Positions 1-64,000 of a stretch of DNA of 64,000 bases are shown here, one piece after another; the stretch's first letter is position 1, and every line of letters starts with the position of its first letter. Source of the DNA: Planctomycetota bacterium (GTDB taxonomy: Bacteria > Planctomycetota > Planctomycetia > JALXBF01); the NCBI GenBank assembly GCA_026991575.1, contig JALXBF010000036.1:1-64000 (forward strand), in the 5' to 3' direction. The notes under the pieces were generated by a model. That model worked only from the letters and a program-made list of their open reading frames with translations. It was not told the DNA's origin and did no database searches. Position numbers and translations under genes: made by a program.

Positions 1-1060
1 GCGGAAGCCTGGTGAGCGCTTCGACGCTGGCGGTTGCGACGCCCTCCCAGCGGATCTTCGGCTCATAGTGTTCCGGGAACAGTGCCCCGTCGAGGCTGTA
101 GTGGAGTGCGTAGTAGGTGTTCATCCGGTTGAGCAGATGCGGCACGTAACCGGCCAGACCAAAGCTGCGTCGACCGTAGGCTGCGGGCTGACGGCGGAGC
201 GTGTCCCGGTAGGCGTCGGCACCGCGGGCAAGTTGCCATAAGAGGACGTTGATGGGCAGCAGCGTATGACGGCACTCGCGCCACTCGCCGCCGACCAAGT
301 CGCAGCGGTCGGTCTCGATCAGCGCGCGCAGGTGTTCGACGAGGTCCGGGTGGCGTTCGCGAAGCTCGTGGAGCTCTTCGCCCGTGGCAAGCAAGTTGAA
401 GGCCAGGTTGCGATCCAGCAGCGGCTCCAGGCGCTGGGGTTCAGGGGTGCCGAGCACGAAGCACAAACTGTACAGCTCCACGGGGTAGATGCTGTCGCGC
501 GCCCGGTCGATGTGGCGAAAGGCTTCCTGGAGCAGTTCGATGTGTTCCTGGTAGCCTGCAGCCTGGGCAGCCCGTTGGACAGCGTGCGCGTAGTTTCCAG
601 ACGCAAGCCCGTCGTCTCGGCCAAGGTGGCTGGAGACGATCCTCCACCATAACGTGGCCAGGCCAAGGGCAAAGAAGTCACGGGCGGTAGCGTCGTCGCT
701 GAGAGGCATGCCCAGCTCGCGGGCAAGCACGCGGAGCTGGTCTGAAAGCGAGCTAGCCCCGACCACGAGCGTAGCGCCGCTGCTGATCGCATGGCTTTCC
801 CACTCCGGGTCGGCGCTCCCCTGCAGCGGAGCAGGCACCAGCACGAGCGCTTCGGCCAGGTCGTCGACCACGTCATACGGGTTGACGAGCTGCGGGAGCC
901 GATCCGCCGCGCACAGCACGGCCGGATGCCACAAGGCAAGGTAGGCAGTTAGCCCCGCGGTTACCTCCTCCGCCTCGTAATCGGACGGGTCGGCATCCAC
1001 GTGAGCCAGGGGCCAGACCGCAAGCAACTTCTGGAACCGGGTCCGATCGGCCGTGGCCAT
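1..1060 (-). CDS. Glycoside hydrolase family 38/57-like protein (3' end outside window)
   Basis: An open frame runs leftward from an ATG at 1060 to the window edge without a stop, about 353 residues, so only the N-terminal part is present. AGGAG at 1066-1070 is well placed for this start. The translation begins MATADRTRFQKLL and contains LVGGEWRE followed by LLPINVLLWQLARG, then SFGLAGYVPHLLNRMN and PKIRWEGV. This pattern resembles the family 38/57 beta/alpha fold of retaining glycosidases and a planctomycete lineage of putative alpha-mannosidases. I see no secretion signal, so it is probably cytoplasmic. Substrate is unknown. Overlapping rightward and leftward frames in this stretch are low-complexity Ser/Arg/Trp-rich shadows. 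The coding call is firm; the family assignment is moderate. Confidence 0.65.
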   Translation of the reverse strand, partial: MATADRTRFQKLLAVWPLAHVDADPSDYEAEEVTAGLTAYLALWHPAVLCAADRLPQLVNPYDVVDDLAEALVLVPAPLQGSADPEWESHAISSGATLVVGASSLSDQLRVLARELGMPLSDDATARDFFALGLATLWWRIVSSHLGRDDGLASGNYAHAVQRAAQAAGYQEHIELLQEAFRHIDRARDSIYPVELYSLCFVLGTPEPQRLEPLLDRNLAFNLLATGEELHELRERHPDLVEHLRALIETDRCDLVGGEWRECRHTLLPINVLLWQLARGADAYRDTLRRQPAAYGRRSFGLAGYVPHLLNRMNTYYALHYSLDGALFPEHYEPKIRWEGVATASVEALTRLP

Positions 1061-1373
1061 GGGAACTCCTCGTGGGTGTACGTGAACTTATCGTACGCGG
1101 CGGCGGGTGGTCGGCAGCGGCTGCGGTGGGCACGCTGGCGGGAACGCCGCCGGGCACGACCGGCTCTAAGATATGTGCAGACGGCTTGTGCTGGTCGTAC
1201 CGGCCGGGGAGCTAGTCAGTGCACGGACGCGGATGTTAAACTTAGACGTGGTGCGCAGGGTTAGAGGTGCGCTCTGGGCCTTTCCGGCTGAGGCGGTCCG
1301 GAAACCGCTTCCGCACAGCCGCCTGCCCTAGACACATCGCGACTCCGACCGTCGCATTCGGAGGACCGGCCTG
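1061..1373. other. Divergent intergenic region, no gene seen
   Basis: About 310 bases separate the leftward hydrolase-like gene from the rightward pilM-like gene, so promoters for both should lie here. I see no RNA-gene signature and no strong hairpin. A GGAGG ribosome binding site at 1360-1364 serves the gene starting at 1374. No consensus -35/-10 pair stands out. Confidence 0.5.
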
Positions 1374-3830
1374 ATGGCAAGAGAGCAAGCCGTATGGGGC
1401 ATTGAAATCGGTCAGTCCGCTCTGAAGGCGTTGAGGCTGGAGAAGAAAGAGGACGGCTCGGTCGAAGCGACGGCGTTCGAGTACGTCGAGCACCCGAAGA
1501 TCCTCAGCCAGCCGGATGCCGATGCTGCAGAGCTAGCTCGAGCAGCACTACGTACGTTCCTGAGCCGCAACGACGTGTCCAACGATCGGGTGGTCATCGG
1601 CATCCCCGGTCAGAACGGCCTGATCCGCTTCGTGAAGCTGCCGCCGGTCGAGCCCAGCAAGATCCCCGACCTGATCCAGTTCGAAGCCCGTCAGCAGATT
1701 CCCTTCCCGCTGGAAGAAGTGATCTGGGACTACCAGCCGATCAGCGGTCCGGGCGGAAACGGCCAGGGGTTCGCGGGCCAGCAGCAGGAAGTTGGCCTGT
1801 TTGCTATGAAGCGGGACATTCTCTACGGCCACATCGCGCCGTACCTGGAAGCGGACATTGAGTTTGACGTGGTGCAGCTGCGCCCGCTGGCGGTCTACAA
1901 CTTCGCCGCCTACGACCTGCTGGGCTACCCGGAACAATCCGGTCCGAGCGAGGACGGCTACATTGTCGTCATGGAGATGGGAGCGGACAACACCGACCTG
2001 GTGATCACCGACGGCCTGCGGGTCTGGCAGCGCACGCTGACCATCGGTGGCAACCACTTCACCCGGGCGCTCACCAAGGAACTGAAGCTGACGTTCGCCA
2101 AGGCGGAGCACCTCAAGCGAAACGCGACCAAGGCGCAGGATCCGCGCGTGCTCTTCCAGACGATGCGTCCGGTGTTCAACGATTTCGTCAACGAGGTGCA
2201 ACGATCGCTGGGGTTCTTCGCCAGTGTGCATCGGCGGGCCAAGATCGCGCGCGTGGTCGGAGTGGGCAATGCGTTCAAACTGCCCGGTCTTCAAAAGCTG
2301 CTTGCCCAGCAGTTGAAGCTACCCGTAGAGCGTCTTGAGTCGTTTCATCGGCTCGGTGGCGCCAGCGTCGTCGAGTCCCCGGTCTTCCGCGATAACCTGC
2401 CCGGTTTTGCGGTCGCGTATGGCCTGGCACTCCAAGGGCTTGGCCTTGCCCCGATCCGCGGGAACTTGATTCCCAAGGAGATCGTACAGCGGCGGTTGAT
2501 CCGGGCCAAGAAACCCTGGGTCCTTACTGCGGCCGCGGCCCTACTTACGGCCTACACGCTGGTCTTCTTCGGCAACTGGTCACGCTATCACGCCGTGGCT
2601 GAAGCGCGGTACGGTGAGGCGGAGCGCGACGCAAAGGCAGCCATTGATCTGGCAAACCAATACAAGCGGGACTTCGAAACGGCAAAGAACAAGTGGCAGC
2701 AGGTCAAGAACCAGGGCGAGGCGCTGACGGCGAACGTGCGGAATCGCTACCTGTGGCTGGAACTGCTCCAGACCCTCACCGCCGAGCTGCCTGACCCGGG
2801 CGTGCAGGATCTGAGGAAGGTTCCCGACCGGAAGGATCTGCTGATCGATTCCATCGACACGCAGTACTTCACGAATCTGGCCGAGTGGTACCAGGGAATC
2901 GACTTCAATGACCCCGAGGTGAAGCTGACCGCCTTTGGACTGGACCGGGACAATCCCCCGAACGGCGAAGGTTGGGTGCTGTTCATCCGGGGCCATCACT
3001 TCAACCGGTTCACCGAGACGCACACCTATCAGGTGCTGTGGAAACTGCAGGAGTCGGCCCGGCTGCGTCAGCTCGGGGTGACACACATCACGCTCACGGC
3101 AAACGAAACCACGCTGTGGAACCCGAGCGAAAACCCGCCCACGCTCCGCCGCGCCAGCTCCTCCGGAACCCTGGCGTCGCGGGGTTCCGGCGGCGCGCTG
3201 GGTAGCATGGGCAGCATGACCAGTGGCAACCTGGGCTACGGCGCCAGCGACCGTGGCATGATGTCGGCTAACCCGGGTGGGTACGGCATGAGCGGTTACG
3301 GCTACGGCGGCGGTGGTGAGGATTACGCCACCGGTGGCCTTGGCGGCGGCATGCCCGGCATGGGAGGCATGATGGGCGGCATGCCACCGAGCGGCACCAG
3401 CGGTGCTCCCGCAACCGGCAGACCCGCGGCCCAGCAACAGCAACTGACCAATGTCGTCCGCTTGCCCCGAACGGACTTTATCATCGAGTTTGCCTGGAAG
3501 CCGACACCCAGCGATTCACGCAAGAACCTGGCGGAGGTGGCCAAGGAGATCCAGGACTACCTGAAAGCTCATCCACGGCCACGGCCGCGGGCCATTCGCC
3601 AAGAGGAAGTCCAGCAGGAACGCCAGCAGCAGCAACAACAATTGCAGCAGCAACAGAACCAACAGCAGCAGCCCCCAACAGGAGTGCAACCTTCTGCGCC
3701 TCAGTCTGCTCCCGGCCAGGGGCCCGCACCGGGCGGTCAACCGGCTCCATCGTCGACCGGGACAGCACCTGCAGCTGGTGGGCAACCCACAGGCCAGCCT
3801 GGTGCCGCTCCGAATCAGCCGCAGCGATAG
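1374..3830 (+). CDS. pilM: PilM-family type IV pilus/secretion platform protein with PilN-like C-terminal part
   Basis: 818 residues. Residues 1-350 are an actin-like ATPase domain of the PilM/GspL type: it opens VWGIEIGQSALKALRL and has the typical VVIGIPGQN and FEARQQIPFPLEEV stretches. A single membrane helix near 380-402 is followed by coiled coil (about 410-460), then a periplasmic part, so the protein resembles a PilM-PilN fusion; canonical PilM is about 350 residues. Residues about 598-682 are Gly/Met/Ser/Tyr-rich, and about 746-767 is a Gln-rich tail ending in Pro/Gly/Ala-rich sequence. The ATG at 1374 is chosen because GGAGG lies 9 bases upstream and the conserved GIEIGQ strand starts soon after. 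It heads a three-gene operon that probably forms the inner-membrane platform of a pilus or type II-like secretion machine. Confidence 0.85.
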   Translation: MAREQAVWGIEIGQSALKALRLEKKEDGSVEATAFEYVEHPKILSQPDADAAELARAALRTFLSRNDVSNDRVVIGIPGQNGLIRFVKLPPVEPSKIPDLIQFEARQQIPFPLEEVIWDYQPISGPGGNGQGFAGQQQEVGLFAMKRDILYGHIAPYLEADIEFDVVQLRPLAVYNFAAYDLLGYPEQSGPSEDGYIVVMEMGADNTDLVITDGLRVWQRTLTIGGNHFTRALTKELKLTFAKAEHLKRNATKAQDPRVLFQTMRPVFNDFVNEVQRSLGFFASVHRRAKIARVVGVGNAFKLPGLQKLLAQQLKLPVERLESFHRLGGASVVESPVFRDNLPGFAVAYGLALQGLGLAPIRGNLIPKEIVQRRLIRAKKPWVLTAAAALLTAYTLVFFGNWSRYHAVAEARYGEAERDAKAAIDLANQYKRDFETAKNKWQQVKNQGEALTANVRNRYLWLELLQTLTAELPDPGVQDLRKVPDRKDLLIDSIDTQYFTNLAEWYQGIDFNDPEVKLTAFGLDRDNPPNGEGWVLFIRGHHFNRFTETHTYQVLWKLQESARLRQLGVTHITLTANETTLWNPSENPPTLRRASSSGTLASRGSGGALGSMGSMTSGNLGYGASDRGMMSANPGGYGMSGYGYGGGGEDYATGGLGGGMPGMGGMMGGMPPSGTSGAPATGRPAAQQQQLTNVVRLPRTDFIIEFAWKPTPSDSRKNLAEVAKEIQDYLKAHPRPRPRAIRQEEVQQERQQQQQQLQQQQNQQQQPPTGVQPSAPQSAPGQGPAPGGQPAPSSTGTAPAAGGQPTGQPGAAPNQPQR

Positions 3831-3895
3831 GCGTCCGGGGTTTCGTGGTGCATGCGCTCTTTTGAGCAACGGTCGTCGGAGTAGAGGTCAAGGTA

Positions 3896-5011
3896 ATGGA
3901 TCAGCTGAAGCAAATCTGGCAATACCGGTTCTGGATCGCCGTCGCACTGGCGGTGCTGATCCCGCTGGTGGGCTACGGAAACATCTCCAGCCTTTCGGAA
4001 CAGGTCCAGCAGCGCGAGAGCCAGCTGAACAACCTCGTCACCCAGCTCAACGGCCTCAGCTCGGCGACGAATCCAAACCCGAGTTGGGTCCGTGAGGTGG
4101 ATGGGCTGCGCGAGCAGCTGCGCAAGCAGGTCGACGAAGCGTGGCGGGTACTTTACGAACGGCAGAAGCCGTTCTTTGTGTGGCCGAAAACGGAGCAGTA
4201 CGATTTCGCCGTTGAAATCGGGTCGCTAGACCCGAAGGACACCAACGTGCAGGTTCCCATCGTTGTCTTGAACGCTTATCGGGACACCTATCCGGAGCAG
4301 ATGCGCGAAATCTGGCGTTTGGCTGAACCACGGCAAGACCCGGACACAAAGCAACTGGTGGACTTCCCCTTCGAACTCATCACCAACTCACCGCTGTACT
4401 GGGACTTCGGAGATAGGACGCCGAGTCTACAGGAGATCTGGCTGGCCCAGGAAGATGCCTGGTTCCTGAAGTCGCTAGTGGTGGCCATTGCGGCGACGAA
4501 CCGAGGGGCACAGTCCTGGCGCGACGCTCCGCTGAAGCAAGTGGTCCAGTTCGCTCTTGGGCCTGCGGCAGTTGATGACAGCTTCGCCAAGAGCGGCAAG
4601 TCACTTCAGCCAAGGGACCTACAACTTAGCACCCAGCAGACTACCACCTCAACGACCAGCTCCTCAAGCAACGAACAGGGTGGTTTCTATGTGGAGAAGA
4701 CCGAGCAGTTTGTCAGCGTTCCTGCGTACCTGAAGATCCGCATTGACCAGCGCAAGATCTGGTGGGTGCTGGCATCGCTGTCCAACGCGCCGATGCCACT
4801 GGAGATCAAGCAAATCAAGTTCCAGGCGTTGCGATTGCGTTCGCCTGAAGAAGAGCAGGCTCGGAAATCCGAGGTTGTCATCCGGGGACGGCGTGAGGAT
4901 GCTTTTTACCACATGGTGGAGCTAGACGTCTGGGGTGTGATTTATCGCTACCTGCCACCGCCGGGCAGCGAACAGCCGTCTTCGCCGGCAACGGCTGGTG
5001 GTGCCCAGTGA
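3896..5011 (+). CDS. Membrane-anchored platform protein, PilO-like by position
   Basis: 371 residues. A short cytoplasmic N-terminus precedes one membrane helix at about 11-28 (FWIAVALAVLIPLVGYG), then a coiled-coil stretch to about residue 85 and a periplasmic domain. A Ser/Thr-rich linker (TTTSTTSSSS) lies near residue 255. The next part (VPAYLKIRIDQRKIWWVLASLSNAPMP) resembles the ferredoxin-like fold of PilO/GspM proteins in layout, but I cannot show homology from motifs. It lies 65 bases after the pilM-like gene and 77 before the next gene on the same strand, so co-transcription is likely. Function is inferred from position and topology only. Confidence 0.7.
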   Translation: MDQLKQIWQYRFWIAVALAVLIPLVGYGNISSLSEQVQQRESQLNNLVTQLNGLSSATNPNPSWVREVDGLREQLRKQVDEAWRVLYERQKPFFVWPKTEQYDFAVEIGSLDPKDTNVQVPIVVLNAYRDTYPEQMREIWRLAEPRQDPDTKQLVDFPFELITNSPLYWDFGDRTPSLQEIWLAQEDAWFLKSLVVAIAATNRGAQSWRDAPLKQVVQFALGPAAVDDSFAKSGKSLQPRDLQLSTQQTTTSTTSSSSNEQGGFYVEKTEQFVSVPAYLKIRIDQRKIWWVLASLSNAPMPLEIKQIKFQALRLRSPEEEQARKSEVVIRGRREDAFYHMVELDVWGVIYRYLPPPGSEQPSSPATAGGAQ

Positions 5012-5088
5012 GGGGGGCAAGCTGACGTGGCAGTGGGCGATTTGGTCAACAGGATCGGGACAGTCGGCGGTACTCCGGAGATCCGCCC

Positions 5089-7392
5089 ATGAAGCTGGAT
5101 TTGAACGCACTGAAGAAGCTGGACTGGCTTGACCTGCTGCTCCGCTATGGCGACAAGGCCCTGGTGGGGATCGCGGCCTTAGTGCTGCTGTGGGCGATGT
5201 GGAAGGCAGTCGCAGCGCTGCGGCAGGTGCCCGACGTCTCGCCCACGGAACTGACGGCGTTGGCAAACAACGTACGCTCGCGACTCAACCAGTCCAACGT
5301 GACGCCCGAACTGTTGGCCGAAGCAGGCGTCAAGAACCCCGATTTTACCGGCCTGGTTCAGGAGCTCAGCCGCGAAGTCAACCCGAACCTGGTCGCCGAT
5401 GCCGATCTCTTCTATCGCTTCCTCGACTTCGGTGGCATTTTGCGCGAGCAGCCTGAGATCTTTGCCCCCGAGGAGCTTTACGTTGCTGCCGGCCGCGGTG
5501 GCCTGCTGCTGTACGAACTGGATGAGCAGGGCAACAAGATTCCTGCCACGGTGAAGAAGAAAACGACTCGACCGAAGAAACGGCGCCGCCGTGCTAGCCG
5601 CCGCCGCGTCAGCACGGACGATGCGTCGATGATGGGCGGTATGGGTGAGATGGGCTATGGCGGCTACGGCGGCGACATGATGGAAGGCATGATGGGCTAC
5701 CCCGGCATGGGAATGGGTGGCTATCCCGGTATGGGAATGGGCGGCTACCCGGGCATGGGCGGCGGCTACCCGGGCATGGGGGGAATGGAAGAAGGCATGG
5801 CCGAGGGAATGGCCGGTCCGGCGCCGAGTCGGCCGGCAAGTCGACCGCGGGCCCGCGGCGGCGCGGACAGCCGACGCATCGCTGGTCTGAAGTCACGCAC
5901 TGAGGAAGAGGAGAAGAAGGAAGATACCGAACAGACCGGTACAACCACCGCTCAGCAGTACGAGATGCACCCCAGAGGGTTCCGCTGGGTCGTCATCACC
6001 GCCGTCTATCCGCACAAGAAACAACTCGAGGAGTACCGCCGTGCCCTCAAAGCTGCCGAGGCACCCGAATACGTCCGCGTCGTCGTCGAACGGCGGATGC
6101 TTCAAAGCGACGGGACCTTCTCAGACTGGCAGCCTGTGGACACGCGGCCGAACGCTTGGATCGCAAAGCGACGTGTCGGCGTGGAAGAGGAACTGCCCGT
6201 GCTGCAGCCATACCTGTTGGACGGGCTTGTTGAGAAGCTGCCCCGCCTGGCATACGGCGCCTGGGAGTACGTCGATCACGTGATGGCCATCGAGGCAGCA
6301 GGGCAAAAGCCCGAAGAGGTTGCTCGTCAGGCTCAGGGCCAGCAGCAAGGGGGGCCGTTTGGACCCGGTGGCATGCCAGGAACTGGTAGCGAAGAGGAAA
6401 TGTACGGCATGGGCGGCAGCGGTTATCCCGGCATGATGGGTGGCAATATGCCCCCCGGCATGGGTGGCATGGGCGGTATGGAGGGCGCCATGGAAGGTGC
6501 CGCTGGTTACCCCGGGATGGGTGGTGCCGGTGGCTACCCTGGCATGGGACCAGGGGGGATGCCCGGTCCGATGATGGGCGGGGGAGCAGCCGCGGGTGCG
6601 ACCGGACAGGGTGGCCAGAACGGCCAGCAGTTCGCGCCTCCGGGCAGCGCCGCCCAGGAACAGAAGCGGTACATCGAAGTCGAGTACGTCCAGGTGCGCT
6701 TCATCGATTACACGGTACAGGCCGGGCGGACATACCAGTACCGCATGAAGGTCGTGGTGAAGAACCCGAATTACAACCGCCCCGACGTAGCCGAAGATGC
6801 GTACCGCAAGCCCGAATTCCTGGAGGGGCCATGGAGCAAACCGTCGCGGCCCGTCTATGTGGGCAAAGACGTAGAATACTACCTGGTGAACGCCAAGTTC
6901 AACGAGCGGACCGGCATGCCCCGTGGCGTGTTTGAGGTCCATCGTTGGGACAACGAGACGGGCGATTGGTATTGCTCAACGTTCGAGGTTGTTCCCGGCG
7001 CGCCAGTCGGCAACCAGCGCAAAATCAAGATCCTCACGTGGGAAGAGGAGGTCAAGGAAGAACTGGTTGACTTCAACACCGGCGCCGTGTTACTGGACGT
7101 CGTTGGTGGCCGGCAACGGTTCCAGGAAAATGGCACAACGTACAGCTATGAAGAGCCGGTTCAGGCGCTTGTCGTCACGCGTGAAGGCGACCTGATCTGG
7201 CGCGCCTTGACCGACGACCTTGAGAACCCGATCCGCAAGGAACGAGCCGAGTACTGCGCGGAGATCCGCGAGATCATTCGCGAACTGGAGCGCGGCAGCA
7301 TCGAAGCGGAAACGCCGTTAGGCACGGGCCTGGGTGGCTTCAACACACCGCAAGGAACCGGATCGCGCATCCCAGGTCGTCGAAACCAGTGA
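5089..7392 (+). CDS. Membrane-anchored protein with two Gly/Met-rich repeat blocks, third gene of the pilM operon
   Basis: 767 residues with one N-terminal membrane helix at about 22-44 (ALVGIAALVLLWAMW), so most of the protein is probably periplasmic. A Lys/Arg-rich stretch (about 160-175) leads into a Gly/Met/Tyr/Pro block at about 180-244 built from GYPGMGM-type repeats. A second such block lies at about 425-510. The folded parts are about 45-155, 285-410 and 520-745; the last contains a long beta-rich segment with YIEVEYVQVRFIDYTVQAG. I do not recognise a named domain. Its place after a PilM-like and a PilO-like gene suggests a platform or alignment role comparable to PilP/GspC, which is inference. 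Confidence 0.72.
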   Translation: MKLDLNALKKLDWLDLLLRYGDKALVGIAALVLLWAMWKAVAALRQVPDVSPTELTALANNVRSRLNQSNVTPELLAEAGVKNPDFTGLVQELSREVNPNLVADADLFYRFLDFGGILREQPEIFAPEELYVAAGRGGLLLYELDEQGNKIPATVKKKTTRPKKRRRRASRRRVSTDDASMMGGMGEMGYGGYGGDMMEGMMGYPGMGMGGYPGMGMGGYPGMGGGYPGMGGMEEGMAEGMAGPAPSRPASRPRARGGADSRRIAGLKSRTEEEEKKEDTEQTGTTTAQQYEMHPRGFRWVVITAVYPHKKQLEEYRRALKAAEAPEYVRVVVERRMLQSDGTFSDWQPVDTRPNAWIAKRRVGVEEELPVLQPYLLDGLVEKLPRLAYGAWEYVDHVMAIEAAGQKPEEVARQAQGQQQGGPFGPGGMPGTGSEEEMYGMGGSGYPGMMGGNMPPGMGGMGGMEGAMEGAAGYPGMGGAGGYPGMGPGGMPGPMMGGGAAAGATGQGGQNGQQFAPPGSAAQEQKRYIEVEYVQVRFIDYTVQAGRTYQYRMKVVVKNPNYNRPDVAEDAYRKPEFLEGPWSKPSRPVYVGKDVEYYLVNAKFNERTGMPRGVFEVHRWDNETGDWYCSTFEVVPGAPVGNQRKIKILTWEEEVKEELVDFNTGAVLLDVVGGRQRFQENGTTYSYEEPVQALVVTREGDLIWRALTDDLENPIRKERAEYCAEIREIIRELERGSIEAETPLGTGLGGFNTPQGTGSRIPGRRNQ

Positions 7393-7399
7393 GGTCGCA

Positions 7400-8890
7400 T
7401 TAGCCTCGCCGTTGCCGCAGCGCGCGTGCCGCCGAGCGGAACGCTCGGCCCCGCTCGCGATAGTCAGCGAACTGGTCGGTGCTGGCACATCCAGGAGCCA
7501 GCAGGATCACTGCCCCGGGGCGGCTCTGCTGCCAGCACCAGTCCACCGCTTCATCCAGGTTCGCACACTGACGAAACCGGTGGAAGCCACACAGCGCTAG
7601 AGCCTCCTTCAGGGCAGGCGCCGTTCGGCCTAGAAGCGCCGCGCCCGCTGCCCGCTGGGCCACGGCCCGTGCCAGCGGCATGAGGTCAATCCCCTTGTCC
7701 TCGCCGCCGAGAATGACCCACAGCGGCGCACCGCGCCACGCCTCCAACGCACTGACGGCCGCATGAGGCGTGGTCGCCGCACTGTCATCGACAAAGACTC
7801 GGCCACCGATCCGCGCAGCAACCTGCATGCGATGGGGCAGCAGCCGCGGCCGAGCCAACACCGTGCGGACGGCGTCTTCTGTTGCGCCCAGCAGAACCGC
7901 TGCTGCGGTCCCCAGCGCGAGGTCCTGCCGATAGTGCTCGGCCAGTTGCATGCAGCTGGCCGGCCAGGGCACGAAGCGCTCACGCCCTCGCCCCACTGGG
8001 CGGATCAGCAGACCCCGCCTCCCGATCACCACCCCACGCTCTACCGGCTCGTAGCCCACTTCGTACCGCACACCGGCACTGCGCCATCCGCGCAGCCGCC
8101 GCGAAGCAACGTTCAACACGTACCAGTCCGACGGCTTCTGGTAGCGAAGCACAGTCTGCTTGGCGGCCACATACGCCGCTTCGCTGCCATGCCAATGCAA
8201 GTGATCCGGTGCCAGGGACGTCACCACAGCGTGAGGCGGCGAATAGCGGAGCCGGTCCAGCCAGTGAAGCTGAAAACTGGACACCTCCAGGACCACTCGG
8301 TCCCCTGCCCGGATCCGGTCGAGTTGGGATAGCAGGGATCGGCCGATGTTGCCCCCCAACCACGCTCGGGCCCCGGACCGCTTCAGCATGCGGTACAGCG
8401 TGATTGCCGTGGTCGACTTCCCGTTTGTGCCGGTGATAGCCACGACGGTTGCCGGGCAGTGCGCCAGGAAGATGGCCACCTCCGTCGTGACGGGGATTCC
8501 GAGTGCTTCTGCCTCGAGCACCAACGGATGATTCGGCGGCACCGCGGGGCTGACGACCAACAGTTGGCTACCGCGCAGCGCAGCGGAACCGCCATCCGCC
8601 GCGGTGTGAACCGGTATGGCAAACTCGGCCGCCCGCTGGCCGACCTGGCGCCGCAGCTGCTCGGTGCGCTTTGGATCGTCATCCAGGGCGACGACCGACA
8701 GGCCACGCCGGGTCAGAAAGCGACAGACGGCCAGGCCGGAGCCGTGGCGGCCCAGGCCGAGTACAACGACCCTGGCAAACCGGCTCTGGCAGATCTGGCG
8801 CAGTTCACGAAGCGAGCCGATGGATTCAGCCCGCTGCGGTTCACGGTCGCAGCCCCCCGCACTCTGACTGGACACATCCCTGGCTGGCAC
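7400..8890 (-). CDS. murD: UDP-N-acetylmuramoylalanine--D-glutamate ligase
   Basis: 496 residues. MurD adds D-glutamate to UDP-MurNAc-L-alanine in cytoplasmic peptidoglycan precursor synthesis, using ATP. An N-terminal Rossmann-like domain has VVVLGLGRHGSG (about 41-52); the Mur ligase P-loop ITGTNGKST is at about 152-160. Downstream are EVSSFQL, DHLHWHG and the C-terminal-domain stretch VFVDDSAATTPHAA, all typical of MurD. The start used is GTG at 8890 and the first 35 residues look poorly conserved, so a later start is possible. It stands alone here rather than in a dcw cluster, converges with the pilus operon and diverges from uvrA. Planctomycetes were long thought to lack peptidoglycan, but an intact ligase fits the current view that they make it. 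Confidence 0.93.
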   Translation of the reverse strand: MPARDVSSQSAGGCDREPQRAESIGSLRELRQICQSRFARVVVLGLGRHGSGLAVCRFLTRRGLSVVALDDDPKRTEQLRRQVGQRAAEFAIPVHTAADGGSAALRGSQLLVVSPAVPPNHPLVLEAEALGIPVTTEVAIFLAHCPATVVAITGTNGKSTTAITLYRMLKRSGARAWLGGNIGRSLLSQLDRIRAGDRVVLEVSSFQLHWLDRLRYSPPHAVVTSLAPDHLHWHGSEAAYVAAKQTVLRYQKPSDWYVLNVASRRLRGWRSAGVRYEVGYEPVERGVVIGRRGLLIRPVGRGRERFVPWPASCMQLAEHYRQDLALGTAAAVLLGATEDAVRTVLARPRLLPHRMQVAARIGGRVFVDDSAATTPHAAVSALEAWRGAPLWVILGGEDKGIDLMPLARAVAQRAAGAALLGRTAPALKEALALCGFHRFRQCANLDEAVDWCWQQSRPGAVILLAPGCASTDQFADYRERGRAFRSAARALRQRRG

Positions 8891-9030
8891 GGTTCTGCCG
8901 TCCGGTACGCGTTCGTTCTAGTAGGCTTGCCCCGTTTACTTCGCGGCGTCATGGCCGGAGAATGCTAGAGGTGCTGGCCTTCCGCCGTGTTCCTCACCGT
9001 ATTCAGCTCCCCACCAGGCGGCAAGACCAC

Positions 9031-11892
9031 ATGAACCACGCGATCCAAGGATGCACCACAGCCCGAAGCTCACAGCGCGACGGCTGGTTGAGCATCCGTG
9101 GTCTGCGCGTCCATAACCTACGCAACTTCGATCTTGATCTGCCTCTTCGCCGACTCATCCTGATCACGGGCGTCAGTGGTTCGGGCAAGAGCAGCCTGGC
9201 ATTCGACACGCTCTTCGCCGAAGGTCAGCGGCGGTACGTGGAGACGTTCTCCGCGTACACCCGTCAATTCCTGGAACGGATGGATCGGCCTGATGCCGAC
9301 GAGATCACCGGAGTGCCTCCCGCGATTGCAATCCGCCAGCGATTCCGGCGCCACACAGGCCGCTCCACGGTCGGAACGCTCACGGAGGCGGAGGACTATT
9401 TGCGACTGCTGTTTGCGAAACTGGCCAGGGTGTACTGCCTGGACTGCGGCATCCCCGTCCAGAGCTTTCAACCGGAGGCGGTGGTGGACGACCTGCGTCG
9501 CCTGCCGGAGGGCACGAGGGGGATGCTTGTGTTTCGTCGCGTGCGGCTGGGTGACGAGCGTTGGCCGGACGTGGTAACCTCGCTGCGGGAAGCAGGCTTT
9601 GTCCGCGTCATCGTCAACGGGCAGCTGTTCCGGCTGGACGACGCTGCGGTTCTCGAGGCACTGCCGGCGGCTGAGGCAGTGCAGGTGGTCGTGGATCGGT
9701 TCGTGGCCGGCCGTACCGAGGCGGCACGACTACGGGATTCGGTGGAGACGTGCTATGCCGAAGGTGGTGGTGAGCTAGCGGTCTGGTTCCGTTCCTCAGC
9801 CTCGGTGCCACCGTCCGACGGGGTCGGCGTCGCGGAAGCAACCCTGAATGGCGAACGCTGGCAAGTTTGGCGCTACGGTGCACAGTGGCGATGTCATCAG
9901 TGTGGCCGCGAGTACCCGGCGCCAGACCATCGGCTGTTCAGCTCGAACAGCTCTGTCGGAGCCTGTCCCACCTGTCGGGGTTTCGGCGACGTGATCGATC
10001 TGGATGAAAGCAAGGTGGTCCCGGACCCGCGGAAGTCGATCGAAGAAGGGGCCATTGTCCCGTGGACCATGCCGGTCGGGCACAAGAACTTCGTGCAGTT
10101 CCTGCGAGTGGCACGGAACCGCGTACCGTTGGACGTACCCTATGCTGAGCTCTCCGACGAGGCGCGACGCATCATCTGGGACGGCATCCCGTCCAGCCGG
10201 TACCGCGGTCTGCGGAGCTTCTTCCGGCGGCTTGAGTCGGAGCGGTACAAGGTGCATGTGCGTGTGTTCCTGGCCCGCTTTCGCGGCTACCGGCGTTGCC
10301 CGGACTGCGACGGCAAGCGGCTGCGGCCCGAGGCGCTAGCAGCGCGGTTGGGGGGAAAGAACTTCGCCGAGCTGTTGGCAATGCGCGTAGACGAGCTCGT
10401 TGCGTTCCTTCATGAGCAGACGTTTGACGAGCGCGTCCGGCCCGTGGTACGGAGCGTGTTGCCGCAGGTGATGCGTCGGTTGAGACTGCTGCAGGACGTC
10501 GGACTGGGCTATCTGACCCTGGACCGCCCGACGCGGACATTGTCCACCGGTGAGGTGCATCGGGTTGCTCTGACCCGAGCACTCGGCTCCGGACTGGTCA
10601 ACACGATGTATGTGCTGGACGAACCGTCCGTCGGGTTGCACGAACGGGATACCGAACGGTTGTTGCGCGTCGTCCGGGGCCTGTGTGATGAAGGCAACAC
10701 GGTGGTGGTCGTGGAACATGACCTCAAGTTCCTCTCGATCGCAGATCACGTGGTCGATCTCGGACCAGGCGGGGGCATCCACGGCGGCAGGGTCATCTAT
10801 AGCGGTCCCCCGGAGGGGTTGGCCAAGGCGGAGGGGTCGTTGACCGGAGACTTTGTGGCCGGTCGTAAGCGGATCTGGCCGCCAAAGCAACGCCAGCAGC
10901 CGACTGACTGGCTCGTGCTCCGCGGCGCCAGGGGTCATAACCTGAAGAACATCACGGTCGCGTTCCCGCTGGGTGTGCTGTGCGTGGTGACGGGGGTGAG
11001 CGGTTCGGGGAAGAGTTCCCTGGTGCTGGAAACGCTCTGTCCGGCCCTGGCGGCGGAGCTGGGGGAGGCTCAAAAGAGGCCGCTGCCGTACGACGCACTG
11101 GAGGGGGGAGAGGAGTTGGAGAAGCTGGTTCTGGTGGACCAGAATATCGCGAAAACCCGGCGCTCCAACCCGGCGACCTACATCGGTGTCTTCGACGCGA
11201 TCCGGGAGCTGTTTGCCGCCACGCCGGAAGCTTCCATTCGGGGCTACGAGGCGAGCTGCTTCAGCTATAACTCCCCCGCGGGCCGCTGTCCCGCGTGTGA
11301 CGGACTGGGACGGCAGGTGATCGACATGCAGTTCCTGGCCGACATCGTGATGACCTGTCCAGAGTGCGACGGGTCACGGTACAAACCGGACATCCTGCAA
11401 GTTCGCTTTCGGGGCAAGTCGATCGCGGACGTGTTGAACATGAGCGTGCAGGAAGCGCTCCGCTTCTTTGCGGGCTACGACCAGGTGGTTACCGGGCTGG
11501 AAACGCTGGTGCACGTCGGTCTTGAATACCTGACCCTGGGTCAACCGTGTGATACGCTCTCTGGTGGCGAGCTACAGCGGCTGCGGCTGGCCACGTTCCT
11601 GGCGCGGCATCGCCGTCGGCCGACGTTGTTCGTGTTCGACGAGCCCACCAACGGCCTGCACCTGGCCGACCTCCGCCGGCTACTGGCATGCCTTCGGCGT
11701 TTGGTGGAACAAGGCCACAGTGTGATTGTCATTGAGCACAATATGGAACTGATCAAGTGTGCCGATTGGGTGATTGACCTCGGGCCTGAGGCGGCCGAGG
11801 CAGGTGGCCAGGTGGTGGCAAGCGGACCACCGGAGGAGATCGCACGCTGTGAGCAGTCCATCACGGGGCGCTATTTGCGGCAGCACTTGTAG
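9031..11892 (+). CDS. uvrA: Excinuclease ABC subunit A-like protein with altered first signature motif
   Basis: 953 residues from ATG 9031, close to the usual UvrA length of about 940; the frame is open further upstream but that part overlaps murD. UvrA dimers find helix-distorting DNA lesions and load UvrB. Two ABC modules are present: Walker A GVSGSGKSS near residues 47 and 654, with VLDEPSVGLHERD and VFDEPTNGLH as Walker B regions. Zinc-binding CxxC pairs occur around residues 288-315 and 753-780, and a UvrB-binding-type insert lies at about 140-270. The second signature is canonical (LSGGELQR), but the first reads LSTGEVHR rather than LSGGEAQR, and the early segment FRRHTGRSTVGTLTE replaces the usual more basic version. 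It may be the repair UvrA or a diverged paralogue. Confidence 0.88.
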   Translation: MNHAIQGCTTARSSQRDGWLSIRGLRVHNLRNFDLDLPLRRLILITGVSGSGKSSLAFDTLFAEGQRRYVETFSAYTRQFLERMDRPDADEITGVPPAIAIRQRFRRHTGRSTVGTLTEAEDYLRLLFAKLARVYCLDCGIPVQSFQPEAVVDDLRRLPEGTRGMLVFRRVRLGDERWPDVVTSLREAGFVRVIVNGQLFRLDDAAVLEALPAAEAVQVVVDRFVAGRTEAARLRDSVETCYAEGGGELAVWFRSSASVPPSDGVGVAEATLNGERWQVWRYGAQWRCHQCGREYPAPDHRLFSSNSSVGACPTCRGFGDVIDLDESKVVPDPRKSIEEGAIVPWTMPVGHKNFVQFLRVARNRVPLDVPYAELSDEARRIIWDGIPSSRYRGLRSFFRRLESERYKVHVRVFLARFRGYRRCPDCDGKRLRPEALAARLGGKNFAELLAMRVDELVAFLHEQTFDERVRPVVRSVLPQVMRRLRLLQDVGLGYLTLDRPTRTLSTGEVHRVALTRALGSGLVNTMYVLDEPSVGLHERDTERLLRVVRGLCDEGNTVVVVEHDLKFLSIADHVVDLGPGGGIHGGRVIYSGPPEGLAKAEGSLTGDFVAGRKRIWPPKQRQQPTDWLVLRGARGHNLKNITVAFPLGVLCVVTGVSGSGKSSLVLETLCPALAAELGEAQKRPLPYDALEGGEELEKLVLVDQNIAKTRRSNPATYIGVFDAIRELFAATPEASIRGYEASCFSYNSPAGRCPACDGLGRQVIDMQFLADIVMTCPECDGSRYKPDILQVRFRGKSIADVLNMSVQEALRFFAGYDQVVTGLETLVHVGLEYLTLGQPCDTLSGGELQRLRLATFLARHRRRPTLFVFDEPTNGLHLADLRRLLACLRRLVEQGHSVIVIEHNMELIKCADWVIDLGPEAAEAGGQVVASGPPEEIARCEQSITGRYLRQHL

Positions 11893-12288
11893 GCGGGCCG
11901 GATCGATCGCGTCATGCCTGCTGCGCCGCCTGCAACGCTTGCGTCAACCACCGTCGGCCGGGCAGCGCTACATCGCCTGGCCCGCGCCGCCGATAACCGT
12001 AGACGGACGCCTGGGCGGCTGCCCCCCGGTTCGTACGCACTGGCTGTATCGCCTGGTGCGAAGTTGCCGGCGGTTGTGAAAATGGGACAACTGAAAAGGA
12101 CAAGACCTCTAGGAAGATATGGTAAAATTGGGTGGCAGCAGCAACAGGACTCGGTGGGATGGGATGGCCGATCGTGCGAGGTGGCGGACATCAACGGCTA
12201 GGCCGCGGGCTGCTCGGCCCTGGCGCCACGCCGGGCGCTGCCGTTAGGTCGCCGAGGCCCGGGCTACAAACTGGAAGGAGCCCCAGAC
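11893..12288. other. Intergenic region upstream of csrA
   Basis: About 395 bases between uvrA and csrA on the same strand. The first half is GC-rich with no recognised element. An AT-richer patch at about 12075-12130 includes TAAAAT at 12123-12128, which could be a -10 element for csrA, but no convincing -35 is seen. A 42-codon frame starting at ATG 12119 behind AGGAAG is Arg/Trp-rich and unlikely to be real. Confidence 0.35.
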
Positions 12289-12591
12289 ATGCTGGTGCTA
12301 TCGCGACACAGAGACGAAAAGATCATCATCGGCGATAACATCATCGTCACCGTGGTCGACATCCGCAGAGACCGCGTCCGGTTGGGCATCACCGCGCCAG
12401 CCCACATCCCCGTGCATCGCGAAGAGGTCTACGAAGCCATCCAGCGGGAACAGCGTGAAGCAGCACGGCGGCGCAAGAAGGAAGCAGAAGAGGCCGGTGC
12501 TGAGAGCACGGGCGAGGCCGAGCAGGCTGCCGAGACCGAGCCGGCCGGCGATCAGGAACAAAGCGACCAGCAACAGCAAGAGAGTTCCTGA
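12289..12591 (+). CDS. csrA: Carbon storage regulator CsrA with acidic/Gln-rich tail
   Basis: 100 residues. CsrA/RsmA is a homodimeric RNA-binding protein that represses or activates translation by binding GGA motifs in mRNA leaders. The conserved core (about 1-60) begins MLVLSRHRDEKIIIGD and contains VRLGITAPAHIPVHREEV, which carries the RNA-binding Arg of the family. The remaining 40 residues are a Glu/Ala/Gln-rich extension not present in the 61-residue E. coli protein. GGAAGGAG lies 8 bases before the ATG. The gene appears monocistronic: a long upstream gap and a strong hairpin at 12657-12681 bound it. Start and identity are secure. Confidence 0.96.
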   Translation: MLVLSRHRDEKIIIGDNIIVTVVDIRRDRVRLGITAPAHIPVHREEVYEAIQREQREAARRRKKEAEEAGAESTGEAEQAAETEPAGDQEQSDQQQQESS

Positions 12592-12656
12592 GCCCGCACC
12601 GGCCGTCCGCTCTGACGCCGCCTCGGTCATCAAGTAGCCACGTATTCACACCCACC

Positions 12657-12690
12657 ACGGCCAGGGCACTGCCCTGGCCGTTCGAGGTTT
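12657..12690 (+). terminator. Strong hairpin downstream of csrA, probable terminator
   Basis: A perfect 11-bp inverted repeat pairs 12657-12667 (ACGGCCAGGGC) with 12671-12681 (GCCCTGGCCGT) around a 3-base loop, followed by TCGAGGTTT. The stem is very stable, but the T tract is short and delayed, so termination efficiency is uncertain. It lies 65 bases after the csrA stop and could also act for the convergent rpoN transcript. Confidence 0.6.
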
Positions 12691-12843
12691 CAGCAACCGG
12701 ACACTCTTGCAACCCAGTCACACCGGGAACACCACCCCAAACTGGCGCGCGTACACGCCGGCGCTACTGAGGGCGCTCGATATGAGCGACCGGTCCATCA
12801 TCGCCACGGTAGGCACGCAAGAGTGGTGTCTGTGAGCTTCACT

Positions 12844-14316
12844 TCAGTACTGCCGGCGGAGCCGCGAACTGGGAATGCCCAGCGCTTTGCGGTACTTGGT
12901 CACCGTGCGCCGGGCGATGTGGATGCCCTCTTCTTCTAGCTTCGCCTTGATCTGGTCGTCGTTCAGTGGATTCTTCTTGTCCTCGTTCTCGATGATCTCG
13001 AGTAGCTTCCGCTTGATGACCTCAAAGGCCACCTCCTCCCCGCTGTCGGTCACCGTGCCGCTGCCAAAGAACCGCTTCAGCGGCAGGATCCCCTGCGGCG
13101 TCTGAATCCACTTCTCGTCGACTGCTCGGCTGACCGTCGTGACGTGCACGCCGACCTTCTCGGCGATGTCTTGCATCTTCAGCGGGTGCAGATACTCAGG
13201 GCCTTTGTCCAGGAAGTCCTTCTGGTAGTCCACGATTGCCTGAGCCACTTTACGCAGCGTGTTCTTGCGCTGCTGAATGGAGTCGATTAGCCAGCGTGCC
13301 GACTGGATCTTCCGCTGGATGAACTGCTTGGTACGTTCGTCCAGGTTCGGGTCCCGCAACAACCGTTGATACCGCCTGCTGATGGCAAGCTGCGGCGTGT
13401 GGTCATCGTGTAGCCGGACGACGTAGTTACCCTCCTCGTCTTTCTCCACAATCACGTCCGGTACGACGTAGGGCGCCTCTTCCGGCGTGAACTGTGCACC
13501 CGGGTGGGGGGTCAGGTGCTGCAGCGTCTTGAGCGCTTCCTTGATCTCTTCGATCGGAATCCCGCTCTTGCGTTCGATCTGCGGCAGCCGGTTCTGTTCG
13601 AGGTCGTCCAGGTAGTGCTCAAGGAGGATCTTGAGCGTCTTGTAGTGGGGCATTTCGGGCCGCAGTTGCAACAGCAGGCATTCTTGGAGCGATCGGGCGC
13701 CCACGCCCGGTGGATCCAGCCGCTGGACGAGACGCAGCGCCTCTTCGAGCTCCTCGACGGTTGTCTCCTCTGGCGCGTTCGGCACCAGCTCCGCCAGCGG
13801 CACCCGCAAGTAGCCATCGTCGTCGAGGTTGTAGATCAAGTACCGGGCAAGCGACTTGAGCCGTTCGGGGGCATCGAGGAACGCGAGCTGGTGATCGAGG
13901 TACTCCTGGAGGGTTTCCGGCCGGGAGGGCATGTTCTGCATCGCGTCATGCTTACGTTCGCCTGCTTCCTCGATCGCCCCGCGTGAGATGGTCGGCCGGT
14001 AGTCGTCGTCCTCTTCTGGCCAGCCCTCATCGGTTAGTTTGGCCAGCATGTCGAGTTGCTCTTCGGAAAGCTCTTCTTCGCCACCGCCGGAGTCGGCGTC
14101 CTCGGGCAATCCGGTCAGTTCCTCGGCTGTGGCCGGCTCATCGACGCCGAATTCCGGGTCCACGAGGGCCGGGTTCTCGTCCAGCTCCTGAGCGATCCGC
14201 TCCTGCAGGGCCATGATCGGCAGCTGCAGGATTTCCATGGACTGGATCATCTTCGGCGCCAATTTCAGGCGCATCTCTTGTCGCAGGTGAGGTGATTGTT
14301 CTAGACGCATTGTCAT
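12844..14316 (-). CDS. rpoN: RNA polymerase sigma-54 factor
   Basis: 490 residues from ATG 14316 (or 488 from 14310). Sigma-54 directs RNA polymerase to -24/-12 promoters and needs AAA+ enhancer-binding activators. Region I is clear at the N-terminus: MRLEQSPHLRQEMRLKLAPK and MIQSMEILQLP with its Gln/Leu-rich helix. An acidic region II (about 55-115) follows, then the core-binding domain and the HTH. The RpoN box near the C-terminus reads ARRTVTKYRKALGI, a conservative variant of ARRTVAKYRE. The gene is transcribed toward csrA and away from the SRP RNA gene. No sigma-54 activator gene is recognised in this window. Confidence 0.95.
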   Translation of the reverse strand: MTMRLEQSPHLRQEMRLKLAPKMIQSMEILQLPIMALQERIAQELDENPALVDPEFGVDEPATAEELTGLPEDADSGGGEEELSEEQLDMLAKLTDEGWPEEDDDYRPTISRGAIEEAGERKHDAMQNMPSRPETLQEYLDHQLAFLDAPERLKSLARYLIYNLDDDGYLRVPLAELVPNAPEETTVEELEEALRLVQRLDPPGVGARSLQECLLLQLRPEMPHYKTLKILLEHYLDDLEQNRLPQIERKSGIPIEEIKEALKTLQHLTPHPGAQFTPEEAPYVVPDVIVEKDEEGNYVVRLHDDHTPQLAISRRYQRLLRDPNLDERTKQFIQRKIQSARWLIDSIQQRKNTLRKVAQAIVDYQKDFLDKGPEYLHPLKMQDIAEKVGVHVTTVSRAVDEKWIQTPQGILPLKRFFGSGTVTDSGEEVAFEVIKRKLLEIIENEDKKNPLNDDQIKAKLEEEGIHIARRTVTKYRKALGIPSSRLRRQY

Positions 14317-14498
14317 GCCTCGGTCACGTGTTCGTCCCGGCCACGCATGCACCTATGCGCGCTGCGCCCGGTCCTGCGCCTGCCCTCATGGTGTGGCGGT
14401 CTGTTCAATTCTAGCGTGCTTCATTGCGCTGCGCCCGGCGATCGATCCTGGCGTCCGTCGCAGTGTCGTGCCCGCCTTGCCCCCGGGTGCCGCACCTC

Positions 14499-14528
14499 TT
14501 GTCCCATTAAGCCGTCGCACCGTATCCT
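14499..14528 (+). promoter_or_regulatory. Sigma-70-type promoter for the SRP RNA
   Basis: TTGTCC at 14499-14504 and TATCCT at 14523-14528 are separated by 18 bases. Transcription would then begin near 14535, which matches the 5' arm of the predicted SRP RNA. The agreement with the RNA boundary supports the call; the match to consensus is moderate. Confidence 0.5.
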
Positions 14529-14532
14529 TAGC

Positions 14533-14767
14533 TGGCAGGCCGCGCTAGGCGGGGAGCTAGCGGTTCCCTGTACCGGCAACCCGCTACAGCCGGGCTGAAT
14601 TCCGGCTCCGAGGGGTTTCGAAGCCGTGCGCCGGCCTGGTAAGGAGCGATGACGGAGGGGACCCGCGCAAAGGGGGCCTGTGAACCGGGTCAGGTGGGGA
14701 ACCAAGCAGCCCTAAGCAGCGTACCCCTTGTGCTGCGGGCCAACCTCTCCCGAGCCACCTGCCAGGC
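14533..14767 (+). ncRNA. ffs: Signal recognition particle RNA, large bacterial type with Alu domain
   Basis: The SRP RNA scaffolds Ffh and targets nascent membrane proteins to FtsY. The S-domain hallmark is at 14687-14712: GGGTCAGG, a GGAA tetraloop at 14698-14701 closed by GG/CC, then AAGCAGCCC. The 5' half carries the Alu-type domain of large bacterial SRP RNAs: GGGGAGCTAGCGG at 14551-14563, CCCTGTACC, then CCGCTACAGCCGGGCTGAAT at 14581-14600. The ends pair: CTGGCAGG at 14532-14539 with CCTGCCAG at 14758-14765, giving about 235 nt, near the Bacillus size rather than the 114-nt E. coli 4.5S form. It lies directly upstream of dnaX-ybaB-recR, the same order as in Bacillus subtilis. Ends are estimated to within several bases. 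Confidence 0.92.
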
Positions 14768-14845
14768 CGTGCCGCGACGAGAACCTCGACGAGCCGGTGC
14801 GCGGCCTGCCTTTTCCGTTGAGCAACTCCAGATGGCAGGCCAGCC

Positions 14846-16558
14846 ATGGCGCGCAAACGGGGCAACCATTCAACCGCACCGCAACAACCCGCCCACGGCT
14901 ACACCGTTCTGGCCCGCCGCTACCGGCCTCAGCGGTTCGACGAGGTGGTCGGCCAGCAGGCAATCGCTCAGGCCCTCCAAGGCGCCATTCGCGCAGGCCG
15001 CGTTGGGCACGCTTACCTGTTCGCCGGCCCACGCGGTGTCGGCAAAACCACCATGGCCCGTATCTTCGCCCGCGCACTCAACTGCGCCACAGGCCCCACG
15101 ACCGAACCCTGCGGCCGCTGCGATAGCTGCCGGGCAATCGCCACGGGCGAAGACATCGACGTGCTCGAAATCGACGGCGCGTCGAACCGCGGTATCGACG
15201 AAGTGCGCGAGTTGCGTCAGAACGCCTACTACCGGCCAAGCCGCTCCCGGTACAAGATCTACATCATCGACGAAGTCCACATGCTCACACGTGAGGCGTT
15301 CAACGCCCTGCTAAAGATCCTGGAAGAGCCCCCGGCGCACGTAAAGTTCATCTTTGCTACGACTGACCCCCAGAAGATTCCCCCCACGATCCTGTCGCGC
15401 TGCCAGCGGTACGACTTCTCCGGCATCCCGCCCGACCAGATGCGGTCCAAGCTGGCCGAGATCCTCAAGCAGGAGCAGGTTACTGTCACGGACACCGCCC
15501 TGGAGCTGGTCATTCGCCGAGCCGCCGGTTCCATGCGCGACGCGCTCTCGCTCCTGGACCAGCTGCTTTCGTTTGGCGGCAAGAAGATCGATGAGAAGCT
15601 TGTGCACAGCCTACTGGGCACGCTTCCCGAGGATCGGCTAGCGAAACTGGTCGATGACATCGCGCGCCGCGATGGTCGCGCCCTGCTGGAAGCGCTCGAT
15701 GAAATCGAACAACAAGGCGTTCGCCCGGAGGAACTGATCAGCCAGCTTCTGGAGTACTTCCGCGATCTGGCCGCCATCAAAGTAGCCGGACCCGACGCGC
15801 CGCTGGCCTACCTGAGCCCGTCGCTGAGAAGCACTCTGGTGCAGCAGGCGGAACGGTTCGGGCTGGAGAACGTGCTGGCCGCCGGGGACATCCTCATCGA
15901 AGCCCGCGCCCGCCTGCGAACCAGCCAGCTAGGCCGCACCGTCACCGAACTGGCCCTCCTGCGACTGGCCACCCTAGAAGACCTCCGCAAGCTCGCCTCG
16001 CTGGTCACTGCGCTGGAAGCCGGCGAGCTATCCAGCCACACGCCAAGGCCGGCTTCGCCGCCCGAGCCGGCAGCGCCGGCACCGACCGGCACGGCCTCAA
16101 CCAGCCCGGGCGGCATAAAAAAAAACGTTAGCCTGAGTCCGACTGCCGAGTCTCCCGCACCGCCGCCCGACACGCAGTGCGATCCTGGCACCAGCCCAGA
16201 CCCGCCCGGCGACTGGGAGACGCTTGTCGAAGATCTGCGCCAGGAGCTCTCCCCGTTGCTTGCTGTCGCCCTGGAGCAGTCGCGTGCTGAGTGGGGTAAC
16301 GGTCAGCTGCGCGTAACGCTGGGCGCCACAACGCTGACCGAGACACGGCTCCGTGAACTGGAGGAAGCCATCCAGGCCCGACTACCACGCGGCTGGCGTG
16401 TCCGTCTAGAGCTTGCGCCTCGCCGGCAGACAGCAAATGCCCAGGAAAACCTGCGGCAGGAAGCCGCCCGTGACCCGGCCGTGCGCGGCTTGCAGCAGCG
16501 CTTTGGCGCACGCATCATCAACGTGGAACCCAACGCCCATGGGCCGAGCTCAGGGTGA
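14846..16558 (+). CDS. dnaX: DNA polymerase III subunit tau (and probably gamma)
   Basis: 570 residues. The AAA+ clamp-loader motor loads the beta clamp at replication forks. Walker A GPRGVGKTT is at 61-69, the zinc module uses Cys80, 89, 92 and 95, and IIDEVHML is the Walker B/DExH region, followed by LLKILEEPP and the sensor-I/SRC region TTILSRCQRYDF. Residues to about 375 are the conserved motor and collar; a Pro/Ala/Ser-rich linker then leads to a C-terminal tau-type domain. At codons 424-427 there is a run of nine A residues where slippage would give a truncated product of about 428 residues. The ATG at 14846 has only a weak ribosome binding site, but conserved sequence (YTVLARRYRPQRF) starts at residue 19. 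It is followed closely by ybaB and recR. Confidence 0.96.
   Translation: MARKRGNHSTAPQQPAHGYTVLARRYRPQRFDEVVGQQAIAQALQGAIRAGRVGHAYLFAGPRGVGKTTMARIFARALNCATGPTTEPCGRCDSCRAIATGEDIDVLEIDGASNRGIDEVRELRQNAYYRPSRSRYKIYIIDEVHMLTREAFNALLKILEEPPAHVKFIFATTDPQKIPPTILSRCQRYDFSGIPPDQMRSKLAEILKQEQVTVTDTALELVIRRAAGSMRDALSLLDQLLSFGGKKIDEKLVHSLLGTLPEDRLAKLVDDIARRDGRALLEALDEIEQQGVRPEELISQLLEYFRDLAAIKVAGPDAPLAYLSPSLRSTLVQQAERFGLENVLAAGDILIEARARLRTSQLGRTVTELALLRLATLEDLRKLASLVTALEAGELSSHTPRPASPPEPAAPAPTGTASTSPGGIKKNVSLSPTAESPAPPPDTQCDPGTSPDPPGDWETLVEDLRQELSPLLAVALEQSRAEWGNGQLRVTLGATTLTETRLRELEEAIQARLPRGWRVRLELAPRRQTANAQENLRQEAARDPAVRGLQQRFGARIINVEPNAHGPSSG
16115..16134 (+). promoter_or_regulatory. A9 slippery site within dnaX, likely gamma-subunit generator
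   Basis: Nine consecutive A residues occupy 16117-16125 and are read in frame as ATA AAA AAA AAC (Ile424-Lys-Lys-Asn). A -1 shift, or one extra A in the mRNA, gives ...AAA CGT TAG, a stop after Arg. One missing A gives ...ACG TTA GCC TGA, also a quick stop. The site lies at the motor/linker boundary, as in E. coli (A AAA AAG ribosomal shift) and Thermus thermophilus (A9 transcriptional slippage). No strong stimulatory hairpin is obvious downstream, which favours the Thermus-type mechanism. Confidence 0.75.
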
Positions 16559-16583
16559 TCAGACCGCCCGGGGAGCAGTACCG

Positions 16584-16904
16584 ATGTTTGAGAAGCTGAA
16601 AGGCATGTTCGCGCAGCTCGGCCAGCTACAGAGTCTGCTTGGGCTTGCCGACCATCTGCGTGCTGAGTTGGCAGCCAAACGGCTGACGGCCGCCTCCGCC
16701 AGCGGAGCGGTCCGCATCGAAATCACGGGCGACGGTAAGGTACTGGGCGTGAGGATCGCTGAGGAGTTGGTGCAGCAGGCCGACCGCGACACGCTGGAGC
16801 GGGAGGTCTGTGAGGCGATCACGTCGCTTCTGTGCCAGCAGAAGGAACTGCTGCAGCAGACGATGATGGGGGCTGTGTCTCGGCTGATGGAAACCAGCCG
16901 CTAG
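16584..16904 (+). CDS. ybaB: YbaB/EbfC family nucleoid-associated protein
   Basis: 106 residues from ATG 16584, with GGGGAG about 8 bases upstream. YbaB/EbfC proteins are small dimeric DNA-binding proteins that coat the nucleoid, and the gene almost always lies between dnaX and recR, as here. The sequence has an N-terminal helix (MFEKLKGMFAQLGQLQSLL), the central strand pair with GAVRIEITGDGKVLGVRI, and a C-terminal helix. The 25-base gap after dnaX and 42-base gap before recR suggest one transcript. The usual family core V-x-V-x-x-x-G is present as VRIEITGDG. Length matches the family. Confidence 0.92.
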   Translation: MFEKLKGMFAQLGQLQSLLGLADHLRAELAAKRLTAASASGAVRIEITGDGKVLGVRIAEELVQQADRDTLEREVCEAITSLLCQQKELLQQTMMGAVSRLMETSR

Positions 16905-16946
16905 CCGGTTTGGCCCGGTGTCGGCAGCGTCAGTGGGACGCGCGCG

Positions 16947-17615
16947 ATGGCTCAGTACAGCGAAGCGATCCAGAGACTCATCGAGCAACTTACGCGGCTA
17001 CCCGGCATCGGCACGCGTACGGCGGAGCGGTTGGCCCTGCACCTGGTGAATCACCCCGAACAGGCGCGCCAGCTGGCCGACTCCGTGCGTCAGGTTGGCG
17101 AGCAGATTCGGCGTTGCCGCCGGTGCTACAACCTGACAGAAAGTCATGACTTGTGTGGTATCTGTGCCGACGCCGGCCGTGACCAGCGGCTGCTCTGTGT
17201 GGTGGAACAGCCGCGTGATCTGGTCGCCATCGAGTCGGCCGGCGTCTATCGTGGCCTGTACCACGTGCTCGGAGGCAGGATCGCACCGCTGGATGGGGTT
17301 GGACCGGAAGCGTTGACGATCGAGGCGCTGGTGCGGCGCGTACGCACCGAGCGTCCCCGCGAAGTGATCATCGCAACGAGCCCGACGACCGAAGGGGATA
17401 CAACGGCCGCTTACCTGGTGCAGCTGCTGGAACCGTGCGGCGTGCACCTGACTAGGCTGGCCCGAGGGGTGGTGCCGGGTAGCACGCTAGAGATTGCCAC
17501 GCCCGAGATGCTGGCCAGCGCGATCCGGGACCGACGCGCGATTGAATCGGTCAGTGCGGCTGGGGGAAAAAAGAAACGTGATGCGGGCGGCGAAGAAACC
17601 GGTGGTTCGCTCTAG
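16947..17615 (+). CDS. recR: Recombination mediator protein RecR
   Basis: 222 residues. RecR works with RecO (and RecF) to load RecA on gapped single-stranded DNA. It shows the N-terminal helix-hairpin-helix LTRLPGIGTRTAERLALHL (about 15-33), the zinc finger CRRCYNLTESHDLCGIC (about 57-73), then a TOPRIM domain with LCVVEQPRDLVAIE and ATSPTTEGDTTA. The end, after about residue 200, is a Lys/Gly/Glu-rich extension of about 20 residues beyond the E. coli length of 201. The ATG at 16947 fits the family start. It is the last gene of the dnaX-ybaB-recR block. Confidence 0.95.
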   Translation: MAQYSEAIQRLIEQLTRLPGIGTRTAERLALHLVNHPEQARQLADSVRQVGEQIRRCRRCYNLTESHDLCGICADAGRDQRLLCVVEQPRDLVAIESAGVYRGLYHVLGGRIAPLDGVGPEALTIEALVRRVRTERPREVIIATSPTTEGDTTAAYLVQLLEPCGVHLTRLARGVVPGSTLEIATPEMLASAIRDRRAIESVSAAGGKKKRDAGGEETGGSL

Positions 17616-17774
17616 CGGTATACAATCGGTAATGGTGTTCCCATCCCTTGTGCAGCAAGCCGGCTAGCCGGGCGGGATCGCCCAGGTGCCTGCCCCGTCC
17701 TCCCATCGCGTGCCGGGAACTGCTGGTTGATGTGGTGGTCCCGCGGGGATCGGCCACAGGGCCGGGGAGCAAGT

Positions 17775-19169
17775 ATGAGTGATTCGGTCTCGGGGCCTCG
17801 CCCGATCGTAAAGCTGTTGAGAATCCTTGTCTCCTTTTCCCTGTTCGTCGGCTTGATCGCCGCCGGCTACGCTGGGATGCGCGTGCTGGCATCGCTGAAG
17901 AAGCCCCCGGCCCGGGGCGGTCAATCGGTGCCGCGGTTGATCGTCGAGGTTCAGCCTTTGCGGCGTACCGACTACGTCGAGTGGCTGCTTGGCTACGGAA
18001 CGGCCAGGGCAGTACGCGAGTCCACCGTGGTGGCCGAAGTCTCGGGCGTGGTGCAGTGGTTGTCGCCGAAGCTTGAGCCGGGCCGGTACGTGGAGGCCGG
18101 CGAGGAGCTCGTTCGGCTTGATGATCGAGACTACCGCCAGCAGGAGATGTCTACCCGGGCGCGGCTGGCTCAGGCCAAGGCGGCCCTGCGTCGGATCGAG
18201 ACGGTCATTGAGGGGCTGAAGGAGAATCTGGCAGCGGCCCGTGCCGAACTGGAAGCAACGCAGCGGCAAACCGAGCGGCTGCGCCGCGCGGTGGAACAGG
18301 GCGCCGCCTCTCCGAGCGACCTCGACGCGCAGCTGATCGCCCTCAAGGCGCGGCAGCGTACAGTCATCGGGCTCGAGTCGCAGCTGCGATCCGCCCTGCC
18401 CGACCTGGAGCAAGCGCGAGCCGAGGTGGATGCCGCCGAAGCCACGTTGGCCCAGGTACGCAATAACCTGGTGCGCACCGCGATCCGCGCCCCTTATGCC
18501 GGGTTCATCGTGGAGCGGCTCGCTCAGATCGGCGTCTTCGTGGCACCGGGCACGCCTCTGTTTCGCATCGTCGACCGCTCGCGCGTGGAAGTCCCCATCT
18601 CGTTGCCGGCAAGCCGCTATGGCCACGTGCGCCGCGATGCATCCGTCGAGGTACGGCTCAAGGAGGACGGCCCGGTGGTCTGGCGGGGTGTCGTCGCCCG
18701 CATTTCGCCGGAAATCGATCCCGCCTCACGCATGTTCCGCGTGTATCTGGATGTCAGAGGAGACGGTGCTGAAGCACCGATTGCGCCGGGAGCCTTCGTA
18801 TCGGCCCGCATCCAGGGCCGCGTCTTCGAGGATGTCTTCGTGTTGCCCCGAACCGCATTCATGGGGAGTCGCGTCTTTGTGGTCAAACCCGAAGGGAACA
18901 GTCCCGAAGTAGCAGTGGTCGAGGAACGGATCGTGGAGGTGGTTGAAGCGCTGCCCGATGTTGTACTGGTCCGCGACGGCGTGGCCGAGGGTGAAGAGTT
19001 GGTGGTGACCAACGTCGACCAGGTGGGTCAGGGGACCAGGGTGAGGGTCTATCGGCGAGAACAGGAAAGCACAGGCATGCTACCGCTGGAAGATCTGCTT
19101 GTCTCCCCGGAGGGCGATGCGGGGAATGCGCGCGGCCAGCTCGGCCAAAGCGGCTCTACCACCCCGTGA
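17775..19169 (+). CDS. RND efflux periplasmic adaptor (membrane fusion protein)
   Basis: 464 residues from ATG 17775 behind GGGGAG. An N-terminal signal anchor lies at about 14-38 (VSFSLFVGLIAAGYAGM). The adaptor layout follows: first half-barrel/lipoyl strand (ESTVVAEVSGVVQWL), a long coiled-coil hairpin at about 115-235 (KAALRRIETVIEGLKENL onward), second lipoyl half (VRTAIRAPYAGFIVERL), then beta-barrel and membrane-proximal domains ending near residue 440. It bridges an inner-membrane RND pump to an outer-membrane channel. The pump gene begins 54 bases downstream. No TolC-like gene is recognised here. Substrate is unknown. Confidence 0.9.
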   Translation: MSDSVSGPRPIVKLLRILVSFSLFVGLIAAGYAGMRVLASLKKPPARGGQSVPRLIVEVQPLRRTDYVEWLLGYGTARAVRESTVVAEVSGVVQWLSPKLEPGRYVEAGEELVRLDDRDYRQQEMSTRARLAQAKAALRRIETVIEGLKENLAAARAELEATQRQTERLRRAVEQGAASPSDLDAQLIALKARQRTVIGLESQLRSALPDLEQARAEVDAAEATLAQVRNNLVRTAIRAPYAGFIVERLAQIGVFVAPGTPLFRIVDRSRVEVPISLPASRYGHVRRDASVEVRLKEDGPVVWRGVVARISPEIDPASRMFRVYLDVRGDGAEAPIAPGAFVSARIQGRVFEDVFVLPRTAFMGSRVFVVKPEGNSPEVAVVEERIVEVVEALPDVVLVRDGVAEGEELVVTNVDQVGQGTRVRVYRREQESTGMLPLEDLLVSPEGDAGNARGQLGQSGSTTP

Positions 19170-19223
19170 CCAGCGTGCTCACGGCCGGCAGGTCCCGGGG
19201 AATTCCGCTGCGGGAGCACCGCT

Positions 19224-22200
19224 GTGAACCTACCGCGTTTCTCCGTGAACAATCCGGTCGCGGTCAACCTGCTAATGGCCGCCGTCTTGGTGGGTGGCGC
19301 ACTGGCCGCCGTGACCATCAACCGTGAGTTTTTCCCGAACATCCAGACCGACTTGATCGTGGTCTTCGTGCCTTACCCGGGCGCGTCACCGGAGGAGGTC
19401 GAGAAGGGGGTCACGCGGCCGTTGGAACGGGAGCTGATGGACCTGGAGGAGGTGGAGCAGATCCGGTCGCAGATCTACGAGGGCCTATCCATCACGGTGA
19501 TTGAGCTCGAGGAGGGGGCCCGTGGCACCGAGGTGGTTAACGATGTGCGGGGGGAGGTGGAGCTGGCAAAGGCGGACTTTCCGGACAGCGTCGAAGATCC
19601 GCGCATCGTCGTCGTGCGTCCCTTCATCCCGGTCATCGCGGTCGTGCTTCATGGCCAGGTCAGCGACGAGCAGCTGCACGAGGCCGCGCTGCGGATGCGC
19701 GATGACATCCTGTCCATTCCTGGCGTTGCCCGCGCCGTGGTCTCGGGCACGCGTGCTAAGGAGCTCTGGGCCGAGGTGCAGCCCGAAAAACTGGAAGAGT
19801 ATGGCCTGACGTTCGAAGAGGTCGGCCGCGCCGTGGCCTTGTTGAACGTTGACCTCCCGGGCGGTCGGCTCAAGAGCGCCGCTGGCGAAATCGGCGTGCG
19901 GACGCTGGGTGAGACCGACCAGGAAGAAGCTCTCGAGCAGCTTATCGTCCGTTCGACGCCCGACGGGGGAGCGATCCGCCTCGGTGATGTCGCCACCGTG
20001 CGTGAAACGTTCGAGGACACACCTGAGAAGGGCTACTACCGAGGCGAACCGGCCGTACAGATCCTGGTGTTCAAGACGCCGGAAGCGGATGCCATTAAGC
20101 TTTCCGAGACAATCAAGCAGTACGTTCGCCGGCATCAAAACCAGCTCCTGGGTGGGGCAATCAAGCTGACCACCAGCACGGACCTGTCCCGCTTCATTGC
20201 CCAGCGGCTCGACCTGATGATCCGAAACGCCAAGTGGGGCATTGTCTTCGTGGCCATCACGCTGGCCATCTTCCTGGACTTACGTGTCGCCTTTTGGGTT
20301 GCCTTTGGCCTGCCTGTCTCGTTCATGGGTACCTTCCTGGTTATGGCGGCAACCGGCGTGACGTTTAACCTGATCTCGCTGTTCGGTCTGATTATCGTGC
20401 TCGGCCTGATCGTCGACGACGCGATCGTGATCGGCGAGAACGTGTTCCGGCGGGCACGCGAGGGTGAGCCGCTTGAGGAGGCGGCGGTCAACGGCGCCAC
20501 GGAGGTCGCTCTACCGGTCGTTGCCGCCGTTGTCACAACGATTGCCGCGTTCGTGCCGCTGGCGTTCGTCGAAGGGGTCATCGGCCAGATGATGGCCGTC
20601 CTGCCGATCGTCATGTGTGCTGCGTTGGGCGTGTCGCTGATCGAGGCGTTCGTCATCTTGCCGACCCACCTGGCGCACACCCGCGACCGGCACCTGCTGG
20701 ACCGCTTCTGGCTCACCAGCCTGGCGAAGCGCCGCGTGAACGAGCTGAAGCGCAGCGTCTTCGACCAGTGGCTCCCGGGCGCGTACCTGGTGCTGCTCCG
20801 CTGGAGCCTGCGCTGGCGCTACCCGGTCCTGGCCGGTGTGATCGCCTGCTCCATGATCGTCGCCGGGCTTGTTCAGGGGGGCATCATCCCGTTCGTCTTC
20901 CTGCAAGAAGCGGACGCTGAGTCCATGTCGGTGACGGTGGAGATGGCTGCAGGCACGTCGGGTGAACGGACCACGGAGGTGATCAAGTACATCGAGCGAG
21001 TAATCACGGAGTTCCCCGAGGTGCGGCACGTGTTCGCCGTCGTGGGTCGGGCGGTCAACGAACGGGGGGAACTGCTGGCTGCTGAACCAAGCACGCTCGG
21101 CCAGCTCACGGTTGAGCTTCTTCCGGCAGATCAGCGGGAGCTGCGCGGACTGCGGACCAGTAAGCAGGTGGCAAACGAAATCCAGCGGCGTTGCGGCGAT
21201 CTGCCCGGGCTGAAGCGGCTGTCCGTCGTGACACACAGCGGCGGACCTGCTGGCCCGGACATTGAGATCCGGGTGCAGGGTGATGATCTGGAGACGCTTA
21301 CGCAGGCTGTGGCCTACGTCCGGCGTGAAGTGGAAAGCTACCGTGGGGTTACCGAAGTGGAGGACGATCTAAAGCTAGGCAAACTGGAAGCTCGCCTCCA
21401 GCTGCGGCCTGCCGCGCGCGCCCTGGGACTGACCACCTTCTCCGCCGCCATGCTTGTGCGCCACGCGCTGTTCGGCTTCGAGGCCCAGGAACTGCAACGG
21501 GAGCGGGAGGAGATCAAAGTCCGCGTGTTGCTGCCCGACGAGATGCGCCGCAGCTTCTCCGACCTGGGCCGCTTGCGCGTGCCCACCCCCAGCGGGCACC
21601 GCGTCCCGCTGGAAGAAGTCGTCACGTTCAAGACCGGCCGTGGCTACGCAACGCTGGCGCACGTCAATGGCCGCCGGGCGGTGACCGTCTCGGCAGAAGT
21701 CGACGAAGACGTTGCCAATGTGCGCGAGATCACGCAGAGCCTGGAGCAGCGCCTGGCCGATATCGGTCTCCGCTTCCCGGGCGTCACCGTCAGCTTCGAA
21801 GGACAGCGTAAGGAGACCGCCGAGGTGTTCGCCTCGCTGCGTATCGGCATGCCGGCGGCCTTGTTGGCAATCTACGCGATCATTGCCGTGGTCTTCCGGT
21901 CCTACATCCAGCCGATCATCGTCATGACCGCGGTGCCGTTCGGGCTGGTCGGCGCGGTCGTCGGCCACCTGATCACCGGTTACCCGTTCACCATGCTGTC
22001 CATGATCGGCTCGGTCGCCCTGAGCGGCATTGTGGTCAACGACGCCATCGTGCTGGTCGACTTCGTCAACCGTGCGCGACGAGAGGGTATGCCGACGCTG
22101 GATGCGGTTGTGCAAGGCGGCAGGCTGCGGCTGAGACCAATTCTGCTCACGACGGTCACAACCGCGGCGGGCATGGCGCCGTTGATGTTGGAGCGCAGCT

Positions 22201-22400
22201 TCCAGGCTCAGTTCCTCATTCCCATGGCAGTGGCCATTGTCTTTGGGCTGATCTTTGCCACGGGCCTCACGCTGATCGTTGTACCCATCCTGTACATGAT
22301 GCTCGAAGACGCCCGAGGCTTTGTACGCTGGCTCTGGACCGGCCGCTGGTCTGCACCCGAACTGACGCCGTCCCGCCGCGTCGAACCGCGGTCGGCGTAA
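19224..22400 (+). CDS. RND family efflux transporter permease
   Basis: 1058 residues from GTG 19224 with GGGAG upstream. The N-terminus (LPRFSVNNPVAVNLLMAAVL) is the first membrane helix, followed by the porter stretch INREFFPNIQ and PYPGASPEEVEKGVTRPLE typical of AcrB/MexB-like pumps. A second block of helices includes GLIVDDAIVIGENV, the TM4 segment with the paired Asp residues used in proton relay; the repeat half has SGIVVNDAIVLVDFVN in TM10. About 12 helices and two large periplasmic loops are visible. It forms a pair with the upstream adaptor. The divergence from AcrB (short TM helices and PYPGAS signature) suggests the heavy-metal/multidrug-intermediate clade common in planctomycetes. 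Confidence 0.93.
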   Translation: MNLPRFSVNNPVAVNLLMAAVLVGGALAAVTINREFFPNIQTDLIVVFVPYPGASPEEVEKGVTRPLERELMDLEEVEQIRSQIYEGLSITVIELEEGARGTEVVNDVRGEVELAKADFPDSVEDPRIVVVRPFIPVIAVVLHGQVSDEQLHEAALRMRDDILSIPGVARAVVSGTRAKELWAEVQPEKLEEYGLTFEEVGRAVALLNVDLPGGRLKSAAGEIGVRTLGETDQEEALEQLIVRSTPDGGAIRLGDVATVRETFEDTPEKGYYRGEPAVQILVFKTPEADAIKLSETIKQYVRRHQNQLLGGAIKLTTSTDLSRFIAQRLDLMIRNAKWGIVFVAITLAIFLDLRVAFWVAFGLPVSFMGTFLVMAATGVTFNLISLFGLIIVLGLIVDDAIVIGENVFRRAREGEPLEEAAVNGATEVALPVVAAVVTTIAAFVPLAFVEGVIGQMMAVLPIVMCAALGVSLIEAFVILPTHLAHTRDRHLLDRFWLTSLAKRRVNELKRSVFDQWLPGAYLVLLRWSLRWRYPVLAGVIACSMIVAGLVQGGIIPFVFLQEADAESMSVTVEMAAGTSGERTTEVIKYIERVITEFPEVRHVFAVVGRAVNERGELLAAEPSTLGQLTVELLPADQRELRGLRTSKQVANEIQRRCGDLPGLKRLSVVTHSGGPAGPDIEIRVQGDDLETLTQAVAYVRREVESYRGVTEVEDDLKLGKLEARLQLRPAARALGLTTFSAAMLVRHALFGFEAQELQREREEIKVRVLLPDEMRRSFSDLGRLRVPTPSGHRVPLEEVVTFKTGRGYATLAHVNGRRAVTVSAEVDEDVANVREITQSLEQRLADIGLRFPGVTVSFEGQRKETAEVFASLRIGMPAALLAIYAIIAVVFRSYIQPIIVMTAVPFGLVGAVVGHLITGYPFTMLSMIGSVALSGIVVNDAIVLVDFVNRARREGMPTLDAVVQGGRLRLRPILLTTVTTAAGMAPLMLERSFQAQFLIPMAVAIVFGLIFATGLTLIVVPILYMMLEDARGFVRWLWTGRWSAPELTPSRRVEPRSA

Positions 22401-22410
22401 CCGCTTGCCG

Positions 22411-23844
22411 TCATGCTTCTGTCGGCTTCTGTCCTGCCGCAGCGGTGCGGTCGGTCGCCGGTTTGGCGCCCCCCTGACCGTTTCCCACCCGGATCCGAAC
22501 ACTGGCGGCATGTGCGGTCAGCCCCTCAACTTCGGCGAGCTCGTAGATCAGCGGAGCTACGTCGGCCAGGCCTGCCGGAGAGTACTCGATGACGCTGGTC
22601 CGTTTCAGGAAGTCGAGCGCGGTCAAGCAGCTTGCGTACCGTGCGCTTGAGCCTGTAGGTAACACGTGTGACGGGCCGGCGGCGTAGTCGCCGAGTGCCA
22701 CGGGGCTGTACGGGCCAAGAAAAACCGCGCCGGCGTTGCGGATCTGTTCTAGCAGGCTGCGAGGCTCTCTGGTCAGGATGGCGAGATGTTCCGGGGCGAT
22801 CTCGTTGGCCAGCGCCACGGCCTCGTCCCGATCGCGGGCAATGACGACGGCACCGAACTCTTCCAGCGATTCCCTGGCCAATTCGGCACGCTCGAGTCCG
22901 GCCAGCTGGCGGTCCAGCTCGCGCAGCACCCTGCCAACGAGTGGCTCGCTCCAGGTGATTAGGATGCTACATCCGGGGGCGTGCTCTGCTTGAGCAATCA
23001 GCTCGCTGGCCACCAGCGCTGCCTTCGCGGTGCGGTCCGCCAGGACGACCACCTCGGTGGGGCCGGCCAACATGTCGATCCCGACCGTTCCGAACACTTC
23101 GCGCTTGGCAAGCGTCACGAACAGGTTGCCCGGCCCCACGATCTTGTCTACCGGAGGGATACCATCGACGCCGTACGCCAGAGCGGCGACCGCTTGCGCG
23201 CCGCCGCAACGGTACAGTTCTCGGACGCCCAACTCGTAGCAAGTCGCGCGCACGTAATCGTTGTCAGCTCCGTTTGCCGTTGGCGGCGACACCACGGCGA
23301 TCTCCGAGACACCCGCCACCTGGGCGGGCACGACGGTCATCAGGATCGTCGAGGGGTAAGCTGCAGCCCCTCCTGGCACGCACACGCCAACCCGCCGAAT
23401 CGGAGTCCAGCGCAGTTCCAGCACGAAACGGTCCGCGTAGCTGAGCCGGGCGGACCGGGACAGCAATCCGCTGTGGAACCGCTCGATGTTCCGCCGGACG
23501 CGGCGCACGGTAGCCAGGAACGACCGCTCGACCCGCCGATGTGCCTCGCGCAATGCCTCTTCGGGAACACGAACCGTGCTGGGTGTCAAGCGGATGCCGT
23601 CCAGCTTCTCGGTGTATGCGGCCACCGCCTTCCAGCCTTTGTCGCGCACGTCTCGGCAGATCCGCTCCACGACCTGCCTCGGGCTCAACGGCTCACCGAA
23701 CACGGCCACCGTCTTCTTGCGGCCGGCAGCAGTGACCACGTCACCAGAAGGACTCAGCTTGCGACGGATCTGCGCGATCAGCGTGTGTGCTTTTCGGTCC
23801 GTGGTCTTGACGACCTGGATCGCTACGCTTCCAGTGGTCGGCAC
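22411..23844 (-). CDS. hisD: Histidinol dehydrogenase
   Basis: About 477 residues from GTG 23844; this start has CGGAG upstream and avoids overlap with the symporter gene, whereas the longer frame opens with TTG at 23892. HisD oxidises L-histidinol to L-histidine in two NAD+-dependent steps. Family motifs are clear: VPGGAAAYPSTILM, DKIVGPGNLFVTLAKR, DMLAGPTEVVVLAD, the zinc-binding Gln and His in AQAEHAPG, the catalytic Glu-His in EIAPEHLAI, and GDYAAGPSHVLPT. An N-terminal extension of about 25 residues and a Gly/Pro/Thr-rich C-terminal tail exceed the E. coli length of 434. No other his gene is nearby, so the pathway is dispersed. It is likely co-transcribed with the symporter gene 25 bases upstream. 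Confidence 0.95.
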   Translation of the reverse strand: MPTTGSVAIQVVKTTDRKAHTLIAQIRRKLSPSGDVVTAAGRKKTVAVFGEPLSPRQVVERICRDVRDKGWKAVAAYTEKLDGIRLTPSTVRVPEEALREAHRRVERSFLATVRRVRRNIERFHSGLLSRSARLSYADRFVLELRWTPIRRVGVCVPGGAAAYPSTILMTVVPAQVAGVSEIAVVSPPTANGADNDYVRATCYELGVRELYRCGGAQAVAALAYGVDGIPPVDKIVGPGNLFVTLAKREVFGTVGIDMLAGPTEVVVLADRTAKAALVASELIAQAEHAPGCSILITWSEPLVGRVLRELDRQLAGLERAELARESLEEFGAVVIARDRDEAVALANEIAPEHLAILTREPRSLLEQIRNAGAVFLGPYSPVALGDYAAGPSHVLPTGSSARYASCLTALDFLKRTSVIEYSPAGLADVAPLIYELAEVEGLTAHAASVRIRVGNGQGGAKPATDRTAAAGQKPTEA

Positions 23845-23869
23845 CGAACAACTCCGATCCTGTATGAGC

Positions 23870-25591
23870 CTAGTCGCGGGGCGGCGTAGCAAGCTCAGGG
23901 CTGAAGAAACGCTGGACCAGCTCTCTGGGCGGGGCTGGCGTCAACAGGCTGACCACCACCAGGGCCACCGCTGCTGCCGCGAGCACCGCCGTAACGGGCA
24001 TCATACCTGCGATCAGGAAGGCATGGCCAGCGCGAGCGGCTGCCAGGGCATCGTCCAGCCAGTACAGCCACAGCGCCGCCACCGTCAGCACACACGCAAT
24101 CGCACCGTACTTGTTGCTGCGTGGCCAGTAGATCGCTGCGGCCGCAAGCGGGAACAGAGCGGCAAAGCCAGTAAAGCACCACACACCCAGCGGGAACACC
24201 GGCGCCGGAGCCCACAGCCCGATCAGCCAGGCTGCCAGCACCAGCAGCGTTACGAAGAGCCGCCCTAAGTAGACGCGCGTCCGGTCGCTGATCCGCTCCT
24301 TGCGGATGTAGTGGCCCACGATATCGTTGCTGAACATGCTGCTGAGGCACAGGAACTGGGAGTCCATGCTGGACATGATCGCTGCCAGGATGCCTGCCCC
24401 GAGCACGCCGGCCAGGACGGGCGTTGCAAACCGGAAGATCATGGCGGGCAACACCGCATTACGCGGAGTCGACTCCGGCAACACTGCCGCCGCCCACATG
24501 CCGATCAGCACGCAGGGCAACCAGGTAATCATGATGCAGATCGGGTGGGCCACCACCGGGAGCTTGAACGTCTCGGCCCGACGCGCGGTCAGCCAGTGTT
24601 GGAACAGATGCGGGAACATTGCCACGGATAAGGGGATGAAACAATAGGTGGTAAACTCCAGCCGGCCGATCAGTCCTTCGCGCGCCATTCTGGCCGCCGC
24701 ATGTGGGGTGGCGAGCACGCGGCTGGTTGCCTCCTCTGCTCCCCCCAGTCCGCGCATGATCACCACGAACGTCACCACGCCCGCCAGCATGAAGAAGACG
24801 GTCTGCAGAGTGTTGGCCCAGGCCGTTGCCCGCATGCCACCGGTAAAGACGTAAAAAAGCACGACCAGGCAAACCAGCCCTGTGCCCCACTGGTACGGGA
24901 GCCCGCCGTTCGGTGCCCGCCGAAACAGCTCGTCCACCGCCGCATGCCATTCGGGTTGATCGCTCCAGCGCATCAACTCACCGCGGCGGCGTGCACCGAG
25001 CGACCCACGAAGCACCAGCTCGCCCGCCTCCGCGTCCAGCTGAATCCTGTCTCGCCACTGCGGCGGTATCGTCACCCGACCGACATCGCCACGGAACGGT
25101 ACGCGCGTGATCTGGTCACTCATCGGGAACGCTTCCTGGGTGAGGATGTTCAAGACGCGGCCGGCTCCGATGACCCCCATGAGGATGTAGATGAGCACAA
25201 AGCCGCTGACCAGAACAAAGAGCAGCAGGCCGAGTAGATCGGACTGGTACCGCTCGCGGAAGAACGCGATCTGCGTCAGATAGCCATAGCGTTTCCCGTA
25301 CCACCAAACCCGCGCGCCGATGAGGAAAAAGCACGCGGAGTGCACGATGCCGGACCAGGAAGCCATTAGTCCGTAGACCCCAATGCCGCGCTCGAACGTC
25401 TCACCCGTGCTGCCGATGAGGGCGAAGGCCGTCATGGTGGTGCCGAACAGCGACATCAGCAACATGAACGGCCCGATCCCTCGACTGGCCAAGAAGTAAT
25501 CACCGGCAGTCACACGGAGCAGCCGCTGCGTGATGAGCCCCAGCACGAGCAACAGGCCCATGTAGCCCAACATGATCACCAGTGTGGTCAC
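23870..25591 (-). CDS. Sodium:solute symporter family protein
   Basis: 573 residues, about 12-13 membrane helices, with the SSS (SLC5) fold: an N-terminal helix VIMLGYMGLLLVLGLITQR, LASRGIGPFMLLMSLFGTTM in the first broken helix (Na+ site), and MRATAWANTLQTVFFMLAG. A cytoplasmic or periplasmic insert of about 80 residues around 165-245 (from RVTIPPQWRD onward) is unusual for the family. The start is GTG 25591, which overlaps the stop of the upstream small gene in a GTGA arrangement and indicates translational coupling. Substrate is not predictable; relatives carry organic acids, sugars or amino acids. Confidence 0.88.
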   Translation of the reverse strand: MTTLVIMLGYMGLLLVLGLITQRLLRVTAGDYFLASRGIGPFMLLMSLFGTTMTAFALIGSTGETFERGIGVYGLMASWSGIVHSACFFLIGARVWWYGKRYGYLTQIAFFRERYQSDLLGLLLFVLVSGFVLIYILMGVIGAGRVLNILTQEAFPMSDQITRVPFRGDVGRVTIPPQWRDRIQLDAEAGELVLRGSLGARRRGELMRWSDQPEWHAAVDELFRRAPNGGLPYQWGTGLVCLVVLFYVFTGGMRATAWANTLQTVFFMLAGVVTFVVIMRGLGGAEEATSRVLATPHAAARMAREGLIGRLEFTTYCFIPLSVAMFPHLFQHWLTARRAETFKLPVVAHPICIMITWLPCVLIGMWAAAVLPESTPRNAVLPAMIFRFATPVLAGVLGAGILAAIMSSMDSQFLCLSSMFSNDIVGHYIRKERISDRTRVYLGRLFVTLLVLAAWLIGLWAPAPVFPLGVWCFTGFAALFPLAAAAIYWPRSNKYGAIACVLTVAALWLYWLDDALAAARAGHAFLIAGMMPVTAVLAAAAVALVVVSLLTPAPPRELVQRFFSPELATPPRD

Positions 25592-25845
25592 CCGTTCACC
25601 TCCCCGGTCTCCGGCTGTTCTGTCGTGCGATCAAGCCCGCTGAGCGGGTCGACTGTCAGGATGGACGGCCAGCAGTACAGCGTTGCCAGGTACCAGAGCA
25701 AGCCGGCCGCGAGCGACACCAGGGCGTGCCAGGCAAGCCCGACGGGCAGGAAGCCGAGCACAACGGCCCGGCTGTCCCACCACCAGAAGTCCTGGTGCAG
25801 TACAGCCAGCGCTACCAGCAGCGCGGTGACCACACGACACATCAA
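25588..25845 (-). CDS. Small DUF3311-like membrane protein, symporter partner
   Basis: 85 residues with two hydrophobic helices, at about 4-18 and 28-62 (VVLGFLPVGLAWHALVSLAA, then GLLWYLATLYCWP). The pattern of a short hydrophobic protein with a Leu-Pro turn, encoded directly before an SSS symporter and overlapping it by four bases, is characteristic of DUF3311 proteins. Such proteins are thought to accompany the symporter, but their role is unknown. Its start lies just downstream of the flavoprotein gene's stop, so the three genes may share a transcript. Family match is by pattern, not by search. Confidence 0.7.
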   Translation of the reverse strand: MMCRVVTALLVALAVLHQDFWWWDSRAVVLGFLPVGLAWHALVSLAAGLLWYLATLYCWPSILTVDPLSGLDRTTEQPETGEVNG

Positions 25846-25855
25846 CCTGGTCCTC

Positions 25856-27085
25856 CTACTCGGGCAGGGGGATCATGCGGGCCATGTCATCAAAGATGCG
25901 GTGCACGTCTTCGTTAAACACGTTACCGACCAGCAGGTCGACCAGTCGTTTGCGGTGCTCCGGATAGCGGCGTACAAACGCACCGAAGCTGAACTCCTTC
26001 GTGTAGAACGCCAGCACCAGGCGGCGAATCGCTTGGACTCCCTTCTTGAAGGCGGGTACCCAGGCGGCGATCGTCTCCGGCGCCAGGTTCCCGGAGGCGA
26101 ACCCGCTGAGGATAGCCGAAGCTGCCAGTTCGCCCGACTTCAACGCCAGGAACACGCCGCTGGAGTAGATCGGGTCCACAAAGCCGAGTGCATCGCCGAC
26201 GAGCAGCCAGCCTGGGCCCGCGGGCTGGCGCGTCGAGTACGAATAGTCTCGAACCGTGTAGTACGGCCCGAACTGGCGGCCCTTCGCCAACCGCCACTCG
26301 ATCGCCGGACAGTTGGCCACCTCCTCCTGGAAAATCTCCTCCGGCCGATTCGATCTCAGCAGGTAGTCCCGATCGCTGACGACGCCGACGGAAACGACAT
26401 CGTCCGGTAGCGGGATATACCAGAACCAGGCTTGCTTTTCGCGGGTGTGCAGGATCAGCGTAGCCCCTTCGTCGATGCCGGGCTCGCGATGCGCACCACG
26501 GTAATAGGTCCAGATGGACGCTTTCTTCAGCAACGGATCGGTCTCGATTAACCGGAACCGGCGGGCAATCAGCGCGCTCAACCCGCTGGCGTCCACCGTC
26601 AGCTTCGCCTCCACCGCCAGCGTCTCGTCACCGTTCGCTGTGGATCGAGCTTGGACGCCGCGTACCGCGTCGCCCTCCTGGATCAGGTCCACGACGTTGT
26701 AGCCACCCAGGAACTCGACGCCTGCCTCTCGGGCACAGTTCAGCAGCATGGCGTCAAAATCGGCCCGCCAGACCTGCCAGGTCACCGCGCTTTCATGCGG
26801 GTTGGTCTCGAAAAAGTAGAACGGAACCGACTCCTTGCCGCGGTGACTGACAAATTGCACGCTGTACTTGCGCGGGAACTTGCTGGCACGCAGCGCCGGC
26901 AACAATCCCAGCCGCTTGAACACCCAGTAGGTTTCTGGCATGAGCGATTCGCCGATGTGAAACCGAGGCGGCTGGTCTCGATCCAGGATGGCGACACGCA
27001 GCCCCGCGCGCGCAAGGAATGTGCCCAACGTCGTTCCCGCGGGGCCGGCCCCGATAATGGCAACGTCATAGACACGAGTGTTCAT
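25856..27085 (-). CDS. FAD-dependent oxidoreductase with halogenase-type motifs
   Basis: 409 residues from ATG 27085. An N-terminal FAD-binding Rossmann site reads VAIIGAGPAGTTLG (about 8-21). DQPPRFHIGESLMP and the late GDALGFVDPIYSSGV place it in the superfamily of geranylgeranyl reductases and flavin-dependent halogenases. AWFWYIP near residue 217 matches the WxWxIP motif of halogenases, and FPRKYSVQF contains a Lys that could correspond to the catalytic lysine. Many non-halogenating relatives share these motifs, so the reaction is unresolved. It has no signal peptide. It lies upstream of the symporter pair on the same strand and diverges from the metzincin gene. Confidence 0.82.
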   Translation of the reverse strand: MNTRVYDVAIIGAGPAGTTLGTFLARAGLRVAILDRDQPPRFHIGESLMPETYWVFKRLGLLPALRASKFPRKYSVQFVSHRGKESVPFYFFETNPHESAVTWQVWRADFDAMLLNCAREAGVEFLGGYNVVDLIQEGDAVRGVQARSTANGDETLAVEAKLTVDASGLSALIARRFRLIETDPLLKKASIWTYYRGAHREPGIDEGATLILHTREKQAWFWYIPLPDDVVSVGVVSDRDYLLRSNRPEEIFQEEVANCPAIEWRLAKGRQFGPYYTVRDYSYSTRQPAGPGWLLVGDALGFVDPIYSSGVFLALKSGELAASAILSGFASGNLAPETIAAWVPAFKKGVQAIRRLVLAFYTKEFSFGAFVRRYPEHRKRLVDLLVGNVFNEDVHRIFDDMARMIPLPE

Positions 27086-27417
27086 GGCGACCAGTTCAGC
27101 AGGCGGGTGCACTGGGGAGGCTCGTAACACCGTCGCGAATCGTCTCTATGTAGGCTAGCCACGTGATCTTGCTGGGACAAGCGTTGCGCTGCTTCGGACC
27201 CATCTGAAGCTGCCGTCGCCGGACCCCGCATCAGGCGATCCGCGTGCGTTGGTCCGGCTTGTCTGCCGAGAAGCAGAAGCTATAGTTGTCCGGGCAACAT
27301 TCTCGCTACAGCGGGCAAAACTGATCGGGTAACGGGACCGGAGCAGTTCAGTACGGCTGCTGGCGGGCCCGAAACGGAAGGACGTGGGCCGCAGCCGTGA
27401 GACAGGGGGGGTACTTG
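27086..27417. other. Divergent intergenic region with a rightward promoter
   Basis: About 330 bases between the leftward flavoprotein and the rightward protease. A promoter-like pair is described separately at 27259-27286. The ribosome binding site AGGGGGGG at 27404-27411 decides ATG 27418 as the protease start over the in-frame GTG at 27397. No RNA gene is seen. Confidence 0.4.
27259..27286 (+). promoter_or_regulatory. Candidate sigma-70 promoter for the secreted protease
   Basis: TTGTCT at 27259-27264 and TATAGT at 27281-27286, spacer 16 bases. The -10 matches five of six consensus positions, and such an AT-rich hexamer is rare in this GC-rich region. Transcription would start about 125 bases before the ATG. 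Confidence 0.42.
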
Positions 27418-28410
27418 ATGATCGGGCAACGCTCTCGCCAACGTCGCGTCCGCCCCGCTTTGCGGGTCGAGCCACTCGAAGCACGCCAGCTCCTGAGCCG
27501 CAACGTCCTGGTTCTGGACTTCACCCCGGATCGCTTGCCGGGCGAGACGCCGTTGAGGGGGTTTGCCCGCGAGTTTGAGCGGTTTGCCGGCGAGAACGGG
27601 CCGCGTTTCCTTGACTTTAACGGCGATGGCGTCGTGGACACGCGCGATGCACGTCGAGCGGCCGCGGCCATCAAGCGGCGGGTCGCCCGTTACTTCAAGG
27701 GTTACGACATCGAGATCGTTGCCGGAGACGTCACAGCCAACCGGGGCCTGGGCAGACGCTGGCTCGCCCGCGGCGAAAGCCAGAAAGACCTCTACGTCAT
27801 GGTCCTCTACGTCGGCGGGCGCGACCGGTGGCAGCCGGACGTCTGGGGGGTGGCGTACCAGGCCCCCGTGGGGTCAAACAACGAGTACTACGCGTACGCC
27901 TACGCCGGCTCGATGGTGCGCTGGTTCCAGCAGTTCGCCCCGTCGGCCTCACCCACCTTGTTCCGCGACGAAGCCGCCCTGACGATCGCTCATGAAGCGG
28001 GCCACCTCATGGGCCTGGGACACGTCAAAGACCACCCGCCGACGATCCCCAGCGTGATGAACTACAGCATCCCGCCGAACCGAGCACGCTTCATCGACCA
28101 GGCGTACACGGCCGATCTGATCTGGCGTTGGGGGCAGCAGAATCCGCACCGGGAAATCATCCGATCGCTCCGAGGCCAACCAGCGACGCACCTGCTGCCG
28201 ACCTACTCGTTGCGGGAAGGGCCTGCGGAGAATCTCGTGCTGGACCGCGCGCCACAGCCTCCCACTGACGCAGCGCGGCCGCTTGGTGCCACGGTCCGGG
28301 CGGTGGTCTCCGAGCTGACAAACAGCCACGCGCCCCGGCAACGGCGGACCACCGTCGACTGGCTCCTTGAAACCAGTCTCGACGAGCTTACCGGCACGAT
28401 CGCCGCGTAA
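27418..28410 (+). CDS. Secreted metzincin-like metallopeptidase with planctomycete export motif
   Basis: 330 residues from ATG 27418. The N-terminus is Arg-rich and carries RVEPLEARQLLS at about 19-30, a variant of the LEPRxLLS/LEDRxLLS motif found at the start of many exported planctomycete proteins. A calcium-binding or dockerin-like loop, DFNGDGVVDTRDARR, is at about 66-80. The zinc site HEAGHLMGLGH near residue 192 fits HExxHxxGxxH exactly, and a Met-turn candidate VMNYS follows about 20 residues later, as in matrixins and other metzincins. The catalytic set is complete. Substrate is unknown; action at or outside the cell surface is likely. It appears to be monocistronic. Confidence 0.85.
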   Translation: MIGQRSRQRRVRPALRVEPLEARQLLSRNVLVLDFTPDRLPGETPLRGFAREFERFAGENGPRFLDFNGDGVVDTRDARRAAAAIKRRVARYFKGYDIEIVAGDVTANRGLGRRWLARGESQKDLYVMVLYVGGRDRWQPDVWGVAYQAPVGSNNEYYAYAYAGSMVRWFQQFAPSASPTLFRDEAALTIAHEAGHLMGLGHVKDHPPTIPSVMNYSIPPNRARFIDQAYTADLIWRWGQQNPHREIIRSLRGQPATHLLPTYSLREGPAENLVLDRAPQPPTDAARPLGATVRAVVSELTNSHAPRQRRTTVDWLLETSLDELTGTIAA

Positions 28411-28572
28411 CTGGTCCACTGCTTGTTGCCTTGGTAAGAGCTGAGTTCCCCTTAGCCGACCGGTCATCCCGTCACTGCGTGCACGCGTCGCCGACCTCGG
28501 CGGGTGCTCACCCGGTCGGAGCGACGTCGGCCCGGTCCCGGGGCCCCATCGCCAACCGCTCAGAACGTCCCG

Positions 28573-29709
28573 TCACGTGTCCAGCCAGGCGGAGAGCCAG
28601 GCCTGCGCGTCAGCGAATGCCACGCTCAACGACCGGCGATCAGGCCCCGAAGCCAGTAGCGTCACGATCGGTTCGCCAGCGGTGAACCGGGTGCCCGCCC
28701 TGGGCAAATCCGCGAACTCGACCGTTGCACCTGCTGAACCGAACTGCCGCTCCATCGCCTTGCGCGCGCCGCAGACGAGTCGGCAAGCTCGCTCGGCGTA
28801 CACAATCCGCTTGCCCCACACCCGGCGACACCGGCTAACCTGCTCCCATAGGGGGCCATCGCCTCTTTCGCCACCGGTTGCTTGCGCTGGTGACAGTGCC
28901 AGGCTTGTTCCCCACAGCCTCTCGGCCAGCTCGACGGTGGCTGTCCAGCGCGGATTCACCTCTACCGGCCAGAGCCGGCCGCGGAACCGGATCACGTCGA
29001 CCCCGACCAGTCCCCGCAGCCCGGGTACGCTTGCAAGCAGCTCGCCAAGGCGACGGATATCGGCAGTCTCCTCCGCAGAGGCCCGCTCTGGCCCGTCTGC
29101 ACCGACAAACAGAAAAGGCTGCCGGCGACCGCCACGGATTACCTGCCTGCCGAACCACAACAGCTGCCAGCTGCCCTCGCCCACCGCAAACAGCACGGAC
29201 GCCGGTTTACCGGGCACGAACTCCTGCCAGTACCAGTGTCGGGGGTCGTCGCGCAGTTTGCCTGACCAGAACCGGACGCGCAGCCCCCCGCCGCTCGCTC
29301 TCGGCTTGATCAGCCATCGCTTCGCTGTTCCGGGGGGCGGTGGGCAATAGCGCCAGGCGGGCACGGCCAGGCCAGCCTGCCGAAGCTGCGGCCCGAGCGC
29401 TGCCCAGTCGCGCAGCCGGCCGACTGCCTGAGCCGTCGATCCGAGGTTTTGGCCCACGGCGTCCAGTGCAGCCAGGGCCTCGGGCACGTTCTCCAACGGC
29501 GCCCCCCAGAGCACGCCATCGCAACCGGTTGCGCACGCGAGGCGAGTCAGCTGCTCGGCAGCATCCGCCACGACCAGCCGATGCCAGCCTAGCACGAGCC
29601 GCCGCAGATCCTGGTCCCCGAAGCAGTCAAGCGCTACAACCTCGTGGCCGGCCGCCACAAGCGACTGCGCCAAGGCTCGAGCACTGACGGCTGCCACCAG
29701 GATCCTCAT
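28573..29709 (-). CDS. ATP-grasp ligase, probably of the H4MPT/methanofuran pathway group
   Basis: 378 residues. The N-terminal pre-ATP-grasp domain opens MRILVAAVSARALAQSLVAAGHEV. ATP-grasp features follow: WLIKPRASGGGLRVRFW (nucleotide lysine and glycine loop), YWQEFVPGKPASVLF, and VDVIRFRGRLWPVEVNPR with the metal-binding Glu and Asn. It lies back to back with fae, and mtdB/C follows. In methylotrophic proteobacteria an ATP-grasp gene (Orf17 group) sits in the same C1 gene set, and archaeal MfnD of methanofuran synthesis is an ATP-grasp ligase. A role in making a C1 cofactor is therefore likely but inferred from context. Confidence 0.8.
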   Translation of the reverse strand: MRILVAAVSARALAQSLVAAGHEVVALDCFGDQDLRRLVLGWHRLVVADAAEQLTRLACATGCDGVLWGAPLENVPEALAALDAVGQNLGSTAQAVGRLRDWAALGPQLRQAGLAVPAWRYCPPPPGTAKRWLIKPRASGGGLRVRFWSGKLRDDPRHWYWQEFVPGKPASVLFAVGEGSWQLLWFGRQVIRGGRRQPFLFVGADGPERASAEETADIRRLGELLASVPGLRGLVGVDVIRFRGRLWPVEVNPRWTATVELAERLWGTSLALSPAQATGGERGDGPLWEQVSRCRRVWGKRIVYAERACRLVCGARKAMERQFGSAGATVEFADLPRAGTRFTAGEPIVTLLASGPDRRSLSVAFADAQAWLSAWLDT

Positions 29710-30075
29710 GACTGCTGCTGCCTCAGATCATCCGACCGCTTCCCGATGCGTATGCCTCTGCGATCAGTCGCCGTTACGACCGGGCTAGGATCGTACAGGG
29801 CCGCTTGTGGCCCGGCACCGGGGCACCGCCGGGCGGGGACCCGTGGCTGGTCAGCGGCGACGGCGCCAGATCGGACGCGATGCGCGTGGTCTCGGCAGAA
29901 GCTGGCACCAGGCCGTACAGATTGCCACCCCCGCCGCTCGTTTGGGGCATGCGGAGCGTAGGTCCTGGTGCTGCATGCGCGGCCCCATTGACAACCGCGC
30001 CCGCGTGTCGGACAATCTGCCTTCGGTAATCGTTCGGCGCGGTGAACCCGTGTGTGGTGGAAGGAGGATCGGAAC
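29710..30075. other. Divergent intergenic region between ATP-grasp gene and fae
   Basis: About 365 bases. It holds the fae promoter at 29988-30016 and a strong ribosome binding site, AAGGAGG at 30061-30067. The remainder is GC-rich with no recognised riboswitch or gene. Confidence 0.4.
29988..30016 (+). promoter_or_regulatory. Promoter of fae
   Basis: TTGACA at 29988-29993 is a perfect -35, with GACAAT at 30011-30016 as the -10 and a 17-base spacer. It is the best sigma-70 match I found in the window, consistent with high expression of a formaldehyde-activating enzyme. The predicted leader is about 50 bases and contains the AAGGAGG site. Confidence 0.62.
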
Positions 30076-30567
30076 ATGAGCTTCTACGTCGGCGAAGCCC
30101 TCGTTGGGGAAGGCAACGAGGTAGCCCACATTGATCTGATCATTGGGGATAAGTCCGGTCCGGCGGGCATCGCGTTTGCAAACGCTCTGGCTCGCCAATC
30201 GCAGGGTCACACGAACCTGCTGGCTGTGCTGACGCCCAACCTGGTTTGTAAACCAGCCACGGTGATGATCACCAAGGTGACGATCAAGGGGGCGCGCCAG
30301 GCGGAGCAGATGTTCGGACCGGCCCAGTACGCGGTCGCCAAGGCGGTGACCGATTGTGTTGCCGAAGGCATCATCCCCAAGCACCTCGTCGATGAGTACG
30401 TCATCGTCTGCGGCGTGTTCATTCACTGGGAGGCGAGCGACAACCAGAAGATCTTCCAGTACAACTACGAGGCGACCAAGTTAGCGATCCAACGGGCGCT
30501 TAGCGGCCAGCCAACGATCGATGAGATTCTGGCTCAGAAGGACGAAGTCAAGCATCCGTTCGCGTGA
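30076..30567 (+). CDS. fae: Formaldehyde-activating enzyme
   Basis: 163 residues. Fae condenses formaldehyde with tetrahydromethanopterin to methylene-H4MPT in the cytoplasm. The translation is strongly like the Methylorubrum enzyme: [20 protein letters not shown] with the conserved His near residue 20, [37 protein letters not shown], and [15 protein letters not shown] near the end. ATG 30076 follows AAGGAGG by 8 bases. It has its own promoter upstream and a terminator hairpin directly after, so it is likely expressed as a single-gene transcript. The next gene is the next enzyme of the pathway. Confidence 0.97.
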
Positions 30568-30590
30568 CGTGAACTGCCCGTAGTTGCTGT

Positions 30591-30624
30591 GTCACGCCGC
30601 GTCACCGACGCGGCGTGACTTTTT
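30591..30624 (+). terminator. Rho-independent terminator after fae
   Basis: A perfect 10-bp stem pairs 30591-30600 (GTCACGCCGC) with 30610-30619 (GCGGCGTGAC) around a 9-base loop, followed by TTTTT at 30620-30624. It separates fae from mtdB/C. Confidence 0.85.
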
Positions 30625-30662
30625 GTCTCTGGTAAGATCGCTCGGTGAGCGGGGCAGGCGCT

Positions 30663-31523
30663 GTGAAGCGGATTCTGTTACAGCTCGACACCGATAGTCA
30701 GCCCAGCACGTTTGACGCCATTGTGGCGTTGGACGCAGCAGCAGACCAACTTCTTCGGCACGGCCTGGTGACACCAGAGAACGTCGAGCCACTGGTGCAC
30801 GGGGCGATGTTCACCCGCGCGCCGCAGGACCTGCGCAACACGGCGATCTTTATCGGTGGCAGCCGGTTGGAGGAAGGCGAGGCCGTGCTGCGCCGTGTGC
30901 TGGAGACGTTCTTCGGTCCGTTCCGCGTCTCGGTCATGTTGGATTCGAACGGCGCCAACACCACGGCAGCGGCCGCGGTGCTCCGTGTGGGGCAGCACCT
31001 GAAGCTGGCGGAGGCCCGCTGCCTGGTGCTGGGCGGTACGGGTCCGGTGGGCCGTCGCGTCGCGCGTCTGCTCGCCGCCGAAGGAGCGTACGTCCTGCTA
31101 GGTTCGCGCCGCCTCGAGCGGGCAAAGCAGGCATGGCAAGCCGTGCAGGAGGCCGTGCCGGTGGCACGGGGTGAAGCATGCCAGACGTCCGATCCGGAGG
31201 CACTTGCCCAGTGCATCGCATGCGCCGACGCGGTAGTTGCCGCTGGAGCCGCCGGTGTCCAGCTCTTGCCCGCCCAACTGTGGCAGCAGCAACGCCAGCT
31301 GCGCGTTGCGGTGGACCTGAACGCAGTCCCCCCCACCGGAATTGAGGGAATCGAGCCCAGTGACAAGGCACACGAGCGGCATGGCGTCATCTGCTACGGC
31401 GCACTGGGTGTGGGGTCACTGAAGATGAGGATTCACCGGAGGGCGGTGCAGCGTCTGTTTGAAACAAACGACGCTGTACTCGACGCTGAGCAGATTTACG
31501 CGCTGGGAAAGGAGCAGCTCTAG
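30663..31523 (+). CDS. mtdB: Methylene-tetrahydromethanopterin dehydrogenase (MtdB/MtdC type)
   Basis: About 286 residues from GTG 30663, where the conserved opening VKRILLQLDTDSQPSTFDAI begins; GTG 30645 would add six residues. It oxidises methylene-H4MPT to methenyl-H4MPT with NAD(P)+. Family stretches are FFGPFRVSVMLDSNGANTTAAA, which includes the pterin site, the nucleotide-binding VLGGTGPVGRRVARLL, and the C-terminal YGALGVGSLKMRIHR. MtdC is a related enzyme described from planctomycetes, and I cannot tell MtdB from MtdC by eye. It directly follows fae on the same strand, but a terminator lies between them, so read-through or a separate promoter is needed. Confidence 0.9.
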   Translation: MKRILLQLDTDSQPSTFDAIVALDAAADQLLRHGLVTPENVEPLVHGAMFTRAPQDLRNTAIFIGGSRLEEGEAVLRRVLETFFGPFRVSVMLDSNGANTTAAAAVLRVGQHLKLAEARCLVLGGTGPVGRRVARLLAAEGAYVLLGSRRLERAKQAWQAVQEAVPVARGEACQTSDPEALAQCIACADAVVAAGAAGVQLLPAQLWQQQRQLRVAVDLNAVPPTGIEGIEPSDKAHERHGVICYGALGVGSLKMRIHRRAVQRLFETNDAVLDAEQIYALGKEQL

Positions 31524-31546
31524 CCGGCGGCCGCATGCTGGATCGT

Positions 31547-32239
31547 TCAGGCGGCCCGCGCCAGCCTGCCGATCTGCCACCAGGCGCGCTGTCGGTCCTG
31601 CCACAGTCGTTCCACATGGGTCGAACTGACACTTCGGGCACGCTCCGCGGCCGCCAGCACCAGCGCTCCCTGCACGAACCACACCACACGCCGCGGAACG
31701 CCACCGCTCAGCGCCGCAATGGCCTCAAGCGCCCGTTCGCTGAACGGCACCAGCGCCCCGCCACCCGCCCTAACCCACGCCCAGCGAATGGCCTGGCGCA
31801 CCGCCGGCCGCGTCCATGGCTCCAGCAGCAGTACCCTGATTGAGCGGCTCAGCCGGGCAGACGTCAGGCTCGTTGGTATGCGGCTACCACCAATTCGAAC
31901 TGCATAGATTGTCGGTGGCCCGGTGGTGGCCCGGGCTACAAGCATCGTCTCCGTGGCGTTGTCCACCAGCCCAAGTGGCGTCCCGTCGTGATCGTCCAAT
32001 TGCAGGAGATGCCTGAGGAGTTCCAGAGTCAGCGTCTTGCCGACGCCGGCCAGACCACAGAGTACCGCCGCCTGTGCTCGGTCGGGCCGGCGGAGCCAGT
32101 CAACCAGCGCACTCAAGACCGCCCGATGGTTCCCCACCGGCGCGTAGGCCGAGAGCACGTCCCCGGTAAATGGCAGGCGGTTAAGCCTCCAGTGGGCTAG
32201 TGTCGCGGAAGTGAGCGCCCCGGCAGGCACGTTTATCAT
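31547..32239 (-). CDS. Reduced ExeA/GspA-like AAA ATPase
   Basis: 230 residues. The start HWRLNRLPFTGD and later GLAGVGKTLTLELLRHLL (Walker A near 64-71) resemble the ExeA/MshM ATPases that assist secretin or pilus assembly through peptidoglycan. The C-terminal lid is also typical: LEPWTRPAVRQAIRWAW, then FSERALEAIAALSGGVPRRV. Between them the family's roughly 100-residue core is shortened to about 60, and the Walker B acidic pair is represented only by LGLVDNATE. Relatives are usually longer (270-plus residues). It ends the leftward three-gene set at 31547-33530, 20 bases after the CpsD-like gene. ATP hydrolysis may be lost. Role unknown. Confidence 0.7.
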   Translation of the reverse strand: MINVPAGALTSATLAHWRLNRLPFTGDVLSAYAPVGNHRAVLSALVDWLRRPDRAQAAVLCGLAGVGKTLTLELLRHLLQLDDHDGTPLGLVDNATETMLVARATTGPPTIYAVRIGGSRIPTSLTSARLSRSIRVLLLEPWTRPAVRQAIRWAWVRAGGGALVPFSERALEAIAALSGGVPRRVVWFVQGALVLAAAERARSVSSTHVERLWQDRQRAWWQIGRLARAA

Positions 32240-32259
32240 TGCGGACCTCTCTGCCTGAC

Positions 32260-33084
32260 TCAGCCTACCGTGGTCATCGACCGGGCGGCCGGTTCGGCCG
32301 CAGCGTTCGCGAACGTTTCAAAGATGGCCTCGATCACAACCCCCTTTCGCTGGAGCTCGCCAACCAGTTGCTCACGCGGTTCACTGCCGTCACCCCCGGC
32401 ACGGTCCACGACCACGGCGCTGGTCAGCGGCAAGCGTTCCACAGGCAGGGCAGCGGTCGTCGGGTGACCACCCGCATCGATGATCGCCAACGCCAGGTGC
32501 GGGGCAAGCTTCTCCAGCAACTCGCGGAGTGCGTTGATCGTTCGGGCTCGGTACGCACGGCGGCAGCCGGTGAGCGTTGGCGTCAGCAGGCCGACGCGGG
32601 CGCGCCGGTCGAAGAAGAGTGGCTTCCACAACGGCTTCTGCGGTAACCCGGACACCTGGACCACAGCCCAGTCGATACCGTCATCGACGTGGATGCCGAG
32701 CACTCTTGCCAGTGAGGGGGAGTCGAACGCCAAGTCCACGAGCAAGCTGTACTCGCCAAGCTCGGCTGCCGCGCGCGCCAGAGCCACGGCAATCGTCGTG
32801 CAGCCGCTACCAGGTGCCGGTGAAACCACCGCAACGGTCGGCGTTCGCCCCAGCGGTCGGCTGAAGAGCACGCGATGCACAACGTTCACCAGTGCGGGGC
32901 CGGCCAGATCATAGAGCCGCAAGGCCGTTTCGGGCCAGCGCAGCCCGAGGCGGGGCGCTTCGGACGGTGCCGACCGACGCTTCCGCTCTGTAAGCCGCCC
33001 AAAATGCGGCCTGCCAGACCTGTGCGCTCTGTCCAGTCTCATTTCCGGTGCCATCGACCACCACTCCCCGGTGTCTAACGCCAT
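32260..33084 (-). CDS. CpsD/BY-kinase-like P-loop protein with Lys-less Walker A
   Basis: 274 residues from ATG 33084, or 264 from ATG 33054, which has GGGGAG 9 bases upstream. The fold of tyrosine autokinases and MinD-like ATPases is suggested by VAVVSPAPGSGCTTIAVALA (about 84-103), Walker A' LLVDLAFDSPSLARVLGI, and Walker B LALAIIDAGGH. In place of the lysine of GKS/T there is Cys (GSGCTT). A C-terminal Tyr cluster is absent, so kinase activity is unlikely. The start overlaps the stop of the membrane-protein gene by 10 bases, implying coupled translation. It could regulate polysaccharide export or secretion with its neighbours; this is inference. Confidence 0.7.
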   Translation of the reverse strand: MALDTGEWWSMAPEMRLDRAHRSGRPHFGRLTERKRRSAPSEAPRLGLRWPETALRLYDLAGPALVNVVHRVLFSRPLGRTPTVAVVSPAPGSGCTTIAVALARAAAELGEYSLLVDLAFDSPSLARVLGIHVDDGIDWAVVQVSGLPQKPLWKPLFFDRRARVGLLTPTLTGCRRAYRARTINALRELLEKLAPHLALAIIDAGGHPTTAALPVERLPLTSAVVVDRAGGDGSEPREQLVGELQRKGVVIEAIFETFANAAAEPAARSMTTVG

Positions 33085-33530
33085 TCACCCCGCTGAACCC
33101 GCTCTGATCGCAACGCCGCCCCGGTCTCTGCCGCCGCCCTCGACTCAGCTCGGTCCGTCGCAAGCAGCTCGGAACCCCGCCGCGGGACGCCCCGAACGAC
33201 CAGCGGCTTGACGGGCAGAATCGGCATCAGCTCCCCTTGGCCATCCGCCGTCGCGTTGGCCTGGCTCTGCTGGGCTGAAAGGTGCCGAACCAGAGCCGTC
33301 CGTACCGGCTCCAGCCGAGGACTACCGAATAGCACCGCCGAACTGACAACGAGCACCAGGACGATGAGCAGGCCGATGTTGTGTTCTCGGTGCCGTGATC
33401 GTGGGCGACCGGAGTTCGGCTGCGTCAACCGTGCGAAATCGGGCACGCGTACGACCAGAGGTTCACTGGCCAGCCGCTGCCGCCACGAGCTGAGTTGCGG
33501 ACTGCTGCACCTGGCTCCATTCACTGGCAA
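33075..33530 (-). CDS. Single-pass membrane protein, first gene of the CpsD/ExeA-like set
   Basis: 151 residues. A basic cytoplasmic part of about 48 residues is followed by one membrane helix at about 51-69 (IGLLIVLVLVVSSAVLFG) and a periplasmic tail of about 80 residues rich in Ala, Arg and Gln. No domain is recognised. By analogy with Wzc/CpsC-type partners it could be the membrane anchor for the ATPase encoded next, whose start it overlaps. It is too short to carry a full Wzz domain. The start at 33530 is not well supported by a ribosome binding site. Confidence 0.6.
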   Translation of the reverse strand: MPVNGARCSSPQLSSWRQRLASEPLVVRVPDFARLTQPNSGRPRSRHREHNIGLLIVLVLVVSSAVLFGSPRLEPVRTALVRHLSAQQSQANATADGQGELMPILPVKPLVVRGVPRRGSELLATDRAESRAAAETGAALRSERVQRGEWR

Positions 33531-33833
33531 GTACCCTGCCGTCTGCGTCAGAGATGCCGTGTACGCCGGCGCACCAACCGCGCGGCGTGCTTATCCCTAG
33601 AATCGGCCCGGCCGGTTACCGGCCTTTAGCAGCCCTTCGCGACGTGGTCAGCGTCCTTGCGCTCCTCCATTGGCATTCGAGTATCCCATCGGTTCCGATC
33701 GGCTTCGACCCGGTACCCACGGATGGGACCGAGTGGTGGCACGGGACCGCCGGCCGGCAGCATTCCGTCCGAACATCGCACGTCCGGCTCGGTCACCGTG
33801 CTCACCAGTTGGGGCCCTGTTGCGTGCGGACGG
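33531..33833. other. Intergenic region between yjbQ and the CpsD/ExeA-like set
   Basis: About 300 bases upstream of the leftward three-gene set and downstream of yjbQ. No hairpin, promoter pair or gene stands out. Several short frames in it are compositionally unlike the real genes. Confidence 0.35.
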
Positions 33834-34256
33834 TCACTCGCCGATGATCTTGATCAACACCCGCTTTGGACGCCGGCCGTCGAATTCGCCGTAGAAGATC
33901 TGTTCCCACGGGCCGAAGTCAAGCTTCCCGTTCGTGATCGCCACGACGACCTCCCGACCCATGATCTGGCGTTTCATGTGTGCGTCCGCGTTGTCCTCAC
34001 CGGTTCGATTGTGCAGGTAGCGCTCTGGCGACGGGTCGAAGGGGGCAAGCTCCTCCAGCCACCTGCGGTAATCTTCGTGCAAGCCTTCCTCGTCGTCGTT
34101 GATGAAAACGCTGGCCGTAATGTGCATCGCGTTGACCAGGCACAGGCCCTCGCGAACACCGCTCTTGCGCACGGCCTCTTCCACCTGCGGCGTGATGTTG
34201 ATGAACTCCACGCGATTAGCCGTGTTGAACGTCAGGTACTCCGTGTAGGACTTCAT
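33834..34256 (-). CDS. yjbQ: YjbQ family protein (secondary thiamine-phosphate synthase type)
   Basis: 140 residues from ATG 34256, where the conserved [19 protein letters not shown] begins; an in-frame start 15 bases earlier is less likely. The UPF0047/YjbQ family forms trimers and has weak thiamine-phosphate synthase activity; its physiological role is unsettled. Conserved stretches are [31 protein letters not shown] and [12 protein letters not shown], with the His residues of the proposed active site. It stands alone here. Length is typical. Confidence 0.92.
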
Positions 34257-35516
34257 GGCGTGCTCCCGCACACAGCCACCAACGCGTCGCCATTAGCTTC
34301 GAGCTGTTCCGGCAGCTCGCTAAGTACCCTTTCCGCGAAGTGTACACGTTGCCGGCACCTGTGGCCGGACACGCCCTGGCCCACTCAAGCCGAAGGCCAT
34401 CTGCGATCCACGCCAGACAGAGGCCGGCGCCGGCGAGCGCCGTCGGTCTCCAATCCCGTCGTTCCGTTCCCCCTTTGACCGGATCCGACCCCACACCAAG
34501 TGCACCAACCGACACGCACGCCGGCACGAAATGCCCCGCAGAGGTCGTTGACGAGAAGCACAGTTGTTTCACTTCCGTCTCTGTACCAGTCGCCGGCAGC
34601 CGAGCCACGCATCCGCGCAGACAGGAGGCTGAGCACGGCCGCACGGAATCGACGAACGCCAATGCCTACCCGGGGGCGGGTGGAGGAGCACTTGGCGGCT
34701 CTCCGCTTCCGAACCATGCTTATGTTCTCGAACTGCCCCACACACGCAAGCAAGCCTCTCGCGTGGTCACGATCCGTTGCCCCCCGTGCTCGGCATCGAA
34801 AACATCGCGCCGCGCACCGGGCGGTCAAGAGTTTGGATAGCACCACGGAACCCATACGGTCCCCCACGCGCTAGCCATCCCTTGCACGGCTTCGGGCACC
34901 GTGCCCCCGCGGTCTTCGATTGCGTTGAGCAGTCGCAGGAACAGCTCACCGAATGTTTCTTCGTTCTGGCGGCGTTGGACGCGACAGCAGCCATCGGGCC
35001 CGGGCACGGCTAACGTCGCGCAGGCCACGTCGTGCGGCCGCATACGCTTCGCACTGGCGCTGGCCCTCGTGCGTCGGGATGGCCTGGCTACACCGCGTGC
35101 GCCACCGGCCAGGCCACGGCGGGCTACAGCAGGGGAAACAAAGAGACTCCTCGCGGCGGCCGGCGCTACGCATTGCGGCTGGATGGGAAACGACCACATC
35201 CCGCCACAGCCGCGTAAGGTACCGGCCCACAGTACCTTGCCTTCGGCAACCGGCACCAACATCCTGTGCAACGTCGCCCACCCTACCCCTCGCGGGCCGC
35301 CGTCCCGGCCACGCCACAACGGCTGGGTGGGCCGGCGGAGCAGCCATCCGCATTGACGCAACCGGCATGGTTCCGCACGCTCTTTGCCAGGAGAGTGGTC
35401 TGCGATAGCGGCTGGGCCGATGTGCTAAGAGGGGGACGCCGGCGAAGCGGTCATCGGTCCGAGCAGCTCGGCGCCACCATGGGCCAATCGGGGAAGGGAC
35501 GCAAGGACTCGTGACC
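34257..35516. other. Gene-poor region of about 1.25 kb
   Basis: No frame with convincing family features spans this region. Several 100-290-codon frames exist, but most are Arg/Pro/Trp-rich shadows of GC-rich DNA. The best protein-like piece is on the minus strand at 34825-34990 (QNEETFGELFLRLLNAIEDR), whose apparent upstream continuation (QCEAYAAARRGLRDV) is in another frame. This could be a decayed gene. A small hairpin pairs GCACGG with CCGTGC at about 34894-34914. I saw no tmRNA, RNase P RNA or tRNA signature. Confidence 0.45.
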
Positions 35517-36587
35517 ATGAATCTGCGTGGTCTTGCGATCGGTCTGGTACTCGGTGCTGCCCTGGGATCGGGACCGGTATTGTTGTACCGACTGTCCAGC
35601 CAGGCGCCCGGCTCAGCGGGTTCGCCGACCGTGGAGCACGCGCCGGAGGCCGTGCCTTCCCCGCAGCGGAGCCAAGCAACCGGTTCGGGGGCAAGCAATC
35701 CGGCCGCCGCAGCACCACGCGTGCCCACCTCGCGGCCAGAGACGCCAGCCTCCCCACCGCCGGCCCGAGTCGGCACGCAGCAGCCGTCCGATTCGCCGGC
35801 GGTTGCTAGCCGCATCTTGGCCAACCTGGCAGCGCGTCAAGCGAAAGGTTTTCCTCCGCCGCGGCAGGGACTGCTCGGCGATCGGGACCTGACTCGGGCG
35901 CTGGCACAGGCCGAGGAGCTGGTCGCCACCGGTCGGCTTGAAGAGGCACATCGGTTCTTGTCGGACGTTTACTTTGGTCCGGAGCTGACGGCGGAGCAAC
36001 GCAGCCAGCTTGCCCGCGTCCTCGAACCGCTCGCGGAGCAACTACTCCGGTCGCTCGACCCTGCCTACTACGGCCCCGTACATGTGGTGCAGCCGGGAGA
36101 CACGCCTGCCCGCATTGCGGCACCGTTCAGAATTCCGTATCAGTACCTTGCCCGTCTCAACGGCTTCGGCCGTTACATCCGCGTCGGACAGCGGTTGAAG
36201 ATCGTCCGCGGACCGTTCGACGTGCTTGTCGAGCTAGGCCAATTCGAGCTGGTGGTCCTGCTTCACGGTCGGTTCATCAAGCGGTACCCGATTGGCATCG
36301 GCCGTGACGGTAGCTCGCCGACAGGGCTGTTCAGGGTGACCCAGAAGGTGGTGAATCCTACGTGGTATCCGGCCGAAGGCGGGATCGTGCCACCGGATGA
36401 TCCCCGCAACCCGCTGGGCACGCGCTGGATTGGAATCGGTGGCTCGTATGGCATCCACGGCACCCGCGAACCGGAGTCGATCGGCAAGGCGGCTAGTCGG
36501 GGCTGCATCCGGATGCACAATCGCGACGTCGAGGAGCTGTACGATATGCTCGTCGAAGAGCATTCGCGCGTGCTGATTCGGCCCTGA
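35517..36587 (+). CDS. L,D-transpeptidase with LysM domain
   Basis: 356 residues from ATG 35517, 9 bases after AAGGA; the frame also allows GTG 35511. A signal anchor (about 5-26) is followed by a Pro/Ala/Ser-rich stalk to about residue 95, a helical segment, a LysM module (HVVQPGDTPARIAAPFRIPY, about 190-235), and a YkuD domain. The catalytic motif is HGTREPESIGKAASRGCIRM, with the nucleophilic Cys near residue 330 and upstream His. These enzymes make 3-3 cross-links or attach proteins to peptidoglycan in the periplasm. Together with murD it supports an active peptidoglycan wall. Confidence 0.93.
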   Translation: MNLRGLAIGLVLGAALGSGPVLLYRLSSQAPGSAGSPTVEHAPEAVPSPQRSQATGSGASNPAAAAPRVPTSRPETPASPPPARVGTQQPSDSPAVASRILANLAARQAKGFPPPRQGLLGDRDLTRALAQAEELVATGRLEEAHRFLSDVYFGPELTAEQRSQLARVLEPLAEQLLRSLDPAYYGPVHVVQPGDTPARIAAPFRIPYQYLARLNGFGRYIRVGQRLKIVRGPFDVLVELGQFELVVLLHGRFIKRYPIGIGRDGSSPTGLFRVTQKVVNPTWYPAEGGIVPPDDPRNPLGTRWIGIGGSYGIHGTREPESIGKAASRGCIRMHNRDVEELYDMLVEEHSRVLIRP

Positions 36588-36617
36588 CGATGGCCACGGT
36601 CCGGGCCGTCGAGCCAG

Positions 36618-37256
36618 ATGGAAACGACGCTCCATCAGCAGTTGAAACGACTTTATGCTGCGGGCGGTGCGGCAGTCGAAGTCCCCGTAGGCGGCTATCG
36701 CGCAGACGCTTCCGTGGGCCGCCTACTGGTCGAGATCCAGTGCTCGACCCTGACGGCGATCCGCCCCAAGCTCCAGACGCTGCTAGGTGCCGGCCACCAC
36801 GTGCTGTTGGTGAAGCCGTTCGCCACGGCAACGCATGTCCGGTACCGGCCCAGCAACCGGCAGCGCACCTATCGGCATGACCGTGTCGCGCTATTCCAGG
36901 AGCTCGTCCCTCTTCGCCACGTGTTCCCGTCTGAGCAGTTGATCGTTGACATTGTGTTCGTTGAACTGCTCGAGGAGCGGCACCGCGAGCGCGGAGCACG
37001 TCACACTCGGTTGGTGGACCGACGTCTGCGGACCGTGAACCGGGTGGTCCGGTTGCGGGAAGGCCCTGATCTGTGGCAGTTGTTGCCGGTGGTACCTTCC
37101 GGTGGCTTTACAACCCGCTGGCTTGCGGAAGCGTGCGGCATTAGTCTGTGGCTGGCCCAGTGCGTAGCGTACTGCTTGCGTGAGTGCGGGGCAGCAAGGC
37201 CCGCCGGCCGCGACGGCCGGTTCCGTCGTTATGAGCCAGTGCTGTCACTGGGCTAA
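36618..37256 (+). CDS. Conserved planctomycete protein with PD-(D/E)XK nuclease-like core
   Basis: 212 residues starting METTLHQQLKRLYA. The segment VEVPVGGYRADASVGRLLVEIQ followed by VLLVKPF matches the D...(D/E)xK/Q strand pattern of the PD-(D/E)XK nuclease fold, with Asp at about 30, Glu-x-Gln at about 40, and a following basic strand. The C-terminal 60 residues (TTRWLAEACGISLWLAQCVAYCLRECGAA) look like a winged-helix DNA-binding domain. I recall similar uncharacterised proteins in planctomycetes that combine these two parts. It lies 31 bases after the transpeptidase gene on the same strand. Function is unknown; nuclease activity is inferred. Confidence 0.7.
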   Translation: METTLHQQLKRLYAAGGAAVEVPVGGYRADASVGRLLVEIQCSTLTAIRPKLQTLLGAGHHVLLVKPFATATHVRYRPSNRQRTYRHDRVALFQELVPLRHVFPSEQLIVDIVFVELLEERHRERGARHTRLVDRRLRTVNRVVRLREGPDLWQLLPVVPSGGFTTRWLAEACGISLWLAQCVAYCLRECGAARPAGRDGRFRRYEPVLSLG

Positions 37257-37780
37257 TCTTTTGCGGCGGCGAAATGTCCCGGGCCCGTCCGCGCCGCGGG
37301 AGCCGACGTACCGTTTCGATCCTGCGCCGGCCGACAGGCACCGCACGACCAGGTAGCACCGGTGCCCACTCGTGCCCGGACGGCTGCGGGTTGGCGCCCT
37401 CGAAAGGTGCTCGGCAGGGCCCTGCTGCCGCCCCAGACCGTAACGAGCATCTGGCGGATTGCTCATCGGGCAGCATCACGCGCAAAGGCCGCGGGCTGCC
37501 GCGGCAGGGGATCCGTGCTCGGTAGCTGGCCCGCACGGGTTCTTGATTCCGCAACAGGTCTGTTGCGCCGGGGCAACACCGATGCCGTCTTCTGCGGCGG
37601 CAACTGCCCGTCACGGACCGAGTTCGCCGGCCACGTACTATGGAACAGGGATTGCTCATCTAGAATTCGACGGGGTCAGCCAGCCCGTTGGACTTGCCGC
37701 TTACGCCGGTTTTCGCTCAACTCGCGGTGCCCCGATCCGGACCAGTGCTGCGAATCCTTGCGTGGAACGTGCAACTGCCC
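37257..37780. other. Intergenic region upstream of the metallophosphoesterase, with a palindrome
   Basis: About 430-520 bases, depending on the downstream start. An inverted repeat, GCAACAG-gt-CTGTTGC, at 37551-37566 has the size of a repressor operator. TACTAT near 37637 could be a -10 element. No RNA gene is seen. Confidence 0.4.
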
Positions 37781-39067
37781 ATGACCACCGCGCTGTCCAA
37801 TCTGGCTGGCTGGTTCCTGGGCTGCCTGGGTCTGGTCACCGGCCATGTGGCCCTTGCCGTGTGGGTGCTGAACGTTTGCTATGGTTTGCCCTGGCCGAAG
37901 CCGCGGCTGAGACGGCTGCGCAAGTTGCATCTGGCGTGGGTCCTGATCGGCACCCCTCTCCTGGTGGTCTGGTTCACACTCAGCTGGTTTGGCCACGATG
38001 TGCCACCGGGCGTCGGCCGGGCCCTGTGGCTGTACACGATCGGTTGCTGGGCAGTAGCGTTGGTCGGTTTTCTGCCCGCTCAGACCGCCCGCTTGCTACG
38101 GCGACGGCCCGAATGGCAGCGGTCCAATCACACGCGCGTCGTGGACCTGGAACGGAAGCTGGGTGTTCGTCCGGTTGCTCGTGGCCCGAAATGGTGGTTT
38201 GCTCTGCTGAAGGGCAACCAGCAGTTTCAGGTTGAGTTTGTGCAGAAGGAGTTTGCTCTGCCTGCCTTGCCGGCCGAGCTGGACGGGGTGACAATCTTGC
38301 ACGTCACCGATCTGCATTTTTCCGGGGTGCTCACCCCCAGGTTCTATGAGGCGATCTTTGCGGAGTTGAGCCACTGGCCCGAGCCAGACATTGTCGCGCT
38401 GACCGGGGATTACATCGACAACGAAGCGTGCTACGACTGGATCCCGGAACTGCTCGGTCAGCTTCGTGGCCGCTTCGCGCAGTTCGCCGTCGTGGGCAAT
38501 CACGACAACTGGTTTGACGTGGCCGGCATTAAGCGGCGGCTGCAAGCGGCTGGCTTTGAGCTCGCACGGCCCGAAGGCCGGATCCTTGAGCTTCACGGAC
38601 GCCGGCTTCTTGTGGCCGGTACGGAATGGCCATGGATCGGCTCACTGCCTGCTCCGGTCGATGCGCACCGCGCGGACTTTGCGCTCTTGTTGAGCCACGG
38701 GCCGGACGTCGCCTACGAAGCTGCCCGCCGGGGCTACCATCTGACTCTGTGTGGCCACAATCACGGCGGGCAGGTACGGCTACCTGTGCTGGGACCGGTC
38801 TACATGCCCAGCCGCTATGGTCGCCGCTTCGACATGGGCCTGTTCCGTGTGGGCGACATGGCGCTGTTCGTTAACAAGGGCCTTGGCGGTGAGCATCCTC
38901 TTCGCATCGGTGCCCGTCCCGAGGTCGCCCTGATCACGCTTCGTGCCGCATCGTTAGAATGCCAGCCACGGCAAGGCGTTCCCCGACGGTGGCGGCAACA
39001 GCATGAGACGACGAGCCTGCCGCAGCGGAAGGCTAAGACGTGCCAGGCGAGTGCCTGCCGGGCCTAG
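37781..39067 (+). CDS. Membrane-linked metallophosphoesterase (YkuE/YaeI type)
   Basis: About 428 residues from ATG 37781; the frame is open from TTG 37688. Three to four N-terminal helices (about 8-110) anchor a calcineurin-like phosphoesterase domain. All metal-ligand motifs are present in order: VTDLHF, LTGDYID, VVGNHDNW, LLSHGPD and CGHNHGGQ. Relatives such as YaeI/LpxH-like and YkuE hydrolyse lipid-linked or other phosphodiesters at the inner membrane. The C-terminal 40 residues are basic and not conserved in the family. The next gene starts 124 bases later on the same strand. Confidence 0.88.
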   Translation: MTTALSNLAGWFLGCLGLVTGHVALAVWVLNVCYGLPWPKPRLRRLRKLHLAWVLIGTPLLVVWFTLSWFGHDVPPGVGRALWLYTIGCWAVALVGFLPAQTARLLRRRPEWQRSNHTRVVDLERKLGVRPVARGPKWWFALLKGNQQFQVEFVQKEFALPALPAELDGVTILHVTDLHFSGVLTPRFYEAIFAELSHWPEPDIVALTGDYIDNEACYDWIPELLGQLRGRFAQFAVVGNHDNWFDVAGIKRRLQAAGFELARPEGRILELHGRRLLVAGTEWPWIGSLPAPVDAHRADFALLLSHGPDVAYEAARRGYHLTLCGHNHGGQVRLPVLGPVYMPSRYGRRFDMGLFRVGDMALFVNKGLGGEHPLRIGARPEVALITLRAASLECQPRQGVPRRWRQQHETTSLPQRKAKTCQASACRA

Positions 39068-39190
39068 CCGCAGCAGAGGCGCCGTCGGCCGCCTGTCGTG
39101 CGACAGTCGTCCGGCCCGCGCGCCACGGCCGAACGCCGCCACCCTACGCCCACCGTTCGCGCAACCGGACCGCACACGGAGCATCCCCGC

Positions 39191-39847
39191 ATGGCAGCGA
39201 CCGCGCAGGACGAAGCCAGGTACCGCGATGAAGTGCTCGATCAGTACAGCGGCCTGAAGGGCGCCCTGCTGACGCTGACGGGTTACCTCTCGGGCCATGA
39301 GCAGATGGCCGAGGCGTTCTTTCGCCGGGGCTGGATCGAGCTGGGTCGGTGCTGGCGTGTGCTGGACGTCGGCTGCGGCCTCGGCAGGTTCACGCGACGT
39401 CTGCTCCGGTACGGACCACCGGAGCTGACCGTCTATGCAGCCGACCTGGCATTGCCGATGCTCCGCCGCGCCCGCGCCAGGAGCGGGGCAAGCCGCGTTC
39501 GTTACCTGGCTGCGGACATGAGCCGGCTGCCGCTGCGCTCCGACTACTTTGACGCTGCAATCTGTGGCTGGGTGCTGGAACACCTGCCCGAGCCGGAAGC
39601 AGGTCTGCGCGAGCTGGCTCGGGTCGTACGGCCCGGTGGATCCATCTACGTGTTCGTCACCGAAGACTCCTTGCCCGGTCGTCTCTCCGGTTGGCTCTGG
39701 CACTGCTTCCCGCAGAACCGCGTGGCGTTCCTGGACTGTTGCCGCCGGGTGGGGCTGGAGCTGGAGCGGGAGCTGTGGTGGACGCCGATTCATCGGCTGC
39801 TCGGGCTCGGGGGAATCACCCTGGCGCTGCGCCGTCCCGCTGTGTGA
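39191..39847 (+). CDS. Class I SAM-dependent methyltransferase
   Basis: 218 residues from ATG 39191. Motif I VLDVGCGLGRFTRR (about 56-69) binds S-adenosylmethionine; the acidic residue of motif II is in YAADLALPML; DYFDAAICGWVLEHLPEPEAGLRELARVVRPGG is the methyltransf_11-type motif III/post-motif region. The N-terminus (DEARYRDEVLDQYSGL) resembles UbiE/Coq5-like small-molecule methyltransferases. Substrate unknown. The adjacent genes for a phosphoesterase and a polytopic membrane protein could mean lipid or glycan modification, but this is weak evidence. Confidence 0.85.
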   Translation: MAATAQDEARYRDEVLDQYSGLKGALLTLTGYLSGHEQMAEAFFRRGWIELGRCWRVLDVGCGLGRFTRRLLRYGPPELTVYAADLALPMLRRARARSGASRVRYLAADMSRLPLRSDYFDAAICGWVLEHLPEPEAGLRELARVVRPGGSIYVFVTEDSLPGRLSGWLWHCFPQNRVAFLDCCRRVGLELERELWWTPIHRLLGLGGITLALRRPAV

Positions 39848-40075
39848 ATCCCCCCTCCACGGGCTTCAACGATCACGGCACAGTGCCGCTGGCGCGATCC
39901 GGAGCGAACGTTTCGCGGAAGCTGCAGCTCTCCGCCTGATCCCTCACCCCGGCACCGCGGTCCAGTTCTAGCCTGGCCACGTGGTCCCTGGCTGTGTTGG
40001 CTCATTGGACAGCCGCGTCCGGGCCGTCACCGTCGCACGAACGTCGCTCGCACAGCCGCACCGGCGCGCCCCCCT

Positions 40076-42076
40076 TCACCACGCACGCCACGGTCCGCGC
40101 CACATCCAGGGCCGGTGGCCCGCAGGACTATAGTGCAGTTCGACTTCGCGCATCGGTCGCGGCACACGCAGCACCAGAAACGGCACCGGATCGTCTCCCA
40201 CGCGTTCCGGCCGGATCGTCACGGGCGGTTCGGACCGCCAGCCCGGCATGTAGTGCAGCGACAACAGCAATTCACCCCGTTCGTCGGGCTCCACCCCGCG
40301 AAGCACGATCCGGTTCAACGACTGCTCCACTTCCTTGACCCGGCCACGCAGCGCCCAACCGGTCGGCAGGTTGACAACGAACACGTAGTAGCGGTCCTCG
40401 CCGGGCCGGGTACTGGACCGCGGAAGCACGGCAACCTGCCGGCAGAACGGCAGAGCACCGAACACTTCCGTTGATCCCGGCTGATCAGCCTCATGCTGAG
40501 AGCGGGACCAGGTCACGACCCAGCCGATGTTGTAGCGAACCAGGAACTCACGCAGCTCGTCCGGACGCCATTGCCCGATTGGTCGACCGGCCAGGTGTCG
40601 GTCACCGAAGGATGCATAGCGGTGCGGCAGAGGCGTCAGCTCGTACAGGCCACCGATAAAGGTCCGGCCGGTCAGCCACGGCAGTAGTGGTGTCCAGTGG
40701 GTCGATTCCGGGTCGGTCGCCTCCCAGAGCCGCAGCTGGTCCTCGAACAGAATCCGATGTTCCCCAGTGGTCGCTTGCTTCAGCGTCCGGACCAGCGCAT
40801 GCATCTCGGGCCGCAGCCCCGCAGGTAGCGGCCGCTTCATGCTGAGCCGAACGCGGCTAGCCGGCAGCGTCGCGCGAGCAACGAGTAGGAGCGTCGCCCC
40901 AGCCGCGATCGAGACAGCCACGAACTGTGTCAGTTCGCGGCCATCTCCGAGTTTCTTGGGCCAGGGCCGCTGCAGTTCAAGTACCCCCCTCGATGCCAGC
41001 ACGACCAGCATCAGAGCCAGTGGTACCTGGAAACGCACCGGTTCCAGCGTCCGGGTCAGCGACCACAGGCTGCCGCCAAAGGTCAGCACGGCCAGATACG
41101 CCCCGTGCAATAACCACAGGCCCAGGCTGCTAGCTCGAGCCGGCTGCCTGCCGTGGGCCGCCAGCGCCGGTATCGACCACAGCAGGGCGATTGTCGGCAG
41201 GTGGGCGTCCGCGCGGTAGCTCCACCAGCCCACAAAATAGTCCACGACAAAGAACACCGACGTCGCTTGCAGAAACGGAGTCGCAGCGGAGCGGGCGGCA
41301 AAGTGAACCATCAGCGGCCACCACCACGGCCATGTAGCAATCAGGGCCACTAGAGCCCCTGCCACGGCGGTTGCCCACCAGCTCAGCGACCAACGCGCCC
41401 GCATCACCACCCAGCAGATCACTGCCGGCAATACCTGGATAACAAAGGTCGGATGCCCCTGAAGGCCGGCGGTTGCTAACAGCGTGCACAGCAACCATCG
41501 ACGCAGTGTCCATCGGCCATCGTGGCTCGCCAGGGCAGCAATGAGTAACGTCGCCAGGGCAGCACTCCAGAGAAACGCGACCAGCCCGCTACGGAGTAGG
41601 CCGTTCGGATAGCCGACCCACCAGTAGAGCACGGTCAGCCACAGAGACACGACCGCGGCCCCAGGCTGTCGCCACAGCAACCAGGCAGCCCCGGCCACGC
41701 ACACCGGTGCGGCCAGCGTCGTAGCAAAGACCGCCATCTTGTAGGCAGCCGGTCCGGAAGCGATCAGCTGACTGAGTTCCGCCAGATTGGCCGACGGGTC
41801 GAACAGCGGAGTGCGCGGATAACCGGCCATGAAGTTCGGGTCATACGCGCAGACTCTGCCCGACGACCGTATAGCCGCAGCACCGAGGACGCCGTGGTAG
41901 TAGTGCAGTGCGTGATCCACGGCGACAACGGGGGCGTCGTCGGTCAGTCGCTTCAGGCTGCCGAAGAGGCTAAGCGTGCGTTCCGCATGGAGGGCAAGCG
42001 CAGCAGAGGCGGCCACCGCCCCCGCAAGCACCGTCGTCCAGGAGTTCGAACGAGTTCGTTCGGTCGAATCGCACAC
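40076..42076 (-). CDS. Polytopic membrane protein with GT-C glycosyltransferase-like layout
   Basis: 666 residues. About ten membrane helices span residues 15-430, including LSLFGSLKR followed by a periplasmic loop with APVVAVDHALHYYHG, which places Asp and His after the first helix as in GT-C lipid-dependent glycosyltransferases (the usual Asp/Glu pair is not clear). The last 230 residues form a soluble, probably periplasmic, beta-rich domain with VEVFGALPF and ELLLSLHYMPGWRSEPP. Such PMT/GT39-like proteins are common in planctomycetes. It converges on the methyltransferase gene and diverges from the NHL operon. Donor and acceptor are unknown. Confidence 0.72.
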   Translation of the reverse strand: MCDSTERTRSNSWTTVLAGAVAASAALALHAERTLSLFGSLKRLTDDAPVVAVDHALHYYHGVLGAAAIRSSGRVCAYDPNFMAGYPRTPLFDPSANLAELSQLIASGPAAYKMAVFATTLAAPVCVAGAAWLLWRQPGAAVVSLWLTVLYWWVGYPNGLLRSGLVAFLWSAALATLLIAALASHDGRWTLRRWLLCTLLATAGLQGHPTFVIQVLPAVICWVVMRARWSLSWWATAVAGALVALIATWPWWWPLMVHFAARSAATPFLQATSVFFVVDYFVGWWSYRADAHLPTIALLWSIPALAAHGRQPARASSLGLWLLHGAYLAVLTFGGSLWSLTRTLEPVRFQVPLALMLVVLASRGVLELQRPWPKKLGDGRELTQFVAVSIAAGATLLLVARATLPASRVRLSMKRPLPAGLRPEMHALVRTLKQATTGEHRILFEDQLRLWEATDPESTHWTPLLPWLTGRTFIGGLYELTPLPHRYASFGDRHLAGRPIGQWRPDELREFLVRYNIGWVVTWSRSQHEADQPGSTEVFGALPFCRQVAVLPRSSTRPGEDRYYVFVVNLPTGWALRGRVKEVEQSLNRIVLRGVEPDERGELLLSLHYMPGWRSEPPVTIRPERVGDDPVPFLVLRVPRPMREVELHYSPAGHRPWMWRGPWRAW

Positions 42077-42526
42077 CGCAGGGACAACTCAGGTCGTTTC
42101 ACGTATGCCGCTCTGCGACTGTCGCAACGCGGGGTAGCGTTACACAAGGTTACCGGCCGCTTCCAGCGGGGGTAACCGTGGACGAGCGTGTACGCCCTGC
42201 GTCGCGGAACCGCAACGGCGGTTGCCTGGTGCCAGGCGGCCCGTGAGCTTGCGCCCGGGCCGACCCGAAGACGCAGCTCTGTGAGGAACTCCCGCACCGT
42301 CCGGCTTGCTGCCACGGAACGCAGCCTCCGGTAATCAGGCCGAACAGGAAGCTATCGCGCCCGTTCCCGGCGAGCGCACCGTCCGGGCAGCAGAGGCGGC
42401 GGACAGCGTGCATGGGTGTCAGAGCCGCGGGAGTTGCGGCCCGGTTCGTTAGAATGCAGTGGTTCGCACGAATGCACGGGGAGGAGCTGGCCGTTCGGTG
42501 TCCTGGCCGGTTGTCGTTGTGTCATC
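42077..42526. other. Divergent intergenic region before the NHL-VWA operon
   Basis: Up to 450 bases, depending on the NHL start. It contains a composite hairpin at 42148-42177 (listed separately). No convincing -35/-10 pair or RNA gene was seen. Confidence 0.35.
42148..42177. repeat. Composite inverted repeat in divergent promoter region
   Basis: GGTTACC at 42148-42154 pairs with GGTAACC at 42171-42177, and inside it CCGC (42157-42160) pairs with GCGG (42166-42169) around TTCCA. It lies between a leftward membrane-protein gene and the rightward NHL-VWA operon and could be an operator or a transcript leader hairpin. It has no T tract, so it is unlikely to be a terminator. Confidence 0.45.
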
Positions 42527-43489
42527 GTGGCCAAGAGGTTGTCATTCCTGCCAAGTCGCCGTGAATGGCTCTCCGTCGCATGCCGCCTGCTGGTTGGAGC
42601 GTCGCTGTGCGCTTCGAGCTCTTGCCTCCGACAGCGTGGGCCGCGCGTACCTGACGCGCAGGTAATCGGCGGACCGGGCCGGCGGCCGGGGCGGTTCCAG
42701 ACGCCACGTGCGCTGGCGTTGGACCCGCGTGGCCAGCTTTATGTTGCCGACATGACGGACCGGATCCAGGTCTTCGATTTCGAGGGCCGTCTACTTCGTT
42801 GGTGGCGTCTGCCCGACTTCAACGTCGATGGCCCCACCGGCCTGGACGTCGATGCCGAAGGCAATGTGGTCGTGACGGATACTCACCTGTACCGGATCCT
42901 GGTATGCTCACCGGAGGGAACGGTGCGGGCGTCCATCGGTGGGGTCATGGGCTCGGGGCCGGGTCAATTTACCAGTCTTCGTCACGTTGCCGTCCGACCG
43001 CATGGCAAGGGCTATGTGACCACGGAGTCGGGGGGCAACGATCGCGTGCAGGTTTTCGATCGCGATGGTGTGCCGGTCGCCTGGTGGGGTAGCCATGGCA
43101 CGCGACTGGGCCAGTTCCGGAGGCCCGAGGCTGTGGAGGTAACGGCAACTGAGGAAATCATCGTTGCCGATTCTTGCAATCACCGCATCCAGGTCTTTTC
43201 GCCGGACGGCGAGCTACTGCGGTGGTGGGGCTCGCCCGGTCGGGCCTTGGGCCAGCTACTGTATCCGTACGACCTATTCCTTGCATCCGACGGGCTGCTG
43301 TACGTGTGCGAATTCGGCAATCACCGGATCCAGCGCTTCACGCTGGCGGGGGATCCGGTGGACACATGGGGCGGACCGGGGCGCGACCCTGGTCGCATGG
43401 CGGGTCCGTGGTCGGTGGTCGTGACCGAAGGTAGGACCGTCTTCGTGGCCGACGGCTCAAACCACCGCGTGCTGCGGTTCGAAGTGTAG
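42527..43489 (+). CDS. NHL-repeat beta-propeller protein, first gene of the VWA/MoxR operon
   Basis: About 320 residues from GTG 42527; the frame is open from GTG 42416 but residues before 42527 do not look conserved. A hydrophobic segment (WLSVACRLLVGASLCASSSC) suggests a signal peptide, perhaps with lipidation at the Cys, though the lipobox is imperfect. Six NHL-type blades follow: FQTPRALALDPRGQLYVAD, GPTGLDVDAEGNVVVTD, SLRHVAVRPHGKGYV, RRPEAVEVTATEEIIVAD, YPYDLFLASDGLLYV and AGPWSVVVTEGRTVFVAD. Such propellers usually bind proteins or ligands at the cell surface. Its stop lies 17 bases before the VWA gene, so it probably leads this five-gene operon. Confidence 0.8.
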   Translation: MAKRLSFLPSRREWLSVACRLLVGASLCASSSCLRQRGPRVPDAQVIGGPGRRPGRFQTPRALALDPRGQLYVADMTDRIQVFDFEGRLLRWWRLPDFNVDGPTGLDVDAEGNVVVTDTHLYRILVCSPEGTVRASIGGVMGSGPGQFTSLRHVAVRPHGKGYVTTESGGNDRVQVFDRDGVPVAWWGSHGTRLGQFRRPEAVEVTATEEIIVADSCNHRIQVFSPDGELLRWWGSPGRALGQLLYPYDLFLASDGLLYVCEFGNHRIQRFTLAGDPVDTWGGPGRDPGRMAGPWSVVVTEGRTVFVADGSNHRVLRFEV

Positions 43490-43506
43490 AGGGCCACTAC
43501 CAGGGA

Positions 43507-46500
43507 GTGGCTTCGGGCGTGTTGGCGGAACTGCTTCGAGAAGGAGTCATCCTGCTTGTGCTGCTGCTGGCGGCAGCCGCAGCCATCGCTCTGCTGCGCC
43601 GCCGGCTGACCGGACCGGCCGTGCCTTGGCTGAGTGCCAGCCTCGTGCTTCTGACACTGGCTGCGGTGTCGGGCACCGTCTGGCATTATCACGGCGAGAC
43701 GCTGCGTGCGTTCGTTGCCCGGCTTTCGGTGGACCGCCCCTGGTGGCTGCTTGCGCTGGGCGTGCTGCCGGTGCTGGGCTACTGGAGCCACCGGTCGCTT
43801 GCTCCCCTGGGGCCGGGACGCCGCGTTGTGGCGCTGCTGTTGCGTGGTCTGGTCGTTTCTCTCCTGGTCCTTGCGCTGGCCGGACTGAACTGGCTGATTC
43901 CCAGCGACCGGCTGGCCGTGCTGTTCGTCATCGATGTGTCGCGTTCCATTCCGCGTGAACAGTTGCGGCGTGCCCAGCGGTGGGTAGACAGTCAGCTTGC
44001 GGCCAAGCCGGCCGAGGACCTTGCTGGCGTGGTCTACTTCGCCGGCGTCCCACGGCTGGAGATTCCTCCCGTGGAGTACGCGGAGCTACGGGATCCGGAA
44101 GGGGACGTAGCCGATGAGGCCACCGATATAGCTGCCGCGCTCCGTCTGGCACAGGCCGCCTTCCCCGACGGTGCGGCTCGCCGGATCGTGCTGGTGACCG
44201 ATGGCAACGAGACCACCGGAGACGCTCTGATTGCTGCCCAGGCGAGCGCCTCCGATCAGATTCCGATCGATGTCTTTCCGATTCGCTACCGGTACCGATC
44301 GGAGGTCATGGTCGACCGTGTTCTGGTTGCGCCTCAGGCTCACGTTGGCGAGGCGTTACGGGTGCGGGTTGTCCTACGCGCGACCGAACCGGTCTCTGGC
44401 ACGCTCCGACTGTACGCCCGCGGTGGCGGTCGCCAATTCCTGGTGGGCGAGAAACCGGTCCGGCTGGTCCGCGTGGCCGGCACGACGGGCGACATTGTGC
44501 ATGCGGAGGATTTCATCTTCGACGTGACCGAGCCGCAGTTCTACGAGTTTCTTGCGCAGTTCGAACCCGACGACCCAGCAGCCGATCGCATTGCCGCCAA
44601 CAACACGCTCACCTCATTCAGTTACGTGCGCGGCCAGGCCAAGGTGTTGCTTGTGGCGCGCGAGCCAAAGGAAGCGAACCTGCTGCAGCAGGTGCTGGCG
44701 GCCGAGCAGTTCGAGGTGCGCCTGATCCGACCGCCGGAGTTACCGGCACGGCATTCTGAGCTGTACGCCTACGACCTGGTCGTGCTCAACGACGTTCCGC
44801 TGACGGACGTCCAGCTCGATGCCGGTGGTAACGTCATCAGCGAGTATGCCATCACGGATGCGCAGCTGACGGCGATCGAGCGGGCCGTGCACGATCTTGG
44901 CACCGGGCTCGTCTGCATTGGCGGTCCTCATTCGTTTGGCGCGGGCGGTTACAACGACACCCCGCTGGAGCGGGCGCTGCCCGTAACCATGGATGTTCCC
45001 GGTCTGAAGGTTGTCCCGAACGGTGCGCTGGTATGCATCTTCCACGCCTCGGAGATGCCCCGCGGCAACTTCTGGCAGAAGGTGATAGCCAAGGAGGCGA
45101 TCCGCGTCTTGGGTCCGCGCGACGAAATCGGCGTCATCGCCTGGCGCGGCATTACGTCGTGGATTCACCCGCTCCAACCCGCCGGCAACAAACGTGTTGT
45201 CCTGGCACGCGTGGACACAATGGTGCCAGGTGACATGCCCGATTTTGATCCTGGGCTGCGCCTGGCATTGCGTGCGCTGCGTCAGAGCAAGGCCATGTTG
45301 AAACACATCATCGTCATCAGTGATGGCGATCCGACGCCACCGACGCCGCAAGTGATCCAGGGGTTGCGGCAGAACAAGATCACGGTCACGGCCGTGGCCG
45401 TGGCCACACACGGAGGTACCGGCCGGGGTACCATGCGCGACCTTGCGCGGCTGACCGGTGGCCGCTTCTACGACGTCGTGAATCCCCGCACCCTGCCGCG
45501 GATCTTCCAGAAAGAAGCCCGCGTTGTGGCCAGGTCGCTGATCTACGAACGCCCCACACCCTGGCAGCCCACCGTGCGTGTTCTCACCGACCCGCTCACG
45601 GGCCTTGCCCCCGAGCAACTGCCTGGCATCACCGGCTATGTGACCACCACGGCCAAGGAAAGCGAGTTGGTGGAGGTGCCGATTGTGTCCCGCGTTCCGC
45701 TGCCCGATCAGCCCGCCCCCATCCTCGCGCACTGGCGATACGGCGTGGGCAAGTCGGTCGCCTTCACGAGCGATGCCGGTGCCCGCTGGACGAAGCTCTG
45801 GCTGAACTGGCCCGGCGTCCGGCAGTTCTGGGGTCAGATCTTCCGGTGGGCCACGCGCGAGCTGCGCTCGGACAACTTCCGGATCACCGCGCACCACGAA
45901 GACGGCCGCCTGCGGATCGTGGCGGACGTGCTGGACGAACAGAAGACCCCGGTTAACTTTGCGAACGTGGTCGCCCGAGTGATCAGCCCGAGCCTGAAGT
46001 CAGCCGAGGTGAAGCTACGTCAGGTGGCTCCGGGGCGGTACGAAGGCAGCCTGGAGGCGACCGAAGAGGGCAGCTACTTCATCGGCGCCGTGGCACTCGT
46101 TCCCGGCAAAGGTCCGGTGCAAACGGTCAGTGGCCTGACGGTGCCGTACTCGCAGGAGTACGCGTTCCTGGAATCGAACGAGGTCATCTTGCAGAGTGTG
46201 GCATCAATCACGGGCGGACTGCTGGTCGAACCGGCCGAGGCGCAGAGCGCCCGCTACAGCGCGTTCCGACACGATTTGCCACCACAGATCAGGGCCCGGC
46301 CGCTCTGGCCATGGCTGCTGTTCCTGGCGGCCTGCCTGTTCCTGGCCGACGTGGCCAATCGGAAGATCGCCTTTAGCCTCGAGCCGATCCGCCGATGGCG
46401 TGCCGAGTACCGCGAGCGGCGCCGGCGTGAACTAGCTCGACGTGACGAGCGTCTGGAGCGGCTCCGCCGCCGCAAACAGGAACTGACCGCGCAGTGGGAA

Positions 46501-46763
46501 CAACTCAAGCAGCCGCCTCCTGCCAGCGTGCCCGAGCTTGAGCCCGCCGAGTCGATTCGGCCAGCAGCGTCCACGCCGACCACCACCACGGCACCGGACA
46601 TACGGTCGCCGCATGCCGAGACGCCGGCCGGCCAGACGCAGCAGGAAGAACTGAGCGAATCGTACACGCAGCGGTTGCTGGCGGCCAAGCGCAAGGTTTG
46701 GGAATCGCGTGGCTCGCTGCGTCCGCCCTCTGAGCATCCGGATCAGCAAGGGGAGAGCAAGCA

Positions 46764-46767
<4 letters not shown>
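43507..46767 (+). CDS. Large membrane protein with two VWA-type regions (Bat/aerotolerance operon)
   Basis: 1086 residues from GTG 43507 (or GTG 43519). Three or four N-terminal helices (to about 135) precede a VWA domain starting LAVLFVIDVSRSIPRE (MIDAS DxSxS). A middle beta-rich part (about 275-380) leads to a glutamine-amidotransferase-like region with VLLVAREPKEANLLQQVL and IGGPHSFGAGGY. A second VWA-like part has HIIVISDGDPTPPTP and VAVATHGGTG. A late helix (about 935-955) is followed by a Arg/Glu/Gln-rich coiled cytoplasmic tail. It overlaps the MoxR start by 4 bases (ATGA). Such proteins are thought to act with MoxR chaperones in envelope or metal-center assembly; the exact role is unknown. 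Confidence 0.82.
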
Positions 46768-47798
<1,031 letters not shown>

Positions 47799-47813
47799 CA
47801 CGGACAAGAGGCG

Positions 47814-48734
47814 ATGTCATCCGAGGCCACCACGACGCGGCAAGAGACTCACGACCCACACGGCCTGCTGAGCCCCGAGTTCCTGCGCACGCTCGAACGG
47901 CTCGAGCTGGTCAGTCGCAGGATATTGATCGGCCGGCTCAAAGGGGAGAGACGTTCGAGGCGCAAGGGACAAAGCGTTGAGTTTGCCGACTACCGCGACT
48001 ACGTTCCCGGGGACGACCTGCGATTCCTGGACTGGAACGTCTACGGCCGGCTCGATCGCCTGTTCCTCAAGCTCTTCGTCGAAGAGGAAGACCTGCACTT
48101 TCACGTACTGCTGGACGTCAGCGAGTCGATGGGCTACGGAGCGCCGGCGAAGCTGCGTACTGCCTGCCAGTTTGCTGCTGCGCTGGCCTTCGTCGGTTTG
48201 ATCGGTCAGGACCGAGTAGCCGTGCACGCGATCACCGATGGTGTCGTCGCCGGAACGGGCGGCTTGCGGGGGCGCCGCTCCGTGTTTCGACTGCTGGAGT
48301 TCCTTCAGGGCCTGCGAGCTCAGGCACCGGGCAACCTGAACCTGGCACTGCGTCGGTTCGCGGCTGCCCATCGCACGCCGGGCATCGTGCTGGTGCTGAC
48401 CGACTTCCTGGACAAGCATGGCTACGAGAGCGGACTTCGCTACCTGTTGGCCACTGGCATGGACGTCCATGTGGTCCAGGTTCTGGCGTGGGAAGAACTG
48501 GATCCGCCGCTGCGCGGCGACCTGAAGCTCGTCGACATAGAGGACGGCGACGAAGTGGAGGTATCCGTCAGTGCACCACTGCTGGAGCACTACCGCCGAC
48601 GGGTCCGAGCGTTTTGCCGGGCGATCGAGCAGTGGTGTGTCGCGCGAGGAATCAGCTACCTGCTGGCCACCACGACGATGGACCCCGAAAAACTCGTCCT
48701 GGAACACTTCCGCAAAGTGGGCCTGTTGAGGTAA
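47814..48734 (+). CDS. DUF58 domain protein of the MoxR operon
   Basis: 306 residues. The DUF58 hallmark is FADYRDYVPGDDLRFLDWNVYG (about 53-74), followed by a degenerate VWA-like region with FHVLLDVSESMGYGAPAKL. DUF58 proteins are almost always encoded next to moxR and are regarded as its adaptor or client. No membrane segment is seen, so it is likely cytoplasmic or peripheral. It starts 15 bases after the moxR stop and ends 6 bases before the BatA-like gene. Function beyond partnership with MoxR is not established. Confidence 0.92.
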   Translation: MSSEATTTRQETHDPHGLLSPEFLRTLERLELVSRRILIGRLKGERRSRRKGQSVEFADYRDYVPGDDLRFLDWNVYGRLDRLFLKLFVEEEDLHFHVLLDVSESMGYGAPAKLRTACQFAAALAFVGLIGQDRVAVHAITDGVVAGTGGLRGRRSVFRLLEFLQGLRAQAPGNLNLALRRFAAAHRTPGIVLVLTDFLDKHGYESGLRYLLATGMDVHVVQVLAWEELDPPLRGDLKLVDIEDGDEVEVSVSAPLLEHYRRRVRAFCRAIEQWCVARGISYLLATTTMDPEKLVLEHFRKVGLLR

Positions 48735-48740
48735 ACGGCA

Positions 48741-50720
48741 ATGCAGTTTCTCAATGCGCTGGCCACGTGGCAATGGTTCGTCCTGGCGGCCGTGCCGATC
48801 GGCATCGTCCTGTTGTATTTCCTGAAGCTGAAGCGTGATCCGGAAATCGTCTCCAGCACGCTACTGTGGCGGCGCACACTAGAGGACCTCCACGTCAACC
48901 GGCCCTTCCGCTGGCTGCGGCTCAACGTGCTGCTTATCCTGCAACTGCTGCTCATCGGCCTGCTGGCGCTGGCCTGCCTTCGGCCGGCGATCAGCCGCGT
49001 GGCCGAGGGAACCAGGCACTTCGTGATCCTGATCGACAACTCGGCTAGCATGGCAGCCCGCGACGTGCCCCCGTCACGGCTGGAGGCTGCCAAGAAAGCG
49101 GCTATCCGCGAAGTGATCGACGGGCTGATGGACGCCGACGATCAGGCGATGGTCATCACTTTCAACGAACGAGCCCAGGTTGTTGCCTCCTACACGTCGG
49201 ACAAGAAAGCTCTGCGTCGCAAGATCCGGGCCATCACCCAGTCTCACCGGAGGACCGACCTGCGCGAAGCGCTACGGATTGCCGTTGCCTTGGCCAACCC
49301 GGAAACCGTTCAGACCGACGACCTCGTGTTGGACGAAAGCGGCCGGCCGATTGCGGCCGTCAAGCCTGTGCCCGCTGCGGCGGTGCTCTACAGTGACGGA
49401 GGCTTCCCCGACCTGCCGGACGCGCTGCTTGGAAACCTGGAACTAGCCTTCCGTCCAATCGGTACCGACACGGCGAACACGGCCATCACCACGCTTTCGG
49501 TCCGAGAGATCGAAGGCGATCCGGAGACGGTTCAGGTGTTTGCCGAGCTGAGCCATTTCGGGAGCGCGCCGGTGACCGTCCCGGTGCGCCTGTTCTGGAA
49601 CAACACGATGATCGCCGCACAACAGATCCGCTTCACCGAACCAGGCCAGCAGACCGTGGCATTCCGCGTGCGCGCCCAGCCGGGTCTGGTTCGATTAGAA
49701 CTGGCCACGAACGACAGCCTTCCGCTGGACAACCATGCAGCAGCAGTTCTGAGCGAGCCGCGTAAAGCTCAGGTACTGCTGGTCACGGCGGGCAACCGGT
49801 GGCTGGAGCGGGCCCTGAGCACCGAGGAGGTAACCAGAATCGCGGAGGTGCGCAAGGCGGAGCCGGCTGAGCTGAGAACGTCCGCTCTGAGGACGCAACT
49901 GGCCACAGGTCAGTTCGACCTGGTCATCTGTGACCGCACGGCACCGCCGGAACTGCCCGAAGCGAACACGTTGCTTTTTGGCGCGGTTCCGCCCGACTTG
50001 CAGGACACGCCAGGCCAGGAGGTTGCCTGGCCCAGAATCATCGACAGCGACGCCACGCATCCGCTACTGCGGTATGTGAATCTCACTCCGCTGAGGATCG
50101 CGCACGCAACGGTGGTCAAGCCCCCTCCCGGGGCCAACGTCCTTGCCAGCGCCGCAGCGGGACCACTCATCTGGCTCCGCCCGCGCGGCTTCTACGTCGA
50201 CTGCGTGGTCAGCTTCCCGCTGCTGGATGACAACGGCCGTCCTGTAACAGATTGGCCGATTCGGATCAGCTTCCCGATCTTCCTCATGAACACGCTGCGT
50301 CTGCTCGGGAGGGCCCAGATCTCGGTTGCTCGCGAGCCGATCAGACCGGGCACGCCGATCGAATTGCCCGCCTCGCGGGTGGGTGCTTCGGCGAACCGTC
50401 TGCTGGTGCGTACCCCCGATGGCACCAGCCAGCCGCTGACACGGCTCGGTGACCGGTGGGTCTTTGCCCGCACGGACCGTGTCGGGCTGTACCGGGTGAT
50501 GGCCGGCAGTGAGGAGCTGGTGGCGGTTCCCGTTGCGTTACAGGATCGCCGGGAAAGCGATGTGACGGTGCGCTCCGGCACGCGAATCGGCGCGCGTGAG
50601 ATCCGGGCAAGCGAACGGCCAATGACCGTACGCCGCGACCTGTGGCCGTTGCTGGCAGCCGCCGCCCTGGCCGTCTGCCTGGTGGAGTGGTACATCTACA
50701 ATCGGCGCATCGCCCTTTAG
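48741..50720 (+). CDS. BatA-like VWA protein
   Basis: 659 residues. The N-terminal segment FLNALATWQWFVLAAVPIGI, with a nearby RDPEIVSSTLLWRRTLEDL, matches the N-terminal domain of Bacteroides aerotolerance BatA-type proteins. Two helices (about 9-28 and 55-76) flank it; a VWA domain with MIDAS IDNSASMAARD follows at about 95-230. A beta-rich middle and a Ser/Arg-rich periplasmic part precede a final helix near 630-655. It completes the NHL-VWA-MoxR-DUF58-BatA set. In other bacteria loss of such operons changes oxygen or envelope stress tolerance; the role in planctomycetes is unknown. Confidence 0.88.
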   Translation: MQFLNALATWQWFVLAAVPIGIVLLYFLKLKRDPEIVSSTLLWRRTLEDLHVNRPFRWLRLNVLLILQLLLIGLLALACLRPAISRVAEGTRHFVILIDNSASMAARDVPPSRLEAAKKAAIREVIDGLMDADDQAMVITFNERAQVVASYTSDKKALRRKIRAITQSHRRTDLREALRIAVALANPETVQTDDLVLDESGRPIAAVKPVPAAAVLYSDGGFPDLPDALLGNLELAFRPIGTDTANTAITTLSVREIEGDPETVQVFAELSHFGSAPVTVPVRLFWNNTMIAAQQIRFTEPGQQTVAFRVRAQPGLVRLELATNDSLPLDNHAAAVLSEPRKAQVLLVTAGNRWLERALSTEEVTRIAEVRKAEPAELRTSALRTQLATGQFDLVICDRTAPPELPEANTLLFGAVPPDLQDTPGQEVAWPRIIDSDATHPLLRYVNLTPLRIAHATVVKPPPGANVLASAAAGPLIWLRPRGFYVDCVVSFPLLDDNGRPVTDWPIRISFPIFLMNTLRLLGRAQISVAREPIRPGTPIELPASRVGASANRLLVRTPDGTSQPLTRLGDRWVFARTDRVGLYRVMAGSEELVAVPVALQDRRESDVTVRSGTRIGAREIRASERPMTVRRDLWPLLAAAALAVCLVEWYIYNRRIAL

Positions 50721-50828
50721 TGCGCCGCCCCCCCCTCGATATCCCGCTTGATCTGACACCGTAGACTACCACGTAGGGCCGGGAAGGTCCGGCAAGGCAG
50801 GACAGCAACCAAAGCCAGGGCGGACGCT

Positions 50829-52598
50829 ATGTTCCGACTGAAACGCACGCACACGTGTGGAGAGCTTCGGGCCGAGCATGTGGGGCAGACCGTTCGGCTG
50901 AACGGCTGGGTCGACACGTGGCGGGATCACGGCGGTCTGCTGTTCGTCGACCTCCGTGACCGCTACGGCAAGACACAACTCGTATTCGATCCAGCCGTCG
51001 ACCGCGCCATGTTTGAAGCAGCCAAGGGGCTCCGTGCCGAGTATGTCATTGCGGTCGAGGGTGAGGTGGCTCGGCGGCCGGAGGGCACCGAGAACCCGAA
51101 GCTGGCGACCGGCGAGGTCGAACTACGGGTCCGAAGGCTCGAGATCCTCAACCGCAGCGCGACGCCGCCGTTCGAAATCGAGTCGCGTGAAGCTCCGTCC
51201 GAAGAGGTACGCCTTCGCTACCGCTACCTTGACCTGCGCCGTGCACCGCTGCAGCGAGCCATGTTGCTGCGGCACCGACTTTGTACCGTGATCCGGAACT
51301 ATTTGAACCGGCTCGACTTCGTAGAAATCGAAACGCCGATCCTGGCCAAGAGCACCCCCGAGGGGGCGCGTGACTTTCTGGTGCCTTCGCGGCTGCAACC
51401 GGGCCACTTCTACGCCCTGCCGCAGTCGCCACAGCTGTTCAAGCAACTGCTCATGATCGCCGGCTATGACCGCTACTACCAGATCGCCCGCTGCTTCCGG
51501 GACGAAGACCTGCGTGCTAACCGGCAGCCGGAGTTCACGCAGCTTGACCTGGAGATGTCGTTTGTCACGCGTGACGATGTGCTAGAGGTGATCGAAGGGT
51601 TATGTGCCGAAGTGATGCGGGAGTTGAAGGGAATCGAGCTTTCGCTGCCGCTCCGGCGATTGTCGTACGAAGAGGCGATCACGCGCTACGGCAGCGACGC
51701 TCCGGACTTGCGCTACGAGATGACCATCACGGACATCACCGACCTGGCTGCCGAAAGCGACTTCCAGGTGTTTCGGCGGGTGGTCGACGGTGGCGGTGTC
51801 GTGCGCGGGCTCTGCGCACCGGGGGCCGCTGGGCGGTACTCCCGAAAGCTGCTCGATGAGCTGACCGCATGGGTCGGTCAGTTCGGCGCGCGTGGCCTGG
51901 CATGGTTCCGGGTGGATGAGGAGGGGCTGAACAGTCCGATTGCCAAGAACTTTGCCCCGGCCCTGCAACGGCGTATCCGCGAACGGATGGCCGCCGCGGT
52001 CGGCGATCTGCTGCTGTTCGTGGCCGACAAACCGGAAGTCGTTGCCGAGGCGCTGGGCGCGTTGCGCACGCGACTGGCCGGCGAGCTGTCGCTGTACTCG
52101 GAAGACAGCTACAGCTTCTGCTGGGTCCTGGATTTTCCGATGTTCGAGTGGGACGAGGACGAGCGCCGTTGGACAGCCACGCATCACCCGTTCACGATGC
52201 CGCATGAGGAGGACCTGGACCGGCTTGAGAGCGACCCGGGCAATGTTCGTGCGTACGCATACGATCTGGTAATCAACGGCGAAGAAGCCGGTGGTGGCAC
52301 GATTCGATGTCACGACCCAGAGATCCAGCGGAGGATCTTCCGCGTGCTTTCGCTCAGCGAGGAGGACATCGAGCAGAAGTTTGGCTTCTTCGTTAACGCA
52401 TTGCGGTACGGCACGCCCCCGCATGGTGGTATCGCGTTGGGGCTGGATCGCTGGGTGATGTTGCTGGGCAATTACCAGAGCATTCGCGACGTGATCGCGT
52501 TTCCGAAGACGCAACGAGCTGCGGACCTGATGCTCGGCGCGCCGTCTCCCGTGGAGGAGCGACAGCTGCGTGAGCTGCATATTCGGGTGGTTCCCTGA
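50829..52598 (+). CDS. aspS: Aspartate--tRNA ligase, probably non-discriminating
   Basis: 589 residues. The N-terminal OB fold (about 1-105), class II motifs 1-3 (FVEIETPILAKSTPEGARDF; CFRDEDLRANRQPEFTQLD; GIALGLDRWVM) and the inserted GAD domain (about 300-420) are as in bacterial AspRS. Two positions linked to tRNA discrimination read His34 (WRDHGG) and Gly86 (RPEGTEN), which is the pattern reported for non-discriminating enzymes that also charge tRNA-Asn, later amidated by GatCAB. Discriminating enzymes have Leu and Lys there. ATG 50829 agrees with the family start. A GC-rich hairpin lies in the 108-base leader. The upstream operon probably ends before it. Confidence 0.96.
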   Translation: MFRLKRTHTCGELRAEHVGQTVRLNGWVDTWRDHGGLLFVDLRDRYGKTQLVFDPAVDRAMFEAAKGLRAEYVIAVEGEVARRPEGTENPKLATGEVELRVRRLEILNRSATPPFEIESREAPSEEVRLRYRYLDLRRAPLQRAMLLRHRLCTVIRNYLNRLDFVEIETPILAKSTPEGARDFLVPSRLQPGHFYALPQSPQLFKQLLMIAGYDRYYQIARCFRDEDLRANRQPEFTQLDLEMSFVTRDDVLEVIEGLCAEVMRELKGIELSLPLRRLSYEEAITRYGSDAPDLRYEMTITDITDLAAESDFQVFRRVVDGGGVVRGLCAPGAAGRYSRKLLDELTAWVGQFGARGLAWFRVDEEGLNSPIAKNFAPALQRRIRERMAAAVGDLLLFVADKPEVVAEALGALRTRLAGELSLYSEDSYSFCWVLDFPMFEWDEDERRWTATHHPFTMPHEEDLDRLESDPGNVRAYAYDLVINGEEAGGGTIRCHDPEIQRRIFRVLSLSEEDIEQKFGFFVNALRYGTPPHGGIALGLDRWVMLLGNYQSIRDVIAFPKTQRAADLMLGAPSPVEERQLRELHIRVVP

Positions 52599-52708
52599 CG
52601 GCAGCAGTTTGCTGGCCCCGTGGCACAACGGCGCTCCGGTCGGACAGGAGCTTGCCGGCGCGGCCCTGCAGGCTCACCGACGCGCCGGCAAGCCGGTGGT
52701 TCCAGGGC

Positions 52709-54976
52709 TCAGCCGTTGCCGTTCTCGGGTTGGATCACCTGGGTTGGTTCCTGCTCCTCAACGGGCCCGGTCAACACCGGTTCATCGGCCTCCAACACGA
52801 TGCGCAACACCTTCGTGCCCGGCGTCACCGCGCGAACTCGGATCCGGTAGGTCAGCGACATCTGCGGTTCGAGATCGTTGACAGGGGCAAACTGCACCCG
52901 CCGCCCGTCGGGGCTGGCCTGACTCTGCGACGGCCCCTGAGCGTCCACCAGCTCCACGCCCTCCGGCAGGAACACTGTGATACGCACTCCGTTGGCCGCT
53001 GCATTGCCCTGGTTGGTTACGCGGATCTGATACTCGCCCTGTTCCCCGAGCGGCAGCGGATCGCGCAGGTCGACCGCTTCCAGCAGCAATCCGGCAATGC
53101 CGCGCACTTCGAGCAGATGCCGATCTTCGACCCGGATGCCGTACGCAGCGGTGGCCACGGCCACATTCTCAATGCGTGCTCCCTCTTGCCGGGCGATGAA
53201 CCGCGCCACAAGCTGACGAGTCTGACCCGGAGCTAGCGTGCCGAGCTGCCAGACGACTCGGTTTCCGTCAAGACGACCGCCCTGAGTCGCTTCCTGGAAG
53301 CGAAGTTCTGGTGGCACGAGATCGCTGACCACCACGTCCGGTATTGGAATCTGCGTGGGGTTCTGCACCACGATGGTGTACTCAACCGGCCGGTTCAGGT
53401 ACCGCAGCGACGGCCCGGTCTTGTCGATCTGAAGCGTGGGCTGCACGAACGTTGTCTGCGTCTGTGCACTTGCCTGCACACCTCCGTCGGCCGTGACGAC
53501 CACTCGGTTAACGTGTGTTCCCGGAGCGGTGCCCACCAGGTCGATCGAGATCTGCTTGGTTTCGCCGGGCGCCACAGTGCCCAACTCGGCCTCGACCGTC
53601 TGCGAGCCTGACTCATGTGCCAGCCCCTCTCCGATTTCATCCGTGACGACCACGCCGGTCAGCGGGGTCGGGTTTGGGTTGGTGACGGTGATCGTGTAGG
53701 TCACAGTCTGGCCGACCGCGGCGAGCTCCGGCCCGATCTTGGACACTTGGATTTGCGGTGAGGATACTTCCGTCGAGACGCACGACTCATCCTGCACCCT
53801 GCCGCCCAACAGTACCTGGGCGCAGTTGTCGTAACGGCCAGGACGAGTCGCTCGCAGCACGACGCTCAGCGCGCTGGAGCCCCCGGCTGCCAGGCTACCC
53901 AGTGACCAGCGTACCCGATCCCCCTCGACCGCGCCCGGCGGGTCCGAGCGCACGAACTGCATGCCTGGTGGCAAGAGGTCGACGACCTCCAATTGGTCGG
54001 CGTCAGCGTCGCCTTCGTTGATCACGGTGATCGTGTACTCCACGTCCGCTCCGACCATCGCGTGGGCCGGCCCGCGTTTCTCGATCTTTACCGCCGGTGC
54101 CACCCACGTCTTGGCCGTCTCCCCGGTTGCGATCACCGCTCCGTCCCGTGGCCGAATGATCTCGATGCCAATCCGGTTCGTGCCCGGCCGCGGCTCGCTC
54201 TGAGCCAACGTCACACTGGCCACGCCGTTGGCATCCGTGTGCACTTCCGCCGGGGTGGTGAACGTCGCAGGGGGACCGTCCAGGATGCGGTACCGCACCA
54301 GGTAGTTGGCAACCGGTTTGCCGGTGGAGATGCTGCGCAGCCTCGTCGTGAAGGTATGCTGGGTGCCCACCGGGTTGACCGCCGGCTCTGGAAACTCCCA
54401 CTGCACGTCCACCCAGTGCTTGACTGCGTATGCCTTGTGGCTTTGCCAGTTGTAGATGGCCGGCACGTAGGCAATGACATGGGTGTCACCCTCGATGGGT
54501 GACGTGATCACGCACCAGGTCTGGCCCGGTCCGATGCAGATGTCGTCGGCCGGATCCGGCGTACCTCGCGTGATGCGCTGGGGGAAATGGGCCGTATAGG
54601 AGACCGCGTAGTAATTGTCCACCTTGTGGCCACGACTGGGCAGGACACCGCTTTCATCCACCTCAACGATCTCCCCCACGCCGCCACGTGCCAACATCCA
54701 TTCCACCCGCACCCCGGGCAGCGGGCACCCGCTGCCGTCCAGCACCGTCGCGATCAGGACATGCTGCGTGCGGACCGGATTGGTGGCTTCGACCGGCGTG
54801 AGGATAATCTGGCAAGCTCGGGGGTCGAAATTCCGATGATACAAAAGGCCCGGCGGTTTCGGGTGGGTGCGCACGATGGGATCGTAGAGCTGCGAGGTGC
54901 AGCCGAAGGTCAGCAGGACGGGCAACAGGGCCACGATCCATGCGGCAACTTGGAGGTGCGTGCCGACGCGCCTCAT
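52709..54976 (-). CDS. Secreted or lipid-anchored DUF11 repeat protein
   Basis: 755 residues from ATG 54976 (ATG 54991 adds five). A signal peptide (about 8-25) ends at TFGC, an imperfect lipobox, so the mature protein may start at lipidated Cys26. Residues about 60-290 include Ig-like, big_1-type parts (TQHVLIATVLDGSGCPLPGV; LAQSEPRPGTNRIG). Then come four DUF11 repeats with the signature VGADVEYTITVINEGDADA, VGQTVTYTITVTNPN, NRPVEYTIVVQNPT and GEQGEYQIRVTNQGNAA. DUF11 proteins are cell-surface adhesin-like structures in many planctomycetes. No sortase-type signal is seen. The protein is large, repetitive and probably surface-exposed. Confidence 0.82.
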   Translation of the reverse strand: MRRVGTHLQVAAWIVALLPVLLTFGCTSQLYDPIVRTHPKPPGLLYHRNFDPRACQIILTPVEATNPVRTQHVLIATVLDGSGCPLPGVRVEWMLARGGVGEIVEVDESGVLPSRGHKVDNYYAVSYTAHFPQRITRGTPDPADDICIGPGQTWCVITSPIEGDTHVIAYVPAIYNWQSHKAYAVKHWVDVQWEFPEPAVNPVGTQHTFTTRLRSISTGKPVANYLVRYRILDGPPATFTTPAEVHTDANGVASVTLAQSEPRPGTNRIGIEIIRPRDGAVIATGETAKTWVAPAVKIEKRGPAHAMVGADVEYTITVINEGDADADQLEVVDLLPPGMQFVRSDPPGAVEGDRVRWSLGSLAAGGSSALSVVLRATRPGRYDNCAQVLLGGRVQDESCVSTEVSSPQIQVSKIGPELAAVGQTVTYTITVTNPNPTPLTGVVVTDEIGEGLAHESGSQTVEAELGTVAPGETKQISIDLVGTAPGTHVNRVVVTADGGVQASAQTQTTFVQPTLQIDKTGPSLRYLNRPVEYTIVVQNPTQIPIPDVVVSDLVPPELRFQEATQGGRLDGNRVVWQLGTLAPGQTRQLVARFIARQEGARIENVAVATAAYGIRVEDRHLLEVRGIAGLLLEAVDLRDPLPLGEQGEYQIRVTNQGNAAANGVRITVFLPEGVELVDAQGPSQSQASPDGRRVQFAPVNDLEPQMSLTYRIRVRAVTPGTKVLRIVLEADEPVLTGPVEEQEPTQVIQPENGNG

Positions 54977-55268
54977 AGTGCAACGCTCCATATCGCACTC
55001 GGTAAGCAGACCGGTCGACTGCCGTCGCGGTAACGCTAGACCGCACCAGACGACCGTAACGGGACCAACGGCTGTCGCAGCCCCCGGTGCACAGACTCGC
55101 TTCGACGCTGCCCGGCTGGGTGTATAGCCGTTCCGCCGCGATAGGGCAAGCCCACCCGGATAGGTTAGCCAGGAAAGGTAGGTAAACCGGATCCGTTCAC
55201 CGGCACATCGTCGCTGACCGCGGACACCGCCCGCCGGACCGCAGCCTTCCGTCGTCGCATCAGTCTGG

Positions 55269-55928
55269 TCAAGCCTCGACGTGGCTCGTCAACCAGCTCT
55301 TCGCCTTCCGGACCCACTGGCGCTGCCGCTCCCTCTGAAAGGCCGGCCCAGACTCAACCGCCGCAATCATCTCACGCAATAGTGCCGCTGCCCTGGCCCG
55401 CTCACCGCCCCGTTCCAGCAGCATGGCGAACCGATAGGTGGCCTCCGGGTGGTTGGGGTAGTACCGCAGGAACCGCTCGTAAGCCTCCAGCGCAGCGGCC
55501 CGGTCACCGGCCTCCTCCAGCGAGCGCGCATACAGAAAGAACGCCTCCCCGTACGCATGGGTCGGCCGCTGCTTGATGACCTCCTCCAGCTGCCGCCCTG
55601 CCGCCTCGTAGCGACGCTGCAGGAAGTAGCAGCGGCCCAGGTGGAAGCGGGTCTCCAGTGAGTGCGGATCCCGCTCCAGGGCCTGTTCCAGCCAGCGACA
55701 GGCTTCATCGTAGGAACCGGCCTCCAGCAGTGCCGCACCGAGCTGCATCATGTGATAGGGCGTGCCCAGCCGATCGACCGCGGCACGCAGCTCGGCAATC
55801 TGGCTGCTCAGAATCTGCTTCACCTTCCGCCTCTGCCCCATGGCCACCTTCAGCGGGTACAGCAGGAACGGTGCGATGAACAGGCCCACCATGATGGCCA
55901 CGGCGAGCACCTCTAGCGCCAGCCGCAT
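55269..55928 (-). CDS. Membrane-anchored TPR protein
   Basis: 219 residues from ATG 55928. One N-terminal membrane helix (LALEVLAVAIMVGLFIAPFLLYPL) is followed by a tetratricopeptide-repeat array: about five repeats between residues 50 and 185, e.g. AALLEAGSYDEACRWLEQAL and ARSLEEAGDRAAALEAYERF. TPR proteins scaffold other proteins; the partner is unknown. Composition is close to neighbouring genes. It lies just downstream (on the minus strand) of the DUF1570 gene by 39 bases, so both may be on one transcript. Confidence 0.82.
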   Translation of the reverse strand: MRLALEVLAVAIMVGLFIAPFLLYPLKVAMGQRRKVKQILSSQIAELRAAVDRLGTPYHMMQLGAALLEAGSYDEACRWLEQALERDPHSLETRFHLGRCYFLQRRYEAAGRQLEEVIKQRPTHAYGEAFFLYARSLEEAGDRAAALEAYERFLRYYPNHPEATYRFAMLLERGGERARAAALLREMIAAVESGPAFQRERQRQWVRKAKSWLTSHVEA

Positions 55929-55967
55929 TGTGACGGTCCCTTCGTGCAGAGGCATGGCTTAGTGAAC

Positions 55968-57134
55968 TCACCGCGCAAGGAGTCGGTCGCGTACCGAGCG
56001 AGGCTTTCGCTGCTGCCGTGCGATGGCTTTCATGTATTTCACCAGCTCTGCGTCGACCGCTTCAATCGGCCCGAAAAACTGCTCGAACTCCCGCACGCGC
56101 TCCTCAGGCGACCCCTGCCACAGGTACGGTTTCTTGCCCAAGTGCTGCAGATACTCGAAGTAGCGGCGGGCCTGCGTGCGGACCAGATAGTAGGTCAACG
56201 CCCATGATTCGGCGTAGGCGGCCACGGCCTGGTCAAGCTGCCGGATCCGATCGTCGCTGGCGATGAGCTGGCGGAGCGAATCCTGCGGCCGTCCCTCTTG
56301 AACGTAGCTCAGGAACTGCTCCAGTCGGTTGTGGTTCACGGCTCCGACACCTCCCCAGCGACCAGTTGTGCCTGCTGGCACCTCGAAGAACATCGCCATC
56401 CCCTCCACCAGCCATAGCGGTGGGTCGGAGAACCGCTTCAGGAACCCAAGGTTGAAGGCAAGCTGATGGACGCCCTCGTGGGCAATGGTCGAGACATTCT
56501 CCGGGCTCAGCCGACCGCGGGTGTACCGACCCGGCGGCAACACCTGGTGCAAGGCCAGCCGGTTGGTCTCCAGTGAGTAGTAGCCATTGATCCGCGGATC
56601 GACCACCTCCAGCTCGCGGGCCGCGTAGTCGGCAAACTCATCGCGCGTGCGGAACAGAACTGCAACTAGCGGGAATCGGGCTCGCTGGATCGTAAAGCCG
56701 CGTAGCCGGTAGTAGCGCGTGAACGCTGCGTAAAGCCGTTCAAGCATCGTGGCTGTCGCCTGGGCGTACGTCCGCTCCGTGTTGTAGACGACCAGGTAGT
56801 GCCGCGACTGGAGCACCTGGAACGTCGGTCCGAATTCCGCTTCGAGCCGCGGGGCCAGCTCCGCGGGGGTCAACGGCCTCAGCGGTCGGTCGTCGATCTG
56901 AACCTGCCGGACCTGGTCGCTGGCCAAGAGGTGCATCTGGCCATCAGGCGTGACCAACAGTAGCTCATCAGCCGTCTGCGCAAGCACCTTGCCGCAGAGC
57001 TCCGCCAGCTGACCGCTCTCGCCACGCACAGACACCACATCGGCACGCAGGTCCACCCCCCTGCCGACGACACCCAGAGCTGGCGCGGCAAGCAGCAGAA
57101 GCAATGGCAGCAACGATTGTGGCTTGATACGCAT
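55968..57134 (-). CDS. Exported DUF1570 protein with metallopeptidase-like HExxH
   Basis: 388 residues from ATG 57134. The N-terminus (KPQSLLPLLLLLAAPALGVVG) is a signal peptide. The frame is open upstream as far as 57584, but that part overlaps the esterase gene and is not conserved. DUF1570-type features include an N-terminal small beta domain (about 25-80), then YLVVYNTERTYAQATATMLE and STIAHEGVHQLAFNLGFL near residue 216, which fits the HExxH zinc-peptidase pattern with a GLAMFFE-like helix (WLVEGMAMFFEVP) as the third ligand. Peptidase activity is plausible but not shown for the family. Position after the esterase gene suggests an operon of exported proteins. Confidence 0.75.
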   Translation of the reverse strand: MRIKPQSLLPLLLLLAAPALGVVGRGVDLRADVVSVRGESGQLAELCGKVLAQTADELLLVTPDGQMHLLASDQVRQVQIDDRPLRPLTPAELAPRLEAEFGPTFQVLQSRHYLVVYNTERTYAQATATMLERLYAAFTRYYRLRGFTIQRARFPLVAVLFRTRDEFADYAARELEVVDPRINGYYSLETNRLALHQVLPPGRYTRGRLSPENVSTIAHEGVHQLAFNLGFLKRFSDPPLWLVEGMAMFFEVPAGTTGRWGGVGAVNHNRLEQFLSYVQEGRPQDSLRQLIASDDRIRQLDQAVAAYAESWALTYYLVRTQARRYFEYLQHLGKKPYLWQGSPEERVREFEQFFGPIEAVDAELVKYMKAIARQQRKPRSVRDRLLAR

Positions 57135-57166
57135 GGAACGGACCTGGATAAGCCCGCCTAGCCCGA

Positions 57167-58348
57167 TCATTCGCCCGTATTGTATGACGCCGCAGCAGGA
57201 GCAGCCGACGGCCGTCGGCGACCGGGCGGCGGCAGCGCCTGCTGATGCCGCTGGCCCAACCGCTCGCCCCCCATGACCGGCACACGGTCCAGCTGGCTGC
57301 CGACCCATTGCAGTAGGTTGTACACAACGCTGGCCATGAAGCTTTCCACATGTGTCCCATCCGGATACGCAACCGCCTCGACCTTCACGCCCATGCGACT
57401 GGCCACATACAGAAACGACTCGATCTGGGCATCCAGGTTCATTTCGTCGCACCGTCCGTAGGCGACAAACAGCCGGTTGTGCCTTAAGTCCGGCCGGCGA
57501 CGCACCAAGATGTCGAGCGGATTCTCCTGAATGATCCGCCGCACGGCCGCCCGGCCGCGGCCCCAGACCGGGTAGATCACCCACCAGGCCCGCACCTTGA
57601 CCAACCCATGCCAGTATCGGCCGACGACGTCCAGGCCGGTGAAGTGATCACGCATGTGCCAGCAGTTCGGGTCAAAGTCGCCGAAGTAATTGCCGGTGCA
57701 GTCGACGTAGCGCAGGTTCAAGGGGGGTGAGACGGCTGCTACGATCCGGAACCGGTCCGGGTACTTGAGCACCATGTTGTACGCGCCAAAGCCCCCCATG
57801 GACCAGCCAGCCAAGATACGACGGGACGGGTCGCGGGTAACGGAGAAGTTCCGTTCCATGAAGCGGATAACATCTTCCAGTACGTACGTCTGGAACCGAC
57901 CGCGGCGTGAATCGATCCACCAGCTGCCCACGCCCACGTAGTAGAAGTCGCCGGAGATGCTGCCATCGGGGATGGCCGCGACCAGCGGCGGCAGGTCGCC
58001 GCGTCGGATTGCTTCGTCCAGCGCCGGCAACACGGTGTAGAGCGATTGTCGCTCATCGGCCATGTAACCGTGCAGCCAGATCAGCAGCGGGTAGCGTTTG
58101 CGGCGGTCGTAGCCGGGTGGCAAGTAGACGTACATGTCGCGCTTTTCGCCCAGAGCGGACGAGTAGAACCGGCGATCGGCGCCATGGTTGCGTGTCAGAT
58201 CGACCAGGGAACCGCCGAGCACCGGCACCGCAACCCCCCCGGCCAGGCAGGTGCTAGCCAGCCATGGGGACAGCGGCACCAGCAGAAGAAGGAGCAGCGG
58301 CAGCAGAGCGGACAGCCTCCACACCGGTGCGCGCCACAGTCGACTCAT
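57167..58348 (-). CDS. Exported esterase D/FrmB-like alpha/beta hydrolase
   Basis: 393 residues from ATG 58348, which has GAGGG 6 bases upstream; ATG 58360 is an alternative. A signal peptide (LSALLPLLLLLLVPLSPW) directs it to the envelope. The hydrolase domain has GWSMGGFGAY (nucleophile Ser near residue 184), an acidic residue in YGRCDEMN and the catalytic His in PDGTHVESF, the esterase D/S-formylglutathione hydrolase arrangement also used by feruloyl esterases. HGYMADERQS forms the oxyanion region. The last 35 residues are Pro/Arg/Ala-rich. Substrate unknown; an exported acyl esterase acting on polysaccharides is a reasonable inference. It precedes the DUF1570 gene by 32 bases. Confidence 0.82.
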   Translation of the reverse strand: MSRLWRAPVWRLSALLPLLLLLLVPLSPWLASTCLAGGVAVPVLGGSLVDLTRNHGADRRFYSSALGEKRDMYVYLPPGYDRRKRYPLLIWLHGYMADERQSLYTVLPALDEAIRRGDLPPLVAAIPDGSISGDFYYVGVGSWWIDSRRGRFQTYVLEDVIRFMERNFSVTRDPSRRILAGWSMGGFGAYNMVLKYPDRFRIVAAVSPPLNLRYVDCTGNYFGDFDPNCWHMRDHFTGLDVVGRYWHGLVKVRAWWVIYPVWGRGRAAVRRIIQENPLDILVRRRPDLRHNRLFVAYGRCDEMNLDAQIESFLYVASRMGVKVEAVAYPDGTHVESFMASVVYNLLQWVGSQLDRVPVMGGERLGQRHQQALPPPGRRRPSAAPAAASYNTGE

Positions 58349-58604
58349 GCCGGCCCTCATCTCACAGGTGCGTCCATACTGGGCGAAGGAAGCGGGTGCT
58401 GGGGCAAGGGAGCGGTTCTGATGCGACGTTCCCGGCAGGCACCGCCGCGCCGCCTCCGCCGGCACCGACCGCAGCCTCCGGTCCACGCCCTGCCTCGGCA
58501 ACAGATCCGCCTTGCCTTCTTTCGGCAGCAAGGCCGACGGGCCGCAACCGGAATCTGGTGAATCGGGAACGGTTTTGCGGGCTAGGATGGCTGGGAAAGA
58601 TCCG

Positions 58605-59369
58605 CTACAGAGCGCGCAGACGGATCCTGCGGAACTGCACTGTCATCGGCTTGCCCTGATGGAGCTGCAGTCCCAGGAGCCCGCTTCTGGCAGCGTGCAC
58701 GCGGTCACGGTCCTCAACCTCGACCATCGTCGTGCCGTTGATGATGTGCTTCAAGCGGTTACCGCGGGCCACGATTCGATAGCGGTTCCATTTGGTCGGG
58801 TCCAGGTTGGCCACGAGCTCTTTCGGGTCGCCCAGACTGCCAATCACCCGGCGTCGGAACGAGCGTCGGCCTCGACGAGGCTGCAAGAGCGGCTCTATGA
58901 TCACCTTCTGGCCCCGCAGCGCCAGGATGCCGCGGCCTCGTTCTTCGTACAGGATGCCGATGTACTGTTTGCTCAAGTCGATATCGGCCTGATAGCCGCC
59001 CAGCACCCAGCGGCCAACCTCGGGCAGCTCACGGCTACGGTACTGGATACCGGAATTCGCCCATCCTTGCTCCCCCTCCACCCGGAACTCAAGCTCCAGC
59101 TCGAAGTCGCCAACCTGGCCACCGCGCCAGATGATGAACGTGTTCCGTCGAAGCGGCCGCTCAGCAGTGGTCCGGCCTGTGATGGCACCGGCTTGAACGG
59201 ACCAGTAGTTCGGGTCACCGTCCCAACCCCGTAGCGTCTTCCCATCGAACAGCTCCCGCCAGCCGTTCTCGGCCTCGGCAGCCCCCGACACGAACACCGC
59301 CAGGGTGGCCATGAGCACACCAATCCCGGCTACCGCCACAGACGGACACCAGCTCAAAGAGCGCACCAT
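58605..59369 (-). CDS. DUF1080 (3-keto-disaccharide hydrolase) domain protein
   Basis: 254 residues. A signal peptide (AVAGIGVLMATLAVFVSGAAEA) precedes the concanavalin-like DUF1080 domain: GWRELFDGKTLRGWDGDPNYWSV, then DFELELEFRVEGEQGWANSGIQYRSRE, and RIVARGNRLKHIINGTTMVEVED. These are the signature segments of a family very abundant in planctomycetes and first linked to 3-keto-glycoside hydrolysis in carbohydrate breakdown. Length is typical of single-domain members. No partner oxidoreductase is adjacent. Confidence 0.92.
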   Translation of the reverse strand: MVRSLSWCPSVAVAGIGVLMATLAVFVSGAAEAENGWRELFDGKTLRGWDGDPNYWSVQAGAITGRTTAERPLRRNTFIIWRGGQVGDFELELEFRVEGEQGWANSGIQYRSRELPEVGRWVLGGYQADIDLSKQYIGILYEERGRGILALRGQKVIIEPLLQPRRGRRSFRRRVIGSLGDPKELVANLDPTKWNRYRIVARGNRLKHIINGTTMVEVEDRDRVHAARSGLLGLQLHQGKPMTVQFRRIRLRAL

Positions 59370-59617
59370 GGTTGCAGCCTCCCGTTGGCTTGTATCCGAA
59401 GAAGCTCACCCCTAATGCTACTGCAAAGCATCACCTGGGCCGTGCCGCCCCCCACCACCGGTCGCTCGGACGCGAATCGATCCGCCGAGGCCGGATAGGA
59501 TTAATCCCCCCTGCCTGGCCGACGCCTGTTCGCCCCGGGCCCATTCCCCCCTGCCGTGCCGGGCACGCTGTAACAGCGCTCACCGACTGACTCTATCCCG
59601 GTATTTGAGGTACAACC

Positions 59618-60487
59618 ATGGTCTGTTGCTCCGGAAAAAGGATTCTCCCGCGTAGGACCGACGGGTTCACGCTGATCGAGCTGCTCGTGGTGATCGCCAT
59701 CATCGCCGTCATGGTCGCTCTGTTGCTGCCGGCCGTGCAGCATGCACGAGAGGCGGCACGGCGGGCTCGTTGCCGGAACCACCTGCGTCAGCTCGGCATC
59801 GCGTTGCATCGCTACCACGACGCGCATGGCGCGCTGCCACCGGGCTATCTCTGGTCGCCGGGCTATTCGCATGGCGGTTTCGGCTGGGGAGCCCTCATCC
59901 TGAGCCAGCTCGGCTACAGCAGGCTGTACAACGCGCTGAACTTCTCGTTGCCACTGTGGCACGCAGCGAACGCAACGATCGCTGTCCTGCAGCCTGGGGT
60001 CTTCCTGTGCCCGTCCGACGACACGTCGCTCGGAACGCTCGACCGCGAAGGTCTGCGGTACGGGCGGGCCAACTACGTCGGCAACTTTGGTCCCGGTGAT
60101 ATGGACGAGAATCCGGACGATCGCCGCGGCGTCTTCAGCCGCAACAGCTTCACGCGCTTTCGCGACATCACCGACGGACTTGCCCACACGTTCCTTGCCT
60201 CTGAACGGCACAACGACAAGTTCCTGTCCTTGAGTACGGGAGGCCACCTCTGGGCCGAAACGGTCTGGATCGGCGCAATCAAAGAAGGCGACGATGACGA
60301 CCACGCCCACACGACACTCTTCCAGACGGGCCACACCCCGAACAGTCCCTACATGGATGATCGTGACGTAGCGAGCAAACACATGGATGGGGCAAACTTC
60401 CTGTTCTGTGATGGATCGGTACGGTTTCTCAGTAACGACATCGATCTGGCGATCTATCGCGAACTTAGCTCGCGAGCGCCATTCTGA
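59618..60487 (+). CDS. DUF1559 pseudopilin-like protein
   Basis: 289 residues. The type III/IV prepilin signal is [20 protein letters not shown] (about 16-35), cleaved by a prepilin peptidase after Gly, with the Glu5 of mature pilins. It is followed by [17 protein letters not shown], diagnostic of planctomycete DUF1559 proteins. The C-terminal motif [17 protein letters not shown] is typical, with the H-x-DG pair. These paralogous proteins form surface or pseudopilus structures and occur in tens of copies per genome. A 10-bp palindrome, GGATTAATCC, lies at 59498-59507 about 110 bases upstream and could be a regulatory site. Confidence 0.95.
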
Positions 60488-60683
60488 TACCACCGACACC
60501 ACCCCCGTCACGCCTCCCCCCGGCCGAACCAGGCTCCGTGGCACCGAGCCGGCGGACGATACGGGCCATGCGCCAGCCGTGTGGGCTGACCGAGCCTCCG
60601 GCTACGCATGGCCCGGATTGTTTCCATTCAAGCTGACAGTGCCGCGGAGCATCTGCCTCCAGGCAGACCGCAGCTGCGTTCGC

Positions 60684-61700
60684 CTAGCTCTTCGTTTCCT
60701 GGCGCAACGCGATGTTGATGTACGCATGGATGTGCGGTGCACCGCGGAAGTGGAATACGGCCGTCGGCCCTTCGATCCGCCAGATGTCCCAAATGCCGTC
60801 GTTGCCTATGTCACCTTGCTTGTAGAACGCAATGTGCAGCGCATCCAGACCGCCTCCGGCCTCGATTATGGCCAGCGCCTCACGCCGGTCCGACTCGCGA
60901 TACGGTAGCAGGATGTCGTGAATCACTTCCCGCACCAAGGCCTTCTGATCGTCACTCAGCTCTGCAACTGGGATTCCCGGGCGTGGCGCATCCGGTGCGC
61001 GCAGCTGAACCGCGGTCTCCGGCGGCGCCTTCGGCAGCAGAGCCTTGGCCCGTTGCTTGCCATCCAGCATCTGGAACACCTGGTTGGCCCGCACCGCCTG
61101 GTACCAGAACACGTTGCCCGGATGCCCGGGCTTTTCGTTGAACTGGGGCGCGTGCCCATAAACGAGCGGTCCACCAAAGGCCTTACCCGGCACGCTGTCG
61201 CCATCACACCGCATCGTTACGTGCCGACCGGTCAACTCCCATTCGAACTTGCCACGCTCCGGATCACCAAAGATCGCACACGTGTACCGACCCAGCCCTC
61301 CCCAATCGTCCTTCATCTGGCGCATGAACCGCTCGAAGCCGTCCTCGGACGTGATGCTCCTGATGATCTCCTGCACGAGCCGCTGTTGGTCCTTGTTCAA
61401 GACGTCGCTGATGGGCAGGTCGACGATCTCCCAGTTCGGGGCCACCTTGTGCCGCCGGGGATCGTCCCAGGGCAGAACCAGAATCTCGCGCTGCTCCTTG
61501 GTCAGCGACCGGTACAGCTCTCTGACCAGCGACTCCCCGGTCTTCTTCGGCTTCGCCTCGCTAGCGGCCGCCTGTGCCGTATGCACCAGGCAGCCCGCTG
61601 CGGCGGTCGCCGTGACGGCCCGTCGCAGGAACTCACGCCGATCAACCAGTTCCCCACACTCCGGGCATCGCACCAACCGGGCATCGTGCTTGGCCGACAT
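60684..61700 (-). CDS. Tat-exported DUF3500 protein
   Basis: 338 residues from ATG 61700, with GGAGG upstream. A twin-arginine signal DRREFLRRAVTATAAAG (about 20-36) is preceded by a CxxC (RCPECGEL) pair, so this n-region is unusual. The mature part starts with a helix (SLTKEQREILVLPWDDP), then a DUF3500 domain with a large beta-rich part: CAIFGDPERGKFEWELTGRH and GGPLVYGHAPQFNEKPG. Tat targeting implies folding in the cytoplasm, possibly with a cofactor, before export. Biochemical function of DUF3500 is unknown. It converges with the DUF1559 gene and follows the UbiA gene by about 110 bases on the same strand. Confidence 0.85.
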   Translation of the reverse strand: MSAKHDARLVRCPECGELVDRREFLRRAVTATAAAGCLVHTAQAAASEAKPKKTGESLVRELYRSLTKEQREILVLPWDDPRRHKVAPNWEIVDLPISDVLNKDQQRLVQEIIRSITSEDGFERFMRQMKDDWGGLGRYTCAIFGDPERGKFEWELTGRHVTMRCDGDSVPGKAFGGPLVYGHAPQFNEKPGHPGNVFWYQAVRANQVFQMLDGKQRAKALLPKAPPETAVQLRAPDAPRPGIPVAELSDDQKALVREVIHDILLPYRESDRREALAIIEAGGGLDALHIAFYKQGDIGNDGIWDIWRIEGPTAVFHFRGAPHIHAYINIALRQETKS

Positions 61701-61808
61701 CACACGTCCTCCGCTGGCGAGGTTCTCAGGCTCAGGCAGGCTCCTCCAGTTTAACAATGTCGCATGAACGCATGCAATTGCGTCGATAAAGTGCCGCACA
61801 GACCGGTC

Positions 61809-62693
61809 TCAGAGGGCGAGATCCAGCCAGGTGACCAGTAGCAAGCCGACGCTGATCACGGCGTTGACGTGGAAGAACGCGACGTTTGCTCGGGCCAGAT
61901 CGTTTGGTCGCACCAGGGCATGTTCGTAGACAAGCAGTCCAGCGATGAAAACTAACCCGGCCCGGTAGATCCATCCGAGCGGGAAGACCAGCGGGAGCAG
62001 AGCCAGCAGGACTACGGTCAGCAGGTGCAGCAGCGCAGCCACACGCAACGCGCGCGCAACGCCCAGTCGGGCTGGAATGCTGTAGAGCCCCACCCGCCGA
62101 TCGAACTCGACATCCTGGCAAGCATAGATGATGTCGAAGCCGGCCACCCAGGTCAGCACGGCGGCCCCGAGCAACACCGGCGGCCACTCAACCGTGCCGC
62201 GAATCGCAATCCAGGCGGCTAGCGGTGCCAGCATCAGCGACGCGCCCAGCCAAAGGTGCGACAGGGACGTGAACCGCTTGCTAAAGGAGTAACCCGAGAT
62301 AAACAGCAGCACGGGCACCGATAGCGCCAGTGGCAGCCAATTGTCGTTCGACACCACAAACAGCGTGCAGCTAGCCACGAACGCCACCGCGCAGCCGAGT
62401 GCAAAGGCGGCAACCTGGCCAACCGTGACGACTCCCCGCGGCAAATGACGGTTCGCGGTTCGGGGGTTTTGGGCATCGAAGGTACGGTCGGCCAACCGAT
62501 TGACCGCCATGGCGGTGCTTCGCGCGAAGACCATGCAGAGCAGGATGCCAAGCCAATCGAGCCAGCGGAAACCTCCCCCGTAGCGAGCGTCCACTACGGT
62601 GGCCATCGTGGCGGAGGCCAGGGCGAAGGGCAGCGCGAAGACCGTGTGGCTGAAGCGGATCAACTCCAGCATCGTGCGCAGCCAACCGAGCAT
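61809..62693 (-). CDS. UbiA-family prenyltransferase (MqnP/EboC-like)
   Basis: 294 residues from ATG 62693 with GGAGG upstream; a GTG at 62726 is in frame. About eight membrane helices form the UbiA fold. Both Asp-rich motifs are intact: NRLADRTFDAQNPRTANR (first, about 62-79) and DIIYACQDVEFDRR (second, about 175-188), which bind Mg2+-prenyl diphosphate. Similar proteins attach prenyl chains in menaquinone synthesis by the futalosine route (MqnP) or belong to the ebo cluster (EboC). The gene order TatD then UbiA, with 33 bases between them, favours the ebo type here, but I cannot decide between them. Confidence 0.85.
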   Translation of the reverse strand: MLGWLRTMLELIRFSHTVFALPFALASATMATVVDARYGGGFRWLDWLGILLCMVFARSTAMAVNRLADRTFDAQNPRTANRHLPRGVVTVGQVAAFALGCAVAFVASCTLFVVSNDNWLPLALSVPVLLFISGYSFSKRFTSLSHLWLGASLMLAPLAAWIAIRGTVEWPPVLLGAAVLTWVAGFDIIYACQDVEFDRRVGLYSIPARLGVARALRVAALLHLLTVVLLALLPLVFPLGWIYRAGLVFIAGLLVYEHALVRPNDLARANVAFFHVNAVISVGLLLVTWLDLAL

Positions 62694-62726
62694 CTCGCAG
62701 CCCTCCACGGCCTGACGGTTCACCAC

Positions 62727-63551
62727 CTACGCTGTAGCTGCCAGGGGGCTTTCGAACTGCCAGCGGGGACACTGAGAGAAGAACGCGAGCGGGTTCTCGT
62801 AGACGATCTTCCGAATCGTCTCCTCGCTGTGCCCGCGCATGCGCATCTCGTGGATGAAGTCGGTAACCGCCAGCGGATTGGAGGGCCCCCAGTCGCCGGC
62901 AGAATTGACCATGATCCGCTCGGTTCCATACATCTCGACCATATCCGCGGCGCGCTGCGGAGTGCACTTGGTCACCGGGTACAGCGTCATTCCCACCCAG
63001 TAGCCTTCCTCCAGCGCATAGCGAATCGTGTGCTCCTCGACGTGGTCAATGAGTACCTTCTCTGGCCGAATGCGGCTGTCGCCGCGGAGCATGTCCAGGA
63101 TCATGCGCGTCCCCTGGTACTTGTCCTCCAGGTGGGGCGTATGCACCAGGATCAACTCGTTATGGCGGGCCGCCAGGTCCACTTGCTCCAGAAAAATGAT
63201 CGCCTCGTTGCGTGTGTTCTTGTTCAGCCCGATCTCGCCTACGCCCAAGCAGTTCGGACGGTCCAGGAACTCTGGCAGGATCGCGATCACCTCGCGCGCC
63301 AGGCTGACATTCTCGGCCTCCTTGGCGTTGATGCAGACCCAACAGTAATGCTTGATGCCGTACTGGGCGGCGCGCTTCGGTTCGAACTCGGTCAGATGCC
63401 GGAAATAGTCGCGGAAGCTCTCGGCCGAGCCCCGGTCGAAGCCGGCCCAGAATGCTGGTTCGCTGACGGCCACGCAGCCTGCCCGTGCCAACCGCTCATA
63501 GTCGTCCGTCACTCGAGAGACCATGTGATTGTGCGGATCGATGTAGTACAT
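62727..63551 (-). CDS. TatD-family metal-dependent hydrolase (EboB-like)
   Basis: 274 residues. The amidohydrolase-fold metal motif at the N-terminus is MYYIDPHNH (Asp5, His7, His9). Other family features are GVGEIGLNK with a catalytic/metal Glu near residue 129, VHTPHLEDK with a His ligand, VLIDHVEEH, and MVNSAGDWGPSNPLAV carrying the last Asp. The usual TatD DxHxH is slightly altered as DPHNH, and EIGLNKN replaces EIGLD. It is 14 bases downstream of the small gene and 33 upstream of UbiA, all leftward. In ebo clusters a TatD-like protein (EboB) precedes the UbiA-like EboC. Confidence 0.85.
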   Translation of the reverse strand: MYYIDPHNHMVSRVTDDYERLARAGCVAVSEPAFWAGFDRGSAESFRDYFRHLTEFEPKRAAQYGIKHYCWVCINAKEAENVSLAREVIAILPEFLDRPNCLGVGEIGLNKNTRNEAIIFLEQVDLAARHNELILVHTPHLEDKYQGTRMILDMLRGDSRIRPEKVLIDHVEEHTIRYALEEGYWVGMTLYPVTKCTPQRAADMVEMYGTERIMVNSAGDWGPSNPLAVTDFIHEMRMRGHSEETIRKIVYENPLAFFSQCPRWQFESPLAATA

Positions 63552-63564
63552 GGCGGCACGCCTC

Positions 63565-63837
63565 TTACGGGTTTGTCGCGCTCAGGTCGAACTTCTGCTG
63601 CCAGTCCGGATCATACGGTCGGCTGAAGATGAGCTGGATCTCCTCGGCATAGTTGGTGCGCTCGCTGGCCAGCACCTCAAGGGCACGGCGGAGCTGGCCG
63701 ATGCGGGGATCGTTGCGCAGCTGCTCATCATCGCCCGGGGCTCGCCGGATGCGATCCAGGATCGCGGCCGCGTCGAGCAGTTTGCACCGAAGCTCAAGAA
63801 AATACCGCTCGAAAACTTCTTTCTTGGTCAACGGCAT
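63565..63837 (-). CDS. Small conserved planctomycete protein upstream of TatD gene
   Basis: 90 residues from ATG 63837; the longer frame from GTG 63900 adds 21 residues that look less conserved. It is mostly helical with MPLTKKEVFERYFLELRCKL and AAAILDRIRRAPGDDEQLR, then LRRALEVLASERTNYAEEIQ and a tail with FSRPYDPDWQQKFD. There is no membrane segment. I recall small proteins of this type beside TatD/UbiA-type genes in planctomycetes. It occupies the position of eboA in ebo clusters, but is shorter than typical EboA. Function unknown. Confidence 0.68.
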   Translation of the reverse strand: MPLTKKEVFERYFLELRCKLLDAAAILDRIRRAPGDDEQLRNDPRIGQLRRALEVLASERTNYAEEIQLIFSRPYDPDWQQKFDLSATNP

Positions 63838-63922
63838 CGGCGGCACTCCAAGCAGTTGTCCGGTCTTTCCGCCTAATTCTTCACGATAGCGCGCGGCCAC
63901 GCGCGGATCAACCGCCCCACTT

Positions 63923-63944
63923 GATCGCCCAAATACGGGCGATC
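63923..63944. repeat. Inverted repeat upstream of the TatD/UbiA cluster
   Basis: GATCGCCC at 63923-63930 and GGGCGATC at 63937-63944 form a perfect 8-bp repeat around a 6-base loop (AAATAC). It sits about 90 bases upstream of the small gene's ATG. Read leftward, it lies inside a 15-codon frame (MTETIARIWAIKWGG) that starts with GAGGGGG upstream. It could be an operator, a leader hairpin or part of a gene beyond the window. Confidence 0.45.
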
Positions 63945-64000
63945 GTCTCCGTCATGCACCCCCTCGTTGCGCGTGGTCATCCCTGGTCACGTAGGATCGG

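Follow-up and report, generated by a model that had tools for sequence, protein, structure and literature searches.

The dnaX gene of the planctomycete DNA analysed here (64,000 nt, positions 1–64,000 of contig JALXBF010000036.1; hereafter designated the window) carries a run of nine A's that is very probably a programmed transcriptional slippage site of the Thermus type, from which both tau and a truncated gamma subunit of DNA polymerase III would be made. Transcriptional slippage is favoured because the anatomy of the site fits it, that is, a conserved A9, stops in both other frames and no stimulators of the E. coli type; the original prediction had also leaned to the Thermus mode, and the anatomy still speaks for it. 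That the RNA polymerase slips in vivo and that gamma accumulates, at whatever ratio to tau, are predictions from this anatomy. The features are listed in Table 1.

Table 1. The dnaX gene of the window, its A-run and the stops beyond it (positions in the window)
Feature	Position	Strand	Remarks
dnaX, DNA polymerase III tau/gamma subunit	14846..16558	+	570 aa ORF, tau 62.4 kDa
A9 run, putative slip site	16117..16125	+	codons 424–427, ATA AAA AAA AAC
TAG stop	16129..16131	+	would be reached after +1 nt in RNA or –1 shift; predicted gamma, 428 aa
TGA stop	16134..16136	+	would be reached after –1 nt or +2 nt in RNA; predicted gamma, 429–430 aa
tau-only part (remaining linker and C-terminal domain)	16127..16558	+	ends ...LRQEAARDPAVRGLQQRFGARIINVEP

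The encoded protein was identified as DnaX by the NCBIfam model TIGR02397 (dnaX_nterm; E = 1.4e-136), with Pfam domains at residues 37–192 (delta2/AAA), 199–245 (lid) and 249–387 (domain III). Domain III ends at residue 387, which puts the A9 run some 37 residues beyond the start of the linker, and not at the start itself, where the original prediction had it. From codon 424 the gene reads ATA AAA AAA AAC GTT AGC CTG AGT. An additional A, or a –1 shift of the ribosome, turns this into AAA CGT TAG, and one A fewer into ACG TTA GCC TGA, the TAG lying 3 nt and the TGA 8 nt past the end of the run. Translation of the slipped readings predicts products of 428 aa (A10), 429 aa (A8) and 430 aa (A11) with masses of 46.9–47.1 kDa, as compared with 62.4 kDa for tau, in agreement with the gamma-like protein of about 428 residues and 47 kDa proposed earlier. 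The position and codons of the run and both alternative-frame readings had likewise been given exactly, whereas the range proposed for the whole feature (16115–16134) takes in the A9 and the TAG but cuts the TGA. The 0 frame stays open for 430 nt beyond the run, to codon 570, so that tau is the product of one unshifted ORF. Its C-terminal motif, LRQEAARDPAVRGLQQRFGARIINVEP, is common to relatives L007 and L021, and matches over the whole length, through the run, were obtained in G004, G009, G035, G037 and G045. As for the surroundings of the gene, a bacterial large SRP RNA (RF01854, 181.5 bits) lies on the same strand at 14540–14804, 41 nt upstream of dnaX, a neighbourhood that we take to recall the scr-dnaX arrangement of Bacillus, and the ORFs downstream read, by eye from their translations, as ybaB/ebfC and recR.

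In the proposed mechanism, the RNA polymerase would stutter on the nine A's and produce dnaX mRNAs with 8, 9, 10, 11 or more A's. Full-length tau would be translated from messages that have 9 A's, or 9 plus a multiple of three, and on all other messages the ribosome would meet TAG or TGA within 3–8 nt of the run, giving gamma. The latter would be an ATPase subunit of the clamp loader that lacks the C-terminal region; in E. coli tau, it is this region that bears the contacts with the helicase and the polymerase.

The presence of the A9 run with both stops in this gene is not due to chance. The run is the sole A9 of the window, where shuffling leads one to expect 0.04, and pattern searches of the whole 4.96-Mb genome found only three A9/T9 runs, dnaX included, which confirms the rarity noticed earlier. 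Within the gene, the run is spelled with uncommon codons, namely ATA, which is rare for Ile (3.5% of Ile codons), and AAA, the minority choice for Lys (19%). When codons 416–450 were redrawn 200,000 times according to the codon usage of the window, with the protein fixed, nine or more A's arose in 0.11% of the trials, and nine or more A's together with both stops within 30 nt in 13 trials (0.0065%; 6.5e-5). The second A9 of the genome (L141 1501–1509; G000 contig 158, minus strand) belongs to the gene of a YacP-like NYN-domain protein, where it falls in the part for the lysine-rich C-terminal tail, and the third A9/T9, close to a transposase-like gene, is in no recognised gene itself.

As the relatives search yielded nothing from the genus or family of the window, the site was then compared across the class. 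The named relatives placed with this class in the tree include Schlesneria, Gemmata, Aporhodopirellula and Candidatus Anammoximicrobium, and on this ground we regard the class as Planctomycetia. An A9 or A10 occupies the homologous place in the dnaX linker in 43 of the 59 class genomes (28/36 genera, 7/9 families), beginning at residues 400–451 of DnaX. With the A9 frequency of each genome as the basis (1,391 places in 380 Mb), an A9 in a 300-nt linker would be expected in 0.034 genomes. Run lengths fall into two humps, either 9–10 A's or five and fewer: 30 runs are A9 and 12 are A10, none is longer, and apart from one A8 and one A7 the others have at most five A's. Counted by species, the run is in codon phase 2 in 28, in phase 1 in 9 and in phase 0 in 5, and this variation in phase means that the nucleotides, not the peptide, are conserved. 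Lys codons are AAA rather than AAG by 88:8 within the runs and by 331:467 elsewhere in the same genes. On the protein tree, a quick one with modest support, the window's lineage branches first within the class and has A9, and 11 state changes suffice to account for the class. Together with the 13 of 200,000 recoding trials, the 43 of 59 genomes uphold the earlier proposal that the run is under selection.

The run is absent from 16 of the 59 class genomes, from which it follows that gamma made by slippage is dispensable in some lineages. Among these, no in-linker –1 heptamer with a near stop was evident in G005, G034 and G054 (genus g6), in G010, G042 and G058 (family f7), in G045 (family f8) or in others. 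Four loci of genus g8 (L023, L027, L112 and L115) carry tandem slip runs, A9 TTG A9/A10, with a –1-frame stop immediately after each, which is possibly a way to raise slippage. In family f50, the dnaX matches of G174 (L165) and G105 (L168) were each reported by the search to contain one in-frame TGA. An A9 in the dnaX linker with stops 6–23 nt off in both other frames also occurs in metagenome-assembled genomes (MAGs) labelled Verrucomicrobia (L048), Ignavibacteria (L084) and Bacteroidetes (L067), and the design is hence not confined to Planctomycetota.

The stops in the other frames are conserved along with the run. Both frames are stopped within 30 nt of the run in 33 of 41 class genes, with a maximum of 10 in 20,000 permutations; taken separately, the frame of the window's TAG (+1 nt or –1 shift) is stopped within this distance in 38 genes and that of its TGA (–1 nt or +2 nt) in 36. 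With one gene per genus, both stops were present in 20 of 28, compared with 1.9 expected. The stops follow the run at median distances of 6 and 14 nt; elsewhere in the linker the medians are 79 and 70 nt. Genes with the run have 2.0 and 1.9 off-frame stops here, compared with 0.9 and 0.5 in genes without it. Thus the check proposed earlier, loss of the run and its stops in relatives, gave A9 or A10 with both stops conserved in most of the class, and stops that are mostly gone where the run is gone. Genus g12 offers an example: L022 has A9 followed by GCTAACG, and its congeners read AAAAAGAAGCTCCTT and similar, AAAAAAAAAG having become AAAAAGAAG by synonymous change, so that the run and both nearby stops have gone together, with the KKKL peptide retained in two of the three congeners that lost them. 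Conservation of a Lys-rich linker at the peptide level was considered and ruled out, as the phase varies and the run-less lineage retains its lysines through AAG.

These data also bear on the idea that the run is a neutral or chance feature of a Lys-rich linker, or a contingency locus subject to replication slippage. The linker is variable and more than a quarter of the class lacks the run, as a neutral origin would allow, but such an origin is hardly credible in view of the 43 runs observed where almost none is expected, the enrichment of both stops, the bias to AAA within the runs and the recoding probability in the window's own gene. As for a contingency locus, one would expect harm from a DNA indel that permanently truncates a replicase gene, and this variant was dropped for want of support.

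We next consider ribosomal routes to gamma. Minimum-free-energy z-scores downstream of the run were abandoned because the E. coli dnaX positive control scored z = –0.14, and a positioned scan for single hairpins was used in their place, with E. coli dnaX and 32 Phycisphaerales-like genes (described below) as positive controls. In E. coli dnaX, where AGGGAG is present upstream, the scan picked up a hairpin of –18.0 kcal/mol. At the window site, the best hairpin has –4.7 kcal/mol and is weaker than those at all eight random positions of the same linker, in keeping with the earlier remark that no obvious hairpin follows the run. Neither a hairpin excess (–8.1 vs –10.2 kcal/mol at random positions of the same linkers) nor an excess of Shine-Dalgarno 4-mers (4 vs 4.3 expected) was found among the 41 class sites, and no such 4-mer lies upstream of the window's run. 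When upstream anti-Shine-Dalgarno pairing was scanned by energy with lax settings, it came out slightly stronger than in shuffles (–4.0 vs –3.4 kcal/mol), with –5.8 kcal/mol for the window.

Programmed –1 ribosomal frameshifting as in E. coli, with A_AAA_AAA as the slippery heptamer and TAG as the stop, is accordingly an unlikely source of gamma here. It is the route used by E. coli and the Phycisphaerales-like genes, and the window does have A_AAA_AAA in frame with a –1 stop within 3 nt; however, besides the weak hairpin and the missing Shine-Dalgarno excess, A9 is retained where A6G or A7 would suffice, A_AAA_AAG is not used, and the +1-frame stop is kept in 36 of 41 genes although a –1 shift never reaches it. 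Six or seven A's would be enough for ribosomal shifting, and the sharp lengths of A9 and A10 thus count in favour of slippage; Baranov et al. (PMC1088944) consider a 9A run whose length is conserved among homologues very likely to be used for purposeful slippage. Since any A9 run contains A_AAA_AAA, unstimulated –1 shifting could nevertheless add to gamma. Free sliding of the ribosome on poly(A) codons of the Koutmou type, with exit in all frames, would make use of both off-frame stops and require no stimulator, but it is very improbable at this site, as sliding in an E. coli cell-free system required A11, with little truncation seen at A9 and A10 (PMC4363877), whereas the class has 9–10 A's and never 11.

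Programmed transcriptional slippage, by contrast, has its proven precedent in Thermus thermophilus dnaX, which slips on A9 (Larsen et al. 2000, as described in PMC1088944 and PMC5009743) and, according to the latter description, has stops in both non-zero frames. The window gene resembles it in the sense-strand A9, in encoding tau in one ORF, in the near stops in both other frames and in the location of the run past the AAA+ core. It differs in belonging to another phylum, in the place of the run, which is about 74% through the gene and about seven-eighths through in Thermus (PMC1088944), and in that the planctomycete class has A10 as well as A9. With E. coli dnaX, the window shares the gene, the kind of truncated product and a similar residue number (E. 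coli gamma CDS 492092–493386, about 431 aa). Unlike E. coli dnaX, which shifts on A_AAA_AAG, it has no AAG heptamer (the heptamers present being A_AAA_AAA and A_AAA_AAC), no internal Shine-Dalgarno sequence and no hairpin, and a +1-frame stop is conserved as well. A gene of the Thermus type would further be expected to give mRNAs that vary in their number of A's, and both gamma and tau at about 1:1. The two-ORF dnaX genes of Chlorobi and others, in which tau depends on recoding (Antonov et al. 2013, PMC3711429), have runs of 7–10 A's in the same region of dnaX, but tau of the window is the unshifted product. Programmed dnaX slippage has been described in Thermus and inferred for nine two-ORF genes with 10 A's, and our literature search found no report of it in planctomycetes.

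A search of the phylum and then of family f11 (loci L254–L283), a Phycisphaerales-like group, revealed the reverse design. Of 30 f11 genes, 28 have a 0-frame stop directly at A_AAA_AAA, G_GGA_AAA or C_CCA_AAA or one codon further on. Their –1 frame is open, for at least 230 nt where its end was in the sequence, and mostly ends in an HPLVRxAxELFxARIVxVxP-like motif that resembles the end of the window's tau. The design also occurs beyond the f11 loci in L099, L105, L240, L241 and L246, L099 and L105 being Phycisphaerales MAGs placed inside the reversed-design group. All 32 distinct genes of this design taken together have hairpins of –21.6 as compared with –13.0 at random positions (p = 2e-7), and 20 of them have a Shine-Dalgarno-like element, with 2.9 expected. 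The f11 family thus has the two-ORF arrangement that Antonov et al. (PMC3711429) were the first to describe, with the hairpin/Shine-Dalgarno signature and the heptamers G_GGA_AAA and C_CCA_AAA in addition, and in such genes gamma would be the default product and tau would arise through a ribosomal –1 shift.

In neighbouring branches of the larger clade to which f11 belongs (L041, L054, L077, L109, L110, L171, L174, L186 and L252), A9 or A10 is present with tau in frame. Within f11 itself, L265 has an A9 in frame, a slip gene inside the frameshift family. Near the window's class, the tree places L191, a split gene that has an A10 with a 0-frame stop 11 nt later. In both cases the design seems to have changed within a clade. 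In the simplest history, slippage came first and ribosomal frameshifting followed, with a return on at least one occasion, the FastTree tree having no inferred root and not proving the direction. On balance, we lean to the view that in the same gene, and at the same place, decoding was rebuilt from slippage (A9/A10, tau in frame) to frameshifting (A7 or G_GGA_AAA/C_CCA_AAA with hairpin and Shine-Dalgarno element, gamma in frame) and, apparently, back again at least once (L265).

The present results extend the putative Thermus-type dnaX slip site to most of one planctomycete class and suggest that programmed RNA-polymerase slippage in dnaX is no mere oddity of Thermus; the wider novelty seems to be that slippage and frameshifting are both used within one phylum, as judged from sequence. 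If the reading of a switch is true, selection would defend the pair of products, and the means of making the pair would be interchangeable. The importance of gamma has long been disputed in E. coli. A slip site that selection has kept throughout much of a class in a distant phylum, together with a sister clade that takes the opposite route, argues that having both forms of DnaX is useful, and the slippage class and the frameshift clade may together serve as a comparative system in which the usefulness of gamma can be tested.
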